NCBI RefSeq assembly: GCF_000317895.1
Contig: NC_019567.1
Span: forward strand, 3,472,001-3,536,000
Direction: 5' to 3'
Source: Bdellovibrio bacteriovorus str. Tiberius
GTDB taxonomy: Bacteria > Bdellovibrionota > Bdellovibrionia > Bdellovibrionales > Bdellovibrionaceae
Length of the DNA stretch: 64,000 nt
In this document: positions 1 through 64,000 of the stretch, piece by piece
Numbering within the stretch: position 1 is the first letter of the stretch
How the letters are laid out: every line of letters begins with the position of its first letter
The notes under the pieces: generated by a model
Database searches by the model: none
Told to the model about the DNA's origin: nothing
Seen by the model: the letters and a program-made list of their open reading frames with translations, nothing else
Position numbers and translations under genes: made by a program

Positions 1-1
1 A

Positions 2-880
2 GCTCCAGGATTCACAGACATATTGAATGACGAAAAGAAAGATGTAACTTCGTCCGAAGCATCCAAGTTCTTCTCCGAAGCAATTCAGCCGCTTTTGGTT
101 GAACAGCTTACCACTATCAGATCCTCACTTAACCTGCAGGACCGAGTAAAAGCAGGTCTGATTTCCTATGACGACAACATCTCATTCCAATGGGCCAAAG
201 AAGATGCAGACACTCTGAAAGAGAAGACTCTACTTCTAACAAGAAATTTACTTGCTGAAATACCAAGAAAGCATGAAATGGTTCGCTCAAAGCTATTGTC
301 TGCGCAGTCAAACCTGTTGAAATACGAAGCCGAGCAAGCAGCAGCACTAACTGCACTGTCTCTGAAAACTACAAATCAACAAGAATTCGCATATTTGACC
401 ACCGAAGCTGAAATTCGCAAAGGCGAAACTAGCGCATTGGCTTCTATCCTTGAGAGAAACAGTCTTGTTGGTATTCAATCAGCGAGTTCAATTGGCAACA
501 TCACCGAAATGCAGAAAGCATCTTATAGAACTTTCTTAACTGAATCCTACCTCGCTCTTTTGAACGCCTTCGCCGGAAAAACGACTGGTACCGTTAAAGA
601 CCCAGGTATCGACCTGTCCGGTAGACTTCAAAACCCGGGTCGCGGCACCATCGGCACTATTCAGAGCCAGGTTCCAACTACTTCCATCGGAACTTTGCCA
701 ACCACGCCAGGGACAATTCCATCAGGAGTTTCCTCCAGAACAGGTGGTACGGCGCTGAGCACTCAGACGCAAACGCAACTGAATGTTCACCCAAACAGCA
801 GCGGTGTGACTTTCGGAACCCCACGCGATGCGACGGCCGAAGCTTTGCAGCAAAGAGCACTGATCCGCGGTCGTCAATAA
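2..880 (+). CDS. Hypothetical protein, 5' end cut by window edge
   Basis: The reading frame is open from base 2, and the only start-like codon near the edge is a TTG at 23, so the real start probably lies outside the window. The visible part (about 292 residues) has an amphipathic, probably helical N-terminal two thirds rich in Glu, Lys, Leu and Ser. The last 90 residues or so form a low-complexity tail rich in Gly, Thr, Ser, Pro and Gln. I see no membrane segment in the visible part and recognise no family. A hairpin follows the stop, which suggests transcription ends before the ankyrin lipoproteins. Function unknown. Confidence 0.75.
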   Translation, partial: APGFTDILNDEKKDVTSSEASKFFSEAIQPLLVEQLTTIRSSLNLQDRVKAGLISYDDNISFQWAKEDADTLKEKTLLLTRNLLAEIPRKHEMVRSKLLSAQSNLLKYEAEQAAALTALSLKTTNQQEFAYLTTEAEIRKGETSALASILERNSLVGIQSASSIGNITEMQKASYRTFLTESYLALLNAFAGKTTGTVKDPGIDLSGRLQNPGRGTIGTIQSQVPTTSIGTLPTTPGTIPSGVSSRTGGTALSTQTQTQLNVHPNSSGVTFGTPRDATAEALQQRALIRGRQ

Positions 881-903
881 AAGCTAACTGATTCAATCCT
901 CCC

Positions 904-924
904 AAGGGTCCACGAAGGACCCTT
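904..924 (+). terminator. Hairpin between hypothetical gene and ankyrin lipoprotein
   Basis: An 8-bp perfect stem (AAGGGTCC / GGACCCTT, 904-911 and 917-924) has a 5-base loop and lies 24 bases after the stop at 880. The T tract is poor, so it may be a weak terminator or an RNA-stabilising hairpin. It sits just before the ribosome binding site of the next gene. Confidence 0.4.
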
Positions 925-950
925 GTCCTATTGAGAAAGGAGAACAAAAC

Positions 951-2012
951 ATGAAAAAAGTCATTCTTGCGCAAACAATCATAATGACTGTTTTGATGGG
1001 TTGTTCTTTCTCGAAAGATCAAAACAAACCAGCCGCGCCGTCTGAAACGCCGTTGGCCCAGTCAGCCAAAACCCCTGAGAACGCCTTCCAAAAACTTATT
1101 CTTGAAGCTGAACTTCATGACCTGAAGGACGCCATTCAAACCAAGTCCCAAGCCGATCTAAATCAGAATTTTCCAGATGGCAGCACGCCATTGGAAAATG
1201 CAGCCTTGCGTGGTGACGTTGAAGTCATCCGGCACCTGGCTCAGTTGGGCGCCTCACCATTCGTGGCCAATACCACAACCAAGAAGTCTTTGTATCAGGA
1301 AGTCGGCACTCTAAAATTAGAACAAAAGAAACCAAGCTCCTTAGAGCTGTTTAAGTACCACGCTCTCAGGGCGGGCATATCACGGTCCAAATCGCAAATT
1401 CGAAGTCTTCTTAAGAGCAGGTCCTTTGAAGAGCTGCTGACTTTTGTCATCACCAATCAGACTCCGGCCTCCGAGGTGATACCCGCAATCACGCGTGGAT
1501 ATCGCGACCATGAAATTCCTTTGGCCATAATAGAAAAGCTTATTAAAGCTCCCTCCATGCAAAATGACGAGCTATTTGAAAGGCTGGTCAAAGATGCTTC
1601 TTATATTCTGCTTGACGAGCTTGATACCCAGCTAAATAAGGCTCTTCCGCACTTCGCTTTGGCAGAGTTTATATCTGGCAAAATGCCGAATAAATTCCAT
1701 GGATATTGGCACTATAGCGATAAAGAAGACCGCACCTACTTTGTAAATCCATCGCTTTTGCTCTGGTGGCGAAATATCAAGTATCCAGCCAGACACGAGA
1801 ACTTCAGCACTTATCTGCAAAAAATCACACGTTTTCCGGAGGCACTGGCCACAATCTATTGCCCGGGAAAGTGTAAAACTATCGACGAAGCAAAATTCTC
1901 GATTACTATCGATGAACTCCGCAACGACGAAAACTTTTGGGGCAACACCATCCTCAATGATTCATTGGCAGAGGCCAGCGGAGACTTCTGGAACCCGGAG
2001 GAAGAGGAATGA
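951..2012 (+). CDS. Ankyrin-repeat lipoprotein (first of tandem pair)
   Basis: A 353-residue predicted lipoprotein: the signal peptide ends in a lipobox with Cys18 (LMGC). Residues 76-107 read as an ankyrin-type unit (a DGSTPLENAALRGD stretch, then an I..L...GA-type second helix). The remainder is unrecognised and ends in an acidic EEEE tail. AGAAAGGAG precedes the ATG at a normal distance. The stop overlaps the start of the next gene (ATGA, 2009-2012), and the two proteins share the same plan: lipobox, short linker, one ankyrin unit, long unknown domain. They are probably diverged tandem duplicates. Role unknown; envelope location is inferred from the lipobox. Confidence 0.85.
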   Translation: MKKVILAQTIIMTVLMGCSFSKDQNKPAAPSETPLAQSAKTPENAFQKLILEAELHDLKDAIQTKSQADLNQNFPDGSTPLENAALRGDVEVIRHLAQLGASPFVANTTTKKSLYQEVGTLKLEQKKPSSLELFKYHALRAGISRSKSQIRSLLKSRSFEELLTFVITNQTPASEVIPAITRGYRDHEIPLAIIEKLIKAPSMQNDELFERLVKDASYILLDELDTQLNKALPHFALAEFISGKMPNKFHGYWHYSDKEDRTYFVNPSLLLWWRNIKYPARHENFSTYLQKITRFPEALATIYCPGKCKTIDEAKFSITIDELRNDENFWGNTILNDSLAEASGDFWNPEEEE

Positions 2013-3028
2013 AAAGTCTGCTTATTTCAAGCCTCCTCGTCTTCTTCGTTGTGGGTTGCGCATTTCAGAAAGACCAGGCTGAAGAAAAATACGTCACTAC
2101 AAGGTCGGTAGAATCTCCGGCTCAATCAATCTTTCAGGCCGTGAAGTACGCTTCCTTCGAAGAAGTTCAATCACTTATCGAATCCCGGCCCATGCCGGAT
2201 TTGGCAACAATTGAAGAAAACGGACAAACCCTTTTAGAGGTTGCTCTCCAGCGGGGAAACCATCCTATCGTCAGTCTTCTGATTGCGAAGGGAGCTTCTG
2301 CCTTTATCAAAGGTTCCAGTTTTCACAAAAAACCATACCTGCTCGTTCGGGAATATAGCCAAGAATCCGGAAATGCCATTGGAATGTGGGCGATGCTCCA
2401 ATATCAAAACTTGTCGACCTATGGCACTTTGGAAAAGGCGTGGGCTCACTTTCAAAAGATCAATCTGGGCTGCTCAGATCTATTAAACGTTCACTCGTTC
2501 ATGAGTGTCTTTTCAAACACTTTCAGCAATACCGTCCTGGGGTTGGCAGAAACCTATTGCCAGGATAATTTGGACAATCAGAATTTCAAAATTTGGCTGT
2601 TAGGAGAAATCATCTCTCAGTCCCGCCATCCCAGTGGAAATCTAAATTATCTTAAGTATCTCTTAAGCCGTAAGAAAGTCGAAAACATGGAAATAGAACT
2701 TCCCGTTGCCGGCGGCAAACTGGTTGGAACTCCGTTTGCCTTTATTAAGTTGGCTTTGCTGTCTAAAGACCTTGCTCCGCAACATGCCCAGCTAACAGCG
2801 GCTGCCGAAATTCTTCCGCAGACTAGGAGCTATATTACGTTTAAGGCAAGCGAGGACATTCCCCTTATTTCCAGAACCTTTTTTGATTTGGATCACATGA
2901 CCGAACAGGAAGCTGAAGATCTAAAGAACAAATATGTCATGGCAACAGGAATGATGGGCGTAAAGAATATGCCCCTGTGTCTTATGGGCTGCCACTACAC
3001 TTCACCTATAATGGAAGATTCCCTCTAG
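2009..3028 (+). CDS. Ankyrin-repeat lipoprotein (second of tandem pair)
   Basis: A 339-residue predicted lipoprotein with lipobox Cys17 (VVGC). The ankyrin-like segment covers about residues 71-99 (NGQTLLEVALQRGN followed by a second helix and GAS). Translation is probably coupled to the upstream paralogue through the ATGA overlap. The C-terminal half is Leu- and Lys-rich and unrecognised, with several Cys residues near the very end (MPLCLMGCHY). The stop codon lies in a CTAG palindrome at 3025-3028 that also supplies the stop of the opposite-strand gene. Confidence 0.85.
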   Translation: MKSLLISSLLVFFVVGCAFQKDQAEEKYVTTRSVESPAQSIFQAVKYASFEEVQSLIESRPMPDLATIEENGQTLLEVALQRGNHPIVSLLIAKGASAFIKGSSFHKKPYLLVREYSQESGNAIGMWAMLQYQNLSTYGTLEKAWAHFQKINLGCSDLLNVHSFMSVFSNTFSNTVLGLAETYCQDNLDNQNFKIWLLGEIISQSRHPSGNLNYLKYLLSRKKVENMEIELPVAGGKLVGTPFAFIKLALLSKDLAPQHAQLTAAAEILPQTRSYITFKASEDIPLISRTFFDLDHMTEQEAEDLKNKYVMATGMMGVKNMPLCLMGCHYTSPIMEDSL

Positions 3029-3399
3029 CGCATCATCACGCGCAGACGAACCGGTTCACCCGGACGAAGAGTCGTCAGATAGGTACGGAAGTATCTGATT
3101 TTAGCTTTTTGAAAAACGTCGGATCGCTGCATGCCGAAGCGGTAGTCGCCTTCAAGTCTCCAGACCGGTTTGGACCAGCCCTGTTCGGTGATAATTTCGG
3201 CTCTTTGAATGCGGGCCCCATTGGGGTTCATGACCTGAACCATGACTTCCTGATATTCGGCTTTGCTATTACGCAAAATAATCTGCTGGAAGGTCGGCTG
3301 ATTAGCAAAGATAGTTTCGTAGGCCACTTCGGTCCAGGCTTGGGCGGCAGGAGCTGCCAACAACAAAACAGTCGCGATGGATCCAAAGAACGCTTTCAT
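3025..3399 (-). CDS. Small exported protein
   Basis: A 124-residue protein with a typical signal peptide (MKAFFGSIATVLLLAAPAAQA, likely cleaved after A-Q-A). The mature part is about 100 residues, beta-rich in character and basic near the end, with no cysteines visible. It is separated from the upstream barrel gene (3574-4983) on the same strand by a terminator at 3470-3503, so it likely has its own promoter in the roughly 70 bases before its ATG. Family not recognised. A periplasmic or surface location is inferred from the signal peptide. Confidence 0.75.
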   Translation of the reverse strand: MKAFFGSIATVLLLAAPAAQAWTEVAYETIFANQPTFQQIILRNSKAEYQEVMVQVMNPNGARIQRAEIITEQGWSKPVWRLEGDYRFGMQRSDVFQKAKIRYFRTYLTTLRPGEPVRLRVMMR

Positions 3400-3469
3400 A
3401 GAACCTCCGATTTCGGTTGCAGACCTGATATTACAAATCCCCGGAGCGTTGTCTATGATGTTTTAAGGC

Positions 3470-3503
3470 AAAAAAAATCCCGGGGGACTTTCGCCCCCCG
3501 GGC
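3470..3503 (-). terminator. Rho-independent terminator of the barrel gene
   Basis: On the minus strand a GC-only stem (CCCGGGGG type, about 8-9 bp, loop around the bases GCGAAAG) is followed by a run of seven or more T (A tract 3471-3477 on the plus strand). It lies about 70 bases after the stop of the outer-membrane protein gene at 3574. Confidence 0.85.
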
Positions 3504-3573
3504 CCTGCTCACCACCAAACAAGATGTTTCAAGTAGTCATCAAGCTGTCGTACAAGTTGCAATCGTGCTGTAA

Positions 3574-4983
3574 TCAAAAGCTGATGGCGGCTTTAGATGC
3601 AAATCCAAATGTAAACCCGTTATCCAGGTTTCCGTCTGCTCCAGACCCGTTTTTCCAAGCTTCGCCTGGGAACAGAAGACCGACCTGATTCACCCACTGA
3701 ATTTTATCACTGTGTTTGTAAACCACGTCGATATCCCATTCTAGGCCCAGATCTTTTGTAGAATCAACAGAAGAATTCTGGGTCTGCATCAATTGTGCAT
3801 AAACCAGAGTGTTGCGAAGGTCGACTCTTTCGGACCAAGCATAGTTCACGGATGGAGCAAGGTAAATTGCGTTGCTCACGTATTCATCATCCGCAGAATT
3901 TCCAACAGTCAGGTTCGGATTGGAACGATAAGCGTTGGTATTCAGGAAGTCTTTCATGCCCAAACGATGATTGAACAACAACATCGCCACATCATAGTTC
4001 TGATTGAAGGCATAACCACCGAAACCGGAAGAACCACCGTCTTCACCCGTCGCCATACCGGCACGAACTCTGTAATCCCATTTGGATTCTTTAGCTGGAA
4101 CTTCGAATTCCAAAGCCACACCGAAACCATTCAAGGACACAGAATCACCACCTGCGGTCAAAACACCTGTTTCACCGCTCTGGAAACCGGCTTCCAATTT
4201 GAAACCAAAGGAATCAAAACCGCGTCCAAACACCACGTTGGTGCGCTGAACGTTCATGCTTTCACCAACAGTCGCGCCTGCTCCACCGATAGCTTCAACC
4301 TGATCCGGAGTTTGGTAACCCAAAGCCTCTTTCACACCTTTGGAAGTTTCCTGATAAACGCCCAAAGTGGTTTTGTTTTCTGCATTTTCATACTGAAGGT
4401 GCAAACCCATTGTGGAGATAGAACCACCCTGACCGTAGCCAGTGGACTGTTTGCGGCCCAAGGACGGCATGAAGAACCAGTCACCCACCACGATTTTGTA
4501 ACCCACGATATCGCGAGTGTCATACCAGTGGTCGAACAGACCTTTGCCGGCATTGTAAGTCATACCCAAACCGAACTCAAACGGAGCACGACCCACAACC
4601 AAAGCGCCGTATTCCTGGTTCACAGTCAGATAAAGCTGGCTGACACGAACATTGGTGGAACCTTGGTTCGTGGAAGAAGCCGCAGCCGTGTTGGAGTTCA
4701 AACCCCAGATTTCACCCAGCTGAGAATTTGGATAATCCGCGCTGTTCAGGATATCAAAACGGGAAACAACGTTCACACCGTCTGCCGCGATCACAGTCGG
4801 GCTCAGATAAAGATAGTTGGTGCCGTAAGCTTTTCTTTCCGTCGGAGAACCCAAAGACGGACGATCAATCTCAGTCCATTCAAAACGGTAACCACCGCTC
4901 CAATCCAAAGACAGGGCGTGAGCCGCCGGAGTCGCCAATGCGACAGAAAGACCCAATGCTTTCAAAAAGTTCTTTTTCAACAT
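3574..4983 (-). CDS. Outer-membrane beta-barrel (porin-like) protein
   Basis: A 469-residue protein with a signal peptide ending A-A-H-A around residue 23. Alternating hydrophobic/polar strands and aromatic residues run throughout, and the C-terminus ends in Phe (AAISF), as is usual for BAM-inserted barrels. Loop-like stretches rich in Gly, Asn and Ser separate the putative strands. It probably forms a porin or channel; no substrate can be assigned. The gene stands 10 bases downstream of the GroES-tail gene on the same strand, so the two could be co-transcribed and end at the terminator at 3470-3503. Confidence 0.8.
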   Translation of the reverse strand: MLKKNFLKALGLSVALATPAAHALSLDWSGGYRFEWTEIDRPSLGSPTERKAYGTNYLYLSPTVIAADGVNVVSRFDILNSADYPNSQLGEIWGLNSNTAAASSTNQGSTNVRVSQLYLTVNQEYGALVVGRAPFEFGLGMTYNAGKGLFDHWYDTRDIVGYKIVVGDWFFMPSLGRKQSTGYGQGGSISTMGLHLQYENAENKTTLGVYQETSKGVKEALGYQTPDQVEAIGGAGATVGESMNVQRTNVVFGRGFDSFGFKLEAGFQSGETGVLTAGGDSVSLNGFGVALEFEVPAKESKWDYRVRAGMATGEDGGSSGFGGYAFNQNYDVAMLLFNHRLGMKDFLNTNAYRSNPNLTVGNSADDEYVSNAIYLAPSVNYAWSERVDLRNTLVYAQLMQTQNSSVDSTKDLGLEWDIDVVYKHSDKIQWVNQVGLLFPGEAWKNGSGADGNLDNGFTFGFASKAAISF

Positions 4984-4993
4984 CTTTATTCCT

Positions 4994-5653
4994 TTACTTG
5001 GAAACCACGCCCATCACATCCGCTTCACGCAGAATAATGAGGTCTTCATTTTGAATTTTGATTTTAGAACCGGCATATTCAGAGAACACAACTTTGTCCC
5101 CGACTTGCACATCCATCGGACGCACATGGCCTTTTTTATTCATGTGCCCGCGTCCAACAGCCACAACGAAACCTTGCATGTTCCCGGAAGTGTCAGCCAC
5201 AGAGTCAGGAATATACAAACCACCCGCGGTCATTTTTTCGGCACCAGAAACCTGAACCATCAGACGGTCGTCCAATGGAGTGACAAAGCCACTCAAATCC
5301 AGTTTTTTAACAGGGGCAGATTCACGCACCAAGTGAGCGGTCGGCATAGCAACCTTTGGAGCTGCTGCTTTAGCTGGTTTCGCTGCCGCCTTTTTTGCCG
5401 CAGGTTTGCCAGCTTTCACAGCCTTTTTAGCGACCGGCTTTTTGGCAACGGCCTTTTTCACAGCCGGCTTCTTCACAGCAGCTTTTTTTGCTGGTGCTTT
5501 AGCAGCCGTTTTCTTGGCAGGAGCTTTCTTTTTTGCGGGAGCTGGTTTTTTAGCGGCTTTTGCAGGAGATTTTTTTACACCGCTTTTTTTGACGGCCTTT
5601 TTAACGACCTTTTTTACACTGGCTTTTTTAGCAGAAGATTTCTTCTTAGCCAC
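4994..5653 (-). CDS. GroES/Cpn10 domain with histone-H1-like Lys/Ala tail
   Basis: Two parts are visible. Residues 1 to about 101 are almost only Lys, Ala, Pro and Val in AKKA/KKPA-type repeats, like bacterial histone-H1-like tails. Residues about 124-219 read as a Cpn10/GroES fold (TPLDDRLMV, GGLYIPDS, VGDKVVFSEYAG, then the closing strand DLIILREADVMGV). A typical GroES is about 95 residues and has no such tail. I chose the GTG at 5653 (protein beginning MAKKK) because AAAGGA lies 6 bases upstream; another in-frame GTG at 5668 would add five residues but lacks a site. No groEL is adjacent. The tail may bind DNA, RNA or acidic proteins; this is inference. Confidence 0.85.
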   Translation of the reverse strand: MAKKKSSAKKASVKKVVKKAVKKSGVKKSPAKAAKKPAPAKKKAPAKKTAAKAPAKKAAVKKPAVKKAVAKKPVAKKAVKAGKPAAKKAAAKPAKAAAPKVAMPTAHLVRESAPVKKLDLSGFVTPLDDRLMVQVSGAEKMTAGGLYIPDSVADTSGNMQGFVVAVGRGHMNKKGHVRPMDVQVGDKVVFSEYAGSKIKIQNEDLIILREADVMGVVSK

Positions 5654-5679
5654 AAACAATCCTTTCACAAAGGCAACTT

Positions 5680-8052
5680 ATGAAAAACATTTTCAAAGGT
5701 TGTTCACCGAGTGAGTTTCGTACTACTCTGTCATCTATGATTCGACCACGATTAAAGACTATTTTATTGGCTTTTACAATCCTTCTGACGCTTGTAATCA
5801 TCTGCGGGCTTGGCATTGGCGCTTATTCGTACTTTGCGCTCGAGAAAGAACTGACTGCCAAACTGGAATCGAAAAAGTTCATCGTTCCGACTGAATTTTA
5901 CGCAGCTCCACCGACTTTCCAGACACACAGTCTGATCCAGATCTCTGACATCGAGAAACAGCTTCTGCGTCAGAACTATCGCCGTCGCGAGTTCGATCAA
6001 CGACTGCTGTCCGGAGATTACTTTATTGCCACACGCGAGCAGTGCGCCGCCCGTCTGCAGGTGGGTTTGGATGAAAATCAGGACGCTTGCATCGGCTGGG
6101 TCACGCAAGACACCCGCACTCAGGACGTGGACAGCTCCATTCAGATTCTGGTGGTGCAAAAAGACCGTTTGATTTCCCGCATCTTCAAGGGCGCCCCCTT
6201 TGAAGAAGTGCAAGAGGCCGTCAGCGAGGCTCCCCTTCTTGCTCAATATATCGGCAACGAACCGCTGATGCAAAAAACTGTCACTCTGGGTGAAGTACCA
6301 CCGATGTGTTCCAATGCAGTGATGTCCATCGAAGACGCCCAGTTCCTGGAACATGGCGGAGTCAGCTTCAAAGGCATCTTCCGCGCCCTGGTAAAAAACG
6401 TCACTTCCGGTCGCCGGGCCCAAGGGGGCAGCACCATCACTCAGCAACTGGTGAAGAACTATTTCCTGACCAGCGAAAGAACCCTGAAAAGAAAGTATCA
6501 GGAATTCATCATGTCCGTGCTGCTGGAGTCCCGCTTCAGCAAAGACCAGATTCTGGAAACTTATCTGAACGTGATCTATCTGGGCCAAAACGGCGCCTTC
6601 CAAGTGCGGGGTTACGGTGCGGCCGCTCGCTACTATTTTGGCAAAGAACTGACCGATCTGAATATCAGCGAATGCGCGCTGATGGCGGCGATCGTGAACA
6701 GCCCGGGTCTTTACAATCCATTCAAAAAGCCTGAAAACGCCGAGCGCCGCCGCAATCTGGTGCTCACGAAAATGAAGGGCCTGGATTACATCTCTCAGGC
6801 ACAGTTTGACGAAGCCGATCGCCAGCCACTTCCGGGCGCCCCGCGAACGATTGCTTCCGAAACAGCACCGTACTATCTGGATGCAGTTCGCAAGCAACTG
6901 ACGACTCAGGGACTAAGCCCCGATGGATTGAAAATCTATACCGGTCTTGATCTGGAAGCACAGGAAACCGCGCAGAATTCTTTGCGTGGCCATCTGGAAA
7001 ACCTGGAGAAAAACAACAAACACATCTCGGGCCTGAAAGCCAAAGGTCATTCCCTGGAAGGCACCGTTCTGGTCGGCAACAATCAGACAGGCTTGGTCAG
7101 CGTGGTTGTCGGCGGCCGAAACTTCCGCATGACCCAGTTTAATCGCGCCATCGATGGTCACCGCCAGATCGGCTCGATCATGAAGCCCTTCGTTTACCTG
7201 ACGGCCCTGCTGAACAAAACCGAAACCGGCGAGCCTTATACCCCGGTGACTTTGCTGAACGATGAAAAGTTCACTTACAAGTATGAAGGTCAGGCCTGGT
7301 CCCCGGAAAACTATGGCAAGAAATTTTTCGGCACAGTTCCGATGTTCTATGCATTGAAAAATTCCCTGAACGCTGCCACTGCCAGCCTGGGACTGGCGGT
7401 AGGCTTGGGGAACGTCATTGATGTGACCCATGAAATGGGTGTGACTTCGCAGCTTAAATCTTTCCCGGCGATGACTTTGGGTGCGTTTGAAATGTATCCG
7501 AAAGAGGTTTTGCAAAGCTATATGACCCTGGCAGCTATGGGGCAAAAGCCAGCACTGTCCTTTATCAGACGCGCTTTAAATTCGGACAACGTGGAAGTCT
7601 TCGTGCACGATCCCCGTCCGACAGCGACCGTCGATCCTGCCGCAGTGGCGAGTCTGGTCAGCATGATGAAACAAACCATTTTGTCAGGCACGGCTCGTTC
7701 GATCACTCTGAATGGATTCTTCAATCCGGCAGCGGGCAAAACCGGCACCACCAGTGACAACAAGGATGCGTGGTTTGCGGGCTTTACTCCTTATCTGACC
7801 ACCGTAGTGTGGGTCGGTTATGACAACAATCTTCCGCACAAGCTGACTGGTTCTAACGGAGCGGTCCCGGTGTGGACTCAGTTCATGAAAAAGATCGGCA
7901 CCCGGTTCCCGGCAGATGACTTCCCATGGCCGGAAAACACGGAAAAAGTGATGCTGGATCAAAAGACTCTTGAGGCTTTAAATGCCTACAAGGAAGGTGA
8001 CCCAACTCAAGTGGAACTCGTGTTTGACAAGGCGAAATCCCCCGACCTTTGA
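5680..8052 (+). CDS. mrcB: Bifunctional penicillin-binding protein 1b (transglycosylase/transpeptidase)
   Basis: Builds and cross-links peptidoglycan glycan strands on the outer face of the inner membrane. A short cytoplasmic tail and one membrane helix (about residues 25-50) are followed by a UB2H-like region typical of PBP1b. The GT51 domain carries the catalytic glutamate E218 (SIEDAQFLEH) and GGSTITQQL. The transpeptidase domain carries SIMK (Ser499), SLN, and KTGTT (K687). AAAGG 6-7 bases before the ATG at 5680 supports this start, but only 26 bases then separate it from the divergent GroES-tail gene. A start at 5737 (MIRPRLK) would leave more room for promoters. Length 790 is normal for the family. 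Confidence 0.93.
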   Translation: MKNIFKGCSPSEFRTTLSSMIRPRLKTILLAFTILLTLVIICGLGIGAYSYFALEKELTAKLESKKFIVPTEFYAAPPTFQTHSLIQISDIEKQLLRQNYRRREFDQRLLSGDYFIATREQCAARLQVGLDENQDACIGWVTQDTRTQDVDSSIQILVVQKDRLISRIFKGAPFEEVQEAVSEAPLLAQYIGNEPLMQKTVTLGEVPPMCSNAVMSIEDAQFLEHGGVSFKGIFRALVKNVTSGRRAQGGSTITQQLVKNYFLTSERTLKRKYQEFIMSVLLESRFSKDQILETYLNVIYLGQNGAFQVRGYGAAARYYFGKELTDLNISECALMAAIVNSPGLYNPFKKPENAERRRNLVLTKMKGLDYISQAQFDEADRQPLPGAPRTIASETAPYYLDAVRKQLTTQGLSPDGLKIYTGLDLEAQETAQNSLRGHLENLEKNNKHISGLKAKGHSLEGTVLVGNNQTGLVSVVVGGRNFRMTQFNRAIDGHRQIGSIMKPFVYLTALLNKTETGEPYTPVTLLNDEKFTYKYEGQAWSPENYGKKFFGTVPMFYALKNSLNAATASLGLAVGLGNVIDVTHEMGVTSQLKSFPAMTLGAFEMYPKEVLQSYMTLAAMGQKPALSFIRRALNSDNVEVFVHDPRPTATVDPAAVASLVSMMKQTILSGTARSITLNGFFNPAAGKTGTTSDNKDAWFAGFTPYLTTVVWVGYDNNLPHKLTGSNGAVPVWTQFMKKIGTRFPADDFPWPENTEKVMLDQKTLEALNAYKEGDPTQVELVFDKAKSPDL

Positions 8053-8106
8053 TCTGAAAACCGCTCCCAGCGCGGCTAACACGGCTTCGTCTGATAGAAT
8101 TGATGA

Positions 8107-8943
8107 ATGAACAAATTTCTTTTCATCATTCTGTCTGCCGGATCTGCAACCCTGACGGGTTGCAATCATTTTGGTATCGCATTCAAGTGGGCTGACACCT
8201 ACATTGCTTCAAAGGTTGATGACTATTTTGATATTTCAAGTTCACAAAGCCGGGACCTTAAAAACGGCGTGCAGAAGGATCTTGGTGAAATCAAATCCGA
8301 GGTTCTGCCCCAATGGATCGCACGACTCAAAGGACTTCAGAAAGAGGTGCAAAAAGGGACTTTAGATTCATCCCGCACCAGCTTCTATTTTGATCTTTTC
8401 CTGAGGGATGTTGAACAGATCAACGCCCGCTTTGCCGGCACCGCCGGACGCTTCCTTTCCTCGACAGAACCCAGGCAGTTAGCCACCTTCGCGCGGGAAT
8501 TTGAAAAGAAAACCCAAGCCGATCTGGATAAGTTCCATCAGACTTCCAAATACCGCAAAGAAATGCGCAACAAGTACACCGAATACTTTGAAATGTTCCT
8601 GGGTTCACTGACCTCAGAACAAGAAGACATGATCAATGCCCACCTGGATTCATCACCCTTTCCCGGTGAACTAAAGGCGCGAAACAAAGCCCACATCCTG
8701 ACCCGTTATCAGCAGCTGATGACCACCCCTGAAGCCAAAAGAGAGTTCTTAAAAACCTATTACAACAACCCAGCCGCCATGGATCTGCCCGAATATCAAA
8801 CGGCCTTCAGCGAATATAAACAGCAGCTGCAAAAGCTGGTGATCGCGGTTCTGGGGTCGATGGACCTGAAACAGAAAAAGAATCTGATTGAAAATCTGAA
8901 TGAGAAAACAGCACAGTTGGAAAAAATAGCAAAGGCGGGTTGA
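8107..8943 (+). CDS. DUF6279-type lipoprotein
   Basis: A 278-residue lipoprotein with lipobox LTGC (Cys19). The mature protein is predominantly alpha-helical. It opens with a motif seen in the DUF6279 lipoprotein family as I recall it (KWADTYIASKVDDYFDIS..QS), and many Lys/Glu/Gln heptad-like stretches follow. The family's function is not established. The gene follows mrcB by 54 bases in the same direction and has its own strong terminator overlapping the stop codon, so it may form the last gene of a cell-wall transcript. Confidence 0.8.
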   Translation: MNKFLFIILSAGSATLTGCNHFGIAFKWADTYIASKVDDYFDISSSQSRDLKNGVQKDLGEIKSEVLPQWIARLKGLQKEVQKGTLDSSRTSFYFDLFLRDVEQINARFAGTAGRFLSSTEPRQLATFAREFEKKTQADLDKFHQTSKYRKEMRNKYTEYFEMFLGSLTSEQEDMINAHLDSSPFPGELKARNKAHILTRYQQLMTTPEAKREFLKTYYNNPAAMDLPEYQTAFSEYKQQLQKLVIAVLGSMDLKQKKNLIENLNEKTAQLEKIAKAG

Positions 8944-8957
8944 ACCCCGCCTTTTTT
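8932..8957 (+). terminator. Rho-independent terminator, possibly bidirectional
   Basis: Stem AAGGCGGG (8932-8939) pairs with CCCGCCTT (8946-8953) around a 6-base loop that contains the TGA stop of the lipoprotein; a T run follows to 8957. The opposite strand also reads stem plus short T run after the convergent MBL-fold gene, so it may serve both genes. Confidence 0.85.
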
Positions 8958-8959
8958 AA

Positions 8960-9940
8960 TTAAAGTTTGATTTCCATGCCTTCGTGGGCAAAGTCCCACT
9001 CCACCGGCGGAAGTGAGTTCTGGTTCGCCGAGGCGAAACGCTGCCGGGATTCATAGTATTCCCGCGTCTGACGTTTCAGCTCCTGAACATGTTCAATGCG
9101 TGCCCCCGGATCATGGTGGGCAAACATGACTTTCTGAATGCCTTCACGAATGGCGATATCCAAACCCACCTGTGCGGCACTATGCCCCCAGTTGGCTTTT
9201 TCCGCCAGTTCTGGCAGCGTGTATTGCGCATCGAAGTACATCAGGTTCACGTTCTGATAAAGCGGCAGATCTTCACCCAGCTCTTCGCGGGTGATACGCG
9301 TGCCCTCGGTATCCACACAGTGAGCATAAGCCTTGCCACCACATTCCACTTTCAGGCCCCAGCAAGGATCCGGATGATCCAGCTTGTACGGCGTGATCGT
9401 CATGTCATCCAACTGATACGGCTTGCGCGGTTCCATCACATGGAAGTGGATCTTGGCTTTCAAAGCTTCAAACGGCACCGGGAAATACGGACGCTGGAAG
9501 ATCCCGCGGATCAGCTTTTCCAGTTCCGGTTGCACGGCATAGTAATGCACTTCACAGCCCGGGATAAAGTTCGGCGTAAAGAAGGGCAGACCGATCACAT
9601 GATCCCAGTGGAAGTGAGTCATGAAGATATGGAACGGGCCCTTACCGCGACCGGTGGTGCCGGTCATGATACGTTCGCTCAAGTTGCGAATACCGCTGCC
9701 ACCATCAAGGATCAATTGTCCTTTGGGGCTTTGGATTTCCACGCAGGTCGTGGCAGCACCATAGCCGCCCACCTGAGGCACATCCAAACTTTGAATATAG
9801 CGGGAAATCTGGGATGGATCGCGATAGCCAGCCGAGAAGAAGTTCCTTAGAACCCCTTCAACATGATAAGTCCAATCCGTGGGTGGAGGTGCAGATGGCA
9901 AAGAGCCTCGGACTCCCCAAAATTTTACCGTGAGCGACAT
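8960..9940 (-). CDS. MBL-fold metallohydrolase
   Basis: A 326-residue cytoplasmic protein (no signal peptide) of the metallo-beta-lactamase fold. It starts with the KFWGVRGSLP opening typical of the RNase Z/cAMP phosphodiesterase-like subgroup. The metal-binding motif HFHWDH is at residues 109-114, and later metal ligands are likely in LDHPDP, the CVDTEG segment and FAHHDPG. An extra insertion (about residues 20-60) lies before the first core motif. The substrate cannot be told; phosphodiesterase activity is a family-level guess. It is convergent with the DUF6279 lipoprotein and lies 46 bases after the ferredoxin gene on the same strand. Confidence 0.85.
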   Translation of the reverse strand: MSLTVKFWGVRGSLPSAPPPTDWTYHVEGVLRNFFSAGYRDPSQISRYIQSLDVPQVGGYGAATTCVEIQSPKGQLILDGGSGIRNLSERIMTGTTGRGKGPFHIFMTHFHWDHVIGLPFFTPNFIPGCEVHYYAVQPELEKLIRGIFQRPYFPVPFEALKAKIHFHVMEPRKPYQLDDMTITPYKLDHPDPCWGLKVECGGKAYAHCVDTEGTRITREELGEDLPLYQNVNLMYFDAQYTLPELAEKANWGHSAAQVGLDIAIREGIQKVMFAHHDPGARIEHVQELKRQTREYYESRQRFASANQNSLPPVEWDFAHEGMEIKL

Positions 9941-9986
9941 ATATGGAACAGGATGAACTGTTTAGAAACACGAATCAATCTACATA

Positions 9987-10247
9987 TTATTGGGTCGGGC
10001 TTTTGTCATAATTCACAATCACAAATTCAGACGATGGTACAGCCTGACAGGTGCGAACAACTCGACTTACCTCTTTATTTTCAGAGGTGAACCCCTGTTC
10101 AATCAGAGCTTCGCAGGTCCCGCAGTTCCCTTCCATACAGGAGTACGGTGGATTCAAACGGGCGATCAAAGCCACATCCAGAAGTGTGCGTCCAGATTCT
10201 GCTTCGACTTCATATTCGCGACCATTGAGGATGTATTTAACCTTCAT
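9987..10247 (-). CDS. 2Fe-2S plant-type ferredoxin
   Basis: An 86-residue electron carrier. The cluster ligands are visible as Cys37, Cys42, Cys45 and Cys67 (C-x4-C-x2-C-x21-C), the plant/vertebrate-type [2Fe-2S] signature, in a beta-grasp context (LLDVALIARLNPPYSCMEGNCGTC). The length is normal for a single-domain ferredoxin. It is followed on the same strand by the MBL-fold hydrolase, but a functional link is not evident and no reductase is next to it. Confidence 0.9.
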   Translation of the reverse strand: MKVKYILNGREYEVEAESGRTLLDVALIARLNPPYSCMEGNCGTCEALIEQGFTSENKEVSRVVRTCQAVPSSEFVIVNYDKSPTQ

Positions 10248-10463
10248 TCTGTCATCACATCATCGCGGGGGCTGTACCGCCAAATACTTTCTACTGCTAA
10301 GCGGTATTTACCGGTAATTAGGCCCATTAGAGTTTTTACTTTGTGTTTTGAAAGATTCTTTACTACCACTCTTGCCGGGTTGTAACGTGCCCCGAAGTTA
10401 CGGAACTCGCAGAGCGGCATAGATGACCGCTGTTTAATTCAAGGATGTATGTAAGGAGAGCTT

Positions 10464-12437
10464 ATGATGCTCAAAAAACGTGTTGTGACTGCCGCTTTGG
10501 CCGCAGCCCTTTCACTGATGATCGCTTCCCCAGCTCAAGCTGGTTGGGAAGTTCTTAAACCTGCCAATGCCTGGGAAAAAATCAAAAAACAGGTCGCAAA
10601 ACAGGAAATCAGCGGCAGCCTGACCCTGGTCAATGCAGATATCATCGACGGTATCTCCACTTCCCTGCGCTACAAAATCGAATCTGAACCGTCCTATGTT
10701 GACGGCTACTACACTCGTATCGACAAATATATCATGGATTTCGGCGTCGACATCGGCGACCTGATCAATGATATGGACAGCCCGGTCAGCTTTGGTATCA
10801 ACAAAGGCACTGAAATCATCTTTGCCCGTCAGTTCAAAAACCAAAAAGACTCTTTGCTGACTTTGCCATACACAATGAGAAACCTGCCTTTGACAGCAGA
10901 AAAAGCCATCACCCGACTGGTGCCTGGCGATTTCGTGGCATTTGAAGGCAAAATCAGTCTGATCCTTTCTTTGGGCTACGACACCCTGAAAGGTTCTTTC
11001 GAGGCGGGCGCATCCACTCACGCATACCTGTCCGGCAACTTCATGGTTCATCTGTTCCGTATGGCCGACAATAAAATGCGCGTGAAGCTGATCGCCGTTC
11101 GCGGCGAAGGCGTCGGTGCCAATGCCGGTGTTGAAGTGGAAGACCTGGAAGTTCTGGGTGTGAACCTGATCGACAACCGCATCGAAAAATGGCTGAACTT
11201 CGTTCCATTGAAAGCCAGCGCTGGTTTGGGGAAAAACGACGTGATCATGCTGGATTACGTGTTTGACCTGGACAACGCGCAAGCGGCTCAGGCCTACGAC
11301 GGTCTGATGCAGAACAAAGTGATGTTCAAGGATGTTAAAATCCTGAATCCTCTGGCATCCCGCAAAGATCTTCAGAATCAGCTGTTGGCTGACCTGACGG
11401 ATGTTGAAGCCATCACGATGGAAGACGCACAAGCTCCGGCTCAGCAGCGTCGTATCGACCGCGTATTCAAAGGTTCTTCTGAAGGCGTGTTCCGCGATGC
11501 GAAGACCAAGTTTTCTTTGAGCCTGCTGAAGTTCGAGGCCGGCCGTGCTTACGGTGAAAACAAGGTTCTTTCCTTCGACAAGAAAGATCAGGAAAGACAT
11601 TTCCTGCTGGATACTTTCTCCAAATACAAAAAGTCCAAAATTCTGTTTGGCCTGTTCGGTGAAGAAACTTTGGCAACTTCCAACTTGCTGTTCACTTCCA
11701 ACAGCAGATGGGCGCCTCAGCGTTTCGTGACCCTGACTTCCAGCAACGAAATGAAAATGCGTGACGTTTCCCCTCGTGATTTCCGCGAGATCCAAAAGAT
11801 CGTTCAGGAAACCATCGGCCTGCAGGAATACAACAAAGTTCCTTGGCACCTGTGGACCTTTGAAAACGGCAAGATCGTGAATGGTTACTTCAAACAGGAA
11901 GTCTTCTTCAATCCGGATGCTTTGGCTTACCTGCCATACATGACGAAAGAAGCCTTTGTAGCGAAGTTCAAAGCATACATCGCTACCAAAAGCCGTCCTC
12001 GTTCCACACCGATCATCGGTGGCCTGATCCCGCCTAAAGGTGCGATTGGCAACTGGATGGCAGCGTTCACGGGCGACATCAAGCGCATCGCAGAGCGCCT
12101 GCAGATCATCATCAATCCGGCGACCACAGTTGAAAAACGCTTCGAGGCGTTTGAAGACCTGCAGGAAATCGGCATCTGGCGCGAACGTGGCGTGGGCTTC
12201 CTGATGTCCCTGGTCCCAGAGACTTCCCAGCACCAGTTGATGCGTTATGAAATGGTGTTGTCTGCAAAAGGCACCACACCAATCCAGTACAGCTTCGGCA
12301 CATTTGCGGAAGAAAGCCTGTACCGTTCACTGATGTACATCCAGAACATCATCCACAACCGCAGCTTCGACCTGCGTTTGTTCTCTGACGACGCTGGTGA
12401 GTACCGCACTCACACCAAACCAGCTCCATTGATGTAG
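10464..12437 (+). CDS. Large exported protein of unknown function
   Basis: A 657-residue protein with a clear signal peptide (hydrophobic core, cleavage likely after S-P-A-Q-A, residue 26). AAGGAG lies 8 bases upstream of the ATG. The mature part has long alternating polar/hydrophobic segments suggesting beta structure in its first half and more helical, Lys-rich segments later; no enzyme motif or barrel-type C-terminal Phe is visible. Codon usage is strongly biased: the complementary strand also shows a 573-codon open frame, which suggests a well-expressed gene. A monocistronic unit is indicated by the 216-base leader region and the terminator that follows. Function unknown. Confidence 0.85.
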   Translation: MMLKKRVVTAALAAALSLMIASPAQAGWEVLKPANAWEKIKKQVAKQEISGSLTLVNADIIDGISTSLRYKIESEPSYVDGYYTRIDKYIMDFGVDIGDLINDMDSPVSFGINKGTEIIFARQFKNQKDSLLTLPYTMRNLPLTAEKAITRLVPGDFVAFEGKISLILSLGYDTLKGSFEAGASTHAYLSGNFMVHLFRMADNKMRVKLIAVRGEGVGANAGVEVEDLEVLGVNLIDNRIEKWLNFVPLKASAGLGKNDVIMLDYVFDLDNAQAAQAYDGLMQNKVMFKDVKILNPLASRKDLQNQLLADLTDVEAITMEDAQAPAQQRRIDRVFKGSSEGVFRDAKTKFSLSLLKFEAGRAYGENKVLSFDKKDQERHFLLDTFSKYKKSKILFGLFGEETLATSNLLFTSNSRWAPQRFVTLTSSNEMKMRDVSPRDFREIQKIVQETIGLQEYNKVPWHLWTFENGKIVNGYFKQEVFFNPDALAYLPYMTKEAFVAKFKAYIATKSRPRSTPIIGGLIPPKGAIGNWMAAFTGDIKRIAERLQIIINPATTVEKRFEAFEDLQEIGIWRERGVGFLMSLVPETSQHQLMRYEMVLSAKGTTPIQYSFGTFAEESLYRSLMYIQNIIHNRSFDLRLFSDDAGEYRTHTKPAPLM

Positions 12438-12465
12438 TTGATTGGTAAAACCAGAATTTCAAGAG

Positions 12466-12499
12466 TCCCGGGTTGTGAAAGCAATCCGGGATTTTTTTT
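12466..12499 (+). terminator. Rho-independent terminator of the exported-protein gene
   Basis: TCCCGGGTTG (12466-12475) pairs, with one G-T pair, to CAATCCGGGA (12482-12491). Eight T follow (12492-12499). The T run touches the stop codon of the convergent beta-propeller lipoprotein gene. Confidence 0.85.
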
Positions 12500-15400
12500 A
12501 GAATGTATCGACGAAGACTTCCAGAGTCTGGGAATTGTAGGCGTCACTGGTGAACAGAACCCGGTTGGAGGTCGCCATGACGCTGTTCCAGACCCCGGTA
12601 TTCCCCTGCAGCCCCGGCATGTGATTCTTCAATCCCGTACCATCACCTTTGACTGAATAAAGACTCAGAACCCCGTCCTTGTCGTTGTCCGCGCGGAAGA
12701 ACACACGGTCTGCCAACGCTGACACAAAGGTGTCATAGATATCCGCAAAGGTGTTCAGGGTGACAAGTTTTCTGCTTTCCGTCCCGTCCCATTTCACAGC
12801 ATACAGATCCCACTTGCCCACAGTTTCAATCAAGCCCGTGTACACAATGGTTTTATTGGCGTCGTTCAGGAATTTCACCGATGTCCCGTTGTTCGCATTC
12901 ACCTGCCCACCAGCAATTGGATTCTGACTGATTTTACGAATGTCCGAGCCATCCAGGTTCATACTGTACAGTTCGTAAATATCCGGTGAGGACTCACTCA
13001 GGGCAATCAGACGCTTATTCGCCCCTTCGGTCAGAGTCTGATACAAGGACGTGTGCGACGTCGCAGGAAGCCCCGGATTCATGTCAAACTGCGCCTGATC
13101 AGAAATACGGAAAGTCTTCAGCGTCGTGCGACCGTTGGTCACAAAGTCACCAGGGATGACGGCATATTCGGAATCCTCTGAGAACCTGCAGCCAGATCCC
13201 ATGCGTACCGCATCCACCCCTTGAGCCGCCATATAGTTAACACCCGCGGGATTCGCCGCTGATGCGACTTTAACATCATAAACACTGTTAACTGATGTAA
13301 TTCCCCAATAACAAACCCATTGCGAATCCGGGGAAATCACAAAACTCGCCAGATCGTAACCCGCAGCAATCACGCTGTTGATGCGAGTCACAGTGCCGCT
13401 TCCATCCACGGCCACTTTACCGATCTCCCATTTCGCATCAATGTCATAGTCCATGCGGATCACGATATAGCTGCCATCAGGCGCAACATCCCAGTCCGAA
13501 TAAATGACCGGATGAGCAAAGTCCGGAGTGATCTTCAGCGCACCGGTTCCATCCAGATTCACGCGGTGAATCTCCGGGATTGTGTCCACAGTGATGTCAC
13601 CAATATAATAAAGTTTCTGAGTCGCCTCATTGAAATTAAAGGCCGTGATCGCGCCATTGGGATTAGTGATGGGAATACTCACCTTAACGGGCGCAGCTCC
13701 ATTGCTGTCACCCACATAAAGTTCCTGCACGCCAGGAGTGTCCTGATCCGCCAGATAAATGATCTTGGTTCCATCGTCCGTAAATGCAAAAGTCGTCAGC
13801 TTGCCGCCCCCTGCAGGATACGCTTTTGTCACTCGGACCAGATTGCTGCCACTGGGGTCTGAAGCATACAGATGCATTTCCGCATCCACGTCCGGATTCC
13901 CACGGAAAGCGACTTTGGTTCCGCTGGCTGGCGGAGTCACAAAGAAATAATCCCCGGAGCGAATCAACGGCATGTTGATTTTCGCAGAAGCACTGACCAC
14001 AAGACTCAAGCTCGCACGGTACAGACCATTCACGGCTTCGATGTTGTCATCAGCCAGCATCATCACTGTATTCAGATCCCAGTCAAAGAAGTACTGCAGG
14101 TTGCCGGAAAGAACATCTCCATCAAGATTGCTGATCAAGGGGCTCAATTTGCGATTGGAACTGCCGTCCACCGCGGAAAGATACATCTCGTATTTTCCGT
14201 CGACTTCCAGATCCGCAATATAAGCGACACGATCCCCGGAAGGACTGACTTCAACCACCGGATAGTTTCGTACCACCGAAGCTTGCGCCTGCGGAGTCAA
14301 AACCACCGGCGTCCCGCTGCCATCAGTATTAATAGCAATCAGATCAAATTTCATTTCACCCACGGCTGGTGGTGAAATTCCGCTGACATCGGCCTGCCAG
14401 ATAATTTTTTTCCCGTTGGGCGAGAAGTTGATCGTATTTTTCTCAATCCCCTGGTGTCCCCCGTTGCGCACGACGGACGTCGTAGTCAGACGCAACAAAC
14501 CTGTTCCATCGGGGTTGGCAATGTGCAGATCAAAGCGATAGGAACTGATTGCCTGAGTAAAGGCGATTTTTGTTGAATCCGGTGACCAGACAAACGATCC
14601 GACGTCCATTGTGGTGGAGGCACAAGCCACAGTCACACGGTTGTCTGCTCGGGTCTGAAGGTCATAAACCCACATCTCCAGACATGTCGACATTCCACGA
14701 TCAATTCGATAAGCCACATAACGGGAGTTCGGACTGATTTCAGCAATGGCCGTCACACCATTGAATGATGTCGCCGAAACATCAATCACTTCACCCGTCA
14801 CCAATGACACAGCCCCCAGGGCCATACCGCCATTGTTGAAGGTCTTGTTCTCGCGATAGACAACCCATTTGCTATCGGCGCTGATAACATAATCCGACTG
14901 AACTGCTTCGTTAAGTGCCATTTCCGGCCCCAGACGACGCAGATTCGTTCCATTCACATTCACCGCATACAGATCAATAGCTTCGTCGATGTCCTTGTCC
15001 ATGCGGAAAACAACCGTCGATCCGTCCGGAGTGATTCTGAATTCACGAACGTCACCGCCGGCCACCATCGAGCCATTCAGTTTCGTCTGCGCCCCGGTCA
15101 AAACATTGATTGCATACAGATTGAACTCGTTATCCGTCGGGCCCACGTCCCCCATGGCAATGACCGTATTCTGATCCGGCGTCAAAGCATAAGAGGTCAC
15201 ACCACCCGTTGGATTGACGGACGTTGGCCCCATTAAAACACGATCACCACTGCCGTCGATTTTAACAGAATGCAGTTCTTTCAATTGCACACGTCCAATT
15301 GCGAATCGCACATAAAGGGCTCGGCTGTGCTTCGGAACAGGAGTGATCACCGAGGTCTGATCCAGGCCCCACTGCCCCGACATCGGATTGATTCTGGTCA

Positions 15401-16217
15401 AACCCGTGCCATCAAAGTTCACCAGCCCCAGATCCACCATATCATCGTTGCGCAATGGTGACGACAACAGTACCCGCCCGGAATCGCCATACTGAACGAT
15501 CTGACGGACGGCAGGATAACCAGTGGAAGTCACATCCGGGCTGATCTTCTGCCACTGCGGATAACGAATCGTCACAGATTTGGTTTCAGAAATATTTCCA
15601 GCCGTATCAAAATGCTGAATATAAAAATCAATGGAGCTTGCCGTCTGTGTGGAAAGATCCATACGCATCTCCCACTGGTGCAAAGCCGAACACACCAGGA
15701 AATGTTCAGACGGCAGCGACGTCACGACCTTGACCAGATTCAAAGCATCAGAACATGCGCCGGTGATCGGATAGTTCGCGCGCAATGAAGACACCGGATA
15801 GTTGTCGGCATTGTCCGGAGCATTCACCGTCACCGTCGGCGGGGTCAGATCCACGATGATGGTTTTTGTATCCAGTGATGTTTTTTTAAGTTCAGTTTCA
15901 TTTTGTGAAACTGTCATCTGGATCTGGCCCTCCAGCAGTCCGTCCAGATCCAGAACAACTTCAAAAGTTTTTGAAGCATCGCAAAGACCTTCGAAAGTGC
16001 CACGGCCTTCCAGCGTGATCTGCACAGGTTCACCCACATGCTGGCAGGAACCTTTGATGGCATAGGAGCGAATATTTGAAGAATTGATGGCCTTGTTGCT
16101 TTCATCCAAAACGATGAAAAGCTGATTACGACTGGTCAGGTCCTCAAGATTCGCCTCGAGGGAACAACCGGTGAAAATGAATATCGCCACAAGGACGTAC
16201 AGGACACGCAATACCAT
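12498..16217 (-). CDS. Giant WD40-like (PD40/TolB-type) beta-propeller lipoprotein
   Basis: A 1239-residue predicted lipoprotein with lipobox FTGC (Cys18). Residues about 25-230 look like Ig-like domains (paired Cys, a TLEGRGTFEG strand pattern, VDLTPPTV). The rest is a long series of 40-60 residue units of the form 'SPDGS.V.Y..D.D....ELY..N.DGSG..RI', the PD40 blade pattern of TolB-like propellers. At least two or three propellers' worth of blades are present. It probably sits at the outer membrane or cell surface and may bind protein or polysaccharide. The gene stands alone on its strand. No catalytic residues are apparent. Confidence 0.85.
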   Translation of the reverse strand: MVLRVLYVLVAIFIFTGCSLEANLEDLTSRNQLFIVLDESNKAINSSNIRSYAIKGSCQHVGEPVQITLEGRGTFEGLCDASKTFEVVLDLDGLLEGQIQMTVSQNETELKKTSLDTKTIIVDLTPPTVTVNAPDNADNYPVSSLRANYPITGACSDALNLVKVVTSLPSEHFLVCSALHQWEMRMDLSTQTASSIDFYIQHFDTAGNISETKSVTIRYPQWQKISPDVTSTGYPAVRQIVQYGDSGRVLLSSPLRNDDMVDLGLVNFDGTGLTRINPMSGQWGLDQTSVITPVPKHSRALYVRFAIGRVQLKELHSVKIDGSGDRVLMGPTSVNPTGGVTSYALTPDQNTVIAMGDVGPTDNEFNLYAINVLTGAQTKLNGSMVAGGDVREFRITPDGSTVVFRMDKDIDEAIDLYAVNVNGTNLRRLGPEMALNEAVQSDYVISADSKWVVYRENKTFNNGGMALGAVSLVTGEVIDVSATSFNGVTAIAEISPNSRYVAYRIDRGMSTCLEMWVYDLQTRADNRVTVACASTTMDVGSFVWSPDSTKIAFTQAISSYRFDLHIANPDGTGLLRLTTTSVVRNGGHQGIEKNTINFSPNGKKIIWQADVSGISPPAVGEMKFDLIAINTDGSGTPVVLTPQAQASVVRNYPVVEVSPSGDRVAYIADLEVDGKYEMYLSAVDGSSNRKLSPLISNLDGDVLSGNLQYFFDWDLNTVMMLADDNIEAVNGLYRASLSLVVSASAKINMPLIRSGDYFFVTPPASGTKVAFRGNPDVDAEMHLYASDPSGSNLVRVTKAYPAGGGKLTTFAFTDDGTKIIYLADQDTPGVQELYVGDSNGAAPVKVSIPITNPNGAITAFNFNEATQKLYYIGDITVDTIPEIHRVNLDGTGALKITPDFAHPVIYSDWDVAPDGSYIVIRMDYDIDAKWEIGKVAVDGSGTVTRINSVIAAGYDLASFVISPDSQWVCYWGITSVNSVYDVKVASAANPAGVNYMAAQGVDAVRMGSGCRFSEDSEYAVIPGDFVTNGRTTLKTFRISDQAQFDMNPGLPATSHTSLYQTLTEGANKRLIALSESSPDIYELYSMNLDGSDIRKISQNPIAGGQVNANNGTSVKFLNDANKTIVYTGLIETVGKWDLYAVKWDGTESRKLVTLNTFADIYDTFVSALADRVFFRADNDKDGVLSLYSVKGDGTGLKNHMPGLQGNTGVWNSVMATSNRVLFTSDAYNSQTLEVFVDTF

Positions 16218-16548
16218 ACAGGATTTATCGGAACCCTTAGGCTCCCGCTGAAGACTTTTCCCCTCTGAAAATCACCCGATTTCCGTATTAAGTTGGTTCT
16301 TCGGGTTGATTTGAGAATATGGAATCTTCCTCTCGTAAAAGTGCGAACTTTTCTTTGAAAAATGGAGGTTGTTTAAGAGTTTCCTCGCCTTTCCCGCGAG
16401 CCCTCGGACGTAGGGACCTTTTAGACACCCCCTGAAATAGTTTCCTTTTGCTCCCAGCCCCTCGAAAAGAGGCCAAAAATACACCACCTTACGCATTCCT
16501 AACTATATGAAATTACTTAATTAAGTTAAGGCCTTGCCGTGTCTCATT
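16218..16548. other. 331-base intergenic region upstream of the radical SAM gene
   Basis: This is the widest gene-free stretch in the window, between the divergent propeller lipoprotein and radical SAM genes. A 74-codon minus-strand frame (16272-16496) has no family resemblance and I do not believe it is coding. A perfect 12-bp palindrome, ACTTAATTAAGT (16515-16526), lies 22 bases before the probable radical SAM start in an AT-rich patch; it could be an operator. No convincing -35/-10 pair or structured RNA was recognised. Confidence 0.5.
16515..16526. promoter_or_regulatory. Palindrome upstream of the radical SAM operon
   Basis: ACTTAATTAAGT is a perfect 12-bp inverted repeat inside an AT-rich stretch just before the radical SAM gene. 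Its position fits a regulator binding site near the promoter or leader. It could also arise by chance in AT-rich DNA. Confidence 0.3.
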
Positions 16549-17865
16549 ATGGAACGCTTATTGCAATACCTTGGACTGACTATGGAACAAAGACGATTTA
16601 AAGACATTGTGGCATTCAAATGGAACCAAGGAGCTCCCTTGGCTTTCCACGCCCGCAATCTTGAAATCGCCGAAATTTCTGAGGACACCTGGAACCAGAT
16701 GAACCAGGAATCCCTGGGTGCTGACGACGCCGCCATGGCGCTGAAAAACTGGGAGCTGGAAAACAGCCCTGACGTTAAATCCGGCCGCCTTTCAGTGGGC
16801 ATTCGCAGCCTGACCATCAACGTGACTCAGATCTGCAACTTGAAATGCACTTATTGTGCAGCCGGTGGTGACGGAACCTATGGTTCCGCACAAACCAAAA
16901 TCAACGTTGAAAAAACGTTGCCGCAATTGAAGTTCTTCCTGGAGCGTGTTCCTGCTGGTGGCCGATTCAACATCACCTTCCTGGGCGGCGAACCTTTGCT
17001 TTACCCGGATGGCATTCAGGAAATCGGCAACTATGTTCGCCTGATGACCGCAGGTCAAAACATTCACGCTTCTTTTTCGATTGTGACCAACGGCACTTTG
17101 ATCAATGAAAGAACTTTGAAAGTTCTGACTTCCTTGAAAACCAATGTCACCGTCAGCTTGGACGGCCCGGCTGAAACCAACGACAAGGCCCGCCCCTCCA
17201 AAGACGGCCGCGGCAGCACTTCGTTGGTGGTTGAAGGTCTAAAGCAGCTTTCTGCTGTTCGCGAATCCCTGGGTCGTTTGACTTTGCACGGTGTTTTCAA
17301 CCGCGAAAACCTGGAGCTGGTGAAAGCCTATGAGTTCTATAAAACCCTGAATGCGGACCGCTACGAGTTCACTTATTCAGTGGAGGAAAATGACGACGCC
17401 AGCAACAAGCTGTTCGTCGATCAGATGAATCAAATCGCTGAAATGGCCTTCAAAGCCGGCGGCGAAGAAGAGCTTCGCAAAGTGGGCATCTTCGACCAGT
17501 ACTTCAATGCTCTGGACAATCAGCAGCAGATGGAAAACTTCTGCGGCTCTGGCAAATCCTTCCTGATGATGGATGCCAAAAACAACCTGTTCACCTGCCC
17601 ATGGGAAGTGGGGAACAAGGAAGAACAAGTCGGACAAGGCACTGACGTTGACTTTGCCCGCATGGAGGCCGAACAGGCGCCATTGATTGAAAAAAACAAC
17701 TGCCAAAGCTGCTGGGCTCGATTCCTGTGCGGTGGCGGCTGCATGTTCATCCACAAGAAAGGCACGGGCAGCAAGCACCAAAAGGACGGTCAGTTCTGCT
17801 TCCGCACGCGCAGCTTGATTGGAACCACTTTTATGTACTATAAATTAAGCAGGGCAACCTGCTAG
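16549..17865 (+). CDS. Radical SAM/SPASM peptide-maturase-like enzyme
   Basis: The [4Fe-4S]-SAM site is CNLKCTYC (Cys96, Cys100, Cys103 counted from the ATG at 16549), followed by the SAM-contact motif GGEP. An N-terminal region of about 80 residues could act as a peptide-recognition element. The C-terminal SPASM domain has Cys332, 350, 385, 388, 394, 398 and 417 plus a terminal Cys438, enough for two auxiliary clusters; the CGSGKSF and CQSC/CGGGC segments resemble RiPP maturases. A TTG at 16534 and an ATG at 16582 are alternative starts; none has a strong ribosome site. A 38-codon gene starts 8 bases after the stop, so this enzyme probably modifies that peptide. The crosslink type cannot be predicted. 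Confidence 0.9.
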   Translation: MERLLQYLGLTMEQRRFKDIVAFKWNQGAPLAFHARNLEIAEISEDTWNQMNQESLGADDAAMALKNWELENSPDVKSGRLSVGIRSLTINVTQICNLKCTYCAAGGDGTYGSAQTKINVEKTLPQLKFFLERVPAGGRFNITFLGGEPLLYPDGIQEIGNYVRLMTAGQNIHASFSIVTNGTLINERTLKVLTSLKTNVTVSLDGPAETNDKARPSKDGRGSTSLVVEGLKQLSAVRESLGRLTLHGVFNRENLELVKAYEFYKTLNADRYEFTYSVEENDDASNKLFVDQMNQIAEMAFKAGGEEELRKVGIFDQYFNALDNQQQMENFCGSGKSFLMMDAKNNLFTCPWEVGNKEEQVGQGTDVDFARMEAEQAPLIEKNNCQSCWARFLCGGGCMFIHKKGTGSKHQKDGQFCFRTRSLIGTTFMYYKLSRATC

Positions 17866-17873
17866 AGGAAACC

Positions 17874-17990
17874 ATGACACAGCAAACACATATCAAAAAA
17901 ATCAAACCTCTGAAGCCCAAACCTTCATCCACTACCAAGCTGGCCGGTCCTGGCGGCGGTAATGGCGAAGGCTGCATCCCGGTTCGCTAA
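17874..17990 (+). CDS. Putative RiPP precursor peptide (38 residues)
   Basis: A short gene directly behind the radical SAM gene, with AGAGGA 4-5 bases before its ATG. The first half is a Lys/Pro-rich, leader-like segment (KKIKPLKPKPSSTTK). The second half is Gly-rich with a single Cys at position 34: AGPGGGNGEGCIPVR at the C-terminus. Small size, a Gly-rich C-terminus with one Cys, and a tight position behind a SPASM enzyme all match the layout of thioether or cyclophane RiPP precursors. I know no named family with this exact core. The next gene (CHASE2 kinase) begins 33 bases later on the same strand. No exporter or leader peptidase gene is adjacent. Confidence 0.7.
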   Translation: MTQQTHIKKIKPLKPKPSSTTKLAGPGGGNGEGCIPVR

Positions 17991-18023
17991 TCAGAAACTG
18001 ATTAAACTTTAAAGACAGGTTGT

Positions 18024-19904
18024 ATGACTCTTCCTCCCTCCCTTAAAGAGAAATCCGGAGCCTCCAAAAGACGCTCCTATCAGGCGCTTGCGCTGCGAAT
18101 GTTGTTCGCAGTGGGGATTTCTTTTTTCATCGGCCAGACCAACCTGGATTATCTTGAGTCCTACCTTTACGATCTGCGCGTTCGCACCAAAATCATCAAT
18201 TCCACTTCCGGCAATGTCGAGCTGATCTATATCACTCCCCAGACGGTACAGTTCTATAAGGGCTATCCCTCTGCCCCGGAACAAATCGCCCTTTTAAAGG
18301 CCCTGAATGACAGTGGTGCCAAAGCCATTGCCTATGATTTTGCCTTTGATGAAGTTCCGGGTACCACGGACGAAAAGAACGCGTGGGAATCCGCGATTGT
18401 TTCTTCTCCGCATGTCTTTGTTGCCGGTCGCACGACGCCAATGAAGGGCGAAGAAAATCAGATGTTCCTGCAAGAGCCTCTGGAACAAGTCTCTATTTCT
18501 CCGGCCCCAAAAACCACGGACCTTGTGAACTTTGCCAAAGACGGCGTCACCCGTCGTATGATTCTGACTTATCAGGACCGTCCGATGCTGCCCGTGCGTC
18601 TGGCAAGCCTGGTGAATCCCCAGACCATGCAGATTGAAAGCATCCGCGGTCAGTTTGATTTCTATGGAACCGATCAGGCGTACATTGATTTCCACCCGGC
18701 GCGCTCTTATCCGGCGACTTCGTTTGAATCCATTCTAAAGGGCGAAGCGGACTTGTCCCGCTTCAAAGACAAGATCGTTCTGATCGGGACGGATCTGGGC
18801 TTGAACGAAGCTGAATACATCATGACTCCGTTCAGCCGCGAAGTGACGGCCATGACCCGCATCGAAATGCAGGCCAACGTCATCGACACATTGATCAAAA
18901 ACTCCGGTCCAGTGAAAGTCTCCGGCTATTTAAGCTGGTTGTTCATTTTGGCGGCGTCCATTCTGACCACTCAAGTGGTGCTGACAATGAAGCCCACACG
19001 CGGTCTGATCGTTCTGGGCGCGACCCTGCTGGGGTTTGTTGTTCTGTGTGCGGGGGCTTACTGGGCGTTCGGGCTGTGGTTGCCGATGGCGGCACCTTTG
19101 CTGACGATCTTCCTGTGTTATTACTTCTTCATTCCGTACCGTCTGATCGTGGAAAACCGCCGCAGCTGGGAATACTATCAGAAAAATAAACTGCTCAGTC
19201 AGGTGGAAGAACTTAAAACGAACTTTATTTCGATGATGTCCCATGACCTGAAAACACCGATTGCGCGCATTCAGGGGATGACGGATGTGATTTTGACGGA
19301 CTCGGTAGCCCTAAGCAACCAGCAGCGTGAAGCTGTGGACACCATCAAGCATTCCTCGGATGATTTGCTGAAGTTTATCAACGCCATCTTAAGCTACGGT
19401 AAAATCGAAAGCCAGGGCGTGCAGCTGAACATGCAAAGCAAGGACATCAATAACCTTTTACAAGAAGTTATCCGCAAGCATGAATTCCTGGCCAAGGTGA
19501 AACGCATTCAGATCGTGTCGGAACTGGAGCCTATGTTCCCCGTTCAGGTCGACCCTGAGCTGATGAAACAGGTGTTTTCTAACCTGGTGGAAAACGCCAT
19601 CAAGTACAGCCCCGAAGACACGAAAATCATGGTCAGCAGCGAAGAAACACCATCCAAGGTGATCGTTCAGGTGGCCGACCAGGGGCCGGGCATCCCGCAG
19701 GATGAATTGCAAAATATCTTTATGAAGTTCTTCAGATCGAAAAACGTCAAATCCTCCCCTATCAAGGGATCTGGATTGGGCCTGTATCTGGCGAAATACT
19801 TCACGGAATTACATCAGGGAAACATTTTTGTAGAATCTTCCCATGGTAATGGTTCCACATTTACGGTAGAACTACCCATCGAACAAGGGGGCACTCATGC
19901 TTAA
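18024..19904 (+). CDS. CHASE2-domain sensor histidine kinase
   Basis: A 626-residue membrane kinase. The order is: N-terminal membrane helix (about residues 22-38), an extracytoplasmic CHASE2-like sensor (to about 290, beginning YLYDLRVRTK), three closely spaced membrane helices (about 295-375), a short coiled segment, a HisKA domain with phospho-acceptor His407 (SHDLKTP) and a HATPase domain (NLVENAIKYS, DQGPGIP, GSGLGLYLAK). It overlaps the following NtrC-type regulator by 8 bases, so the two almost certainly form a pair. The position behind the peptide gene suggests, but does not prove, that the modified peptide or its state is sensed. Confidence 0.9.
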   Translation: MTLPPSLKEKSGASKRRSYQALALRMLFAVGISFFIGQTNLDYLESYLYDLRVRTKIINSTSGNVELIYITPQTVQFYKGYPSAPEQIALLKALNDSGAKAIAYDFAFDEVPGTTDEKNAWESAIVSSPHVFVAGRTTPMKGEENQMFLQEPLEQVSISPAPKTTDLVNFAKDGVTRRMILTYQDRPMLPVRLASLVNPQTMQIESIRGQFDFYGTDQAYIDFHPARSYPATSFESILKGEADLSRFKDKIVLIGTDLGLNEAEYIMTPFSREVTAMTRIEMQANVIDTLIKNSGPVKVSGYLSWLFILAASILTTQVVLTMKPTRGLIVLGATLLGFVVLCAGAYWAFGLWLPMAAPLLTIFLCYYFFIPYRLIVENRRSWEYYQKNKLLSQVEELKTNFISMMSHDLKTPIARIQGMTDVILTDSVALSNQQREAVDTIKHSSDDLLKFINAILSYGKIESQGVQLNMQSKDINNLLQEVIRKHEFLAKVKRIQIVSELEPMFPVQVDPELMKQVFSNLVENAIKYSPEDTKIMVSSEETPSKVIVQVADQGPGIPQDELQNIFMKFFRSKNVKSSPIKGSGLGLYLAKYFTELHQGNIFVESSHGNGSTFTVELPIEQGGTHA

Positions 19905-21420
19905 GGTTTTGGTTGTAGACGATGATCAGGGCTTAAGACTTTCGGTAAAGTCCGCACTTTCTGTCACTCAGCGCTTCGAAGTTGATGAAGCATTCGATGG
20001 CGTCAATGCCATGGAAAAAGTGAAGAACGGTGACAAGAAATACGACCTTGTTCTGCTGGATGTCGACATGCCTCGCATGAACGGCCTTGAAGCCCTTCGT
20101 CAGATCAAAGAATTCGATCCGGGCATCATCGTAATCATCATGACAGCTCACGCGACCTTTGAATCTGCCATTCAGGCAGTCAAAGACGGCGCTTACAACT
20201 ATCTGCAAAAACCAGTTGCCGGTGATGACCTGCTGGCTTTGATCGACAAAGCCGTGAACGCCCACAATCTGATTTCCAATATCGCAGCGTCCGCTCCGGT
20301 GATGGTGGAAGAAGGCCGCAAAATCATCGGTCACACTTCCCAGATGCAGAAAGTCTTCAATATCATCCATCGTCTGGCTAAAGTTGAAACACCGGTTCTG
20401 ATCCGTGGCGCTTCCGGTACGGGTAAAGAACTTGTCGCGAAAGCCATCCACTTCAATTCGGCCCGCAAAGACGAAAAATTCGTGGCTATCAACTGCTCTG
20501 CCATCCCAGAGAATTTGTTTGAGTCCGAACTGTTCGGTCACGAAAAAGGATCTTTCACCGGAGCTGATCAGCGCAAGATTGGTAAATTCCAGTTTGCTGA
20601 AGGCGGCACTCTGTTCCTGGATGAAGTGGGCGACATGCCTCAGTTGATGCAGGTGAAAATCCTGCGCGTGCTTCAGGAAAAACTGTTCACTCCAGTGGGT
20701 TCCAACCGCGAATTCCCGACGAACGTGCGTATCATCGCTGCGACCAACCGTCCTTTGGAAGACATGATCAAAGCCGGCACCTTCCGTGAAGATCTGTTCT
20801 ATCGTCTGAACGTGGTACCTATATTCCTGCCGGCTTTGGCTGAACGCAAAGACGACATGGAACACATGGTGAACATCTTTATCCGCAAGTTCAACCAGGC
20901 CCATGGCAAGCGCATCACTGGCATCGCGCCGGATGCCATGGCTGTTTTGAAAAAACACAGCTGGCCGGGAAACATCCGTGAACTTGAAAACGTGATTGAG
21001 CACGCTTTCGTGCTTGAGATGTCCAATGTGATCACGATCGCTTCTTTGCCGGAAGCTTTGTTGATCGCAACTGGCACAAATCTGATCGACGTTCCTCCTG
21101 TTCAGGAAACCGCTCAGAACGTGGCGGCTGCGGGCATCAGCTCAGCAGTTCAGGCTCACGCTTCTTTGGGTGATGACGAAGACAGCGATGTCGGCGGCAT
21201 GGATCTGGACGAAGAAGATGGTGAGCTGATCGCTTACTCTGGTGAAAATCTGGATTTCAACGCCCAGAAAGAAGCTTTTGAGAAAGAATTTATCATCAAA
21301 GCTCTGAAGACTTTCCGCGGACGCATCAATCAGACAGCATTGCATGCGAATATTCCCAAGAAGACGCTTCTGCGCAAGATCGAAAAATACGGCATCATCG
21401 CCAAAGACTATTCGAACTAA
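19897..21420 (+). CDS. NtrC-family sigma54-dependent response regulator
   Basis: A 507-residue activator: receiver domain with phospho-acceptor Asp55 (LLDVDMPRMNG), AAA+ domain with Walker A GASGTGKE, the sigma54-contact loop as GSFTGA (Ser replacing the usual first Ala), Walker B GGTLFLDEVGD, and the WPGNIRELENV motif. A linker of about 90 residues, very acidic near residues 425-445, precedes a Fis-type helix-turn-helix at the C-terminus (LRKIEKYGI). It should activate sigma54 promoters when phosphorylated by the CHASE2 kinase encoded just upstream. I found no convincing -24/-12 promoter in the adjacent intergenic DNA, so its targets are probably elsewhere. Confidence 0.93.
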   Translation: MLKVLVVDDDQGLRLSVKSALSVTQRFEVDEAFDGVNAMEKVKNGDKKYDLVLLDVDMPRMNGLEALRQIKEFDPGIIVIIMTAHATFESAIQAVKDGAYNYLQKPVAGDDLLALIDKAVNAHNLISNIAASAPVMVEEGRKIIGHTSQMQKVFNIIHRLAKVETPVLIRGASGTGKELVAKAIHFNSARKDEKFVAINCSAIPENLFESELFGHEKGSFTGADQRKIGKFQFAEGGTLFLDEVGDMPQLMQVKILRVLQEKLFTPVGSNREFPTNVRIIAATNRPLEDMIKAGTFREDLFYRLNVVPIFLPALAERKDDMEHMVNIFIRKFNQAHGKRITGIAPDAMAVLKKHSWPGNIRELENVIEHAFVLEMSNVITIASLPEALLIATGTNLIDVPPVQETAQNVAAAGISSAVQAHASLGDDEDSDVGGMDLDEEDGELIAYSGENLDFNAQKEAFEKEFIIKALKTFRGRINQTALHANIPKKTLLRKIEKYGIIAKDYSN

Positions 21421-21423
21421 AAA

Positions 21424-21450
21424 AAGGCCGGGACATCCCGGCCTTCTTCG
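21424..21450 (+). terminator. Terminator of the radical SAM-two-component transcript
   Basis: A perfect 10-bp stem, AAGGCCGGGA / TCCCGGCCTT (21424-21433, 21436-21445), closes on a 2-base gap (the inner pairs will open to form the loop). The following TTCTTCG is only moderately T-rich. It lies right after the regulator's stop codon. Confidence 0.75.
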
Positions 21451-21576
21451 TTAGCACACCGAACTTTCAAATCGCAAACGCGATGATAATGTGAATTCAT
21501 ATATTCGAGCTGAACGAAAAGCGGTTGCGCCAAATCAACCCGCCTCCTAGATCTAAAGATATTGGAGGTTCCTCGA

Positions 21577-22368
21577 ATGGAAAACACATACAGACAACCT
21601 CAGTCAGTTCGCCACACTCTTAAGTTCCGACTGCTGCAGGTTAAATACATCACTGATATTTCCCCGCGTATGAAACGCATCACCCTGACTGGTGAAGATC
21701 TGGCGGATTTTTACAGCGCGTCCCCAGATGATCACGTCAAAGTCTTCTTCCCCAAGCCCGGGGAAAAAATGCCGGTGGTTCCTGAGGCCGGGCCGCAAGG
21801 ACCGGTCTTCCCGGAAGGTGAAAAACCGATCATGCGTGATTACACACCACGCCGCTTTGACAATGCCGCCAAAGAACTGGATCTGGAATTCTTCCTGCAC
21901 GAAGAAGGTCCCGCGGCGGACTGGGCCCGCACAGCCCAGGTCGGAAGCTATCTTGGTGTCGGTGGCCCCCGGGGTTCGACGGTGGTGCCTTATGACTTTG
22001 ACTGGTACCTGCTGATTGGTGATGAATGTGCGATCCCTTCCTTTGCCCGCCGCTTAAGCGAGCTGCCTGCAAATGCCGAAGCCGTGGTGATTGTGGAAAT
22101 CGGAAATGAATCTGAAAAACGCGATTTTGAATCCAATGCCCGTGTGACAACTCACTGGGTTTTGCGCGAAAACAACCCACCAGGAACAGCCGTAAAACTG
22201 AAAGAAACTGTGCTGAAAGCAACCCTTCCACATGGTGATTATTTCTGCTGGATCGCCACCGAACTGCAAACATCCAAAGAGCTCAAAGAGCTGGTTGAAA
22301 CTGTTCGCGGTGCAAATTCGAACTGGGTGAAAGCCACCGGATACTGGAAGAAAAGCGAAACTGCTTAA
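21577..22368 (+). CDS. Siderophore-interacting protein (FAD-dependent ferric reductase family)
   Basis: A 263-residue flavoprotein of the SIP/ViuB family, which reduces ferric siderophores in the cytoplasm to release iron. Visible features are the N-terminal beta-barrel with the FAD-binding motif RDYTPR and a NAD(P)H-binding C-terminal domain. GGAGG lies 9-10 bases before the ATG at 21577; a TTG 15 bases upstream overlaps this site and is unlikely to be the start. The gene appears monocistronic. No siderophore receptor or transporter lies nearby. The exact substrate is unknown. Confidence 0.88.
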   Translation: MENTYRQPQSVRHTLKFRLLQVKYITDISPRMKRITLTGEDLADFYSASPDDHVKVFFPKPGEKMPVVPEAGPQGPVFPEGEKPIMRDYTPRRFDNAAKELDLEFFLHEEGPAADWARTAQVGSYLGVGGPRGSTVVPYDFDWYLLIGDECAIPSFARRLSELPANAEAVVIVEIGNESEKRDFESNARVTTHWVLRENNPPGTAVKLKETVLKATLPHGDYFCWIATELQTSKELKELVETVRGANSNWVKATGYWKKSETA

Positions 22369-22629
22369 TGCCCTTAGCGGCTGGAACTCCCGGAACAACA
22401 AGGGTTTCGGGAGTCACCAATAAAATCTCTTCCGCCAAATCAAGAAAAAGTTTTTCATAAAAGAGCCCTTTCTGCGTCGCCTCTAGTTTTGTAATCACCT
22501 TAAATCCCCCCTATCTAGAGATGCGTATTTTTTAAGCATTGAATTGTTTGGAAATAGTGAGGTCTCTGCATTGACTCAAAGATTCGAACTCTGTAGTTTC
22601 AGTCCCTCACTCCCGGAGATTTTTAGTTA
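22369..22629. other. Intergenic region with hairpin and promoter
   Basis: A 7-bp stem ACTCCCG/CGGGAGT (22386-22392, 22408-22414) follows the flavoprotein stop and may be a weak terminator, though there is no T run. A promoter-like sequence for the next gene lies at 22571-22599. No coding potential is apparent. Confidence 0.4.
22571..22599 (+). promoter_or_regulatory. Sigma70-type promoter of the 22630 gene
   Basis: TTGACT (22571-22576) and TAGTTT (22594-22599) are separated by 17 bases. Transcription would begin near 22606, followed by a CGGAGA ribosome site and the ATG at 22630. Confidence 0.5.
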
Positions 22630-23244
22630 ATGACCATGAATCCGTTGCCGCCACAGGCTTACACGAAAGAGACGATGCTCAAAGCCTATCAATGGCTTAT
22701 GGTGCAGAACAGCTCTATCAAGGAAATGGCAACGACTCCGGACATCCTGGTCAGCCTGTATCTGAAGGCCACCCGTGATGGCGAACACTCTCTTGAAAGA
22801 CCCAGCATCCAGAACTTCAAAAATGAGCTGAAAAGTCTGGCCGGCATGATGGGCGAATTGGATCGCGCTCCTCAGGCTAGCTCTGTTGTCGTACAAGCAG
22901 CTGCGGCAGCCGCTGTGCAGGCACAACCGATGATGGTTCCTCAACAGCCGGTTCATCAGGTTCAACACGTTCAGCACATCCCACCGATGCAACAGCAGGT
23001 GCTGCCACCGGTTCAGCCGGTGATAACGATGCCGCCGGCGCCGACCACGCAGACTCAAGTTTCCTACACGGAAAAGACTTTGACGACGACGTCCCGCACT
23101 CCGGAAACCCTTGATATGCTTGATTGTGGCTCCAAAGCTATGATTCAGGAAGTCAAAGACGAGTTCAACCTGAGTTCGGATCTGGAAGCCCTCAGAATGC
23201 TGATCAAGATCGGCTACAGCCGCTCCAAAGGCCTTCTGAAGTAA
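22630..23244 (+). CDS. Hypothetical cytoplasmic protein with Gln/Pro-rich linker
   Basis: A 204-residue protein without a signal peptide. An N-terminal helical segment (about residues 10-80, with YTKETMLKAYQWLM at its start) and a C-terminal segment (about 160-204, MLDCGSKAMIQEVKDEFNL) are joined by a flexible linker of about 70 residues rich in Gln, Pro, Val, Ala and His. The C-terminus resembles a short helical protein-protein or DNA-binding module, but I do not recognise it. An in-frame ATG two codons downstream is also possible; the ribosome site lies 10-12 bases before the first ATG. Function unknown. Confidence 0.8.
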   Translation: MTMNPLPPQAYTKETMLKAYQWLMVQNSSIKEMATTPDILVSLYLKATRDGEHSLERPSIQNFKNELKSLAGMMGELDRAPQASSVVVQAAAAAAVQAQPMMVPQQPVHQVQHVQHIPPMQQQVLPPVQPVITMPPAPTTQTQVSYTEKTLTTTSRTPETLDMLDCGSKAMIQEVKDEFNLSSDLEALRMLIKIGYSRSKGLLK

Positions 23245-23265
23245 ACCATATCCCTACGAAATCAT

Positions 23266-23294
23266 TTAATATCTCAATTAAACTAGGCTATACT
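23266..23294 (+). promoter_or_regulatory. lspA promoter, possibly leaderless
   Basis: TATACT (23289-23294) lies only 7 bases before the ATG of lspA, with TTAATA (23266-23271) 17 bases upstream of it. The bases between (CCCCCGC) contain no purine-rich ribosome site. Transcription starting at the usual 6-8 bases after the -10 would begin on or next to the ATG. Confidence 0.5.
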
Positions 23295-23301
23295 CCCCCG
23301 C

Positions 23302-23811
23302 ATGAAGAAAAAATATATCTGGCTATTGCTTATTTCCGGCCTTCTGGTGGCCATGGACCAATTGGTAAAAGTGTACGTTCACACGCACTTCCACCTGGGT
23401 GAATCCGTTATCGTGATTCCGAACTTCTTCAATCTTACATATGTAAGAAACTTCGGCGCGGCGTTCGGATTCCTGGCAGAAAGCCATCCCTCTTTCCGTG
23501 AGATCTTCTTCCTGTCCATGCCACCGATCGCTTTGCTGATCATCCTGGGCATCTTGCGTGGAGTGAAGGACGACGACACCAAACAGATCATCGCCCTATC
23601 CAGCATCTTTGGTGGTGCTATCGGGAACTATATCGACCGCGTGCGCTTCCGTTACGTGATCGACTTCCTGGATTTCCATCTATACAACCGCTGGAGCTGG
23701 CCAGCCTTCAACATCGCCGACATGGCGATCGTGGGCGGCGTAGCCCTGCTGCTGCTGCTGATGTTCCTGGAAAATAAAAAGAATAAAGAAAAAGAAGAAG
23801 GCGCCACATAG
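23302..23811 (+). CDS. lspA: Lipoprotein signal peptidase II
   Basis: The inner-membrane aspartyl peptidase that cleaves prolipoprotein signal peptides before the lipid-modified Cys. At 169 residues it has four predicted membrane helices and the conserved blocks: D19Q in helix 1, N-F/G-A-A-F near residue 50, GNYIDR (Asp112), VIDF (Asp121) and FNIAD (Asp140). The aspartates at 121 and 140 match the family's catalytic dyad by position and spacing. The end is charged (NKKNKEKEEG). No Shine-Dalgarno sequence is visible. A partner of lgt at 32476-33225, needed for the many lipoproteins in this window. Confidence 0.96.
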   Translation: MKKKYIWLLLISGLLVAMDQLVKVYVHTHFHLGESVIVIPNFFNLTYVRNFGAAFGFLAESHPSFREIFFLSMPPIALLIILGILRGVKDDDTKQIIALSSIFGGAIGNYIDRVRFRYVIDFLDFHLYNRWSWPAFNIADMAIVGGVALLLLLMFLENKKNKEKEEGAT

Positions 23812-23822
23812 GCGCCTTTTTT
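23798..23822 (+). terminator. lspA terminator
   Basis: Stem AAGGCGCC (23798-23805) pairs with GGCGCCTT (23811-23818) around ACATA, followed by a T run to 23822. It overlaps the lspA stop codon and abuts the convergent antitoxin gene. Confidence 0.85.
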
Positions 23823-23827
23823 GTGAG

Positions 23828-24070
23828 TTAAGCCTTCTTGGGAAAGACGGCCTTTTCCAATTTCGCAATCCTCTCTTCAATCGAGCTTCCTTTGGACATG
23901 GTTTTCCGCAGATGCCAGTTCAAATATGTCTGATAGCCCATACCCTGCTTTTCCGCTTCTGCCTCAAGCCACTCCAGCACTTCAGGATCCAAACGAATAG
24001 TCTTAAGAATCTTGATTTCTTTCACAGGCTTTTTTTTCTTCGCTTTGGAAAAATCGTACTCACTCTTCAT
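23828..24070 (-). CDS. BrnA-type antitoxin (ribbon-helix-helix)
   Basis: An 80-residue basic protein. After a Lys-rich N-terminus it contains a CopG/BrnA-like ribbon-helix-helix core (IRLDPEVLEWLEAEAEKQGMGYQTYLNWHLRKTM) and a short C-terminal coil. Such proteins bind their own operator and neutralise the partner toxin. Its start overlaps the end of the toxin gene by 11 bases, the usual toxin-first order of brnTA. A 23-bp dyad upstream of the toxin gene is a likely binding site. Confidence 0.85.
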   Translation of the reverse strand: MKSEYDFSKAKKKKPVKEIKILKTIRLDPEVLEWLEAEAEKQGMGYQTYLNWHLRKTMSKGSSIEERIAKLEKAVFPKKA

Positions 24071-24350
24071 GCAAACCTCGCAGATAATATTCTATTTCCC
24101 GGGATGTCGCTCTTCTTGCTGAGATTATCCGAACTCGCTCAGGACTCAGCCTCTCGCAATAGACAACCACCAGAACTTTTAAATGAGAGGACCGGCCCAA
24201 CCTTAACCAACGGTCTTCACTGGCAGAGCTTTCCTGATCCAACATCTCCAAAGCATAAGAATCCCGAAATGTCGTCACGGCTTCAGAAAATCTAATTCCG
24301 TGCTTTTTGTAGTTACCCTGGGCTTTCTCATCATCCCATTCGAATTCCAT
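24060..24350 (-). CDS. BrnT-type toxin (RelE-like ribonuclease)
   Basis: A 96-residue protein beginning FEWDDEKAQGNYKKHGIRF, the hallmark opening of the BrnT family, and ending in the SARRATSREIEYY motif that carries the conserved basic/aromatic residues of this RelE-like fold. The family acts as an mRNA-cutting, growth-arresting toxin. I chose the ATG at 24350 because GGGGAAG lies about 9 bases upstream; a TTG six codons earlier overlaps that site. It sits directly before its antitoxin and behind a dyad operator. Whether it is active cannot be read from sequence. Confidence 0.85.
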   Translation of the reverse strand: MEFEWDDEKAQGNYKKHGIRFSEAVTTFRDSYALEMLDQESSASEDRWLRLGRSSHLKVLVVVYCERLSPERVRIISARRATSREIEYYLRGLHEE

Positions 24351-24370
24351 ATTACCGTGCTTCCCCAAAA

Positions 24371-24393
24371 ATGTAAATACATCGTAATTACAT
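24371..24393. promoter_or_regulatory. Dyad operator upstream of the toxin-antitoxin pair
   Basis: The 23-base imperfect palindrome ATGTAA-a-TAC-atc-GTA-a-TTACAT is symmetric except for one base pair and the central triplet. It lies 21 bases upstream of the toxin ATG and next to an AT-rich -10-like sequence (TATTGATAAT on the minus strand, 24392-24401). This is the expected place for autorepression by the antitoxin. Confidence 0.6.
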
Positions 24394-24424
24394 TATCAAT
24401 ATGCTGATTTTATTGGAGATTTTA

Positions 24425-24468
24425 AAAAGCAAAACCCACTCCGTCTTTAAAACTGAAGAAGTGGGTTT
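24425..24468 (-). terminator. Terminator of the RegB/RegA operon
   Basis: On the minus strand AAACCCACT pairs with AGTGGGTTT (24432-24440 with 24460-24468), with further inner pairs (TCTT/AAGA). It is followed by TTTTGCTTTTT. It lies 29 bases after the regulator's stop at 24497. Confidence 0.75.
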
Positions 24469-24496
24469 CTAAGTAAGTATGGATCCGGGAACTGGC

Positions 24497-25021
24497 TTAT
24501 TTGCGGGGGATGTTTTTGCGCAGTTTGCGCTGCAGGCTCTGGCGGTGCAGACCCAGCTTTTTGGCGGCTTGGGTGATATTGCCCTCAGAACTTTGCAGGA
24601 CGTAGTCGATGTATTCACGCTCCATGCGCGCCAGAGAGATTTCTTCTTCCGGCAGCTCCATACTTTCAGCCTGATCGCTGAAGGCTCTCAAAATCATTTC
24701 TACGGTCACTGGCTTGGCGATAAAGTTGTGGGCACCCAACTGCATGGCCTTCACTGCGGAAGCCACACTGCCGAAGCCACTCATCATCACGACTTTGACC
24801 TGCGGATGACGGGTTTTAAGATCCTTTAAAAGTTCCAGTCCGTTTTCACTGCCCACCCGCAGATCCAAAAGCGCCCAGTCGATTTCTGCAAGCTCGGCCA
24901 CGGCTGGCATGTCGGCATAGGCTTTCACCTGAAAGCCGCGCTCTTGCAGTTCTTCGGTCAACACTTCACGCAAACCTTGGTCATCTTCAACCAGCAAAAG
25001 TCGTTTCCCGTGTTGTTCCAT
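24497..25021 (-). CDS. RegA/PrrA/ActR-type response regulator
   Basis: A 174-residue two-domain regulator. The receiver domain has the acidic pair E12-D13-D14, phospho-acceptor Asp53 and the conserved Lys in AKPV. A short linker leads to a Fis-type helix-turn-helix (GNITQAAKKLGLHRQSLQRKLRK) that is close to the RegA/PrrA/ActR consensus. These regulators control redox-dependent genes (respiration, nitrogen and carbon metabolism). The gene overlaps the sensor gene by one base (TAATG), so the two are translationally coupled. Own targets unknown. Confidence 0.9.
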   Translation of the reverse strand: MEQHGKRLLLVEDDQGLREVLTEELQERGFQVKAYADMPAVAELAEIDWALLDLRVGSENGLELLKDLKTRHPQVKVVMMSGFGSVASAVKAMQLGAHNFIAKPVTVEMILRAFSDQAESMELPEEEISLARMEREYIDYVLQSSEGNITQAAKKLGLHRQSLQRKLRKNIPRK

Positions 25022-26241
25022 TATTTTTCCTCCAAAGGCAGACGGATGCGGGCGGTGACGCCCTTGCCGCTGACGTTATTGGTGATCACAAAATCTCCGC
25101 CACTGGCCTGAGCCATCATCTGCGCAGAATAAATTCCCAGTCCATTGCCAGCTTCTTTGCCGGTCACAAAAGGTTCGCCCAAGCGGGACAGGATCTCTGC
25201 CGAAATGCCTGAACCCTTGTCGACCACTTCCAGCACGGCCCAGGTGTCTTCCTGGAACAGGCGCACGTAAAGCGGACTTTGCGCAGGCGAAGCTTCCAAA
25301 GCATTGTCCAAAAGATCAAAGAATGTCTGGGAAAAAGCCAGCGTTTGCAGACGGCACCACAAAGAATCAGTGGTCAGATGGGATTCCACCACAATGCCGG
25401 AATTTTCCTTTTCCCACACGCCAATCAGATCCTTCACCAGCAAGGGAAGTTCCACACGCTGCAGTTCACTTTGGGACGACCGCGAAAAGACCGAAGCCAT
25501 GTGTTGGAAAACACGCACGCATTCATCCAGAGAACTTTGGGCTTTTTCAAATTCCTCGCGCGCGCCGGAGCTTTCTTCCGGCAATTTGCGCAAGCCGCGC
25601 TCCATACGCAGCTTCAGGGAATTCATCGGCGTTGCCAGCTGATGGGAAAACCCTGCAGTCAAGGCACCCAAAGCTTTCAGACGGTCGGCCTGATGCTGCC
25701 GATCCTGCAAAAGACGAATGCGCTTTTCTTTACGCGCCAACAGACTTGAAAAATAATGACTGACAAACCAGCTGGCCGTGATCAGCACCCACTGGGAAAG
25801 AAAACGCAAAGACAGTTCTGAAAAATCAATGCCCACGGTTTTTTGCGAATCCATCCAGGTTTCATACTGCAACAACGACAGCAGCACTAAAACGGAGGCT
25901 CCGAAAACGTAAGACGCTTTCTTGCGCAAAAGCATCCCGCCCAGGAACGAGTGAATACATAAGATACTAACGAACGGATTATCCGCCGAACCACTTACGA
26001 ACAACAAACCTGAAGCCGCCAGCAAATCCACCCACAGGTGAACCAGCACTTGTTTTTGTCCGTAGTCTTCCTGCTTCGGCCAGATACTGTGAGCCAGAAC
26101 ATTCAAGATACCCAGCAAGGTCAGCACGGCAATGATGTATGGAAAATGGCGCTTGTCCAAATATCCCCACTTCAAAAGCGGGATGGTTCCAAGCAACAAA
26201 GAAACAATAGCGATCCAACGAAAACGAATCAGTCCTGGCAT
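25021..26241 (-). CDS. RegB/PrrB/ActS-type redox-sensing histidine kinase
   Basis: A 406-residue membrane kinase. Four to six membrane helices fill residues about 8-168. The segment SGSADNPF (83-90) matches the position of the RegB quinone-binding GGxxNPF motif, with GG replaced. The H-box is GFSHQLATPMNSL with His200, followed by Cys241 (SLDECVRVF), which aligns with the redox-active cysteine of RegB. N, G1 and G2 boxes are visible (LLDNALEAS, DKGSGIS, GNGLGIYSAQ). Family knowledge says such kinases are inhibited by oxidised quinone and by cysteine oxidation. It is co-transcribed with the RegA-like regulator. Confidence 0.9.
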   Translation of the reverse strand: MPGLIRFRWIAIVSLLLGTIPLLKWGYLDKRHFPYIIAVLTLLGILNVLAHSIWPKQEDYGQKQVLVHLWVDLLAASGLLFVSGSADNPFVSILCIHSFLGGMLLRKKASYVFGASVLVLLSLLQYETWMDSQKTVGIDFSELSLRFLSQWVLITASWFVSHYFSSLLARKEKRIRLLQDRQHQADRLKALGALTAGFSHQLATPMNSLKLRMERGLRKLPEESSGAREEFEKAQSSLDECVRVFQHMASVFSRSSQSELQRVELPLLVKDLIGVWEKENSGIVVESHLTTDSLWCRLQTLAFSQTFFDLLDNALEASPAQSPLYVRLFQEDTWAVLEVVDKGSGISAEILSRLGEPFVTGKEAGNGLGIYSAQMMAQASGGDFVITNNVSGKGVTARIRLPLEEK

Positions 26242-26365
26242 GCGCCCCTTGTAACCCCAGCCCCCCGGGGGCGCAACCGCAGACTTGAAGATGCAACGAT
26301 TCGCTGCCCCTTATATCGTGATTTCAAGTACTTACGCCTTTTCAAACCCAAATTGATTTCAGCTC

Positions 26366-26380
26366 TGCAATTTAAATGCA
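26366..26380. promoter_or_regulatory. Candidate metal-regulator (Zur-like) operator
   Basis: TGCAATTTAAATGCA is a palindrome with one base missing on one arm (TGCA-ATTTAAAT-GCA). A third related half, TTGCAATTA, follows at 26388-26396. It lies 58 bases upstream of the first gene of the metal-uptake operon. The AT-rich dyad fits Fur-family binding, but the Zur site of this group is not known to me. Confidence 0.35.
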
Positions 26381-26437
26381 AATATCTTGCAATTAGAAAA
26401 TGGCCTTGCTAGAAGCAAAAGAATCCAAGGAGTACCT

Positions 26438-27031
26438 ATGAAATTCATCTTCTCTGTTTTGTTGGCCCTGCCCGTATCTGCTTTTGCCCATGAACACGAT
26501 CACGATCATGGTAACAACATCTTGAACCAATCCCCGGTGACCTTGGCATCGGTGGCAGCATTGGAGCTTTTTGAATCCGGGAACATTGGCAACCTTGTCG
26601 GCTTTCAAACTTTCAAAGCCGATGATGAAGCTGCAGTGAAGCTGACCTATATGGATAACTCCGGCACGGCCCGCGCAGTGGGTTATGATTGCCACTTCCA
26701 CGCTCACGGTGATGCACAGGAAGCCCACTGCCATGATTCTGCTGATTTGGGAGTGATCGACACCCCAGCTAATGATGTCAGCTTCGGTGTTGATGAATTC
26801 GCAGATTCCTTGGCTTATTCCGCCGACATCTTCGCCAGAAAAATTGCGCCTTTGTCCCAGATCACGAATGTGAAAATGTGGCAGACCGGTGGCAACATCT
26901 GGGCAACACTGGCTCACGATACCGGTGCTGGTGAAGTGAAGTCTCATTTTATGTGTCACATGCACGGCGATCACTTTGACTGCCACCGCAGCAGAAACCC
27001 AGGCCCGAACGAACCCCGCTATCAGGAGTAA
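26438..27031 (+). CDS. His-rich exported protein of the metal-uptake operon
   Basis: A 197-residue protein with a signal peptide (cleavage after A-F-A, residue 17) and a mature N-terminus that opens with HEHDHDHG, a classic metal-binding cluster. Further His/Cys-rich patches occur in the middle (CHFHAHGDAQEAHCHDS) and at the end (HFMCHMHGDHFDCH). AAGGAG is 6-7 bases before the ATG. It probably acts as a periplasmic or surface zinc (or copper) scavenger or chaperone, handing metal to the ABC transporter encoded downstream. I cannot place it in a named family. First gene of six in the operon. Confidence 0.85.
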   Translation: MKFIFSVLLALPVSAFAHEHDHDHGNNILNQSPVTLASVAALELFESGNIGNLVGFQTFKADDEAAVKLTYMDNSGTARAVGYDCHFHAHGDAQEAHCHDSADLGVIDTPANDVSFGVDEFADSLAYSADIFARKIAPLSQITNVKMWQTGGNIWATLAHDTGAGEVKSHFMCHMHGDHFDCHRSRNPGPNEPRYQE

Positions 27032-27034
27032 TCC

Positions 27035-27640
27035 ATGAAGACTCTTTTTGCTGTTTTATTCTGCCTGACCCTGGCCGCTTGTGGAGGTGGCCACAATCCC
27101 GACAAAGACAACCTGAGCAAGGCCCTGCAGGTCGGTGATTCCTCTTACTATGATCTGGGCGCGGGCAAAGGCTTGATGACCGAAGGTCTTTCGGCTGTTT
27201 CATCCGGAGCTAATTTTGAAATCACCTTCACTCTGAATGAGGGTGGATCTTTAAGCCTGCATACATTTGCCAATTCCAACCTGTTAAGCGGTTTCACGGT
27301 GACGTTCACGCGCACCGGAACCACCCTGCAGGCGCATGCCGACGCTCAAGGCGAAGTGCAGGACTGGAGTTCTTTGTTTACATTTGTTGATGCTTCGGGA
27401 ACTTTGACTTTCACCCTGGACATTCACAACAATGAACGTCCCGCACACGTGCTGATCTGGAGTGGTGCCAAGTCCTCGGGCATGGATCACACCAACACAG
27501 TTTACAACAGTGCTGAAGACAGCCTGGATCTGAACTATGATGCAGCTCCCGGTAATGGTTCTGGGCGGGCCTGGGGCTTCACGGCCACGAATGCTCAACT
27601 TTTGAATGCGCGCCTTTCTTCCCCACAGGATGGACACTGA
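27035..27640 (+). CDS. Lipoprotein of the metal-uptake operon
   Basis: A 201-residue predicted lipoprotein (lipobox LAAC, Cys16). The mature domain is beta-rich with paired-strand character (FEITFTLNEGGSLSLHTF, GTLTFTLDIHN) and scattered His residues. It follows the His-rich protein by 3 bases and shares one base with the barrel gene's start, so it is clearly in the operon. Family unknown. An outer-membrane metal-binding partner of the barrel is an inference from context. Confidence 0.8.
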   Translation: MKTLFAVLFCLTLAACGGGHNPDKDNLSKALQVGDSSYYDLGAGKGLMTEGLSAVSSGANFEITFTLNEGGSLSLHTFANSNLLSGFTVTFTRTGTTLQAHADAQGEVQDWSSLFTFVDASGTLTFTLDIHNNERPAHVLIWSGAKSSGMDHTNTVYNSAEDSLDLNYDAAPGNGSGRAWGFTATNAQLLNARLSSPQDGH

Positions 27641-28698
27641 TGAAAAAACTGATTCTAACTGCCGCTTTGATTACCGCCACCGTATCGTCCGCTTCAGCCC
27701 AGGTTCTGCAAAACATGCAATCCGCGGCAGCTTTGGATCTGGTGGCACCGCTAAATTTCGAGGACTCGGCTGAAAACAAACTCGATATTCGCGCTGCCGA
27801 ACTGATGTTCTTTGGCCCGCTGGATCCGACTTTTGATGCCTACTTGAATTTTGCGGCCCACAATGAAGAAGGCGAATTCGTGGCCGAAGTTCACGAAGCC
27901 TATGTGGGATCCAGCAAAGTGATTCCCAATTCCCGCTTTCGCGTCGGAAAATTCTTTCTGGGCGTGGGCCGCCTGAATCAATTTCACCAGCACGACTGGG
28001 CGTTTGTTTCGGCTCCCCGTGTGCAGGCTGAATTCTTTGATGAAGAAGGCGTTGCTGACACCGGGGCTGAGTTTTCGACTCTGCTTCCGACGGACAGCTA
28101 TTGGGATATCACCATGGGTGTGACCAATGGTTACACTTATGGCCACAGTCACGATGCAGGCGAAAAACCGCAGGTGCCGACTCACTATATTCACCCGGTG
28201 AACTTTGTTGATTTTGGCGAGGCCGGTGCGCTTCAATGGGGCATGAACTACCTGGGTCGCACGGACGCTGCAGAAACCAAAACCCAGCTGTACGGTTTGG
28301 ACTTTGTGTTTAAAAAAATGGAAGGCAAAACCCTCACTTTCCTGCTCCAGTCTGAAATCTGGTACCGCAACTTAAGCGCCCCCGGAGCGGACACTCAGGA
28401 AGACATCGGGGCTTACTTCTATCCGCAGATGTCCTTGTCAGAAAGATTGTTCCTGGGGCTTCGTGTGGATTTGTTCTCGGATCTGTCACGCAGCTTTATC
28501 AGTGATGGCTCCCGACAAAAGAATCTGGATTATGGATTTGTCCCGACTTTGACTTTTAAAAACAGCGAGTTCTCTTTGCTGCGTGTGGCTTACACCTATG
28601 ATAATCAGACTTATCAGGGCGAATCCGACACCATCAGCCAGAAAATCGAACTGCAGTGGGTGGCGATTCTTGGTGCCCACCCGGCCCATTCATTCTAG
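27640..28698 (+). CDS. Outer-membrane beta-barrel of the metal-uptake operon
   Basis: A 352-residue protein with a signal peptide ending S-A-S-A (about residue 20) and amphipathic strands throughout, ending in Phe (HPAHSF). His-rich loops are visible (NQFHQHDW, GHSHDAGEK, PTHYIHP). No TonB box or plug domain is seen, so it is a simple porin-type barrel rather than a TonB-dependent receptor. Embedded in a ZnuABC-like operon, it probably lets zinc or a zinc complex cross the outer membrane. The closest recognised analogues are zinc-regulated outer-membrane proteins of other Gram-negatives, but that match is by context only. Confidence 0.8.
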   Translation: MKKLILTAALITATVSSASAQVLQNMQSAAALDLVAPLNFEDSAENKLDIRAAELMFFGPLDPTFDAYLNFAAHNEEGEFVAEVHEAYVGSSKVIPNSRFRVGKFFLGVGRLNQFHQHDWAFVSAPRVQAEFFDEEGVADTGAEFSTLLPTDSYWDITMGVTNGYTYGHSHDAGEKPQVPTHYIHPVNFVDFGEAGALQWGMNYLGRTDAAETKTQLYGLDFVFKKMEGKTLTFLLQSEIWYRNLSAPGADTQEDIGAYFYPQMSLSERLFLGLRVDLFSDLSRSFISDGSRQKNLDYGFVPTLTFKNSEFSLLRVAYTYDNQTYQGESDTISQKIELQWVAILGAHPAHSF

Positions 28699-28707
28699 GA
28701 GCCTGTC

Positions 28708-29583
28708 ATGAATAAATTTTTAATGTCCGTTCTGTTCGTGTTCAGTGCTTCTGCTCAGGCCAAGATCAAAGTGGTCACCACCTTGCCGGACATCGCCGAA
28801 GTGGTGCGTGCCATCGGACAAGATCAAGTCGAAGTGCAAAGCCTGCTTTCCGGTTCTGAAGATGCGCATTTTGCCGAAGCCCGCCCCGATTACATTCTGA
28901 AAGTTAACCGCGCCGACATCGTCTGCTCTATGGGACTTGAGCTGGAGGTCGGCTGGCTTCCTAAAGTTCTTTCCAAATCCGGCAATGCTAAAATTCAAGA
29001 CGGTGGGACTGGTTCCTGCATCCTGGGCAACAGCATTAAACCATTGGATGTTCCTACCGGCGTTATCAATCGCTCATTGGGCGACGTCCATGCGCACGGA
29101 AATCCGCACTTCACTTTAAGTCCTTTAAAGATGGCCGAGGCCGGCCGCGAAGTGGTGCGAGTGCTGTCTTTGGCACTGCCTCAGGAAAGTACTGTGTTCG
29201 AGAAAAATTATGATACTTTCAAAGCCGACATGACCCGCCTGCAAGAGCGTCTGGCAAAAACCGTGAAGAAAACCAAAGTGATGGAGTATCATAAGGAATT
29301 CACTTATTTCTTCAATGCCTATGGCCTTGAGTCCGCGGGATCCTTGGAAGAAAAGCCGGGCATGCCTCCGTCGGCTGCGCGCATTGCTCAGGCTGCGAAA
29401 CTTGCCAAAGATAATAAAGTGACTGTGCTTTTTGCGACGGCCTCGGCGCCGCACAAGACTTTGGAGCGCTTCCAGGAACTGTCCGGTGTTCCTGTGGTGA
29501 TTGTACCTTCTTATGTGCCGCTCAAAGGCGACGCAAATTCCATCTCCAAGTTGCAGGAACTGCTGGTGGGGTCTGTAAAATGA
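28708..29583 (+). CDS. Metal ABC transporter substrate-binding protein (ZnuA-like)
   Basis: A 291-residue periplasmic protein with a signal peptide ending Q-A (residue 18) and the cluster A-I fold order: VVTTLPDIAEVVRAIG, the first metal-ligand region SEDAHF (His54), the linker-side region VHAHGNPHF (His128/130/134), a long connecting helix, then EYHKEFTYFF. His54, a His in GNPHF and a His/Glu in the C-lobe match zinc/manganese binders. It lacks the long His-rich loop of E. coli ZnuA. It delivers metal to the permease encoded two genes downstream. Zinc is favoured by the His-rich operon mates. Confidence 0.88.
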   Translation: MNKFLMSVLFVFSASAQAKIKVVTTLPDIAEVVRAIGQDQVEVQSLLSGSEDAHFAEARPDYILKVNRADIVCSMGLELEVGWLPKVLSKSGNAKIQDGGTGSCILGNSIKPLDVPTGVINRSLGDVHAHGNPHFTLSPLKMAEAGREVVRVLSLALPQESTVFEKNYDTFKADMTRLQERLAKTVKKTKVMEYHKEFTYFFNAYGLESAGSLEEKPGMPPSAARIAQAAKLAKDNKVTVLFATASAPHKTLERFQELSGVPVVIVPSYVPLKGDANSISKLQELLVGSVK

Positions 29584-30149
29584 GTTCTGTGCTTTCCGTC
29601 CGTGATTTACAGGTTCGAAGCTCGGAAGGCCTTGCCCTTTCACCAGTGGTGAATCTAGAGCTGAATGAAGGCGACGTGCTTTTTCTGCGCGGTGAAAATG
29701 GCGCGGGAAAAAGCACGCTGCTAAAAACCCTGCTGGGTCTGCATAAATACTTCGATGGCCGTTTTCAATTTTCAATTCCGCAAAAAGACATCCAGTATCT
29801 GCCGCAGCTGGGCACACTGCATTTTCACCTGCCGCTGACGTTGCGTGATCTGCTGGGTGATAATGAAGGATTCCACCCCCTGTTAAAGAATATGGATCTG
29901 GATAAAAAGTGGAACACCGCCAGTGGTGGTGAAAGACAAAAAATCCTGCTTTCCGCGGTACTGGCGAAAAAACCGCGCCTGCTGATTCTGGATGAACCGT
30001 TTAATCACGTGGATTCCGAGTCTACCCTGCAGCTGGAAGAAGCTCTGGGGAGCTATTTGAAAGAAAATCCGCAAAGTTCATTGGTTTTGGTGTCCCATCG
30101 CGCTTTGACCTCCGAATGGAACCGCGTTCGTGTGCTGGAGATCCGATGA
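29580..30149 (+). CDS. Metal ABC transporter ATPase (ZnuC-like)
   Basis: A 189-residue ABC ATPase: Walker A GENGAGKST (38-46), signature ASGGERQ, Walker B LLILDEPFNHVD and the switch His in LVSHR. At 189 residues it is shorter than typical ZnuC (230-250), lacking the C-terminal extension. It overlaps the binding-protein gene by ATGA and ends overlapping the permease start, so the transporter genes are translationally coupled. It powers the inner-membrane import of zinc or a similar divalent metal. Confidence 0.9.
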   Translation: MSSVLSVRDLQVRSSEGLALSPVVNLELNEGDVLFLRGENGAGKSTLLKTLLGLHKYFDGRFQFSIPQKDIQYLPQLGTLHFHLPLTLRDLLGDNEGFHPLLKNMDLDKKWNTASGGERQKILLSAVLAKKPRLLILDEPFNHVDSESTLQLEEALGSYLKENPQSSLVLVSHRALTSEWNRVRVLEIR

Positions 30150-30958
30150 CATCCTTTATTGAACTGCTGCAAATTTATAAGTGGTCCCTGCCGTCTTCAA
30201 TCCTGATGGCTGCGGTGCTGGCATTAATCGGATCGCAATGGAGTGCCCGCGAAAAAAGTGCACAGATCTTTGTTCTGGGACAAGGTGCCTCACTGGGTAT
30301 CGTTCTGGGCCTTGTGATCAATATTCTGCTGGGCACAGACTTTCACGGCATCAGCCTCGTCGCGGGTTTGTCGCTGGGTTGGGTTACTTTGCTATTGATG
30401 GATCAGCTGATTCAGACCAAGTCCGATCGCAATCACATCTATCTGACCCTGTTCGTATTCTTCCTGTCACTGACCTATCTGATCAGCTATCTGACCCCGG
30501 CTTTGGAAAGCCATATTGCCGCATCTTATTTCGGTGATCTGGCGGTGATGAGCGATACGGGTGCTCAACTATGTCTGCTGGCAGCCGTGGCGTTTGGAAT
30601 CTTTGTTTTGAAGTTCTGGAGATCTTTGTCTTTGGCTTCTTTTCAAATGGTCAATCACAGCTACATTCATCGCACCTGGCAAAACCGCGCCTTTGACGTG
30701 GGAACACTGCTGCTGACAACGATGGCGATTCAAAGCATGGGCTATCTTTTCACCATCGGATCTTTGTTCATTGCAACCAGCTTCACCGCCACGCGCAGCA
30801 GAAACCTGCAAAGCTATCTGATCAGAATGCTGGTGATTTCCGTGGGTGGAACTGCTTTGGGGTTTGCGGTCTCGCTCTTATCCACAAATCTGCCCACAGT
30901 GCCTTGCGTGCTTCTGGGACAGATGTTGTTGGGACTTATCACTTATACAAAGAAATAG
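30146..30958 (+). CDS. Metal ABC transporter permease (ZnuB-like)
   Basis: A 270-residue polytopic protein with about seven to nine membrane helices and the ABC-3 family pattern (G.GA.LGI.LGL near residue 55, a cytoplasmic loop with QM.NHSYI and a late G.LF.IAT.F helix). I chose the ATG at 30146 because it overlaps the ATPase stop as ATGA; a longer frame begins 30 bases earlier inside the ATPase. Its last 16 bases overlap the 3' end of the opposite-strand signalling gene. It forms the import channel with the ZnuC-like ATPase. Confidence 0.88.
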   Translation: MTSFIELLQIYKWSLPSSILMAAVLALIGSQWSAREKSAQIFVLGQGASLGIVLGLVINILLGTDFHGISLVAGLSLGWVTLLLMDQLIQTKSDRNHIYLTLFVFFLSLTYLISYLTPALESHIAASYFGDLAVMSDTGAQLCLLAAVAFGIFVLKFWRSLSLASFQMVNHSYIHRTWQNRAFDVGTLLLTTMAIQSMGYLFTIGSLFIATSFTATRSRNLQSYLIRMLVISVGGTALGFAVSLLSTNLPTVPCVLLGQMLLGLITYTKK

Positions 30959-32370
30959 TGGAATGACGGCTGGGCTTCACGCTTTTGGCCGTCGATATTG
31001 AACATGCAGATGACTTCAGTGCACACGCCTTTTTTAACGTTGAAAACTGTCAAATCCGCATTTTCGATGATCTGATGAAGGCCGCGCCCCGCGCCGCCTT
31101 TATTGGCATTCATGCTTCCTGCCGAACCATTGTAACAGCTGAGCAGATAATCAATGATGATATCTTTGGTCAAAGAACCGAATGGATCCTTCACCCCCAC
31201 GGCCAGATAAACCCCGTCACTGGCGTAACGAAGCTGGGACTGCTGGTGGGTGTCCAGTTGGATTTCCTCTTTACGGGATACATGATTGAAAATGGATTTA
31301 CCGCTTGAATCCACCGGCGCATCATAGATCGCATTCATCAGCATTTCTTCAACTACCGTATTCACACGGTCCAAAATGGTGGAGCGAACCCCCATCTTTT
31401 TGAAGTAGCCGTACAGATCCTCACGCAGGGATTCACGGTGAGTGGAGTTGGAAACAACTTTTCTTTGAACTTCCACTCCCCAGGTCAGGTATTTTTCGAT
31501 GCCGAAAAGATCCTTGTTCAGAAGTTTTCCCAGAGCCGTCAAAACATAACGAATGGTGGCGTTGCGGTCTTCCGCATCCCGGGAAATGATATGATCCACA
31601 TAACGATTGCCTTCCAGAATGCGCAGGTTCCCCTGAACATCTTTACTGGTTAGCAAAATGGAATAAGGCGTTTTTTTGCCTTCGTGGACTTCTTTAAGCA
31701 CATCCACGCAGCCTTCTTCACACAAAACAACGTCATACTGGTTGTCGCGCAGGAATTCGCGCGCACTTTCGGAGTTATCTGCAATATCCAGCTGAACTCC
31801 GGTGCCCCCCAGAGCCATGCGAATCGGAAGTTGTTGTTTCTTTTCCGGTTCAACCAACAAGACCCGGCCACCCACTTTCTGGATTTTCTGCTGGGCTTCG
31901 TGAAGTTCGCGGTTCAGGATTTCAAAGAGTCGCGCTTTTTCGTTGGTTTTCATAAGACGTTCTGTAAGGACGTTGCAGTAAATCTGATATAACAAGGCCT
32001 GGAAACGGTCCTTGTCCTTGGGATGAACATGGCCAAAATCCTCGGAACGGATCACAAAACATTCCACCGGCGAAAGAGCTTTGACCGTGGTGGATGTCGG
32101 GTTTGTGGTGATCACACTCATTTCACCGAACACTTCACCCCGAGTATCCAAAGTGGCAATCACTTCAGAAGCCAGGGAAATTTCGACTTTTCCGGATCTT
32201 AAAAAGAACAAAGAGCTGTTTTGTTTGCCCTCTTGAAGAATGAAGGACCCCGCTGCGAATGACTCGCAATGAACCATGGCCGAAGTCTGCAAAAGCAGAT
32301 CGTCCGCAAAAGACTTGAAGAAAGAAAAGGCCCTAATTTCTTTGGCGATTTCAGCCGGGTGCAACTTCAT
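30943..32370 (-). CDS. Cyclic-nucleotide-binding / pseudo-receiver / HATPase signalling protein
   Basis: A 475-residue cytoplasmic protein with an unusual domain order. Residues about 15-130 form a cNMP-binding (CRP-like) fold (FILQEGKQNSSLFFLRSGKVEI, GEVFGEMSV, TVKALSPVECFVI). Residues about 165-285 resemble a receiver but lack its key aspartate (DVVLCEEG in place of ...LLD). The C-terminal 190 residues look like an anti-sigma/HATPase module (VVEEMLMNAIYDAP, DPFGSLTKD, GGAGRGLHQI). There is no membrane segment and no HisKA, so it is not a classical kinase. Possible role: cAMP- or c-di-GMP-responsive partner-switching or anti-sigma-like control. Convergent with znuB. Confidence 0.85.
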   Translation of the reverse strand: MKLHPAEIAKEIRAFSFFKSFADDLLLQTSAMVHCESFAAGSFILQEGKQNSSLFFLRSGKVEISLASEVIATLDTRGEVFGEMSVITTNPTSTTVKALSPVECFVIRSEDFGHVHPKDKDRFQALLYQIYCNVLTERLMKTNEKARLFEILNRELHEAQQKIQKVGGRVLLVEPEKKQQLPIRMALGGTGVQLDIADNSESAREFLRDNQYDVVLCEEGCVDVLKEVHEGKKTPYSILLTSKDVQGNLRILEGNRYVDHIISRDAEDRNATIRYVLTALGKLLNKDLFGIEKYLTWGVEVQRKVVSNSTHRESLREDLYGYFKKMGVRSTILDRVNTVVEEMLMNAIYDAPVDSSGKSIFNHVSRKEEIQLDTHQQSQLRYASDGVYLAVGVKDPFGSLTKDIIIDYLLSCYNGSAGSMNANKGGAGRGLHQIIENADLTVFNVKKGVCTEVICMFNIDGQKREAQPSFHYFFV

Positions 32371-32475
32371 ATTGGCCTTATTATGTCTGTAGTTCCGGGC
32401 CCTTGACCAGAATCGTGTTGAATATTCTTGGTAATCAAAGAAAATTAAGTCTATCGTCGGTATAGCGGAGGCCGC

Positions 32476-33225
32476 TTGTTTCCATTCATTCCCCTGTCGC
32501 CCACTCTTAACGTTCCCACTTATTATCTCGTTCTGAGTCTGACGGTTTGCCTTTGCCTTTTCTGGATCAGCCTCCGGGCGGACAAGTTTGAACTTTCCCG
32601 CAAAGTCGCGCTGGACCTAAGTCTTATCATCATGGTGACGGGCTTTATCGGTGGGCGCCTGTTTCACGTCTTCTATGAAAACTTCGAGCATTATCAGGAA
32701 GACTTCGCCCGCATCTTTTATTTCTGGAATGGTGGCTTTGTCTTTTATGGCGGCGCCATTCTGGCGGGCCTTTGCAGTCTGCTCTATATGGTGTTTGTGG
32801 CGCGCGTGCAGTTTGAAGACTATCTGGACCTGTTTGCGCCGGTTCTTTCCTTCGCCTATGTGCTGGGCCGGGTGGCCTGCCTGTTGGCGGGTTGTTGTTA
32901 TGGCGGAACCTGTGACCTTCCCTGGGCGGTGAATGGCCTGCATCCGACCCAAGCCTATGCTTCGCTGTGGGAACTGGGTGTGCTTTTCATTTTGCTGGGG
33001 ACTGAAACCACGGCGCATTCGCTGCGCCCGAAATTGCTAAAGAACCCAGGCAGCATCTTTTTCCTGTGGATGGTTTTGCATGGAATGGGCCGTCTGCTGA
33101 TGGAAGCGTTCCGTGATGATTTCCGCGGGCCTTCATTGGGATTGTCAATTTCAAGCTGGATCAGCCTGACTATTATGGCGCTGGGATTATTCCTGATGAT
33201 TCGCAAACCAGCACGCCGGAGCTGA
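32476..33225 (+). CDS. lgt: Prolipoprotein diacylglyceryl transferase (Lgt homologue)
   Basis: Transfers diacylglycerol from phosphatidylglycerol to the lipobox Cys of prelipoproteins in the inner membrane. The protein (249 residues) has about seven membrane helices and Lgt-type motifs: GGRLFHVF, GGFVFYGG, the GRVACLLAGCCYG stretch, HPTQAYASL and GRLLMEAFRDD. The start is a TTG with GCGGAGG 4-5 bases upstream; the first ATG is at residue 53 and would lose the first helix. It is somewhat short for Lgt, so it might be an lgt paralogue. The end overlaps the opposite-strand metalloprotease-like gene by 39 bases. Confidence 0.88.
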   Translation: MFPFIPLSPTLNVPTYYLVLSLTVCLCLFWISLRADKFELSRKVALDLSLIIMVTGFIGGRLFHVFYENFEHYQEDFARIFYFWNGGFVFYGGAILAGLCSLLYMVFVARVQFEDYLDLFAPVLSFAYVLGRVACLLAGCCYGGTCDLPWAVNGLHPTQAYASLWELGVLFILLGTETTAHSLRPKLLKNPGSIFFLWMVLHGMGRLLMEAFRDDFRGPSLGLSISSWISLTIMALGLFLMIRKPARRS

Positions 33226-34008
33226 ACAACGTCCGCCCGTCTGACATAAAGCCCCTGCCAGATAAGTATCCAGACGACACTGATGAGACGGATACACATT
33301 TCTTAAAAGCTCCGTCGCCGCAGGAGCTGGTGTCCACAAAGATACATCCGCTGACTTTTGCGAATCATAGCGTTTGAAGAACTGCACCATCTCCACCCCG
33401 GTCTGTGCGGTGCGGGCGCAAAGCTCATTGCCACCACAAAGTGCCAGCACTTGCGGGTTGATTTCAGTGACCAGTTCCGGATGTGCTTTCAAAAACTGCG
33501 GCAGGCAATCTTTGGCTGCATAAAAGTCCGACTGTCCTTCTGAAGAAGACCACTCAGCACCGGTGAAAGTCTGGCGCGGTTCACCCGCGATCACGTGACC
33601 GATTTCATGACAAAGAATTCCCGCAAGCACCGGTAACGAAGCGCCGGGCGCGCGGGCCATACCGCCCCACAAGGAAACTTGCATGTAAGTGTCTTTATTC
33701 TGGGCAAACGCTGCAAAGTAAGGACTTTCCCATTCGGCTGGAACCAGCAGAGGTCTTCCCGTGCTGTTAAACACCGGCATGATGTATTTCACCTGAAATT
33801 CAGTCAGCAGTGCCCGGTATTGAGCCTCGGTCACATGCGAAACATTCGCGCTGCCGGGAGGCAGAAAGAAATATCCCGCTTCTTGCGCAAAAGACGCCCC
33901 TGAAGTGCGTGCCTTCAAAGGTTTCTGCGTCTGAACCATAAAAATGAGTCCCACCAGAAGAAGTGTCGCCAGAATGTAGGGAAGATATTTTTTAGTTTCG
34001 CGGCTCAT
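33187..34008 (-). CDS. Membrane-anchored zinc metalloprotease-like protein
   Basis: A 273-residue protein beginning with a short basic segment and one N-terminal membrane helix (about residues 9-26), so the main domain is probably periplasmic. The metal site HEIGH (134-138) is followed by the likely third ligand in SSSEGQSDFY (Glu157, Asp161), the gluzincin pattern. Several paired Cys occur in the last third (C168, LCGGNELC, CQTGGRCSAPAC), suggesting disulphides. A longer frame starts 99 bases upstream but lacks a convincing start. Substrate unknown. Convergent overlap with lgt by 39 bases. Confidence 0.8.
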   Translation of the reverse strand: MSRETKKYLPYILATLLLVGLIFMVQTQKPLKARTSGASFAQEAGYFFLPPGSANVSHVTEAQYRALLTEFQVKYIMPVFNSTGRPLLVPAEWESPYFAAFAQNKDTYMQVSLWGGMARAPGASLPVLAGILCHEIGHVIAGEPRQTFTGAEWSSSEGQSDFYAAKDCLPQFLKAHPELVTEINPQVLALCGGNELCARTAQTGVEMVQFFKRYDSQKSADVSLWTPAPAATELLRNVYPSHQCRLDTYLAGALCQTGGRCSAPACWFANHQE

Positions 34009-34207
34009 AGGGACAGCACCATACCATACTTCAGGATAAAGTCCCACCTTCAAAAGGTTGCATGAAAGTTTCCACCCACAGTGACAGAAAATGTTCTTGC
34101 CACTCAAGCTTGGTCACTGGAATCAAACCAAAGCTCATCTCTGGCAGGCACACATTCTGCTAAGACCCAACAGCGAGATATAATTTTTTGTAACTTCGGA
34201 GGATTCC

Positions 34208-34648
34208 ATGCGCGTATCTTTGACTGTTCTGTTGATGTCTTTTGTCTTTGCCAGCCAGGCCTCTGCCTCGGCTTTCGATTCTTTGAATGATCAAAAGCTG
34301 CAAGAGCAGGCCCTGACTTTATTGGAACAAAATGCCGGCACCATGCGCATGAGCGGCGAAGTTCATTCCCATGAAAAACTGACTGATATTCTGGCCAAAG
34401 TTCAGGCCTACAACGAAGAGATTCTGACCCGTCTTTCTGAAGGACAGGACTTGGAAGATATGAAAAGTGCCGTTTCCCACACCGACACCAAATGTACGAT
34501 CGACCAGGATGGCAGATCTGCCGTATGCAACCTGCTGATCAGCTACCGTCCCCTTGGTGAAACCAATGTTCGTTTCTATATCGATCTGGATGACGCCGGC
34601 AACGCTGTCGGTATTTCCGGCACCGCTGACATCACTCGCGGCGACTAA
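34208..34648 (+). CDS. Small exported protein
   Basis: A 146-residue protein with a signal peptide ending A-S-A-S-A (about residue 21). CGGAGG precedes the ATG by about 7 bases. The mature part starts with a helical, Leu/Gln/Glu-rich segment (about 22-80) and ends with a beta-rich segment with a Cys pair (TKCTIDQDGRSAVCNLLISY, likely disulphide) and FYIDLDDAGN. Family not recognised. It ends at a strong terminator and seems monocistronic. Confidence 0.8.
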   Translation: MRVSLTVLLMSFVFASQASASAFDSLNDQKLQEQALTLLEQNAGTMRMSGEVHSHEKLTDILAKVQAYNEEILTRLSEGQDLEDMKSAVSHTDTKCTIDQDGRSAVCNLLISYRPLGETNVRFYIDLDDAGNAVGISGTADITRGD

Positions 34649-34672
34649 TCCCCCAGTGCTTTCAACGAGTTC

Positions 34673-34703
34673 AAACCCTGTCTCAGTTTGAGACAGGGTT
34701 TTC
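34673..34703 (+). terminator. Terminator of the small exported-protein gene
   Basis: AAACCCTGTCTC (34673-34684) pairs perfectly with GAGACAGGGTTT (34690-34701) around a short loop AGTTT. TTT at the end of the stem adds a small T run (34699-34702). Confidence 0.8.
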
Positions 34704-34881
34704 CCATTCCGTTCAGGCGCTTGCCTTCGTTCGCAGTGACACAAATTGGCTGACCTTATAAATAAGTAAACAGGCTCAGACGTTCCATCTGCGATTAAAC
34801 GCTCTTTCAACATTCCCGCGCTCTGGCATGACTCATGTATTGCATTGTAAGTGAGGAAAAATATCGAGAGAGAGGTTTATT

Positions 34882-35592
34882 ATGAAAAGGATTATCGTAT
34901 CGTTTATCGCGATCTATAGCGCGCTGGTTTTAGCGGCGTGTGGAAAAAGTGGTGGTGGCGGTGGAAACACCAATACCGGTGTGATCCCTAACTGTGCTGT
35001 GGGCACTGTCTGGAATGGATCATCTTGCGTTGTGGTTAATGGCGGCGGCAACGTCGTAACCGGCCCAACCCAATTCTATGACTATAATTATTATGGTAAC
35101 AACACGAACTACCGCGGCAGCCTGAGCATTGTGAACAGTGGTGCTTATGCAACCTTCCTGAAAGAAGCGTTGGCAGTGTGTGGTCGTACTATCTGGGGTA
35201 TCGAAGCTGGCTTGGCCAAGTGTGAAAACTGGACATCCGGTTCCCTGATGGTTTCTTTCTCGATCGACGGTTCCATGAGACCGGTGATCAGATTTGAAGC
35301 ATACCCGGCTCCAAACTGGTATCAGTACACATTGAACCTGGGAATCAACGCTGGTGGAGTTGCTTTCAACCCGCTGATTCTTTCCAATAACAACACTTTC
35401 AGCCTTATCAACAACAGCAAAGGCTTTGAAATCCGCGCTCAGGGTTCTTACCTGAACGGTGGCGGCCTTCGCCTGATCCAAGTCATGGTAAAAGAAGGAA
35501 CTTTGGCGCAGAACCAGTTCGCGTACGAAGTTTACTTCCCGCACAATGGTGTCGCGACGAAGTTCGCAACAGGTGTTTTCAAGCGTTACTAA
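34882..35592 (+). CDS. Lipoprotein with Gly/Asn-rich linker
   Basis: A 236-residue predicted lipoprotein with lipobox LAAC (Cys20), followed by a Gly-rich linker (GKSGGGGGN), a Cys-containing N-terminal motif (CAVGTVWNGSSCVVVNGGGN) common in Bdellovibrio-type lipoproteins by my recollection, and a beta-rich C-terminal domain (about 100-236, two further Cys). GAGAGAGG precedes the ATG by about 7 bases. No enzyme motif is visible. Probably a surface or periplasmic lipoprotein of unknown role, transcribed on its own. Confidence 0.8.
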   Translation: MKRIIVSFIAIYSALVLAACGKSGGGGGNTNTGVIPNCAVGTVWNGSSCVVVNGGGNVVTGPTQFYDYNYYGNNTNYRGSLSIVNSGAYATFLKEALAVCGRTIWGIEAGLAKCENWTSGSLMVSFSIDGSMRPVIRFEAYPAPNWYQYTLNLGINAGGVAFNPLILSNNNTFSLINNSKGFEIRAQGSYLNGGGLRLIQVMVKEGTLAQNQFAYEVYFPHNGVATKFATGVFKRY

Positions 35593-35638
35593 GCTCTGCG
35601 TCTTGCACTGGGTGCGGGACTTGGAATAAATTCCGACT

Positions 35639-35860
35639 ATGACCGAATCTCAATCTCGACAGGTCAAATGCCCGCAATGCGGGCTTTTGGCTTTGTACTC
35701 AAGCGAAAATCCTTTCCGTCCTTTCTGCTCTGAAAGATGCAGACTTATTGATCTTGGCGAGTGGGCTTCTGAGTCCTACAGAATTCCCGTCAAAGATTCT
35801 TCAAGTGATGCTTTAACTTCCATGGATGATGATGATTATCCAGGCGAAGACAAACATTAG
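35639..35860 (+). CDS. yacG: DNA gyrase inhibitor YacG
   Basis: A 73-residue zinc-finger protein: CPQC near the N-terminus and CSERC 19 residues later (C..C...C...C ligands), then the conserved [16 protein letters not shown] stretch and an acidic tail. The family binds the GyrB subunit and blocks DNA binding by gyrase. Length is normal. It stands alone between a lipoprotein gene and the HU gene. Confidence 0.93.
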
Positions 35861-35974
35861 CATCAGCCGCAAATCCACACTCAGAGACCTTTTCACATTT
35901 TGCAGTTGACGAAATTCTGATTATGGATTTTCATGGGGCTGTCATTGGATGACGAAGAGTTATCATCACGATTT

Positions 35975-35980
35975 TATAAT
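35975..35980 (+). promoter_or_regulatory. -10 element of the HU gene
   Basis: A perfect TATAAT in an AT-rich stretch (ATTTTATAATC) lies 41 bases before the HU start codon. No good -35 hexamer is seen at 17 bases, so it may rely on an extended -10 or an activator. The leader carries AAGAGGAG before the ATG. Confidence 0.5.
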
Positions 35981-36021
35981 CAACATCGGATACACAAACG
36001 TGTCCAACAAGAGGAGTTCAA

Positions 36022-36294
36022 ATGAACAAAGCTCAACTTATCGAAAAAATCGCTACTGAAACAAAAGTTTCCAAAGCTCAAGCAGAAGCAATCCTTGATT
36101 GCGCTGTAGAAAACATCAAAAAATCCGTTAAAAAAGGTGACGATGTTAAATTGGTTGGCTTCGGTACTTTCACTAAAGCTAAACGTAAAGCTCGCACTGG
36201 TCGCAATCCACAAACTGGTAAAGCGATCAAAATCCCTGCTGCATGGGCTCCGAAGTTCCGCGCAGGTGCTGAATTCAAATCTATGGTTAAGTAA
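36022..36294 (+). CDS. HU-family DNA-binding protein
   Basis: A 90-residue histone-like protein that bends and compacts DNA as a dimer. The whole HU consensus is visible: MNKAQLIEKIA, KAQAEAILDCAVENI, GDDVKLVGFGTF, the DNA-binding arm KARKARTGRNPQTGKAIKIPA and the final KFRAGAEFKSMVK. AAGAGGAG precedes the ATG at a normal distance. Its codon choice is narrower than that of its neighbours, suggesting high expression. A terminator follows. Confidence 0.96.
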   Translation: MNKAQLIEKIATETKVSKAQAEAILDCAVENIKKSVKKGDDVKLVGFGTFTKAKRKARTGRNPQTGKAIKIPAAWAPKFRAGAEFKSMVK

Positions 36295-36320
36295 TTAACC
36301 CCAGTATTTCGATTTCTGAA

Positions 36321-36348
36321 AAGGCGTCCCGCAAGGACGCCTTTTTTA
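36321..36348 (+). terminator. HU gene terminator
   Basis: Stem AAGGCGTCC (36321-36329) and GGACGCCTT (36335-36343) with loop CGCAA and a run of six T (36342-36347). Clear intrinsic terminator 27 bases after the HU stop. Confidence 0.9.
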
Positions 36349-36386
36349 TTTTGTCTCTATGATAATCCCGGGGTAGCCTTTATCCC

Positions 36387-37376
36387 ATGGCTCAGTTTGA
36401 TAAGAAAATTCAGAAAATTGGTGTGTACACAAGTGGCGGCGATGCGCCGGGCATGAATGCGGCAATCCGCGCAGTTGTCCGCGTGGGGATCTCACAAAAA
36501 CTTGAAGTGTACGGAATTCACAACGGCTATGTCGGCATGATCGAAAACAAGATCGAGCCATTGCAACTTCGCGACATGGCCAACATCATCCAGCGCGGCG
36601 GCACTATGCTTAAAACCGGCCGCTCCACCGATTTCATGCGTCCCGAAGGCCGCGCCCGCGCCGCTCAAAATATCAAAAACCTTGGTTTGGATGCTTTGGT
36701 CTGCATCGGCGGTGACGGATCCTTCCGCGGTGCTCATGCACTTTGGGAAGAACATCAGATCCCGGTGGTCGGCGTTCCCGGCACCATCGACAATGACATC
36801 TTTGGCAGTGATAAAACCATCGGCTTTGATACGGCTGTGAACACAGCTCTTGAAGCAATTGACCGCATTCGTGACACCGCTGCCTCTCACGATCGCTTGT
36901 TCATCGTTGAAGTGATGGGCCGAAATTCTGGTTTCATCGCGTCTCACGTGGGCCTTGCTGGTGGTGCGGAAGAAATCTTCACTCCCGACGCCAACACCAC
37001 TGTTGAAAAAGCCATCGACCGCATCAACGAAGCCAAGTCCCGCGGCAAAACCAGCAGTATTATCATCACCGCCGAAGGACAGAAGCCAGGCCGCGCGTAT
37101 GATCTTGCTGATGCCATTCGCAAAAAATCCGGCATGGACGCAAAAGTCTGTATTCTTGGTCACCAACAACGTGGTGGCTCCCCGACTGCGGCCGACCGTA
37201 TTCTTGCCAGCCGCATGGGTGCTGCCGCTGTGGACGCTTTGTTCAAAGGTTATTGCGACGTTATGATCGGCACTGAAGGTGAACGACTTATTCAGGTGCC
37301 TTTGGAACTCGTGTACAAGAACGAAAAGAAAAACCAGCTGGATCTGATCTCGCTGGCGAGTGTTCTGGCAACTTAG
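36387..37376 (+). CDS. pfkA: 6-phosphofructokinase
   Basis: Phosphorylates fructose 6-phosphate in glycolysis. At 329 residues it has the family signature KIGVYTSGGDAPGMNAAIRAVVR near the N-terminus, the phosphoryl-binding loop CIGGDGSFRGA, the catalytic segment PGTIDNDIFGSDKTIGFDTA, and the substrate-binding VMGRNSGF and GHQQRGGSPTAADR. The GGDGS loop (rather than GGDDS) suggests ATP rather than pyrophosphate as donor. A -10-like TATGATAAT at 36358-36366 lies upstream. It appears monocistronic between the HU gene and the amino-acid transporter operon. Confidence 0.95.
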   Translation: MAQFDKKIQKIGVYTSGGDAPGMNAAIRAVVRVGISQKLEVYGIHNGYVGMIENKIEPLQLRDMANIIQRGGTMLKTGRSTDFMRPEGRARAAQNIKNLGLDALVCIGGDGSFRGAHALWEEHQIPVVGVPGTIDNDIFGSDKTIGFDTAVNTALEAIDRIRDTAASHDRLFIVEVMGRNSGFIASHVGLAGGAEEIFTPDANTTVEKAIDRINEAKSRGKTSSIIITAEGQKPGRAYDLADAIRKKSGMDAKVCILGHQQRGGSPTAADRILASRMGAAAVDALFKGYCDVMIGTEGERLIQVPLELVYKNEKKNQLDLISLASVLAT

Positions 37377-37465
37377 ACCCGTCCTCACGTTTTTACCTTG
37401 ACCTCGACTGTAGGAGCTTGAATTCTATGGAGTATTCCATTTAAGCAACCCACAGCGAGGTCCAC

Positions 37466-38587
37466 ATGAAAAAACTCCTCTTGGCTCTGATTTTGGTTCT
37501 GCCACTTATCAGCGGCTGCACCAAAAAAGAAAATGAAATTGTGATCGGTGAATACGATTCCCTGACTGGAAGCGATGCCACATTCGGACTTAGCTCCAAC
37601 AAAGGTGTGCGCCTGGCTTTGGATGAAATCAACGCCGCAGGCGGAGTCAAAGGCAAAAAAATCAGCCTGGTGACTTTGGACGATCAGGGTAAAAACGAAG
37701 AGGCAGCTTCCGCAGTAACCCGTCTGATCACTCAAAACAACGTCGTAGCTGTCATCGGTGGCGTTGCCAGCGGCAGATCCAAAGCGGCGGCTCCGATTGC
37801 CCAGTCCAACAAAGTTCCTTTTGTTTCCCCTGCTTCCACAAATCCCGATGTGACCAAAGCCGGTGATTATGTCTTCCGCGTCTGTTTCATCGACCCATTC
37901 CAGGGCATGGTGATGGCAAAGTTCGCGAAAGAAAACCTGAAGATCAAAAAAGCCGCGATCCTGCGTGACGTGAAAAACGACTACAGCGTGGGTCTGGCCG
38001 ACGTGTTCGCTGCGGAATTCAAAAAAGGCGGCGGCGAAATCGTTGCGGACCTGAGCTATCAGGCCGGCGACATCGACTTCAAAGCCCAGCTGACTCAGAT
38101 CCGCTCTAAAAATCCGGAAGCGATTTATGTTCCGGGTTATTACACTGAAGTGGGTCTGATTGCCCAACAAGCCCGCCAATTGGGTGTGAAAGTGCCTTTG
38201 ATGGGTGGTGACGGATGGGATTCTGACAAATTGTACGAGATCGGCAAAGAAGCCATCAACGGCAACTATTACTCCAACCACTACACCACTGAATCCACGG
38301 ATCCAGCGGTGACTGAGTTTATCAAAAAGTTCAAAGCCAAGTACAATGAAACTCCGGATGCTTTGGCGGCTTTGGGTTACGATGCCGCGAAAATCCTGGT
38401 GGCAGCGATTGAGCGCGCGCCAGACTTGTCAGGCAAAGCCATTCGTGATGAACTATCCAAGACAAAAGATTTCCCTGGTGTGACCGGGAAAATCAGCCTG
38501 AATGAAAACCGTGACGCTGTGAAAAGTGCGGTGGTCATCCAGGTCGACGGTAACAACCGCAAGTTTGTGACCACTATCACCCCATAA
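37466..38587 (+). CDS. livK: Branched-chain amino-acid-type ABC transporter substrate-binding lipoprotein
   Basis: A 373-residue lipoprotein (lipobox ISGC, Cys18) of the Leu/Ile/Val-binding type I periplasmic-binding fold: IVIGEYDSLTGSDATFG, a DEINAAGG loop, PFVSPASTNPDVTKAG, SVGLADVFAAEFKKGGGEI, and a C-lobe ending in a NRKFV strand. As a lipoprotein rather than a free periplasmic protein it is tethered, which is less common among Gram-negatives. First gene of the livKHMGF operon; ligand may be branched-chain or other neutral amino acids. Confidence 0.92.
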   Translation: MKKLLLALILVLPLISGCTKKENEIVIGEYDSLTGSDATFGLSSNKGVRLALDEINAAGGVKGKKISLVTLDDQGKNEEAASAVTRLITQNNVVAVIGGVASGRSKAAAPIAQSNKVPFVSPASTNPDVTKAGDYVFRVCFIDPFQGMVMAKFAKENLKIKKAAILRDVKNDYSVGLADVFAAEFKKGGGEIVADLSYQAGDIDFKAQLTQIRSKNPEAIYVPGYYTEVGLIAQQARQLGVKVPLMGGDGWDSDKLYEIGKEAINGNYYSNHYTTESTDPAVTEFIKKFKAKYNETPDALAALGYDAAKILVAAIERAPDLSGKAIRDELSKTKDFPGVTGKISLNENRDAVKSAVVIQVDGNNRKFVTTITP

Positions 38588-38595
38588 GGACGTGC

Positions 38596-39498
38596 ATGCA
38601 GGATTTCGTACAGCATTTGATCAACGGAGTAAGCCTTGGATCCATCTACGCATTGATCGCCCTGGGCTACACGATGGTGTACGGAATTCTGAAAATGATC
38701 AACTTCGCCCACTCGGATGTTTACATGGTGGGCGCCTTTGCCGCCTACTATTTCGCCCGCTGGCTGGGAATTGAAAACAACCCCGGCTTCAGCACTCTTC
38801 TGACTTTAATTGTCATCACGATGATCTGCTGCAGCCTGCTGGGGCTGGTGATTGAACGTCTGGCATATCGTCCTTTAAGAAATTCACCAAAACTAAATGT
38901 CCTGATCACTGCCATCGGCGTCAGTCTGTTTTTGCAATATTCCGGTCAGGTGGTTTTTGGAGCCGATCCCAAAGTGTTTCCTGAAGTCATGAAAGACTTT
39001 GTGATCTTCTCTATCGGTGTTGTTGAAATCCGCTCTTTTGATGTGACGGTTCTGGGTGTGGGTATTGTCGCCATGCTGGGACTGCAGTTCCTGTTATTCA
39101 AAACAAAAATCGGCCGCGCCATGCGTGCGGTCAGCGCCAACCCGATGGTGGCAAGCCTGATGGGTGTGAACCCGGACCGAATTATTGCTTTCACCTTTAT
39201 TGTCGGATCTTCGTTGGCTGGTGTCGGCAGTGTTCTGGTCGGCATGAAATATCCCAAAATTGACCCCCTGATGGGCATGATGATCGGAATGAAGGCGTTT
39301 GTTGCCGCCGTCCTGGGTGGCATCGGCAACGTCGGCGGTGCGGTTCTGGGTGCGATGATCATGGGCCTTTCGGAAGAAATGGTCGTGGCTTATCTTTCAA
39401 GCACCTATCGCGATGCTTTGGCCTTCGGAATTCTGATTGTGATTTTGATCTTTAAGCCGGCGGGTCTGCTGGGTAAATACTCTGTGGAGAAGGTCTGA
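38596..39498 (+). CDS. livH: Branched-chain amino-acid ABC permease LivH
   Basis: A 300-residue inner-membrane permease with about eight helices. The family opening DFVQHLINGVSLGSIYALIALGYTMVYGIL is clear, as are ERLAYRPLR and the coupling-loop glycine motif AAVLGGIGNVGGAVLGA. It follows livK by 8 bases and shares one base with livM. With LivM it forms the transmembrane channel of the importer. Confidence 0.95.
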   Translation: MQDFVQHLINGVSLGSIYALIALGYTMVYGILKMINFAHSDVYMVGAFAAYYFARWLGIENNPGFSTLLTLIVITMICCSLLGLVIERLAYRPLRNSPKLNVLITAIGVSLFLQYSGQVVFGADPKVFPEVMKDFVIFSIGVVEIRSFDVTVLGVGIVAMLGLQFLLFKTKIGRAMRAVSANPMVASLMGVNPDRIIAFTFIVGSSLAGVGSVLVGMKYPKIDPLMGMMIGMKAFVAAVLGGIGNVGGAVLGAMIMGLSEEMVVAYLSSTYRDALAFGILIVILIFKPAGLLGKYSVEKV

Positions 39499-40469
39499 TG
39501 AAAGCCTTAAAAAACCCGGCACTGGCACTTATCTGCCTGGCTATTCTGGGGTTCGGATTGGATTTCGGCGTTAATGCCTACATCAAACTGATCCTGCTTT
39601 TTGCCACGGTGAACTGTCTGCTGTCCATGAGCTTGAACCTGGTCAACGGTTACACCGGCCAGTTTTCTTTGGGACACGCGGGCTTTATGGCGATCGGTGC
39701 ATATTTTTCGGCCTACGCCTCCACCAAGTGGGGCTTCCTGCCTGAATCCATGCAATTGGTGCAGTCCTTTATCTTTGTGATCGGTGCCGGCCTTGCCGCG
39801 GCGGTGGCGGGATTTCTGGTGGGTCTGCCATCTTTGCGCCTGAAAGGTGATTACCTTGCCATTGTCACTTTGGGTTTTGGTGAAATCATTCGCGTGGCCC
39901 TTTTGAACATGGATTTCGTGGGTGGACCGCGCGGTCTTTCCGGCATTCCAAGCTTTGGAACTTTCCCGTTTGCCTTTATGTTTGCTTCGGTGTGGCTGGT
40001 GATTTGTTTCTTCACCATCTGGCGGGTCATGCATTCCAGTCACGGGCGCGGGTTCTTGAGCGTGCGTGAAGACGAAATCGCCGCGGAAGCCATGGGCATA
40101 AACACCACACGCATGAAAGTAAAAGCCTTTGTGCTTTCAAGCTTCTTTGCCGGTGTGGCGGGGGCATTGTTTGCGCATTTTACCAATTTCATCAATCCAT
40201 CGTCTTTCACCTTCCTGCAAAGTGTGAATGCCGTGATCATGGTTGTTCTGGGCGGCATGGGGTCCATGACCGGATCCATCGTGGCCGCGGTCATTATCAC
40301 CGTATTGCCTGAAGCTTTGCGTCCGCTGCAGGAACTGACTGGTGTCGATCTGCGCATGGTGATTTATTCCCTGGCTTTGATTCTTATGATGATTCTTCGA
40401 CCAAAAGGTTTGTTCGGGGATTTGGAAATCAGCGATGTTTGGAGAAAATATGTCCGACGTTCTGCTTGA
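39498..40469 (+). CDS. livM: Branched-chain amino-acid ABC permease LivM
   Basis: A 323-residue permease with about ten membrane helices. Family blocks include SLNLVNGYTGQFSLGHAGFMAIGAY, the SLRLKGDYLAIVTLGFGEI loop, GPRGLSGIP and VVLGGMGSMTGSIVAA. The 3' end overlaps the livG coding region by 20 bases, so the operon is tightly coupled. Partner of LivH. Confidence 0.95.
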   Translation: MKALKNPALALICLAILGFGLDFGVNAYIKLILLFATVNCLLSMSLNLVNGYTGQFSLGHAGFMAIGAYFSAYASTKWGFLPESMQLVQSFIFVIGAGLAAAVAGFLVGLPSLRLKGDYLAIVTLGFGEIIRVALLNMDFVGGPRGLSGIPSFGTFPFAFMFASVWLVICFFTIWRVMHSSHGRGFLSVREDEIAAEAMGINTTRMKVKAFVLSSFFAGVAGALFAHFTNFINPSSFTFLQSVNAVIMVVLGGMGSMTGSIVAAVIITVLPEALRPLQELTGVDLRMVIYSLALILMMILRPKGLFGDLEISDVWRKYVRRSA

Positions 40470-41226
40470 GGCCCGCAAGATCACCATGCAGTTTGGCGGT
40501 CTGAAGGCCGTTGACTCGCTGGAGTTCCAAATCAAAAAAGGCCAGCTGGCTGGTTTGATCGGTCCGAACGGTGCCGGCAAGACCACGGTGTTTAATATGC
40601 TGACCGGGGTTTATCAGCCCACGTCCGGCGAAGTCACCCTGGAAGGCCAAAGCCTGAAGGGCCTGGCTCCTTATGAAATTTCCCACCGCGGGGTCACGCG
40701 CACCTTCCAGAACATTCGTCTGTTTAAAAACCTGACTGTTCTGGACAATGTTCTGATCGCCGGTCACCAGCATGTTCGTTATGGTTTGTTCGATACTTTG
40801 TTTCAGACCGATTCTTTCCGGGTGGATGAACAACGTCTGCAGGAAAAGGCGATTGATCTTTTAAAGATCTTCAAACTGCAGGACAAAGCCCATAAACCGG
40901 CCACATCCCTTCCATACGGTGAACAGCGCAAACTTGAAATCGTGCGCGCGCTGGCGACTGATCCAAAGATCATTCTTTTGGATGAACCGGCAGCCGGCAT
41001 GAACCATTCAGAAACCCACCATCTGATGGAAACCATTGCGAAGATCCGCGAAGATTTCAAACTGACCGTACTGTTAATTGAACACGACATGAAGCTGGTG
41101 ATGGGAATCTGTGAAAACATCATCGTTCTGGATCACGGCGTGAAGATCGAAGAAGGGGCCCCGCAAAAAGTGCAAAGCTCCCAACGTGTGATCGAAGCCT
41201 ATCTGGGCGTTGAGGAGGCCGAATGA
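40450..41226 (+). CDS. livG: Branched-chain amino-acid ABC ATPase LivG
   Basis: A 258-residue ATPase: Walker A GPNGAGKTT, the LivG-specific segment GVTRTFQNIRLF, signature LPYGEQRKLEIVRAL, Walker B ILLDEPAAGMNHSET and H-loop EHDMKLVMG. I chose the ATG at 40450, since GGAG lies 5 bases upstream; an ATG 15 bases earlier is in frame. It overlaps livM on one side and livF on the other (ATGA, 41223-41226). It hydrolyses ATP for import. Confidence 0.95.
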   Translation: MSDVLLEARKITMQFGGLKAVDSLEFQIKKGQLAGLIGPNGAGKTTVFNMLTGVYQPTSGEVTLEGQSLKGLAPYEISHRGVTRTFQNIRLFKNLTVLDNVLIAGHQHVRYGLFDTLFQTDSFRVDEQRLQEKAIDLLKIFKLQDKAHKPATSLPYGEQRKLEIVRALATDPKIILLDEPAAGMNHSETHHLMETIAKIREDFKLTVLLIEHDMKLVMGICENIIVLDHGVKIEEGAPQKVQSSQRVIEAYLGVEEAE

Positions 41227-41936
41227 ATCCATTATTGACCGTTGAAAATCTGGATGTTTATTACGGCTCTATTCACGCTTTAAAAGGCATCAACTTTACT
41301 GTCAATGAAGGCGAAGTGGTGTCCCTGATCGGCGCCAACGGTGCAGGCAAAACCACCACCTTGCGTGCGATTTCCGGCATTGTTCCCAGTCAGGGCAACA
41401 TCCGTTTCCGCGGTGAGGACTTGAATAAAGTTTCCACCTTCAAGCGCGTGGGTCTGGGCATTGCCCAGTCTCCGGAAGGCCGTGGTGTCTTCCCGCAAAT
41501 GAGTGTGCTTGAAAATCTGGAGATGGGGGCCTACTCCCGATCGGACAAAACCAAAATCAAACAAGATCTGGAAATGTGCTTAACTCTGTTCCCAAGAATG
41601 AAAGAGCGTATTTCCCAGATGGCCGGAACCCTTTCCGGAGGCGAGCAGCAGATGCTGGCTATCAGCCGCGCACTGATGGCAAAGCCACGCTTGTTGCTGC
41701 TGGATGAACCTTCCCTGGGGCTGGCTCCGCTGATTGTGGCGCAGATTTTTGAAATCGTAAAAAAGCTGAATCAGGAAGAAGGCATGACCGTCCTTTTGGT
41801 TGAACAAAATGCGCGTATGGCGCTGAAAATTTCCCATCGCGCTTACGTGCTAGAGTGCGGTCGCATTGTGATGCAGGACTCTGCCCAAAGCCTTCTGAAC
41901 AACGACGAAGTCCGCAAAAGCTATCTGGGAGTCTAG
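41223..41936 (+). CDS. livF: Branched-chain amino-acid ABC ATPase LivF
   Basis: A 237-residue ATPase, paired with LivG. Visible are the LivF opening VENLDVYYGSIHALKGI, Walker A GANGAGKTT, the GLGIAQSPEGRGVFPQMSVLENLEMGAY stretch that marks LivF, signature LSGGEQQMLAISRAL, and Walker B LLLLDEPSLGLAP. Last gene of the liv operon; no strong terminator is visible in the 158 bases that follow. Confidence 0.95.
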   Translation: MNPLLTVENLDVYYGSIHALKGINFTVNEGEVVSLIGANGAGKTTTLRAISGIVPSQGNIRFRGEDLNKVSTFKRVGLGIAQSPEGRGVFPQMSVLENLEMGAYSRSDKTKIKQDLEMCLTLFPRMKERISQMAGTLSGGEQQMLAISRALMAKPRLLLLDEPSLGLAPLIVAQIFEIVKKLNQEEGMTVLLVEQNARMALKISHRAYVLECGRIVMQDSAQSLLNNDEVRKSYLGV

Positions 41937-42062
41937 CTGTTTACTATGGGGACCTTTACGTCGCCTTCGATTTCAAGACCATGGCATTGCAAAGTATTCC
42001 GCGGACACTTTCTCTGGAACATTCATGTTGTCTCAAACTGAGATTGAACCTGTCTAAGTCTT

Positions 42063-42068
42063 TATAAT
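42063..42068 (+). promoter_or_regulatory. -10-like TATAAT before the RCC1 lipoprotein gene
   Basis: A perfect TATAAT lies 28 bases before the ATG, with an unremarkable -35 region (TTGAAC is only 13 bases upstream). The start has only a weak ribosome site. It may be the promoter of the lipoprotein gene. Confidence 0.35.
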
Positions 42069-42095
42069 TGCTTCCAAATATCCGATCAGAACAGC

Positions 42096-45000
42096 ATGAC
42101 TAGAACGTTCTTATACCTCGTGCTTAGTTTATTGCTTCTAAGTTCTTGCACCACCAAGAATGACCTCTCCCTTATTTTCTCAAGTGAGAACACTCCCACT
42201 ATCACTTTGAAGGTTAACGACGACGTTCCTTACACGGGACAAACCAGCATTCCGGTCAAAATCATTTCCACTTCTGAAATTTCTGAGCTGAGTTTTGCCG
42301 TCGGCGGTCTGTGTTCAGAGATGTGGGAACCGTACACGTCTGAAAAAACAGCCATGCTTCCCAATGTGGAAGGTGAGCACTATATCTCCGTAAAGGTGCG
42401 CAACAAAGATGGCTTCTACAGCGATTGCACGAAGGCCAAAATCATTCTGGATAAAACCGGCCCGAATGTTTCCGACACCCAAACTTTGGTGTCGAACCGT
42501 TCTTTACTGGATGTGTCGCCGCGCCTGAATGCTCCGGTCACAACCGACAATCTGTCCGGCATCGCGAAGTATGAAATCAAGCTGGTAAAAACTGCTGGCA
42601 ACGCCGTCATCAAAGACTGGACTGAAAAATCCAAAGACGCGCTTTACTTTGACGGCCTGACTTTGCCGGACACGGAAGCTGACAGCTATTACTACATCAT
42701 TCGTGCGACCGACAAAGTGGGCAACGTCAGTGCCGAAAAGACCTCGCCGTCGTTCATCGCAGGCCCGATAGTCACCCTGACTTCTCCGGGTGATTTCAAT
42801 CAGGAACAGACAATGGGAAATATCCGGGTCAATTTGTCACGGACAGTCGCGGTGCCAACAACCGTGATGCTTAAATCCATCCCGGGAACCGCCCTTGCCG
42901 GCATAGATTACTATTTCCCGGATATCATTTCCACCGAACTGGAAATTCCTGCAGGTGCTGTCACGAAGAGCCTCTATTATTCCATCATGTCCAAGACCAC
43001 CCCAAGCCCCACAAAAAGCTTCTCCCTGGCGGTCACAGGCTCAACAAATGCGGCTTCAAGTCTTCCAACACTTGGCGTGAACATCATTAACACGATGCCC
43101 GACTACAGCGCCCGACCTCAGGCCACGGGATACAAGGCGATGGCGGGTGCCGCCAAAGGGCATATGTGCGCCTTGCGCCTGGATGGAAAGCTGGATTGCT
43201 GGGGCGCTTTCATGTATCGAAACGGAAAAAACACCGGCAACAATTTTGCTGCTGAAGTCACCGGAGCCACCGACATCCGTGACATTGGCATAGGGTATGC
43301 TGAGCACAATTGCTACATTGACACAGCTGGTGAAGTTTACTGCTTTGGTGAAAACGCCACCCGTCAACTGGGTAATGGTCTGACAACAGGGACCGCAACC
43401 CCGCAAAAGCTTGCGGGGTACACCGGCGTGAAAAAGGTTACGGTCGGCATGGGCTTCACCTGCATCATCACCTCCACCGATCAAGTGCGCTGCTGGGGCA
43501 ACAATGCCGACGCTACTGTTGGTCAGGCGACCACCACGAGCGTTTATAGCACACCAACTCTATATGGATACATCACCAAAGCCATCGACGTGGCTGCGGG
43601 ATATCGCATGGCCTGTGCCATCGATGAAGACGCGGGCACCCGCACCGTCAAGTGCTGGGGCAAGATGGGCACCGGAGCTGTGGCAACGCCCGTTCCAATT
43701 TCAATCACAGGTCTACCAAACGACATTGCCACTCTTACCGTCAACGGCAGCGCTTATGCAGATGTTCGTCATGCCTGTGGTCTGACGGCAACCGGGGATG
43801 TCTGGTGCTGGGGCAGCAACTATCGATCCCGTCGTGGTGCTGCTTCCGGATCAGTGCCGTGGGCCGCCGCCAATATGGTGGCTATGCCGGTGAAAGCAAA
43901 AAAAGTCAAAGTGGGTACAGACAGCACCTGCGCCCTAGGTGTTGACAACAATCTTTACTGCTGGGGTATGGGACTGCCCTCGGCCACAAATCAGTATGAA
44001 CTGACCGAAAGCTTTGTCCCTCAGCGGATGGACAGCTTTGGTGAAACGATCACCGACTTCCAGTTGGGCGAACTGGCCAGCTGCGCGGTGACAGCGTCAA
44101 CCCGAGTGAAATGCTGGGGCTTCAATCGCTATGGAGAAGTGGGCAATGGTTTGTGGGGGGATGGTTTCCGCGCGGCTGCCTTCAGTCCTGGACAGTCTTC
44201 TGCCACCTACACGCAGGTCGTGACCGGTGCGGCCTCCACTTGCGCTTTGCGCTCGAATAAAACTGTCACCTGCTGGGGGCAAAACGATGAAGGACAATTA
44301 GGCACCAACAATCGCAACGCACTGACACGCCCCCATTTCACGCTGCCGATCACGAACGTTCAAAAAATCACCGGTCGTTTCCAGCACTACTGCGCACTCA
44401 CCGAAGCAGGAGCGGTCTTCTGTTGGGGTCTTAATGAAACCGGTCAGATTGGAAACAATTCTGCAAGTGGCGAACGCGTGCTGACTCCTTACCAGATCCC
44501 GCAAACATATCCGGCCGGCGTTGCCGGACTGCCTGGCAGTATCAAAGATGTTTCCGCCGGATACAACCACACTTGCGCCGTCAATTCTTCTGGTGGGGTT
44601 CTATGTTGGGGTAATAATGGTGCCGGTGAATCAGGGCATGCCACCATTTCGGAAGCAAGACCTTACCCTACCGCCGTCCCAAATCTGACTTCAGGAGTGG
44701 TAAGCGTTCACGCCGGCATCAGTAGCACCTGCGCCATCAAGGCCACGGCCACCACCAAAGAAATCTATTGCTGGGGTTACAATGCAAACGGAATTGTGGG
44801 CGCTAGCACGCCGATAGGTGGAGCCACTCACGTGCCGCAGCTGATTGAAACCATCACCACAACAAAAGAAGTCAAAATATCCATCGGCAACTATGGTGCC
44901 TGCTACCTGCATGATGGGACAGTCAAATGCTGGGGAACTCGAACCGTCCACGCAGCCATTCCATTGACCACCCAGGCCACCGGTGCTGTCAATACCACGC

Positions 45001-45338
45001 CGATGGTGGCATCACAACTGACCGGGGCGACAGATATTTCTCTTGGAGCATTCGGCGGATGTGCGACGATGGCGACCGAAACGGTAAAATGCTGGGGTTT
45101 GGATAACAGCGGTGCTGTGAATTCCACTTATCAGATCGTCTCTGCTCCCACGGCGTCATTTGCCTTTGGATTTGGTTTAGCCAAATCTGTCAGCATGGGA
45201 TTGGTTCTGTTGGACAGCATTCCACTTCATGTCTGCGGCATAACAACGTTGGGTGATTTAAAATGCTGGGGCGTCAGTCACTATGGCGAAGCTCACGACA
45301 CGTTCATGCACAGCACGCCGAACTATGTTTTAAAATAG
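42096..45338 (+). CDS. RCC1-repeat beta-propeller lipoprotein (1080 residues)
   Basis: A predicted lipoprotein with lipobox LSSC (Cys18). Residues about 35-220 look like two Ig-like domains, and about 225-325 like a Calx-beta-type domain (VNLSRTVAVPTTVMLK...AGIDYYFP). From about residue 345 onwards there are 14 repeats ending in the RCC1 pattern 'C.(L/V/I)......V.CWG', each with a Cys before the Trp-Gly. That is enough for two seven-bladed propellers. The paired Cys in each blade could form disulphides in the oxidising envelope. Likely a large surface or periplasmic adhesion or binding protein. It is convergent, with a 9-base overlap, with the barrel gene downstream. Confidence 0.88.
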   Translation: MTRTFLYLVLSLLLLSSCTTKNDLSLIFSSENTPTITLKVNDDVPYTGQTSIPVKIISTSEISELSFAVGGLCSEMWEPYTSEKTAMLPNVEGEHYISVKVRNKDGFYSDCTKAKIILDKTGPNVSDTQTLVSNRSLLDVSPRLNAPVTTDNLSGIAKYEIKLVKTAGNAVIKDWTEKSKDALYFDGLTLPDTEADSYYYIIRATDKVGNVSAEKTSPSFIAGPIVTLTSPGDFNQEQTMGNIRVNLSRTVAVPTTVMLKSIPGTALAGIDYYFPDIISTELEIPAGAVTKSLYYSIMSKTTPSPTKSFSLAVTGSTNAASSLPTLGVNIINTMPDYSARPQATGYKAMAGAAKGHMCALRLDGKLDCWGAFMYRNGKNTGNNFAAEVTGATDIRDIGIGYAEHNCYIDTAGEVYCFGENATRQLGNGLTTGTATPQKLAGYTGVKKVTVGMGFTCIITSTDQVRCWGNNADATVGQATTTSVYSTPTLYGYITKAIDVAAGYRMACAIDEDAGTRTVKCWGKMGTGAVATPVPISITGLPNDIATLTVNGSAYADVRHACGLTATGDVWCWGSNYRSRRGAASGSVPWAAANMVAMPVKAKKVKVGTDSTCALGVDNNLYCWGMGLPSATNQYELTESFVPQRMDSFGETITDFQLGELASCAVTASTRVKCWGFNRYGEVGNGLWGDGFRAAAFSPGQSSATYTQVVTGAASTCALRSNKTVTCWGQNDEGQLGTNNRNALTRPHFTLPITNVQKITGRFQHYCALTEAGAVFCWGLNETGQIGNNSASGERVLTPYQIPQTYPAGVAGLPGSIKDVSAGYNHTCAVNSSGGVLCWGNNGAGESGHATISEARPYPTAVPNLTSGVVSVHAGISSTCAIKATATTKEIYCWGYNANGIVGASTPIGGATHVPQLIETITTTKEVKISIGNYGACYLHDGTVKCWGTRTVHAAIPLTTQATGAVNTTPMVASQLTGATDISLGAFGGCATMATETVKCWGLDNSGAVNSTYQIVSAPTASFAFGFGLAKSVSMGLVLLDSIPLHVCGITTLGDLKCWGVSHYGEAHDTFMHSTPNYVLK

Positions 45339-46547
45339 CCAGCCGTATCTGAATTCAAGATGGGTTTCGAAAATAAAGACATCTGAAGTGTCTTTGGAAT
45401 CGGAACCCGCATGCTTCCCCTGAAACATGGTACCGTAAGTATAAACACCAATACTGCGCTCGTAACTGAGTGGATGGGCAAACCCGAGTTCACCCGAAAT
45501 CCCAATACCACTGTAAGTGTGATCCAAACCAAAATAGAACGGATGCAGCCTTAAAGAAACATCCGTGTACCATTTTTTGTCGTGGGAAAACAGTTCGGCA
45601 AATCCACCGACTGTCGCACTGATATGCTGTCCGGTACTGATTCCGCCAGAACTTGCACTGGCAACATAGGCATAAGGGCGCCTTTCAAAGTCACCACCCG
45701 CCAGATAACCATATTGAACTTTGAAAAGAGCATTGCGATAGGTCCAATGACGTTTCGTGAAAGCGACTTCGCCCTTGATATCAAACAGGCGCTGACTGCC
45801 GGACACATCCAGAAAATTATTAAACTGGAACGTGCTGGTGTAAGCACTGGTACGAATCGTGCGATCCACTTTCCAGTTCCAGCGACGTGCAAATGAAAGT
45901 GTGTCGAATGTGAAGGACTGCAGATCCAAAGTAGTCACGATCGGGCTGGTGTCCTGCTTTTGAGCAGCTCCCATCAATCCGGCCCCCACCCACATCACGT
46001 CACGGGAACAAAAATCTTTTCCGACTTTGTCCAGTACCGGCATGGCCTGCACTTTCATTTCCTGATTCACCCCACGCACGTGGAACAGGTAACGGAAGCT
46101 TTCATCACCAAACAATTCCAGGGGCACCGAAATAAAATTGGCATTTTCAGGAATATTCAACGAGATCAGAAACTTCCCGGTGTCGGCTTTGAGAGGCAGA
46201 TTCACCAAAGGCAGGATCACCGGCTTCAGGGCTTTTTTGTCCTTATCATACAATAAGATGCGACGGCTCCAGAAACGGATGTCCAGATTTTCTTTCAGTT
46301 CACCGGAAATCTTCAACTGCAGCGTGCTTTGTTCGGGAAATTTCACGATCTCGAACTGTTCCCATTCAACCTGAGGTTCGCGCAGAATATTGCGGCAATC
46401 CGTCTGAAAGGGATGGATATTCTTTTGCAAAGAAGAAAATGGCACGACTTCAACGCGCGCCTTATTCAAGGTCTGCTGCGCCCACGCAGGAGCGCCCAAC
46501 ATCAATGCAGCAACAAAAATTCCAAGAGCTTTATTGAGAGACGCCAA
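45330..46547 (-). CDS. Outer-membrane beta-barrel protein paired with FecR-domain protein
   Basis: The C-terminal half (about residues 200-405) shows amphipathic strands and ends in Phe (RYGWLF), a barrel. The N-terminal half holds a soluble, periplasmic-type beta domain with a Cys pair. I start it at the TTG at 46547 because it then begins with a clean signal peptide (ASLNKALGIFVAALMLGAPAWA) behind a GGGGTG site; an ATG 54 bases upstream would precede it by an unlikely charged leader inside the FecR gene. It overlaps the FecR gene end by 17 bases, so the two are coupled and probably work together, perhaps as surface-exposed protein and periplasmic cell-wall anchor. Confidence 0.75.
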   Translation of the reverse strand: MASLNKALGIFVAALMLGAPAWAQQTLNKARVEVVPFSSLQKNIHPFQTDCRNILREPQVEWEQFEIVKFPEQSTLQLKISGELKENLDIRFWSRRILLYDKDKKALKPVILPLVNLPLKADTGKFLISLNIPENANFISVPLELFGDESFRYLFHVRGVNQEMKVQAMPVLDKVGKDFCSRDVMWVGAGLMGAAQKQDTSPIVTTLDLQSFTFDTLSFARRWNWKVDRTIRTSAYTSTFQFNNFLDVSGSQRLFDIKGEVAFTKRHWTYRNALFKVQYGYLAGGDFERRPYAYVASASSGGISTGQHISATVGGFAELFSHDKKWYTDVSLRLHPFYFGLDHTYSGIGISGELGFAHPLSYERSIGVYTYGTMFQGKHAGSDSKDTSDVFIFETHLEFRYGWLF

Positions 46548-48708
46548 AATAGAACACCCCAGTATCACTCCAAGCCGACGCCTGGTACTTGTTTCTGCCA
46601 CGAATACGATAATACCACTGGCCGTTTTTCATCGGCTTTTTCAGAATGTATTCCTGTGCTTCGACTTTAATTTCAGTATTCTTTGCAAAGTTCTGATCCT
46701 GGGACAGCTGCAGGACGTACCATTCATTTTCCGGTGATTCAGACCACGTGAACTTGATCGACACCGGAACACCACGAGGAATCAGGAATACTTCGTTTTT
46801 CTTCGGAGTCATGGTTTTTGGTGCGATCAAAGGACCCGGTTTGCCATAAGAAACCGCCAGAATGGGCGTCGGCAGACCGAACAGTTTACTTTCATCCACT
46901 ACCGGCCATACACGGAAATAGTACCAGCCCTCTTCAGTGACTGAATGGAAAAACTCTACATTCTCGGTATCGAGCATCTGGGATCCAGCCATTTTCGGAT
47001 CCCGGCTTAGTTCAACACGGTATCTTTTGGCCGCTTCGCGATGAGTCCACACAAGGTGGAACTGAGGTGTTGATCCCGCTTGTTCAAAGACCGGAGGCAA
47101 AACTTCTTTTTTCTCGATCGACGGGCCCTTGATAACGCCTTTAACCTGATAAACCTCAGATGGCGGGGAATATTCACCTTCGACAGAACGAGCCACCAGA
47201 CGCATGTAACCTGGAACGGTTTCGTTGTGCTTCAGCTCATAGGGGGGCTTTTCAACGACCACGTTCTTCAGAATTTTACTGAACTTCGGCCCCTCGCCGA
47301 TCTGAACCAGATAATCAACGGCATAGGGAACCGGATTCCAGGTCAAAGTCATTTCTGACATGTTCGTGGCACCGATTTTTTCATCAGACTTTGAAAGCAA
47401 CGGTGCTGACAGTGGCGGGCGCACAATCACTTTTGCCGGATCTGACCAGTCTGAATACAAGTTGTTGCCATACGCTTTGCGCGCACGGATGTTGTATTCA
47501 CCGGACATATCCAGGAAGCTTTTTAAAGGTTCGGGGCCTTCGTATTCATCAAAGATTTCTTCAAAGCCCTTATTCTTTCCAACCTGCATGTGGAATTTTT
47601 CACCGGGCTTTGAATCCTTGACCGGAACATTCAATGTCCATTTACCGCGTTCTTTAAACGCTAGGGCCGGCTGACCGATCTTGGCACTTCCCAGTCGTTC
47701 GATGCGGAAGGTGCGCGTTTCAGAAAAATGCGGAACTCCATCCGTGTTTTCAACCAGACGCCAATAATATTCACCCGTACCCAGATCTTTGGGAATCACC
47801 GCCTCTTTCATTTCAGAGACATCTTCAGAACGGGTTTCCGTCAGGAAGTCTGCCGTGCGGCTGGTCTGCAAAGTCAGCTTTTTACCTTCCGCGCCCTTCC
47901 AACGGAAGAACTCCAGTCCCTGGCCATACAGAATCTTTTTCGGAGCCGGTTCGACCAGAATCAGTTTTTCTTTTTCCACTGTGGTCATGGTCAACGCTGT
48001 CGGGACCTTTTTCACTTCAGACTCAGGCGTTATCTTGATGTCACCGCCACCCCCGGCTGAAACTTCGGAAGTTCCACCAGCGGCGCCACCCCCAGCACCC
48101 TGTTCGTCTTTTTTATCTTTGTCGTCCTTAGGGGCCGTGGGATCAGAAATACTCAAAGCCTCGCCAGCGCCCAAAGTTTTCTTCTGGTCTCCATTTTCCA
48201 ATGTCACAGAGCCTGACGCCATGGAAAGTGTCAGCTGGCCAGAGGCATCCTTTTTGGCAAATAATCCAAAGGGACCATCGGCTTTCAACACCAGATCGGA
48301 ATTCCCGACACGCACGCTTAAAGGTTTTCCCTGCCCTTTACCTTCCACTTGCAGGCTGCCGCGTTCCAGATTCAACGCCAGCGTCCCGGCTTGTGGATTT
48401 TCGGTGATGCGCAGAAGTGTTTCTGCAGGAACGTGAATGACGTCCTTGTTGCGCATTTCAAGCAGGGCTTCAGAAGATGGACCGGTGAAAACTTCCGATC
48501 CGTTATAAAGTTTTTGTGATTGAGCGGCATCGGCCCAGAAAAAACCAGTGGAGTGTTTATAGCGCAGTTCGTTTTTTACATTGCGAACTTCTGCCAGTGT
48601 CGGGCCAAGATTTTCATTATTTACTTCGGCCTTGAACAGAAACTGCTTTGCCACAATGAAAGACAAGACCGAAATTCCAAGAAGACATGCTACGATGATT
48701 TTTTTCAT
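46531..48708 (-). CDS. FecR-domain protein with FN3-like repeats
   Basis: A 725-residue protein with one N-terminal membrane helix (about residues 4-22), a FecR-type beta domain (about 70-190: GSEVFTGPSSEALLEMRNKDVIHVPAETLLRI, LERGSLQVEGKG), a Gly/Asp/Lys-rich low-complexity linker (about 198-225), and then five or six fibronectin-III-like modules with WxPVPYAVDYLVQI and YRVELSRDPKMAG patterns (about 240-725). FecR domains usually sense or anchor in the periplasm. Its 3' end overlaps the barrel gene. A two-component pair lies upstream on the same strand. Confidence 0.8.
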   Translation of the reverse strand: MKKIIVACLLGISVLSFIVAKQFLFKAEVNNENLGPTLAEVRNVKNELRYKHSTGFFWADAAQSQKLYNGSEVFTGPSSEALLEMRNKDVIHVPAETLLRITENPQAGTLALNLERGSLQVEGKGQGKPLSVRVGNSDLVLKADGPFGLFAKKDASGQLTLSMASGSVTLENGDQKKTLGAGEALSISDPTAPKDDKDKKDEQGAGGGAAGGTSEVSAGGGGDIKITPESEVKKVPTALTMTTVEKEKLILVEPAPKKILYGQGLEFFRWKGAEGKKLTLQTSRTADFLTETRSEDVSEMKEAVIPKDLGTGEYYWRLVENTDGVPHFSETRTFRIERLGSAKIGQPALAFKERGKWTLNVPVKDSKPGEKFHMQVGKNKGFEEIFDEYEGPEPLKSFLDMSGEYNIRARKAYGNNLYSDWSDPAKVIVRPPLSAPLLSKSDEKIGATNMSEMTLTWNPVPYAVDYLVQIGEGPKFSKILKNVVVEKPPYELKHNETVPGYMRLVARSVEGEYSPPSEVYQVKGVIKGPSIEKKEVLPPVFEQAGSTPQFHLVWTHREAAKRYRVELSRDPKMAGSQMLDTENVEFFHSVTEEGWYYFRVWPVVDESKLFGLPTPILAVSYGKPGPLIAPKTMTPKKNEVFLIPRGVPVSIKFTWSESPENEWYVLQLSQDQNFAKNTEIKVEAQEYILKKPMKNGQWYYRIRGRNKYQASAWSDTGVFYFGVSQ

Positions 48709-48784
48709 GTGATGAAATCATTATGGCCGAGGCATTACACCCCCGCCACAAGATTTAGCGGAACACTGGACACCGCGACCTAGG

Positions 48785-50197
48785 TCACGACATCTTCTGC
48801 AGAAGAACTTCGAACTCCGTACCACGTCCGTCTTTCACCGGACTGCGCACAGAAACTTTTCCGTCATGCGCTTCGACGACCGCTTTTACAAACGTCAATC
48901 CCAAGCCCATGCCGTATTCAGAGCGGCTCTTGTCGCTGCGATAAAGCTTCTGCCAGATCATGCCGTGTTCATCCGCCGAAATACCCGGCCCGGAATCCGT
49001 CACCCGTATAATGACGTTTTCAGTTTGATTGATGGTTTCAATCGTCACTTCACCACCCGGAGGTGTGTACTTGTGCGCATTATCCAGAAGGTTCGCGACA
49101 ACACGACTGATCAGTTTCGCATCGACCATGGCCCAGTCATGACTGTCGAGCTTCTGAATAACTTTGATGTCTTTTTCTTCGAAGGCCATTTCGTACAGGC
49201 TCATGATCTCTTTTACCAGATCACTGATGAATTTCTTTTCGATCTTCAGCTTCTTACTGCGGTTTTCAGCCTCGGTGATATCCGTCAGCACCTGCAGAAA
49301 GTTCAGGATCTTGTCCGAGTTTTCAAAACAGCTCTGCAAAGCCTCGCGATAGGATTCAACATCCCCTTCACTGGTCAGCGCCAGTTCCGCTCGCCCGCGC
49401 AAACGGGTCACCGGAGTGCGAATATCGTGAGCCAGGTGATCAAAGGCCTCTTTCAGGCCATTCACCAGATTTTCGATCTTATCGAGCATCTTATTGAACA
49501 GAACCTTCAATTCTTCCAGCTCGTCATCACTGCCCCCGATCGGAACACGTGTGGACAGGGAACCGCCTTCAATCTTTTTCATCGAAGTGATCAGCTCACG
49601 CACCGGGCTGAGCGTTCGGTTGGACAGGAACAAGCCCCCCAGGAAACCAATCAAGGCCACCGGAAGAAGCAACCACCAGAAGATCTTTTGCAGGTTGCGC
49701 AACTGCAGACTCAGGCTTTCGGTGCTTTTCCCCACCACCAGACGGCTGCCATCTTTCAGGGTTGTGCCCAGAATGATAATCGTGTCGCCCCCGTGCATTT
49801 CACGCATGGCAAATTCAAAGATCTGACCGCGATGGCGGTTCATTTCTTCTTTAAGCATTTCCATGTTCAATTTGAAGCTGGGGAAGGGCTCGTGATGGAA
49901 GGTCACTTCCCCTTTGGGGCTGAAAACACTGACCAGCAACGCAGCGTCGCGGTCATAGTTGGGAATGTACAGGAAGTAGTCATTAAATTCCCCCAGACCC
50001 CGCACTTCGATGCGGTTGCGGTATTCTTCCAGCTTGGAAGACAGCACGCCACGCTCCTGCTCTTGCAGGCCGTGACTGATCTGAAAATAAAGGAAGCTAA
50101 AGATGACTGTGGAACTTAGAATCAGCACCAGAGAATACGCAAGCGTCAGCTTGGTGCTGATTCGGAAGAGGGTCGGTTTAAGACGACTTGAGAACAT
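48785..50197 (-). CDS. Sensor histidine kinase with HAMP domain
   Basis: A 470-residue kinase: one N-terminal membrane helix (about 17-38), a periplasmic sensor region of about 125 residues, a second helix (about 175-195), a HAMP linker (SNRTLSPVRELITSMKKIEGG), the HisKA motif DHLAHDIRTPVTRLRGRAEL, and a HATPase domain (NLLDNAHKYTPPGG, DSGPGIS, GMGLGLTFVK). It overlaps the regulator gene upstream by 20 bases, so they form one operon, regulator first. It probably senses an envelope signal; the input is unknown. The FecR/barrel pair downstream is a possible target or partner. Confidence 0.9.
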   Translation of the reverse strand: MFSSRLKPTLFRISTKLTLAYSLVLILSSTVIFSFLYFQISHGLQEQERGVLSSKLEEYRNRIEVRGLGEFNDYFLYIPNYDRDAALLVSVFSPKGEVTFHHEPFPSFKLNMEMLKEEMNRHRGQIFEFAMREMHGGDTIIILGTTLKDGSRLVVGKSTESLSLQLRNLQKIFWWLLLPVALIGFLGGLFLSNRTLSPVRELITSMKKIEGGSLSTRVPIGGSDDELEELKVLFNKMLDKIENLVNGLKEAFDHLAHDIRTPVTRLRGRAELALTSEGDVESYREALQSCFENSDKILNFLQVLTDITEAENRSKKLKIEKKFISDLVKEIMSLYEMAFEEKDIKVIQKLDSHDWAMVDAKLISRVVANLLDNAHKYTPPGGEVTIETINQTENVIIRVTDSGPGISADEHGMIWQKLYRSDKSRSEYGMGLGLTFVKAVVEAHDGKVSVRSPVKDGRGTEFEVLLQKMS

Positions 50198-50852
50198 ATC
50201 CTACGCCTCTAACCGTGTAGATAAGGCGTGTAGGGAAATCTTTTTCCAGTTTGTTTCTGAGTCGGCATACAAGTACGTCCACCACGTTCGTTTGAGGGTC
50301 AAAATCATAGTTCCAGACTTCCTTAAGGATTGTCTGCTTACCAATGATTTTATTTGGATTACTCATGAACAGGTCAAGAAGAACAAATTCTCTTTCCTGA
50401 AGGTCGAGTTTTCTGCCGGCACGAACCACATCACGGTTCAGACGGTTCAGTTTCAGGTCCTGGAAAATCAGTTGAGTCACTTCGGATGCTTTTTGAGAAC
50501 GCTTCAAAAGGTTCTTCACACGGATCTGAAGTTCGGCCATTGCGAAAGGTTTGGTCAGGTAGTCATCGCCACCCATGCTTAGACCCTTCAGGCGGTCATC
50601 CAATTCACGCAAAGCGCTGAGGATCAGAATCGGTGTGTTGATTTCTTTTTCGCGCAAAGACTTTGCGAAAGTGTAACCATCCATTTCAGGCAGCATCAAA
50701 TCCAAAACAATAATATCGTAATGATTGGTTTGTGCTTTTTCAAAGGCGCGGCGTCCGTTGGATTCAACATCGACCTCACCTTCAAGTTCGCCCAGGCCTT
50801 GTTTCACTATTGTTGCGATCTCGTTATCGTCTTCGACTACTAAGCATCTCAT
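50178..50852 (-). CDS. OmpR/PhoB-family response regulator
   Basis: A 224-residue regulator. The receiver has the acidic pair at residues 8-9, phospho-acceptor Asp51 (IVLDLMLPEMDG), Thr/Ser at ILSAL and Lys in TKPF. The C-terminal winged helix ends with the characteristic RRL-type recognition (NVVDVLVCRLRNKLEKDF) and TVRGVGYVL. It is encoded first in the operon with the HAMP kinase and overlaps it by 20 bases. Confidence 0.93.
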   Translation of the reverse strand: MRCLVVEDDNEIATIVKQGLGELEGEVDVESNGRRAFEKAQTNHYDIIVLDLMLPEMDGYTFAKSLREKEINTPILILSALRELDDRLKGLSMGGDDYLTKPFAMAELQIRVKNLLKRSQKASEVTQLIFQDLKLNRLNRDVVRAGRKLDLQEREFVLLDLFMSNPNKIIGKQTILKEVWNYDFDPQTNVVDVLVCRLRNKLEKDFPTRLIYTVRGVGYVLKSS

Positions 50853-51037
50853 CGAGAGTCACCTTTGTTACTGGTTCGTAAAATCTATATGCAATTTATA
50901 GCAGATTTGTTTCTAAACAAAAGTAGCAAATTTCACATTGGTGCCCTTAATAGCCTATATTACATAGATTTAATCGGGTTTAGTCCTGGGATTGCAAAGA
51001 TGAAACCATTTCCCCTCTGAAACGGGGTTGCCAAACG
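50853..51037. other. Intergenic region between the response-regulator promoter and the flgE end
   Basis: This holds the upstream region of the OmpR-type operon and the 3' flank of the flagellar operon. It is AT-rich (TATATGCAATTTATAGC near 50886) and has no coding potential I can support. A promoter reading leftwards is expected here but no clear hexamer pair stands out. Confidence 0.4.
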
Positions 51038-51069
51038 AAAAAAAACAGGCTCCTGGTCAGGGAGCCTGT
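51038..51069 (-). terminator. Terminator of the flagellar operon
   Basis: On the minus strand ACAGGCTCC (51061-51069) pairs with GGAGCCTGT (51045-51053) around a 7-base loop and is followed by eight T (A run 51038-51045 on the plus strand). It lies about 35 bases after the flgE stop. Confidence 0.9.
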
Positions 51070-51103
51070 CGACATGGTCATGGTAGATTTAGACTAGCGG
51101 GAA

Positions 51104-52387
51104 TTAACGTTTCAACTGAATAACTTCGTTCAGAAGTTCATCCGTCGTCGTGATGGTTTTGGCATTGGCCTGGAAACCACGCTGATTCTGGATCATGTTT
51201 ACGAACTCTGTAGCCAGATCCACTGTGGATCTTTCCAAGGATTTCGCGAACAATTTACCGCGGCCCGCAGCGCCTGGAGCACCTACGGAAGCAGTACCGG
51301 AGTCTCTGGATTCTTTCAAACGGTTGTTACCAACTTTGAACAGAGCTTCCGGGTTTTCGAACTTAGCCAAAGCGATCTGGGCAAGGTCATTGGCCTGACC
51401 GTTGGAATAAACCGCTGTCAATGTACCTTCGTCATTGAAGGACAAGCCAGTGATTGTACCCGCAGCCGCGCCATCCTGGTGCCAGGAGATCAGGTCCGAG
51501 TTTTTACCGTACTGTTTAGTACCGTCCAAACCTTTACCGCCGTCCTTGATCGCATCACCGAAGTTCAGCTTCACTTGCTGGTCCTGCAAAGCACCGCCTT
51601 TGAAGTTGAAGTTCGTGGAAGTTGTTTCCTGGGAATCAAGTTTACCGTCAACAGTAAACATCAGTTTACCAGCAGCAACTTCAGACATTTTGCCTTCTTC
51701 GCCACCAGAAATCTCTTTACCGTCAACCAAACCTTTGAATTCCCATTCACGGTCGTTAACTTTGTTGAAGAAGAAGCTGACAAGGTGTTTGTTACCCTGA
51801 GAGTCATACATCTCAACGCCTGTAGAGTAGTGAGAAGTGGAGTATGGATCAGCAACATCGAATTTCTTCGTTGGCTCCATACGGGAGTCAAGGTTCAGAT
51901 CCAGTTTCAATTCTTTGGTTGCTTTCGCAGGGATCAGAGCGCGCGGGAATTTGATATCCGTCATTTTGTTAACGATATTGCCCTTCTCGTCTGTAGAGAA
52001 GCCCTGAACTTTTTGATTGTCGTTGGTTACCAGGTAACCTTCACGGTCAAAGTGGAAGGAACCGTCACGAGTGAAGGATTCACCGTCAGAACCTTTAACT
52101 TTGAAGTAACCGTCACCGGAGATAGCAAGGTCCGTCACTTTTTCAGTGGCGTCGATGTTACCCTGGGAAAGGATTGGATTTACGGCACCGATCTTCACAC
52201 CGCGACCAATTTGGTTACCACCAACAATACCTTTTAGATTTTTGGAGATGATGTCCTGGAACTCTGCACGGCTTGCCTTGAAACCGATAGTGTTCGCATT
52301 GGCGATATTGTCCCCGATAACACCCAGAGCCTCGCCCTGTGCTGTCATACCGGATACACCAGTGTACAATGAAGAAAGAATACCCAT
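51104..52387 (-). CDS. flgE: Flagellar hook protein FlgE
   Basis: The building block of the flagellar hook, exported through the flagellar type III system. At 427 residues it has the axial-protein N-terminus (LYTGVSGMTAQGEALGVIGDNIANANTIGFKASRAEF), the DLAISGDGYFKV signature and the conserved C-terminus (NQRGFQANAKTITTTDELLNEVIQL) that packs in a coiled coil with the N-terminus. GGAGGTCAC lies directly before the ATG. It is the last gene of the operon and ends at a strong terminator; a 171-base leader separates it from the preceding gene. Confidence 0.96.
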   Translation of the reverse strand: MGILSSLYTGVSGMTAQGEALGVIGDNIANANTIGFKASRAEFQDIISKNLKGIVGGNQIGRGVKIGAVNPILSQGNIDATEKVTDLAISGDGYFKVKGSDGESFTRDGSFHFDREGYLVTNDNQKVQGFSTDEKGNIVNKMTDIKFPRALIPAKATKELKLDLNLDSRMEPTKKFDVADPYSTSHYSTGVEMYDSQGNKHLVSFFFNKVNDREWEFKGLVDGKEISGGEEGKMSEVAAGKLMFTVDGKLDSQETTSTNFNFKGGALQDQQVKLNFGDAIKDGGKGLDGTKQYGKNSDLISWHQDGAAAGTITGLSFNDEGTLTAVYSNGQANDLAQIALAKFENPEALFKVGNNRLKESRDSGTASVGAPGAAGRGKLFAKSLERSTVDLATEFVNMIQNQRGFQANAKTITTTDELLNEVIQLKR

Positions 52388-52558
52388 GTGACCTCCATGT
52401 CGTTGGCAGAATTAGTCGAATTCCGCCGTTTTGGAGGGCCTCCTCTACGAGGACCAGCCCTAATATTAAATTGTGCAATCCATTGCTATCTGTCACTTCA
52501 GGACAGCTTCACAATTTATCCGCCGTAGCTCATTCATGAGCGAAGGAGGATTCCGCGC
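52388..52558. other. Leader region upstream of flgE
   Basis: This 171-base gap is the longest inside the otherwise tight flagellar operon. On the minus strand it contains TCCTC-gta-GAGGA, part of a larger GC-rich inverted arrangement with GGCCCTCC, and a strong ribosome site before flgE. It may host a separate flgE promoter or an RNA structure controlling hook protein levels. No sigma28 or sigma54 promoter matched well by eye. Confidence 0.4.
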
Positions 52559-52993
52559 TTATAACACCACTGTTGAATCGATGTTGGTGAACACGTTCTC
52601 TTTGAGCGCATTCTTGTCCATCACCGTGACAACCGTGTTGTTCTTCACGCTGACAATCAGTGCCGAGTCATTCATCAAAATCAATGAATCCTTGGAACCT
52701 TTTGCCGCCGCTCTCGAAACCGCGTCTGAAAGTTTTGAGATGTCCTCTGGAGAATAATTGATTCCCCGGGTTCTCATACGCTCAATCGCATGATTCGAAA
52801 ACTTAACCCCTTCCGCGCCCTTCACCGGGCCTGCAGGATTCATCTGTCCCAGGTTCTGAGGCTTCAAGCCTCCGAGCTGATCCAGCGTGTCCTTGAAGGA
52901 AGGTCCCGTACCATCCAGCTGAGGTTGTTTAACCTTGGCCGGCTGCTGCGGGATGAGTTGATCTAGAGTCTGTATCTTTTTTAAATCGACCAT
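52559..52993 (-). CDS. Flagellar operon protein (TIGR02530-like)
   Basis: A 144-residue protein in the position between flgD and flgE that, in many flagellated bacteria, is occupied by the TIGR02530 'flagellar operon protein'. The C-terminal two thirds fit that family (VKFSNHAIERMRTRGI, DISKLSDAVSRAAAKGSKDSLILMNDSALIVSVKNNTVVTVMD). Its exact role is not established. It shares one base with the flgD stop region (52993). Confidence 0.85.
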   Translation of the reverse strand: MVDLKKIQTLDQLIPQQPAKVKQPQLDGTGPSFKDTLDQLGGLKPQNLGQMNPAGPVKGAEGVKFSNHAIERMRTRGINYSPEDISKLSDAVSRAAAKGSKDSLILMNDSALIVSVKNNTVVTVMDKNALKENVFTNIDSTVVL

Positions 52994-53997
52994 TACTTCG
53001 CTGTCTCCTTAGCGATCTTTTCCATCATGTCGCGGGACAAGCCCACATTGTTCATGATGTTAGATTTTGCTACAGGAGCAGGATTCATGGAAGAGTTTTG
53101 TAACTCTGCATTCCCCTCTTTCATAGTTTGTCCTTTAGCATCATCTTTCTTCAAGTCTAGGTTTGTTACATCATTTACTTTCTGGTCGGTGGTCATAAGA
53201 CGTGGGTCTGTAATCTTCTTCACGTCAGAGAAACGAATCGCCTGATTTCCCACGTGAAGCACAGGGCCTTCATTGGAATAGCTCACACCAGTGATCATTC
53301 CGTCGAAGTCTGTTTTGATTCCCATCTTCTTGCCGTCAGCAGTTTTTGCTTCTGCGATGAATTGATATTCACCAGGCAAAGCTTTCATTGCTTTTTCGTC
53401 TTCACCATTCCAGGTCAGTTTGTTTTCGCCCGCTTTCAGTGATTTCAGATTGTACGTGCGCACGACATTCCCTTCGGCATCACGAACTTTCACCGACACT
53501 TCGCTTGCAGCCATTGGCAGAGTGAATTTGAAATCATGCTCTCTGTCATTCGTGCCGCGCACCACTTTGGAAGAATCACCTGCGACTGCTTTACCGATCA
53601 GATTCAGTGCCTGGAAGTTTTCCGAAGGCTTCTGACCGTTCTTCATTTCATCAAGTGACTTGTTCATGTTCTGCATCTGCTCCAGAGAGGAGAAGCTTGC
53701 CAACTGTGCCGCCATCTCATGGCTCTTCAGTGGATTCGTCGGATCCTGATTTTTCATCTGTGTCAGCATCAGCTTGAAGAAGGCATCCTTGTCCAAGCTT
53801 GGGTTGCCGACAGCACGGGTTTTCTTGGAGGGATCTGTCCAGTTGGCATCGACAATTTTATTCAGAACTTCGCCGACGTTTTCACCGCCCAGCTTTTCTC
53901 TGTCTGCCACGCTCATGTTGGACGCTCCGGCCGTCTCAGGTTTTGTCTGAGTCGCTCCGAATGCATTCACTCCCAATTTCGCGTTAACCATCGTCAT
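52993..53997 (-). CDS. flgD: Flagellar hook-capping (scaffold) protein FlgD
   Basis: Caps the growing hook and directs FlgE assembly. The conserved N-terminal block is visible at about residues 68-110 (LDKDAFFKLMLTQMKNQDPTNPLKSHEMAAQLASFSSLEQM), followed by the FlgD Ig-like/tudor region (VSVKVRDAEGNVVRTYNL, LTWNGEDEKAMKALPGEYQF). At 334 residues it is longer than the enteric protein (about 230), with extra low-complexity sequence at both ends. Confidence 0.95.
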   Translation of the reverse strand: MTMVNAKLGVNAFGATQTKPETAGASNMSVADREKLGGENVGEVLNKIVDANWTDPSKKTRAVGNPSLDKDAFFKLMLTQMKNQDPTNPLKSHEMAAQLASFSSLEQMQNMNKSLDEMKNGQKPSENFQALNLIGKAVAGDSSKVVRGTNDREHDFKFTLPMAASEVSVKVRDAEGNVVRTYNLKSLKAGENKLTWNGEDEKAMKALPGEYQFIAEAKTADGKKMGIKTDFDGMITGVSYSNEGPVLHVGNQAIRFSDVKKITDPRLMTTDQKVNDVTNLDLKKDDAKGQTMKEGNAELQNSSMNPAPVAKSNIMNNVGLSRDMMEKIAKETAK

Positions 53998-54008
53998 GCA
54001 TAACTCCT

Positions 54009-55817
54009 TTATGCTACCAGGTTCAGTCCACTGCCACGGCCTTCAACTTTGCGGGACACGCTTTGTGTCTCGATCGGCTGAAGTGGATCACGGCGACCGC
54101 CATAACCTTTCAGTGAAGGCATGTCTGCGAAAGATTCCTTGCGGCCCTGGGAACCGAAGTTCTCGTTGAACTGGTTCCAGAACTGGCGCGTCTGGTCTCT
54201 TTGCTGATTGCCGTTCATGTTGGTCTGGTTTTGCATAGCCGTATCCGCGGATGTCGAGTTAACCACATCCACCTTTACATTCTCCATGGACAATTTGTGA
54301 GCAGCAAGACTGGTTTTCAGTTCAGCTAGACTGGACTCGATGGCTTTTTTGGCCTCCTGAGTATCTGCTGACATCTGCATGTTCACTTTACCGTCCTGAA
54401 GCATGACTTTCAGGTGAATGGTTCCCATACCCTCCGGGGTCATCTGAACCTTCATTTCGCCGCCGCCGCGTTTGATCAGGTATTGAGCCTGATTCATCAG
54501 CTGCTTCACGGCTGCTTCATTTTCCCTGGCATCAACCGGTGCCTGTGGAGCCGTCCCTGCCAGTGGCAAAGCCGCATCCATTTTCAGGGACTCGCCCTTG
54601 ATTGGAGCGCCATGAACACCCTGAAGACCCTCGAGACTGAATTTTTCACCCAGCTCCTTTGTCTCCACACCTTTGGTGAATTGGCCTGCCATGGAATCCT
54701 GGGATTGCTGTTGCATCAGGTTGCCACCCTGGGATTCATTGCGCATGAATTCCTGGGAAAGCTTGGACTGCACTTCCAGCGGATTCAAAGCCTGAGCTGT
54801 CGGGATCTTCGGAGCCTCTGGCGTTTTTACCGCCTGAGTGAATTCCGCCATCAGATCCGCGCCCTGTTCAGAGGCTTGAGCTTCCGCCACGACGCCAGTT
54901 CCCTGAGCGGCCTGTGCTTCAGTCGCTTTCTTTGCCGCCAAGGCCGCCAGCAACGCCGGCGACATGGTGTCCTTCATCTGACCCTGCAGATGCGGTGGAA
55001 GTTCAGGAAGCTTTGCCGCCGGCTGCTGAGGCATTTCCGGAAGTGGCATGTCCATCGGGATTTCCTGTTTCGGAATATCCGCAAAAGACGCCTCATCCAA
55101 ATCCATGTTCTGCATGGCTGCGGCATCAAGCTGTCCCAGCGCTGCTGAAGGCAATGGTTTTGCCTGCGCGTCTGTCCAGAATTTTTGATTTAAACGGTCG
55201 ACGGTATTACCCAGCATGTTCTGCTTTGCCTGCGCCTGTTCAGCGCGCAGCTGCACACCGGCCTGAGTCACCACGCCAGCACCCACAGCAAATTCCGGAG
55301 CCTTCGCCGGCGCAGGAGTCTGCTGTAACTGCAGCAACAAGCCCGCATACATCGCCTGCGCTTTGTCTGCGTCCTCATCACTGAGTCCCAATTGAGAGAT
55401 CACGGCTTGTGCCGTCTCTTCCGGGGATTGTACTAGTTGGGTGTCGTCCAGCTGGGACATCGCCTCCACGAGTCGCGTGGGGGATATTTCGAATTCACTC
55501 TCGAAGGAGTCCATGAATTCTTTTATTTTTTGCTGTCGAACCGTTCCCTTTCGTTCTGTTTTCCCATCGTTTTGGCTGACCTCGGGTTCCTTCCCCTTTC
55601 TCGCTTCGGTCTTTTCAGGCTTTTCATTCTTCGCCTTCATGTCCCGTTGCGGTGGCTCTTTCGTTTCTTTCGGGTCTTTCGAGGTTATTTTCTCCTCGAG
55701 AGCTTTGCCGAAGGATGAGCCGGATCCGGTTCCCTTGAAGTCTTTCTCCACCCCTCTGTCAGGTGGTGACTTCATCTCGGTCGCACCCACCATGGGGGGT
55801 ACGATACTTTGTAACAA
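54009..55817 (-). CDS. fliK: Flagellar hook-length control protein FliK
   Basis: A 602-residue molecular ruler for hook length and the export switch. The N-terminal two thirds are charged then Gln/Ala/Pro-rich and low-complexity (the ruler region). The C-terminal substrate-switch domain is recognisable at about residues 435-525 (GGGEMKVQMTPEGMGTIHLKVMLQDGKVNMQMSADTQEAKKAIESSLAELKTSLA). The start is a TTG with AAGGAGG 5 bases upstream. Confidence 0.9.
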   Translation of the reverse strand: MLQSIVPPMVGATEMKSPPDRGVEKDFKGTGSGSSFGKALEEKITSKDPKETKEPPQRDMKAKNEKPEKTEARKGKEPEVSQNDGKTERKGTVRQQKIKEFMDSFESEFEISPTRLVEAMSQLDDTQLVQSPEETAQAVISQLGLSDEDADKAQAMYAGLLLQLQQTPAPAKAPEFAVGAGVVTQAGVQLRAEQAQAKQNMLGNTVDRLNQKFWTDAQAKPLPSAALGQLDAAAMQNMDLDEASFADIPKQEIPMDMPLPEMPQQPAAKLPELPPHLQGQMKDTMSPALLAALAAKKATEAQAAQGTGVVAEAQASEQGADLMAEFTQAVKTPEAPKIPTAQALNPLEVQSKLSQEFMRNESQGGNLMQQQSQDSMAGQFTKGVETKELGEKFSLEGLQGVHGAPIKGESLKMDAALPLAGTAPQAPVDARENEAAVKQLMNQAQYLIKRGGGEMKVQMTPEGMGTIHLKVMLQDGKVNMQMSADTQEAKKAIESSLAELKTSLAAHKLSMENVKVDVVNSTSADTAMQNQTNMNGNQQRDQTRQFWNQFNENFGSQGRKESFADMPSLKGYGGRRDPLQPIETQSVSRKVEGRGSGLNLVA

Positions 55818-55855
55818 ACCTTCCTCCTTCCCTGGAAAAAACTGTCGTTACTGTC

Positions 55856-56659
55856 TTATTTCGCGCTCGCTGGAGCACGACGCTTGTAGCCCGCAAACAT
55901 TTCAGACAAAATCTGAGCTTTTTCAGGCTTCAACAAATTCATAATATCAGCAGCATTCTTCTTTTTCATACGACCAAGTATTTCAATTGCCAAATCCTCG
56001 TCCATCGTCTCAAAGACTTTGGCCGCCTGAGGTGGCTTCATATTGGTGTACATCTGTACCAAAGTATCGACTTTCTCGTCGTCCGCCTTGACCCGGTCTT
56101 CCAGAATGCCGGAGATCTTGCTGCGCATCTCTTCCAGCTCTTTCAGGCGTTTTTCAAGTTCCACCTTCTGGGTGGCAAGTTCGGTCTCCATGCGGTTCAG
56201 CTCTTCTTCACGCGCATCAAGCTCTTTGTTTCTTTCATTCAGTTTTTGCAGGTGATCAATTTCAGCTCCGCTCAGTGCCGCCGTCACCGGGGCTTCGGCT
56301 TTCGGCTCAGCTGGAGTTGGCTCTGCCGGAGCCGCTGACGGCTGGGCAATCGCTTCGCCGGTCATCTGAACTTCGACACGTTTGATGATGTTTTCAACCT
56401 CTTCGTGATTCTGGAATCCCCAGATGGCAATCATGAAACCCATGAAGGAAACGCCAATCATTTTCCACGGTACCGGGGCTTTTTTCTTTTTCTTGGGAGC
56501 AGACATTTTCATGCGGCGGCGGATCTGCTGTTCGACGTCCTCGGAAGCCAGATCCAGATGCAGTTTCGGAGACGCGTTTCTTTTTTGAAACTTCACTCCG
56601 TTGTTCTGGTCGGCAACCTGACGTGCATTTTTGAAGAACTGATCGTATCCGCTTTTCAT
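55856..56659 (-). CDS. MotE-like protein (MgtE N-domain type) in the flagellar operon
   Basis: A 267-residue protein with one N-terminal membrane helix (about residues 65-85), an Ala/Pro/Glu-rich linker (about 105-130), a coiled coil (about 130-195) and a C-terminal MgtE-N-like domain (KVDTLVQMYTNMKPPQAAKVFETMDEDLAIEILGRMKKKNAADIM). This architecture matches the MotE/'FliJ-adjacent' proteins of several delta-proteobacteria and rhizobia, which help motor or stator function. Located between fliK and fliJ. Confidence 0.8.
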   Translation of the reverse strand: MKSGYDQFFKNARQVADQNNGVKFQKRNASPKLHLDLASEDVEQQIRRRMKMSAPKKKKKAPVPWKMIGVSFMGFMIAIWGFQNHEEVENIIKRVEVQMTGEAIAQPSAAPAEPTPAEPKAEAPVTAALSGAEIDHLQKLNERNKELDAREEELNRMETELATQKVELEKRLKELEEMRSKISGILEDRVKADDEKVDTLVQMYTNMKPPQAAKVFETMDEDLAIEILGRMKKKNAADIMNLLKPEKAQILSEMFAGYKRRAPASAK

Positions 56660-56663
56660 CTGC

Positions 56664-57113
56664 CTATGATTCCTTCACAGCTTTAAACCGCAGGATGGAC
56701 TGTTCATCCATTTCCTTCTGGTCATTGGAAAGACGCTCAGCCCGATATTCTTCGAACTTGTTTTCACGCATCTTCTCCATAATTTTATATTCCAGAGCGG
56801 CTTGTCGCAAAATTTCTCTCTTGGCCTCGACCAATTTCTCGAATTCCTGAACTTTTTGCATTTGTCTCTGGATGCGGATTTGCTGACCTTGAAGAAACTC
56901 GTGGATCTGGGAAAGAGCTGGACCTTGGGCCCCGCCCTGATTACTGAGCGCCCCCACCTGTGCATGGGCATTCTGAACCTGGCTGCCCATCTGATTCAGA
57001 CGTTCCAGTTCCTCTTGATAAAGGTTCACGGCCTCTTGAAAGTCCTTTTGCGCCAGATTCTCTTTGATTTTGCGGTGCTCAAGAACCTTTTGAAGTGGAA
57101 ATTTGAATTTCAT
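56664..57113 (-). CDS. fliJ: Flagellar export chaperone/ATPase stalk FliJ
   Basis: A 149-residue, almost entirely alpha-helical, charged protein (KFPLQKVLEHRKIKENLAQKDF at the N-terminus, then long heptad-like coil) in the usual place directly after fliI. FliJ couples the export ATPase to the gate, resembling the gamma subunit of F1-ATPase. Sequence identity to FliJ is weak by eye, as is normal for the family; position and helical pattern decide the call. Confidence 0.85.
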   Translation of the reverse strand: MKFKFPLQKVLEHRKIKENLAQKDFQEAVNLYQEELERLNQMGSQVQNAHAQVGALSNQGGAQGPALSQIHEFLQGQQIRIQRQMQKVQEFEKLVEAKREILRQAALEYKIMEKMRENKFEEYRAERLSNDQKEMDEQSILRFKAVKES

Positions 57114-57125
57114 GATCCACCTCTA

Positions 57126-58454
57126 TTAGGCGTTGATAAGAATCTGTTGCATTTGACGGACAGTCTGCGTGAAGTTGGTCGGGTCCTCGACTCTCTGTTT
57201 AAGGAAGTCGTTCACCTGATCAATCACCTTCACGGCCCGGTCGATCTTGGGATTGGATCCCGGCTTGTAGGCTCCGATGTTGATCAAATCCTCGGCGTCT
57301 TTATAGACCGCCAGGGTTTCACGCAGCTTTTGCGCCAGTTTGGAGTGCTCCGGCGAAGACACCGCCCGCATCACCCGGCTGGCACTTTGCATGATATCGA
57401 TCGCCGGGAAATGACCCTTCTGCGCCAACGAACGGCTTAGAACGATGTGCCCGTCCACGATGGAACGCACGGAATCCCCGATCGGATCATTCATGTCATC
57501 CCCTTCCACCAGCGTCGTATAGAAGCCGGTGATACTGCCTTCGCCCTCAAAGGACCCGGCCCGCTCAAGGAGCTTAGGCAGGGTGGCAAAGACGCTCGGG
57601 GTGTAACCCTTCTGGGATGGCGGTTCACCGGTGCTCAGACCGATTTCCCTTTGAGCCATCGCAAAACGAGTCACCGAATCCATCATCAATAAGACATTCT
57701 TCCCCTGAGAGGAGAAGTATTCAGCCAGAGCCGTCGCCACATAAGCACCACGCATACGCAGCAGCGGGCTTTGGTCACTGGTCACACAGACAACAACCGA
57801 TCTTTTCATCCCTTCCGGGCCCAGATCGTGCTCGATAAATTCGCGCACCTCACGACCACGTTCACCGATCATGGCGATCACGTTGACGTCGGCATTCGTA
57901 TTCCGGGCCATCATGCCCAGCAATACGGATTTACCCACACCGGAACCCGCCATAATAGCGACACGCTGACCCAGTCCTGCGGTTAATGCGCCATTGATAG
58001 CACGAATCCCCAGGTCAATAGGCTCACGAATCGGACGACGATCCAGAGGGTTACGGACTTCACTGTACAAAGGAACTTCACGGAAATTTTCGACTTCGCC
58101 CAAGGCATCCAAAGGACGACCCAGGCCATCCACCACGCGGCCCAAAAGCTCTTCACCTGCGCGCACGGTGGCGATCTGACGGGCCAGGACGATTTTCGAT
58201 CCCAGGGCCACGCCTCTCATGTCGTTTAATGCCATCATCAGAACATGCTTGTCCTTGAACCCCACCACTTCCGCCAGGAAGGATTTTTCCATCCCGCTGG
58301 GATTGATGGACACGATACTGCCAACGCTTGCGCCCGGCAGATATCCTTTGATAAGCATCCCGTTCACTTCCGTGACTTTACCGCTGTCCTTCGTCAAGTG
58401 GACAGACTGGATCACGTCAGAATACTTATCCAGGTTCATTTCAAGTTCGCTCAT
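57126..58454 (-). CDS. fliI: Flagellum-specific export ATPase FliI
   Basis: A 442-residue hexameric ATPase related to F1-beta. Walker A (GSGVGKSVLLGMMARN), the GERGREVREF motif, Walker B (LLMMDSVTRFAMAQREI) and the late segment (LARAGSFEGEGSITGFYTTLVEGDDMNDP) are all present, followed by a typical FliI C-terminal helix bundle. The start overlaps the fliH stop as TAATG. It energises export of flagellar axial proteins. Confidence 0.97.
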   Translation of the reverse strand: MSELEMNLDKYSDVIQSVHLTKDSGKVTEVNGMLIKGYLPGASVGSIVSINPSGMEKSFLAEVVGFKDKHVLMMALNDMRGVALGSKIVLARQIATVRAGEELLGRVVDGLGRPLDALGEVENFREVPLYSEVRNPLDRRPIREPIDLGIRAINGALTAGLGQRVAIMAGSGVGKSVLLGMMARNTNADVNVIAMIGERGREVREFIEHDLGPEGMKRSVVVCVTSDQSPLLRMRGAYVATALAEYFSSQGKNVLLMMDSVTRFAMAQREIGLSTGEPPSQKGYTPSVFATLPKLLERAGSFEGEGSITGFYTTLVEGDDMNDPIGDSVRSIVDGHIVLSRSLAQKGHFPAIDIMQSASRVMRAVSSPEHSKLAQKLRETLAVYKDAEDLINIGAYKPGSNPKIDRAVKVIDQVNDFLKQRVEDPTNFTQTVRQMQQILINA

Positions 58455-59239
58455 TAACCGGCAATCCTGTCTTTAACTTTGGGCATGTTTTCAGAAAGAA
58501 CAGACCACAACTGCTCCACACGCTGCTCAATGCGCGCATCGACTTCACCATAATTGGTTTCAACGATGCAGCCGCCGTCAGCCACTTCGGCGTTGGGTTC
58601 AAATTTGATTTTTTTGATGAATTCAAATTCACGGCCGGTCTCGGATTTCAGTTCTTCCAGGAAGTCGAACTGAGTCTGGGACACATGAACGGTGATTTCT
58701 TCCTCGTCCTGAGCCAAACCAACCGCGTCGCGCAGGATTCCCACCATCGCGTCGTTGTTGCTGTTTAGTTCGGTTTTCGCCAGACGGGAGGCCATCTGGA
58801 ACATCAGTTTCAGCAGATGGGCTTCGTTGAATCCGGACATTTCTTTTTTAAGTTCTTTGATGGTCAGCAACAGGGTGTCCAAACCGGCCATACGCTCGGC
58901 GATATCCGCAGACACCTGTTCGAAGGCCTCTTTACGGCCCTCTTCCAAACCCAGGCGATAGGCTTCCTGATAGGCGCCTTCCTGGATTTCTTTCAGCTTT
59001 TCCAAAGCGGCCACTTCGACTTTTTCCTCGTCGTTGCCTTTTTCCACCTGATCAATACCCGTCTGCACACGCACGGCATCGTTCATGCGGAAATCAGAGC
59101 CTTTGCTCTTTTCTGCCAGATAGTTCATGGCCTGCTCGGGAGTCCCCAGATCAAAACGCATGGGAACAAACTCGAGCACTGTTTTTTCAGCCACTTCCTT
59201 GGACAAAACGGACTTGGAGGCGCGATTAGACCATTGCAT
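58454..59239 (-). CDS. fliH: Flagellar assembly protein FliH
   Basis: A 261-residue regulator of the FliI ATPase. After an N-terminal segment, a helical stretch with the characteristic LGLEEGRKEAFEQVSADIAERMAGLD (about residues 95-125) and a C-terminal beta-alpha domain (VGLAQDEEEITVHVSQTQFDFLEEL; VADGGCIVETNYGEVDARIEQRVEQLW) match FliH/YscL. I start it at the ATG 59239, inside the end of fliG (overlap to 59226); a GTG 12 bases upstream also has a weak site. Confidence 0.9.
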   Translation of the reverse strand: MQWSNRASKSVLSKEVAEKTVLEFVPMRFDLGTPEQAMNYLAEKSKGSDFRMNDAVRVQTGIDQVEKGNDEEKVEVAALEKLKEIQEGAYQEAYRLGLEEGRKEAFEQVSADIAERMAGLDTLLLTIKELKKEMSGFNEAHLLKLMFQMASRLAKTELNSNNDAMVGILRDAVGLAQDEEEITVHVSQTQFDFLEELKSETGREFEFIKKIKFEPNAEVADGGCIVETNYGEVDARIEQRVEQLWSVLSENMPKVKDRIAG

Positions 59240-60260
59240 CTTCTGAACCACCTCTTGCGATCAGGATTTTTCCTTCGGCTTCCAGACGGCGTGCCACGTT
59301 CACAATCTCCTGCTGAGCCGACTCGACGTCGGACAGACGGGATGGACCCATGTTCGACAGATCCTCACGCAGCATCTCGGCCGCACGGGCAGAGATATTC
59401 TTGAAGACCTTCGTACGAATCTCTTCGCTGGAAGTTTTGAGTGCCAGCAGAAGTTTTTCGTTCGCCACTTCCTTGAGAAGGGACTGGATACCACGGTCGT
59501 CGATTTTCACGATATCGTCGAAGACGAACATCAGTTTGCGGATCTCTTCCGCCAGCAGAGGATCTTTTTCCTCCAGGCGTGACATGATCGCGGTTTCTGT
59601 GTTCTTGTCCATAACGTTGAGCATTTCCGCCACCGGGTGTACACCACCCAATGCCGCCTGCTCGACAGTCGCTGTATTGGACAGCTGGTTTTTCAATACA
59701 CGGTCGATTTCAGCAATCAATTCAGGATCCACGTGCTCCAGATTCGCCATACGCAGAACCACTTCGGCCTGCAGGGCTTCCGGAAGACGCTTCAGAACCT
59801 CGCCCTTTTTCTCAGGCTCAAGATGCGCCAGGATCACGGCTACGGTCTGCGGGTGCTCATTCACCAGGAAGGTCGCCAAAGATTTTGCGTCGACCATTTC
59901 CAGGGATTCCAAAGAGCGGGATCCGCCAGTGGAAATATTCAAGCCCCCCAGGATACCCCGGGCTCTTTCTTCACCAAGGGCGTCCACGATGGTGTCCTTG
60001 GCAGAGATATTTTCAGAGAAAATATAGTCTTCAGTTTCAGAGATCATTTCGTAGTATTCTTCCAGCACACGTTTGGTCACGTGAACCGGCACTACGCGCA
60101 GCTTGCTCATTTGATTGATCAGCTTGCGGATATCAGAGTCGTCCATACGGCGAAGCAAAACCTTCACCGCATCCTTGCCAAGGTAATTGATCAGGATTGC
60201 GGCCTTGTCGAAGCCCTTGAGATTTTCATACTCAATATTATCTGACTTATGAAGTTTCAT
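59226..60260 (-). CDS. fliG: Flagellar motor switch protein FliG
   Basis: A 344-residue C-ring protein that couples torque to the stators. It contains the N-terminal FliF-binding domain (KAAILINYLGKDAVKVLLRRMDD), the middle domain with EHPQTVAVILAHLEPEKKGEVLKRLPE, and the C-terminal torque domain with FDDIVKIDDRGIQSLLKEVANEKLLLALKTSS. Its start overlaps the fliF stop (TAATG at 60260). Confidence 0.97.
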   Translation of the reverse strand: MKLHKSDNIEYENLKGFDKAAILINYLGKDAVKVLLRRMDDSDIRKLINQMSKLRVVPVHVTKRVLEEYYEMISETEDYIFSENISAKDTIVDALGEERARGILGGLNISTGGSRSLESLEMVDAKSLATFLVNEHPQTVAVILAHLEPEKKGEVLKRLPEALQAEVVLRMANLEHVDPELIAEIDRVLKNQLSNTATVEQAALGGVHPVAEMLNVMDKNTETAIMSRLEEKDPLLAEEIRKLMFVFDDIVKIDDRGIQSLLKEVANEKLLLALKTSSEEIRTKVFKNISARAAEMLREDLSNMGPSRLSDVESAQQEIVNVARRLEAEGKILIARGGSEDAMV

Positions 60261-61909
60261 TAGCCATCCTTCCTAACCAGCCACATGCCAAAGGCGTTGG
60301 CTGCTTTTTCCTCGTCACGACTCATTGATGACAGGATACGATCTTTCAGCAATTCAGATTCGGCCTTCTCAGGATCAATGGATTCCTGAAGGACCGGCAA
60401 CGCAGTGGACATGCCCGGAAGGGTGTTATCCACAGACTGCAGCTCTTCCAGCTCTTCAATTGTGCGAGGAAGCATTTCCTCAACAGAATCCTGGAAGCTG
60501 TCGGTGATCCACTGCATGAACGGGCGCACCACGATGAAGAAGAACAGCGCCAAGCTGAAGCCCAGCAATGCCCACTTGAACAACGCGTGGATCAGCTTTT
60601 TTCTTTCCAAAGTCGTCAGGATTTTCTCTGCTTCAGAGAAGTCTTCCGGCTGGAACTGGATATTTTCAATTTTTACGCTGTCACCACGAGCGGTGTTGAA
60701 ACCGATCGCATTCTTAACCAGGTCCTCGTACTTGCGCAGCTCTTCAGCAGAGCGCGGTTTCCAGGTCGTTTCGGTTGTGCCGTCCGCTTTGGTTGTCGTC
60801 GTCATCATGCCGTCAACAACCACCGCCACACTCACGCGCTCCAGATTCCCTGCGGATTCACGGATATTGCGCACGGTTTTTGGCACGTCATAATTGGTTG
60901 TTTTGATTTCTTTTTTAACATCCTGACGGAAGCCCACTGTCCCCTGATCCTCTGCACCCGGCAGATTGGAACGGGAACCCGGCACACCCGCTGGATTGGT
61001 GCGGGAGCCGTCCAAAGATTCCTCTTCGGACTGCTGGGAACGAATCGCTGTTTTGTCAGGATCCACGGATTCTTCCACAGAAGAAATCACACGGTGATTC
61101 AGGGTCGCATCGACTTTCGCCACAACTTTGGCGTGACCAACAACCTTTGTCAGGATGTCTTCAATGCGGTCTTCCAGGTCACCTTCGATTTTCGCTTTCA
61201 GATCCAGCAATTCATTGGAACCGCCGGTTGTGCCGTCCGCCACGCGGGTCAGCACTTTACCACGCTCATCCAGGACTGTGACCTTGTCAGCATCCATGCC
61301 TTCAACCGAGTTCGCCACCAAATAGCGAACACCGCGAACTTGTTCCGGAGTCAGCTCTTTACCCTGGTGCAATTCCACCACGACGGATGCTGACGCCTGA
61401 CCACCCTCTTCCAGGAAGGTTTTTTTGTTTGGCAATGCCAGAATAACTTTGGATTGTTTCACTGCTGTCAGCGTGTTGATCGCACGCATCAGCTCACCCT
61501 GAAGGGCACGCTGATAGTTGATCTTCTGAGCATAGGAATTCATACCGAAATCCTGCTTGTCAAAGATCTCAAGACCGATAGAACCCATTTTCGGGGAACC
61601 GATCTCGGACATCAATGTCATCTGAGTTGAGTGCAGCAGTTCTTTTGGGATGGCGACTGTCTTACCGCCATCACGCAGCTGGAACGGCACATTCTTTTCG
61701 TTCAGCTTTCCAACAATTGTGGAAACCTGTTCAGTCGGAATGTTTGTGAACAACGGCACATAGTCTTTCCCTGAAGCCATAAACAGCATCGTGAAAAGTG
61801 CCACCGCCGCAATTACAGTAACCGCAATTACTGAAAGTCTTTTGGTCGGACCCAGGTTTTTGAAGAACTCGCGAAACTGGACAACCAATCCACCAAAAAT
61901 CTTATTCAA
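60260..61909 (-). CDS. fliF: Flagellar MS-ring protein FliF
   Basis: A 549-residue protein that forms the MS ring in the inner membrane. It has the first membrane helix (about 23-45), ring-building motifs (YVPLFTNIPTEQVSTIVGKL, NYQRALQGELMRAINTLTAVKQSKV, a YLVANSVEGMDADKVTVLDERGKVL strand) and a second helix (about 445-465), followed by the cytoplasmic tail that binds FliG. Gly/Pro-rich linker around residues 310-335. Length is typical. Confidence 0.96.
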   Translation of the reverse strand: MNKIFGGLVVQFREFFKNLGPTKRLSVIAVTVIAAVALFTMLFMASGKDYVPLFTNIPTEQVSTIVGKLNEKNVPFQLRDGGKTVAIPKELLHSTQMTLMSEIGSPKMGSIGLEIFDKQDFGMNSYAQKINYQRALQGELMRAINTLTAVKQSKVILALPNKKTFLEEGGQASASVVVELHQGKELTPEQVRGVRYLVANSVEGMDADKVTVLDERGKVLTRVADGTTGGSNELLDLKAKIEGDLEDRIEDILTKVVGHAKVVAKVDATLNHRVISSVEESVDPDKTAIRSQQSEEESLDGSRTNPAGVPGSRSNLPGAEDQGTVGFRQDVKKEIKTTNYDVPKTVRNIRESAGNLERVSVAVVVDGMMTTTTKADGTTETTWKPRSAEELRKYEDLVKNAIGFNTARGDSVKIENIQFQPEDFSEAEKILTTLERKKLIHALFKWALLGFSLALFFFIVVRPFMQWITDSFQDSVEEMLPRTIEELEELQSVDNTLPGMSTALPVLQESIDPEKAESELLKDRILSSMSRDEEKAANAFGMWLVRKDG

Positions 61910-61933
61910 GGAAACCCCTCCAGCCTAAGAAAA

Positions 61934-62269
61934 CTAAACCTGCATCTTCATAACTTCTTGGTACGCATCAATAATCTTGTTGCGCACTTGCACCATCACC
62001 TTCAGGGCGATGTCTGCTTTTTCCGCGGCGATCATCACATCTGCCACGTTGTCCGTTTTGCCAGTCGCGAGATTCTGCATGGCTTTATCTGAAGCCTTTT
62101 GCATTTCATTCACGCTGCCTACGGCGTCTTTCAGGGTGTCGGCGAAGCTCTTGCCCGTACCGGATGTCGAACTCGTTGAAGGGGTGTTCTCGATGCTTAG
62201 TGACTTGGAATCACGGACGATTCCATTATCGAGAAACCTGTTTGCATTTGATACAGTAAAACCCTCCAT
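61934..62269 (-). CDS. fliE: Flagellar hook-basal body protein FliE
   Basis: A 111-residue protein joining the MS ring to the rod. The C-terminal half carries the FliE consensus (FADTLKDAVGSVNEMQKASDKAMQNLATGKTDNVADVMIAAEKADIALKVMVQVRNKIIDAYQEVMKMQV). The N-terminal half is short and Ser/Thr-rich. It lies between flgC and fliF, the usual position. An 80-base gap separates it from flgC. Confidence 0.95.
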   Translation of the reverse strand: MEGFTVSNANRFLDNGIVRDSKSLSIENTPSTSSTSGTGKSFADTLKDAVGSVNEMQKASDKAMQNLATGKTDNVADVMIAAEKADIALKVMVQVRNKIIDAYQEVMKMQV

Positions 62270-62349
62270 GGCTTCACCTTCTCCTCTGATAAAATTGTAT
62301 TAAACTTGCGTAAAAAAGTCCCTAATTTTTGCCGGGGTCTAGGAAGGAA

Positions 62350-62793
62350 TTACCTGCCTATTTCCAGCGCGGAAAGCGCCATATCCTTCGATGCCTGAAC
62401 CGCTGTCACGTTGGCCTCGTAGGAACGCGACGCCTGTATCATATTGGTCATTTCTTCCATCAAATTGATGTTCGGATAAGCCACGTATCCGTCTGCATTT
62501 GCATCAGGATGGTCCGGTTCATACTTGAGCAACGGCGCCTTGCGATCCGAAACCACATCTGTAACCTGGACCCGCTGGAAGCTTCCTGCCGGATCCGTCG
62601 AAGTAATGATCTCGCCAAAGTTCTTGGCATCGGGCATCGCCTCGAAAACCACGTCCTTACGGCGATACGGACCACCCTCGGGGGTCTGGGTGGTATTAAT
62701 GTTGGCGATATTGCTGGCAATGGTATTCATGCGCATTCTTTGCGCCGCCATACCACTGCTGCTGATTCTCATCCCCGTCAAAAAATCAGCCAT
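62350..62793 (-). CDS. flgC: Flagellar proximal rod protein FlgC
   Basis: A 147-residue rod subunit: N-terminal axial motif (GMRISSSGMAAQRMRMNTIASNIANINTTQTPEGGPYRRKDV) and C-terminal ANVTAVQASKDMALSALEIGR. The typical length is about 135-150. It follows flgB by 3 bases. Confidence 0.96.
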   Translation of the reverse strand: MADFLTGMRISSSGMAAQRMRMNTIASNIANINTTQTPEGGPYRRKDVVFEAMPDAKNFGEIITSTDPAGSFQRVQVTDVVSDRKAPLLKYEPDHPDANADGYVAYPNINLMEEMTNMIQASRSYEANVTAVQASKDMALSALEIGR

Positions 62794-62796
62794 CTA

Positions 62797-63207
62797 TTAC
62801 CGCCCTTCGGTCGCGGCATATTTCAGTGCCGCCATTTTCTTGTTGATCAGTTGCAAAGCCGCTTTGTACATGATCGCGTTCTCTGACAACGCCGACATTT
62901 CTTTTTCCACATCGACGGTGTTTCCGTCGTTGTTCACAGCCCCTTCCGGATCATCGTAAATATCCGGGCGTGTTTTATTGACCGAGATTCCGCCCACCGC
63001 GAAGTGTTCGGGATTGCTTGTGCTCAAAGAATTTGCGCCGTCCAGATCCAGGGCTCTTTGCAAAGCACCTTCGAAATCCATTTTCTTGGCGTGGTAACCC
63101 GGAGTCTCGGCATTGGCGATATTCGAGGATGTCACATTGTGACGGAGCTGCCTCATGCTTAGTGAGGTCGCCAGCGCGTTGGTTGTTTTATCGAAGATAT
63201 TACTCAT
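62797..63207 (-). CDS. flgB: Flagellar proximal rod protein FlgB
   Basis: A 136-residue rod subunit: LRHNVTSSNIANAETPGYHAKKMDFEGAL near the N-terminus, DPEGAVNNDGNTVDVEKEMSALSENAIMYKAALQLINKKMAAL at the C-terminus. It shares an ATGA with the regulator gene immediately upstream (63204-63207), so they are translationally coupled. Confidence 0.96.
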   Translation of the reverse strand: MSNIFDKTTNALATSLSMRQLRHNVTSSNIANAETPGYHAKKMDFEGALQRALDLDGANSLSTSNPEHFAVGGISVNKTRPDIYDDPEGAVNNDGNTVDVEKEMSALSENAIMYKAALQLINKKMAALKYAATEGR

Positions 63208-63999
63208 AAAACACCTGCTTCCTTGTATTCATTAAGTTTGTTTCTCAATGTACGAATACTGATTCCAAGCATTTGCGCCGCACGGGTGCGGTTCTGGGCG
63301 GTCAGCTCCAGGGTCTGAATAATTAGACGCTTCTCGACCTCAGAAAGGGACATGCCCGGGGCAAAATCCAGATCCATATCCTCGACCACAGCCTCAAACT
63401 GAATGGATTCAGGCCCGATCAGTGAAGATTTTGCAAGAACCACGGCTCTTTCCAGCACATTTTCAAGTTCACGGATGTTGCCCGGCCAGTTCCACGTGTT
63501 CAGGCGGTCGAAACCTTCCGCCGTCAAACGCAAGCCAGACTTGCCATGCATGATCTGGGATACTTCCAGAATAAAGTTCACAATGTTCTGGAAATCCTGA
63601 CGACGGTCTTCCAGACGCGGCAGCTCCAGATGAACTACCGCCAGCTTATAAAACAAATCCTGACGGAATTGTTCCTGCTTCACCAAAGCGCGCAAATCAC
63701 GACGGGAGGTGGAAATAAAGCGAGGACGAGTCCCATCGGTTCTTTCCACCAGCTTCATCAGGTCATTTTGCAATGCCACGGAAGCGCAATCCAGATCTTC
63801 AATCAGTAAAGTGCCGCCATCCACGCGGGAGAAATCAAAACCACCGGCATTTTTGCAATCCAGGCAGTACAGGCGTGCTGAACGGCTTTTTGTGTAAATG
63901 TAACGAGCCAGACTTGTTTTACCCACACCGGCTTCACCCACCAGAAGCAAACTTGCCTGCGTTGAAGCCAGCTGCAAACTGAGCTGTTTCACTTCGTGC
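63204..63999 (-). CDS. NtrC-family flagellar regulator lacking the GAFTGA loop, 5' end cut
   Basis: The frame is open to the right edge; a GTG at 63992 is the first start-like codon, but His and Glu codons continue upstream, so the N-terminus (perhaps a receiver domain) is outside the window. Visible: Walker A GEAGVGKTS, a Walker B-like DGGTLLIEDLD only about 30 residues later, the RDLRALV arginine-finger region, WPGNIRELENVLERAV, and a Fis-type helix-turn-helix (RTRAAQMLGISIRTLRNKLNEY). The stretch that normally holds the sigma54-contact loop GAFTGA is missing. It lies at the head of the flagellar operon. Confidence 0.9.
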   Translation of the reverse strand, partial: HEVKQLSLQLASTQASLLLVGEAGVGKTSLARYIYTKSRSARLYCLDCKNAGGFDFSRVDGGTLLIEDLDCASVALQNDLMKLVERTDGTRPRFISTSRRDLRALVKQEQFRQDLFYKLAVVHLELPRLEDRRQDFQNIVNFILEVSQIMHGKSGLRLTAEGFDRLNTWNWPGNIRELENVLERAVVLAKSSLIGPESIQFEAVVEDMDLDFAPGMSLSEVEKRLIIQTLELTAQNRTRAAQMLGISIRTLRNKLNEYKEAGVL

Positions 64000-64000
64000 A

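Follow-up and report, generated by a model that had tools for sequence, protein, structure and literature searches.

A short gene behind a radical-SAM enzyme

What could a radical-SAM/SPASM peptide maturase act on in a predatory bacterium, and what might its product be for? The question is raised by a 64,000-nt stretch of the Bdellovibrio bacteriovorus str. Tiberius genome (contig NC_019567.1, positions 3,472,001 to 3,536,000 of the forward strand; hereafter the window), in which a maturase gene of this kind is followed by a very short open reading frame. A first-pass annotation of the DNA had proposed this ORF as an overlooked gene with a ribosome site, a natural start spacing, a Lys/Pro leader and a core whose lone Cys is flanked by Gly, Glu and Ile-Pro. 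These features are indeed present: the ORF starts with an ATG 8 nt past the stop of the enzyme gene, AGAGGA lies four bases upstream of this ATG, and the 38-aa product has a Lys/Pro-rich N-terminal half and a Gly-rich C-terminal half with one Cys, which sits between Gly-Glu-Gly and Ile-Pro (Table 1).

Table 1. Positions in the window of the genes and sequence elements discussed in the text
Feature	Position	Strand	Basis
PBP1B-like gene, conserved neighbour outside the operon	5680..8052	+	upstream of the kinase with and without the enzyme; name from sequence reading
Upstream block GAAATAGTTTCCTTTTGC, conserved; may bind the activator	16434..16451	+	near-identical in 15 genus-level upstream regions
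IHF-like block TAAGT-N4-TGAWWTTACTTA, here TAACTATATGAAATTACTTA	16500..16519	+	upstream alignment; IHF role suggested by resemblance to the consensus
Sigma-54 (-24/-12) element TGGAACGCTTATTGCA	16550..16565	+	TGG-N8-TTGCW pattern
Radical-SAM/SPASM peptide maturase	16582..17865	+	427 aa; Pfam Radical_SAM 1.4e-17; NCBIfam PapB 2.6e-55; PDB CteB 5wgg
Ribosome-binding site AGAGGA of the peptide gene	17864..17869	+	read from sequence
RiPP precursor gene (well supported)	17874..17990	+	38 aa MTQQTHIKKIKPLKPKPSSTTKLAGPGGGNGEGCIPVR; conserved in all complete enzyme loci; codon pattern of purifying selection
Leader motif HIKKIKP, probable maturase recognition sequence	17889..17909	+	motif from peptide comparison
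C-terminal core GEGCIPVR, invariant Cys (codon 17973-17975)	17964..17987	+	Cys 70/70; +2 Pro 64/70 or Glu 6/70 (Pro share slightly inflated, see text)
Sensor histidine kinase, periplasmic CHASE2 (residues 34-313)	18024..19904	+	Pfam CHASE2 2.9e-26, HisKA, HATPase_c
NtrC-type sigma-54-activating response regulator	19897..21420	+	Pfam Response_reg, Sigma54_activat 1.9e-71, HTH_8; 62-99% identical, syntenic

We searched for the enzyme in 60 related genomes and found a strong single-copy orthologue in 38 of them, in addition to the genome of the window. In all 38, a short ORF with the leader and a C-terminal Cys directly follows the enzyme, and the same kind of peptide ORF is present at every further locus of a second genome collection where the interval is intact. 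The scan of this collection retrieved further enzyme loci, all of them in Bdellovibrionales/Bdellovibrionota, with identities down to about 35%. From 93 loci, some of which belong to genomes present in both collections, 70 distinct peptides were extracted. Five of the 93 gave no candidate at first; four of these run off a contig edge, and the fifth (L121) encodes MKHIKKTKPTKVNKAYLDKHKHEVIKQAGCEIVYT, which had been missed by a filter demanding C-x-P or C-P. In a genome from another family of the phylum (G063), whose enzyme is only about 25% identical, the peptide ends in ...MKHVKKVKKLKKVANQSPKKDTKKRPEGEPKACSWMSDG. With these two added, a Cys is found in 72/72 distinct peptides, and it is the single Cys in 70/72. 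At L086 (3447-3740), one enzyme gene is followed by two tandem single-Cys peptide genes.

Most of the 70 peptides carry a leader motif of the form [H/F/N/S]-[I/V]-K-K-[V/I/L]. The residue at +2 of the Cys is Pro in 64/70 and Glu in the other six (as C-P-E), a Pro share that is slightly inflated by the extraction filter. No residue N-terminal to the Cys is invariant, with Gly being commonest at both -3 (44/70) and -1 (41/70); the Cys is the one invariant residue of the peptides.

The comparison of synonymous and non-synonymous changes that the first-pass annotation had suggested points in the same direction. Over the 15 codons of HIKK[IV]KP and GEGCIP[VI]R in 12 close relatives, synonymous differences occur at 14 codons and amino-acid changes at two only, both I/V, and the linker between the two blocks varies freely. 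Such a pattern indicates, at the level of codons, purifying selection acting on a peptide. Frameshifts or stops in relatives, which had been named as grounds for rejecting the gene, were looked for with a negative outcome. A chance ORF or an unmodified regulatory leader might be imagined for so short a frame, as neither Pfam nor NCBIfam models the precursor peptide; conservation across families, the codon signature and the strict linkage to the enzyme speak against this, and as the codon pattern already contradicts it we consider its probability negligible. The ORF is a genuine gene that encodes a short peptide and is strongly conserved. Its encoded product, with a leader and a core, lies beside a modifying enzyme, so that its assignment as the precursor of a ribosomally synthesised and post-translationally modified peptide (RiPP) is well supported. 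A search for a second copy of the peptide elsewhere in the same genome gave a best match of only E=0.6.

The enzyme and its probable chemistry

ATG 16582 is the most likely start of the enzyme gene, as homologues begin there; TTG 16534 further upstream is not conserved. Its CX3CX2C motif and SPASM cysteines are invariant in 40 enzyme sequences. The best NCBIfam match is PapB (NF047865), whose cut-off of 340 bits the enzyme misses with a score of 188, and the next are nif11-peptide and SCIFF maturases; the score against the SCIFF maturase model TIGR03974 is 136.6 bits, against a cut-off of 425. In the AlphaFold model (pLDDT 91), the predicted fold is structurally closest to that of CteB, a thioether-forming SCIFF thioether synthase, with Z 37.3 and an rmsd of 2.9 over 399 residues, N-terminal domain included, and with a Foldseek TM of 0.84. 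The A1 profile matches CteB at 9.8e-48. Two hallmarks of sactipeptides and ranthipeptides are found, namely a radical-SAM maturase with SPASM/twitch clusters, as recognised by sequence, profile and model, and a Cys donor in the core, in all of the 72 distinct peptides.

In CteB, an auxiliary cluster has an open site that is accessible to a peptide Cys (PMC8326336). This property, together with the CteB-like fold and the invariant Cys, favours the formation of a single thioether through the only Cys of the peptide. The earlier proposal of a core fit for a single thioether is strengthened by the invariant Cys and the CteB-like enzyme; its acceptor side is less firm, as the crosslink cannot be placed on a peptide that has no invariant acceptor residue, and the thioether itself is a probable rather than an observed product.

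Modification of the Cys-x-Pro segment by other means, such as a C-C crosslink, epimerisation or use of the Cys as a cluster ligand, could explain why conservation of the +2 Pro nearly equals that of the Cys and why no acceptor residue is evident, and SPASM enzymes catalyse many reactions. However, the enzymes most similar in fold and profile (CteB, the PapB family and the SCIFF maturase) form thioethers, and the Cys survives where the Pro is lost (L121 and G063) and disappears where the enzyme does (G029, see below), making a non-thioether product unlikely in our judgement. We regard a small redox cofactor or another excised molecule, similar to PQQ or mycofactocin, as a very improbable end product: the short conserved C-terminal segment and the broad vertical conservation do resemble cofactor systems, but the cassette has no peptidase, dehydrogenase or glycosyltransferase partners and the residues around the Cys vary widely. 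A single thioether near the C-terminus remains the reading that we prefer.

A four-gene operon with a sigma-54 promoter

The genes for the enzyme, the peptide, the CHASE2 kinase and the NtrC-type regulator lie next to one another on the same strand in 38/38 genomes, and the same order is found at the further loci wherever contigs allow. The cassette is single-copy, and the operon contains no transporter, leader peptidase or immunity genes. When the pattern TGG-N8-TTGCW was scored within 130 nt upstream of the enzyme gene, with dinucleotide shuffles as the null, a sigma-54 element was found at 54/70 distinct loci, compared to 0.43 expected; the strict pattern is absent from 16/70. Within the genus, the upstream block and the IHF-like block are conserved as well. 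Together with the sigma-54 element they give the arrangement that one would look for in a promoter under NtrC-type activation, and an activator of the NtrC type is encoded by the operon itself. Judged by gene order and promoter pattern, the four genes form one fixed operon behind a conserved sigma-54 promoter. Since this operon ends in an activator of the kind that its promoter needs, the simplest reading is that it is very likely autoregulated.

The upstream block is unique in its own genome at 0 mismatches, and a regulon search of that genome with the 18-nt block and the strict sigma-54 pattern gave no convincing further target. An inverted repeat upstream of the kinases, GGTGTCA-N4-TGACACC, was considered as an activator site and dropped, as it was not significant against shuffles.

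Lambert et al. (2010) described the adjacent two-component genes Bd3359/Bd3360 as induced specifically in predation (PMC2797640). Counting genes from locus-number anchors (HU Bd3382 and FlgB Bd3407, PMC12546842; Bd3393, PMC3818213) gives about Bd3361-3365 for the kinase/regulator pair of the operon; a single further two-component pair is nearby, at about Bd3366-3370. It is plausible that the pair studied here is Bd3359/Bd3360. Bd3393 (PMC3818213) was also considered as the kinase of the operon, but the gene order makes it another kinase (window 48785-50197).

Across the order, the two-component pair keeps a PBP1B-like gene nearby, a hint that the pair may be linked to the cell wall. Elsewhere in the window (23828-24368, minus strand), a small gene pair between lspA and a response regulator resembles, by eye, a BrnA/BrnT-type toxin-antitoxin; in the relative G005 the matching gap is about 19 nt. 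Among the enzyme-bearing loci, the longest kinase branches belong to L072, L079 and L121, which also encode the most atypical peptides, possibly a case of joint decay or divergence of kinase and peptide.

Loci without the enzyme and a second maturase type

Of the 53 good genomes of the family, 51 have the enzyme, and one of the two others (G007) breaks at a contig edge. The kinase/regulator pair, counted by its sensor half, occurs in 114/291 genomes of the phylum, although the remotest of these hits could be different CHASE2 kinases; the enzyme occurs in 59. In relatives at the level of the order, the sigma-54/kinase/regulator unit is retained in the absence of the enzyme, and at many of these loci the sigma-54 element lies directly before the kinase, usually at about 30-150 nt. 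Loci with and without the enzyme are orthologous places, because the PBP1B-like gene lies upstream in both.

One genome, G029 (99% complete), falls within the enzyme-bearing clade of a kinase tree built by a quick method, and a search for the enzyme did not find it there. Its locus encodes MKKMNQENQAPSFAQSWNGNGKPPFNLDPNGNGGGGTKPPFT (L199, on the reverse complement, from about 134 nt to 5 nt ahead of the kinase), in which the Gly-rich core is retained and the Cys is missing. In this one case, the loss of the Cys with that of the enzyme is as expected if the Cys is the target of the enzyme. Another locus, L200 (G042), encodes on the reverse complement (3431-4930) a different radical-SAM protein of 499 aa, divergently oriented upstream of the CHASE2 kinase, with a C-terminal part that is acetyltransferase-like by eye.

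In four further genomes without the radical-SAM enzyme (G040, G043, G044 and G054), the sigma-54 element is followed by a short Lys-rich ORF with a ribosome site and then by the kinase (loci L202, L205, L206, L208 and L276, in G044, G043, G054 and G040). The ORF products, MKSLKKKLRKSTPVSKIAFSGLKAD, MEFKSKIKKEAVKKPKGMISTSPSEYF, VKTNRKLNGLRKKIKTVKSQSVVLSPVPRNGYAAGVILTNPASD and MKLTVSVLNKVKKGASRKIKTKATSKPHDIT, contain no Cys, and in each, one acidic residue lies no more than four positions from the end. These genomes also have, without exception, a gene for an ATP-grasp ribosomal-peptide maturase of the TIGR04187/TIGR04184 families (below cut-offs), which adjoins the kinase locus in three and lies in G040 on another contig, beside a PBP1B-like gene. 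Related ligases were found in G049, beside a PBP1B-like gene where the contig ends, and, more weakly (E 5e-19), in G185, away from its kinase locus. No ATP-grasp maturase was found in the searched genomes that bear the radical-SAM enzyme. With four loci, and peptides too diverged to align, we regard an exchange of maturases at one locus as a strong lead. These findings, the four-gene operon and its sigma-54 promoter go beyond the first-pass annotation.

It is tempting to speculate that the Bdellovibrionales locus is a peptide slot, in which a C-terminally constrained peptide is required as CHASE2 ligand or feedback signal and its ring may be closed by unrelated chemistries from one family to another, a radical-SAM thioether or a probable ATP-grasp lactam or lactone. 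We put this forward tentatively. If true, it would provide a ligand for CHASE2, a domain without a known ligand, and the alternation of thioether and ATP-grasp chemistry would be an unusual case of exchangeable chemistry in a circuit position that is kept.

Possible role of the peptide

Taken together, the data can be accommodated in a model that we consider probable as a whole. The CteB-like enzyme would bind the HIKK[VI]KP leader, with its N-terminal domain as the probable docking site, and would form one small thioether ring from the invariant Cys, close to the C-terminal end of the peptide. The regulator very likely activates the sigma-54 promoter of its own operon, so that production of the peptide and of the sensor itself would rise in response to an envelope or periplasmic cue at CHASE2. 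The finished peptide would then most likely serve this circuit as an endogenous signal or feedback ligand, and not act as an antibiotic. The position of the peptide gene between promoter and sensor suggests signalling or feedback, and an antibiotic role is disfavoured since the peptide is near-universal, single-copy and conserved, in an operon that lacks genes for transport or immunity.

Two observations count against a signal. The kinase/regulator pair occurs in many genomes without the peptide, which is therefore not obligatory for it, and the operon has no exporter that would bring the peptide to the periplasmic CHASE2 domain. Because sensors without peptides exist, and sensing hence does not need the peptide, a serious rival is that the RiPP is an exported effector, placed under kinase/regulator control and directed at the prey envelope or at competitors. 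The predation-induced Bd3359/Bd3360 would fit an effector if they are the pair of this operon, although the gene count given above puts that pair nearer Bd3361-3365. However, a transporter, peptidase or immunity gene is lacking for an effector as well, the cassette is single-copy and near-universal in the family, and the sequence is conserved and not diversified as is usual for antimicrobials. We therefore view the effector as possible but clearly the weaker explanation, and favour an endogenous signal.

The peptide is near-universal in the predator family, including the model strain, where it is genetically accessible. Two questions are thereby made testable: whether predators signal with cyclic peptides, and what a CHASE2 domain senses, described so far as unknown (PMC5192318). 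Our literature search found no published Bdellovibrio RiPP, and nothing pertinent on a Bdellovibrio radical-SAM RiPP, on CHASE2 with radical SAM or on graspetides with CHASE2.

Comparison with known systems

The Bdellovibrio system shares with SCIFF (CteA/CteB, TIGR03974) the enzyme fold with its N-terminal leader-binding region, the SPASM clusters, a short precursor beside the enzyme and broad conservation. For SCIFFs, a quorum-sensing role in clostridia has been proposed, and the grounds given above against a bacteriocin have been put forward for them as well (PMC8326336). The two differ in that SCIFF has six Cys in about 45 residues, whereas the peptides described here have one Cys, a HIKKxKP leader and a CxP motif, and are linked to a CHASE2 kinase and a sigma-54 regulator; with one Cys and its low score against the SCIFF model, the system falls outside SCIFF. 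The PapB/freyrasin maturases are likewise radical-SAM enzymes with SPASM and give the best NCBIfam match, but the enzyme scores well below the NF047865 cut-off, outside that family, and its peptide has one Cys, compared to six Cys-Asp crosslinks in freyrasin (PMC8326336).

The graspetides, made by ATP-grasp ligases of the MvdC/MvdD type, are approached by the four genomes of the same order in which a graspetide-type ligase and a short Cys-free peptide belong to the same kinase locus; their chemistry is different, and they lie outside the window. A parallel for the expected single ring is NxxcA, in which one Cys forms one thioether (Cys23-Asn20; PMC8326336). Unlike NxxcA, the Bdellovibrio peptides have no conserved Asn at -3, where Gly is commonest, and they come from a different organism group and context. 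The first-pass annotation set a core with one Cys apart from multi-Cys sactipeptide cores, but it overstated the distinction, given that NxxcA and SkfA each carry a single thioether (PMC8326336). RiPPs with a single thioether are thus already known, and the unusual parts of the present system are its circuit and the apparent exchange of maturases.
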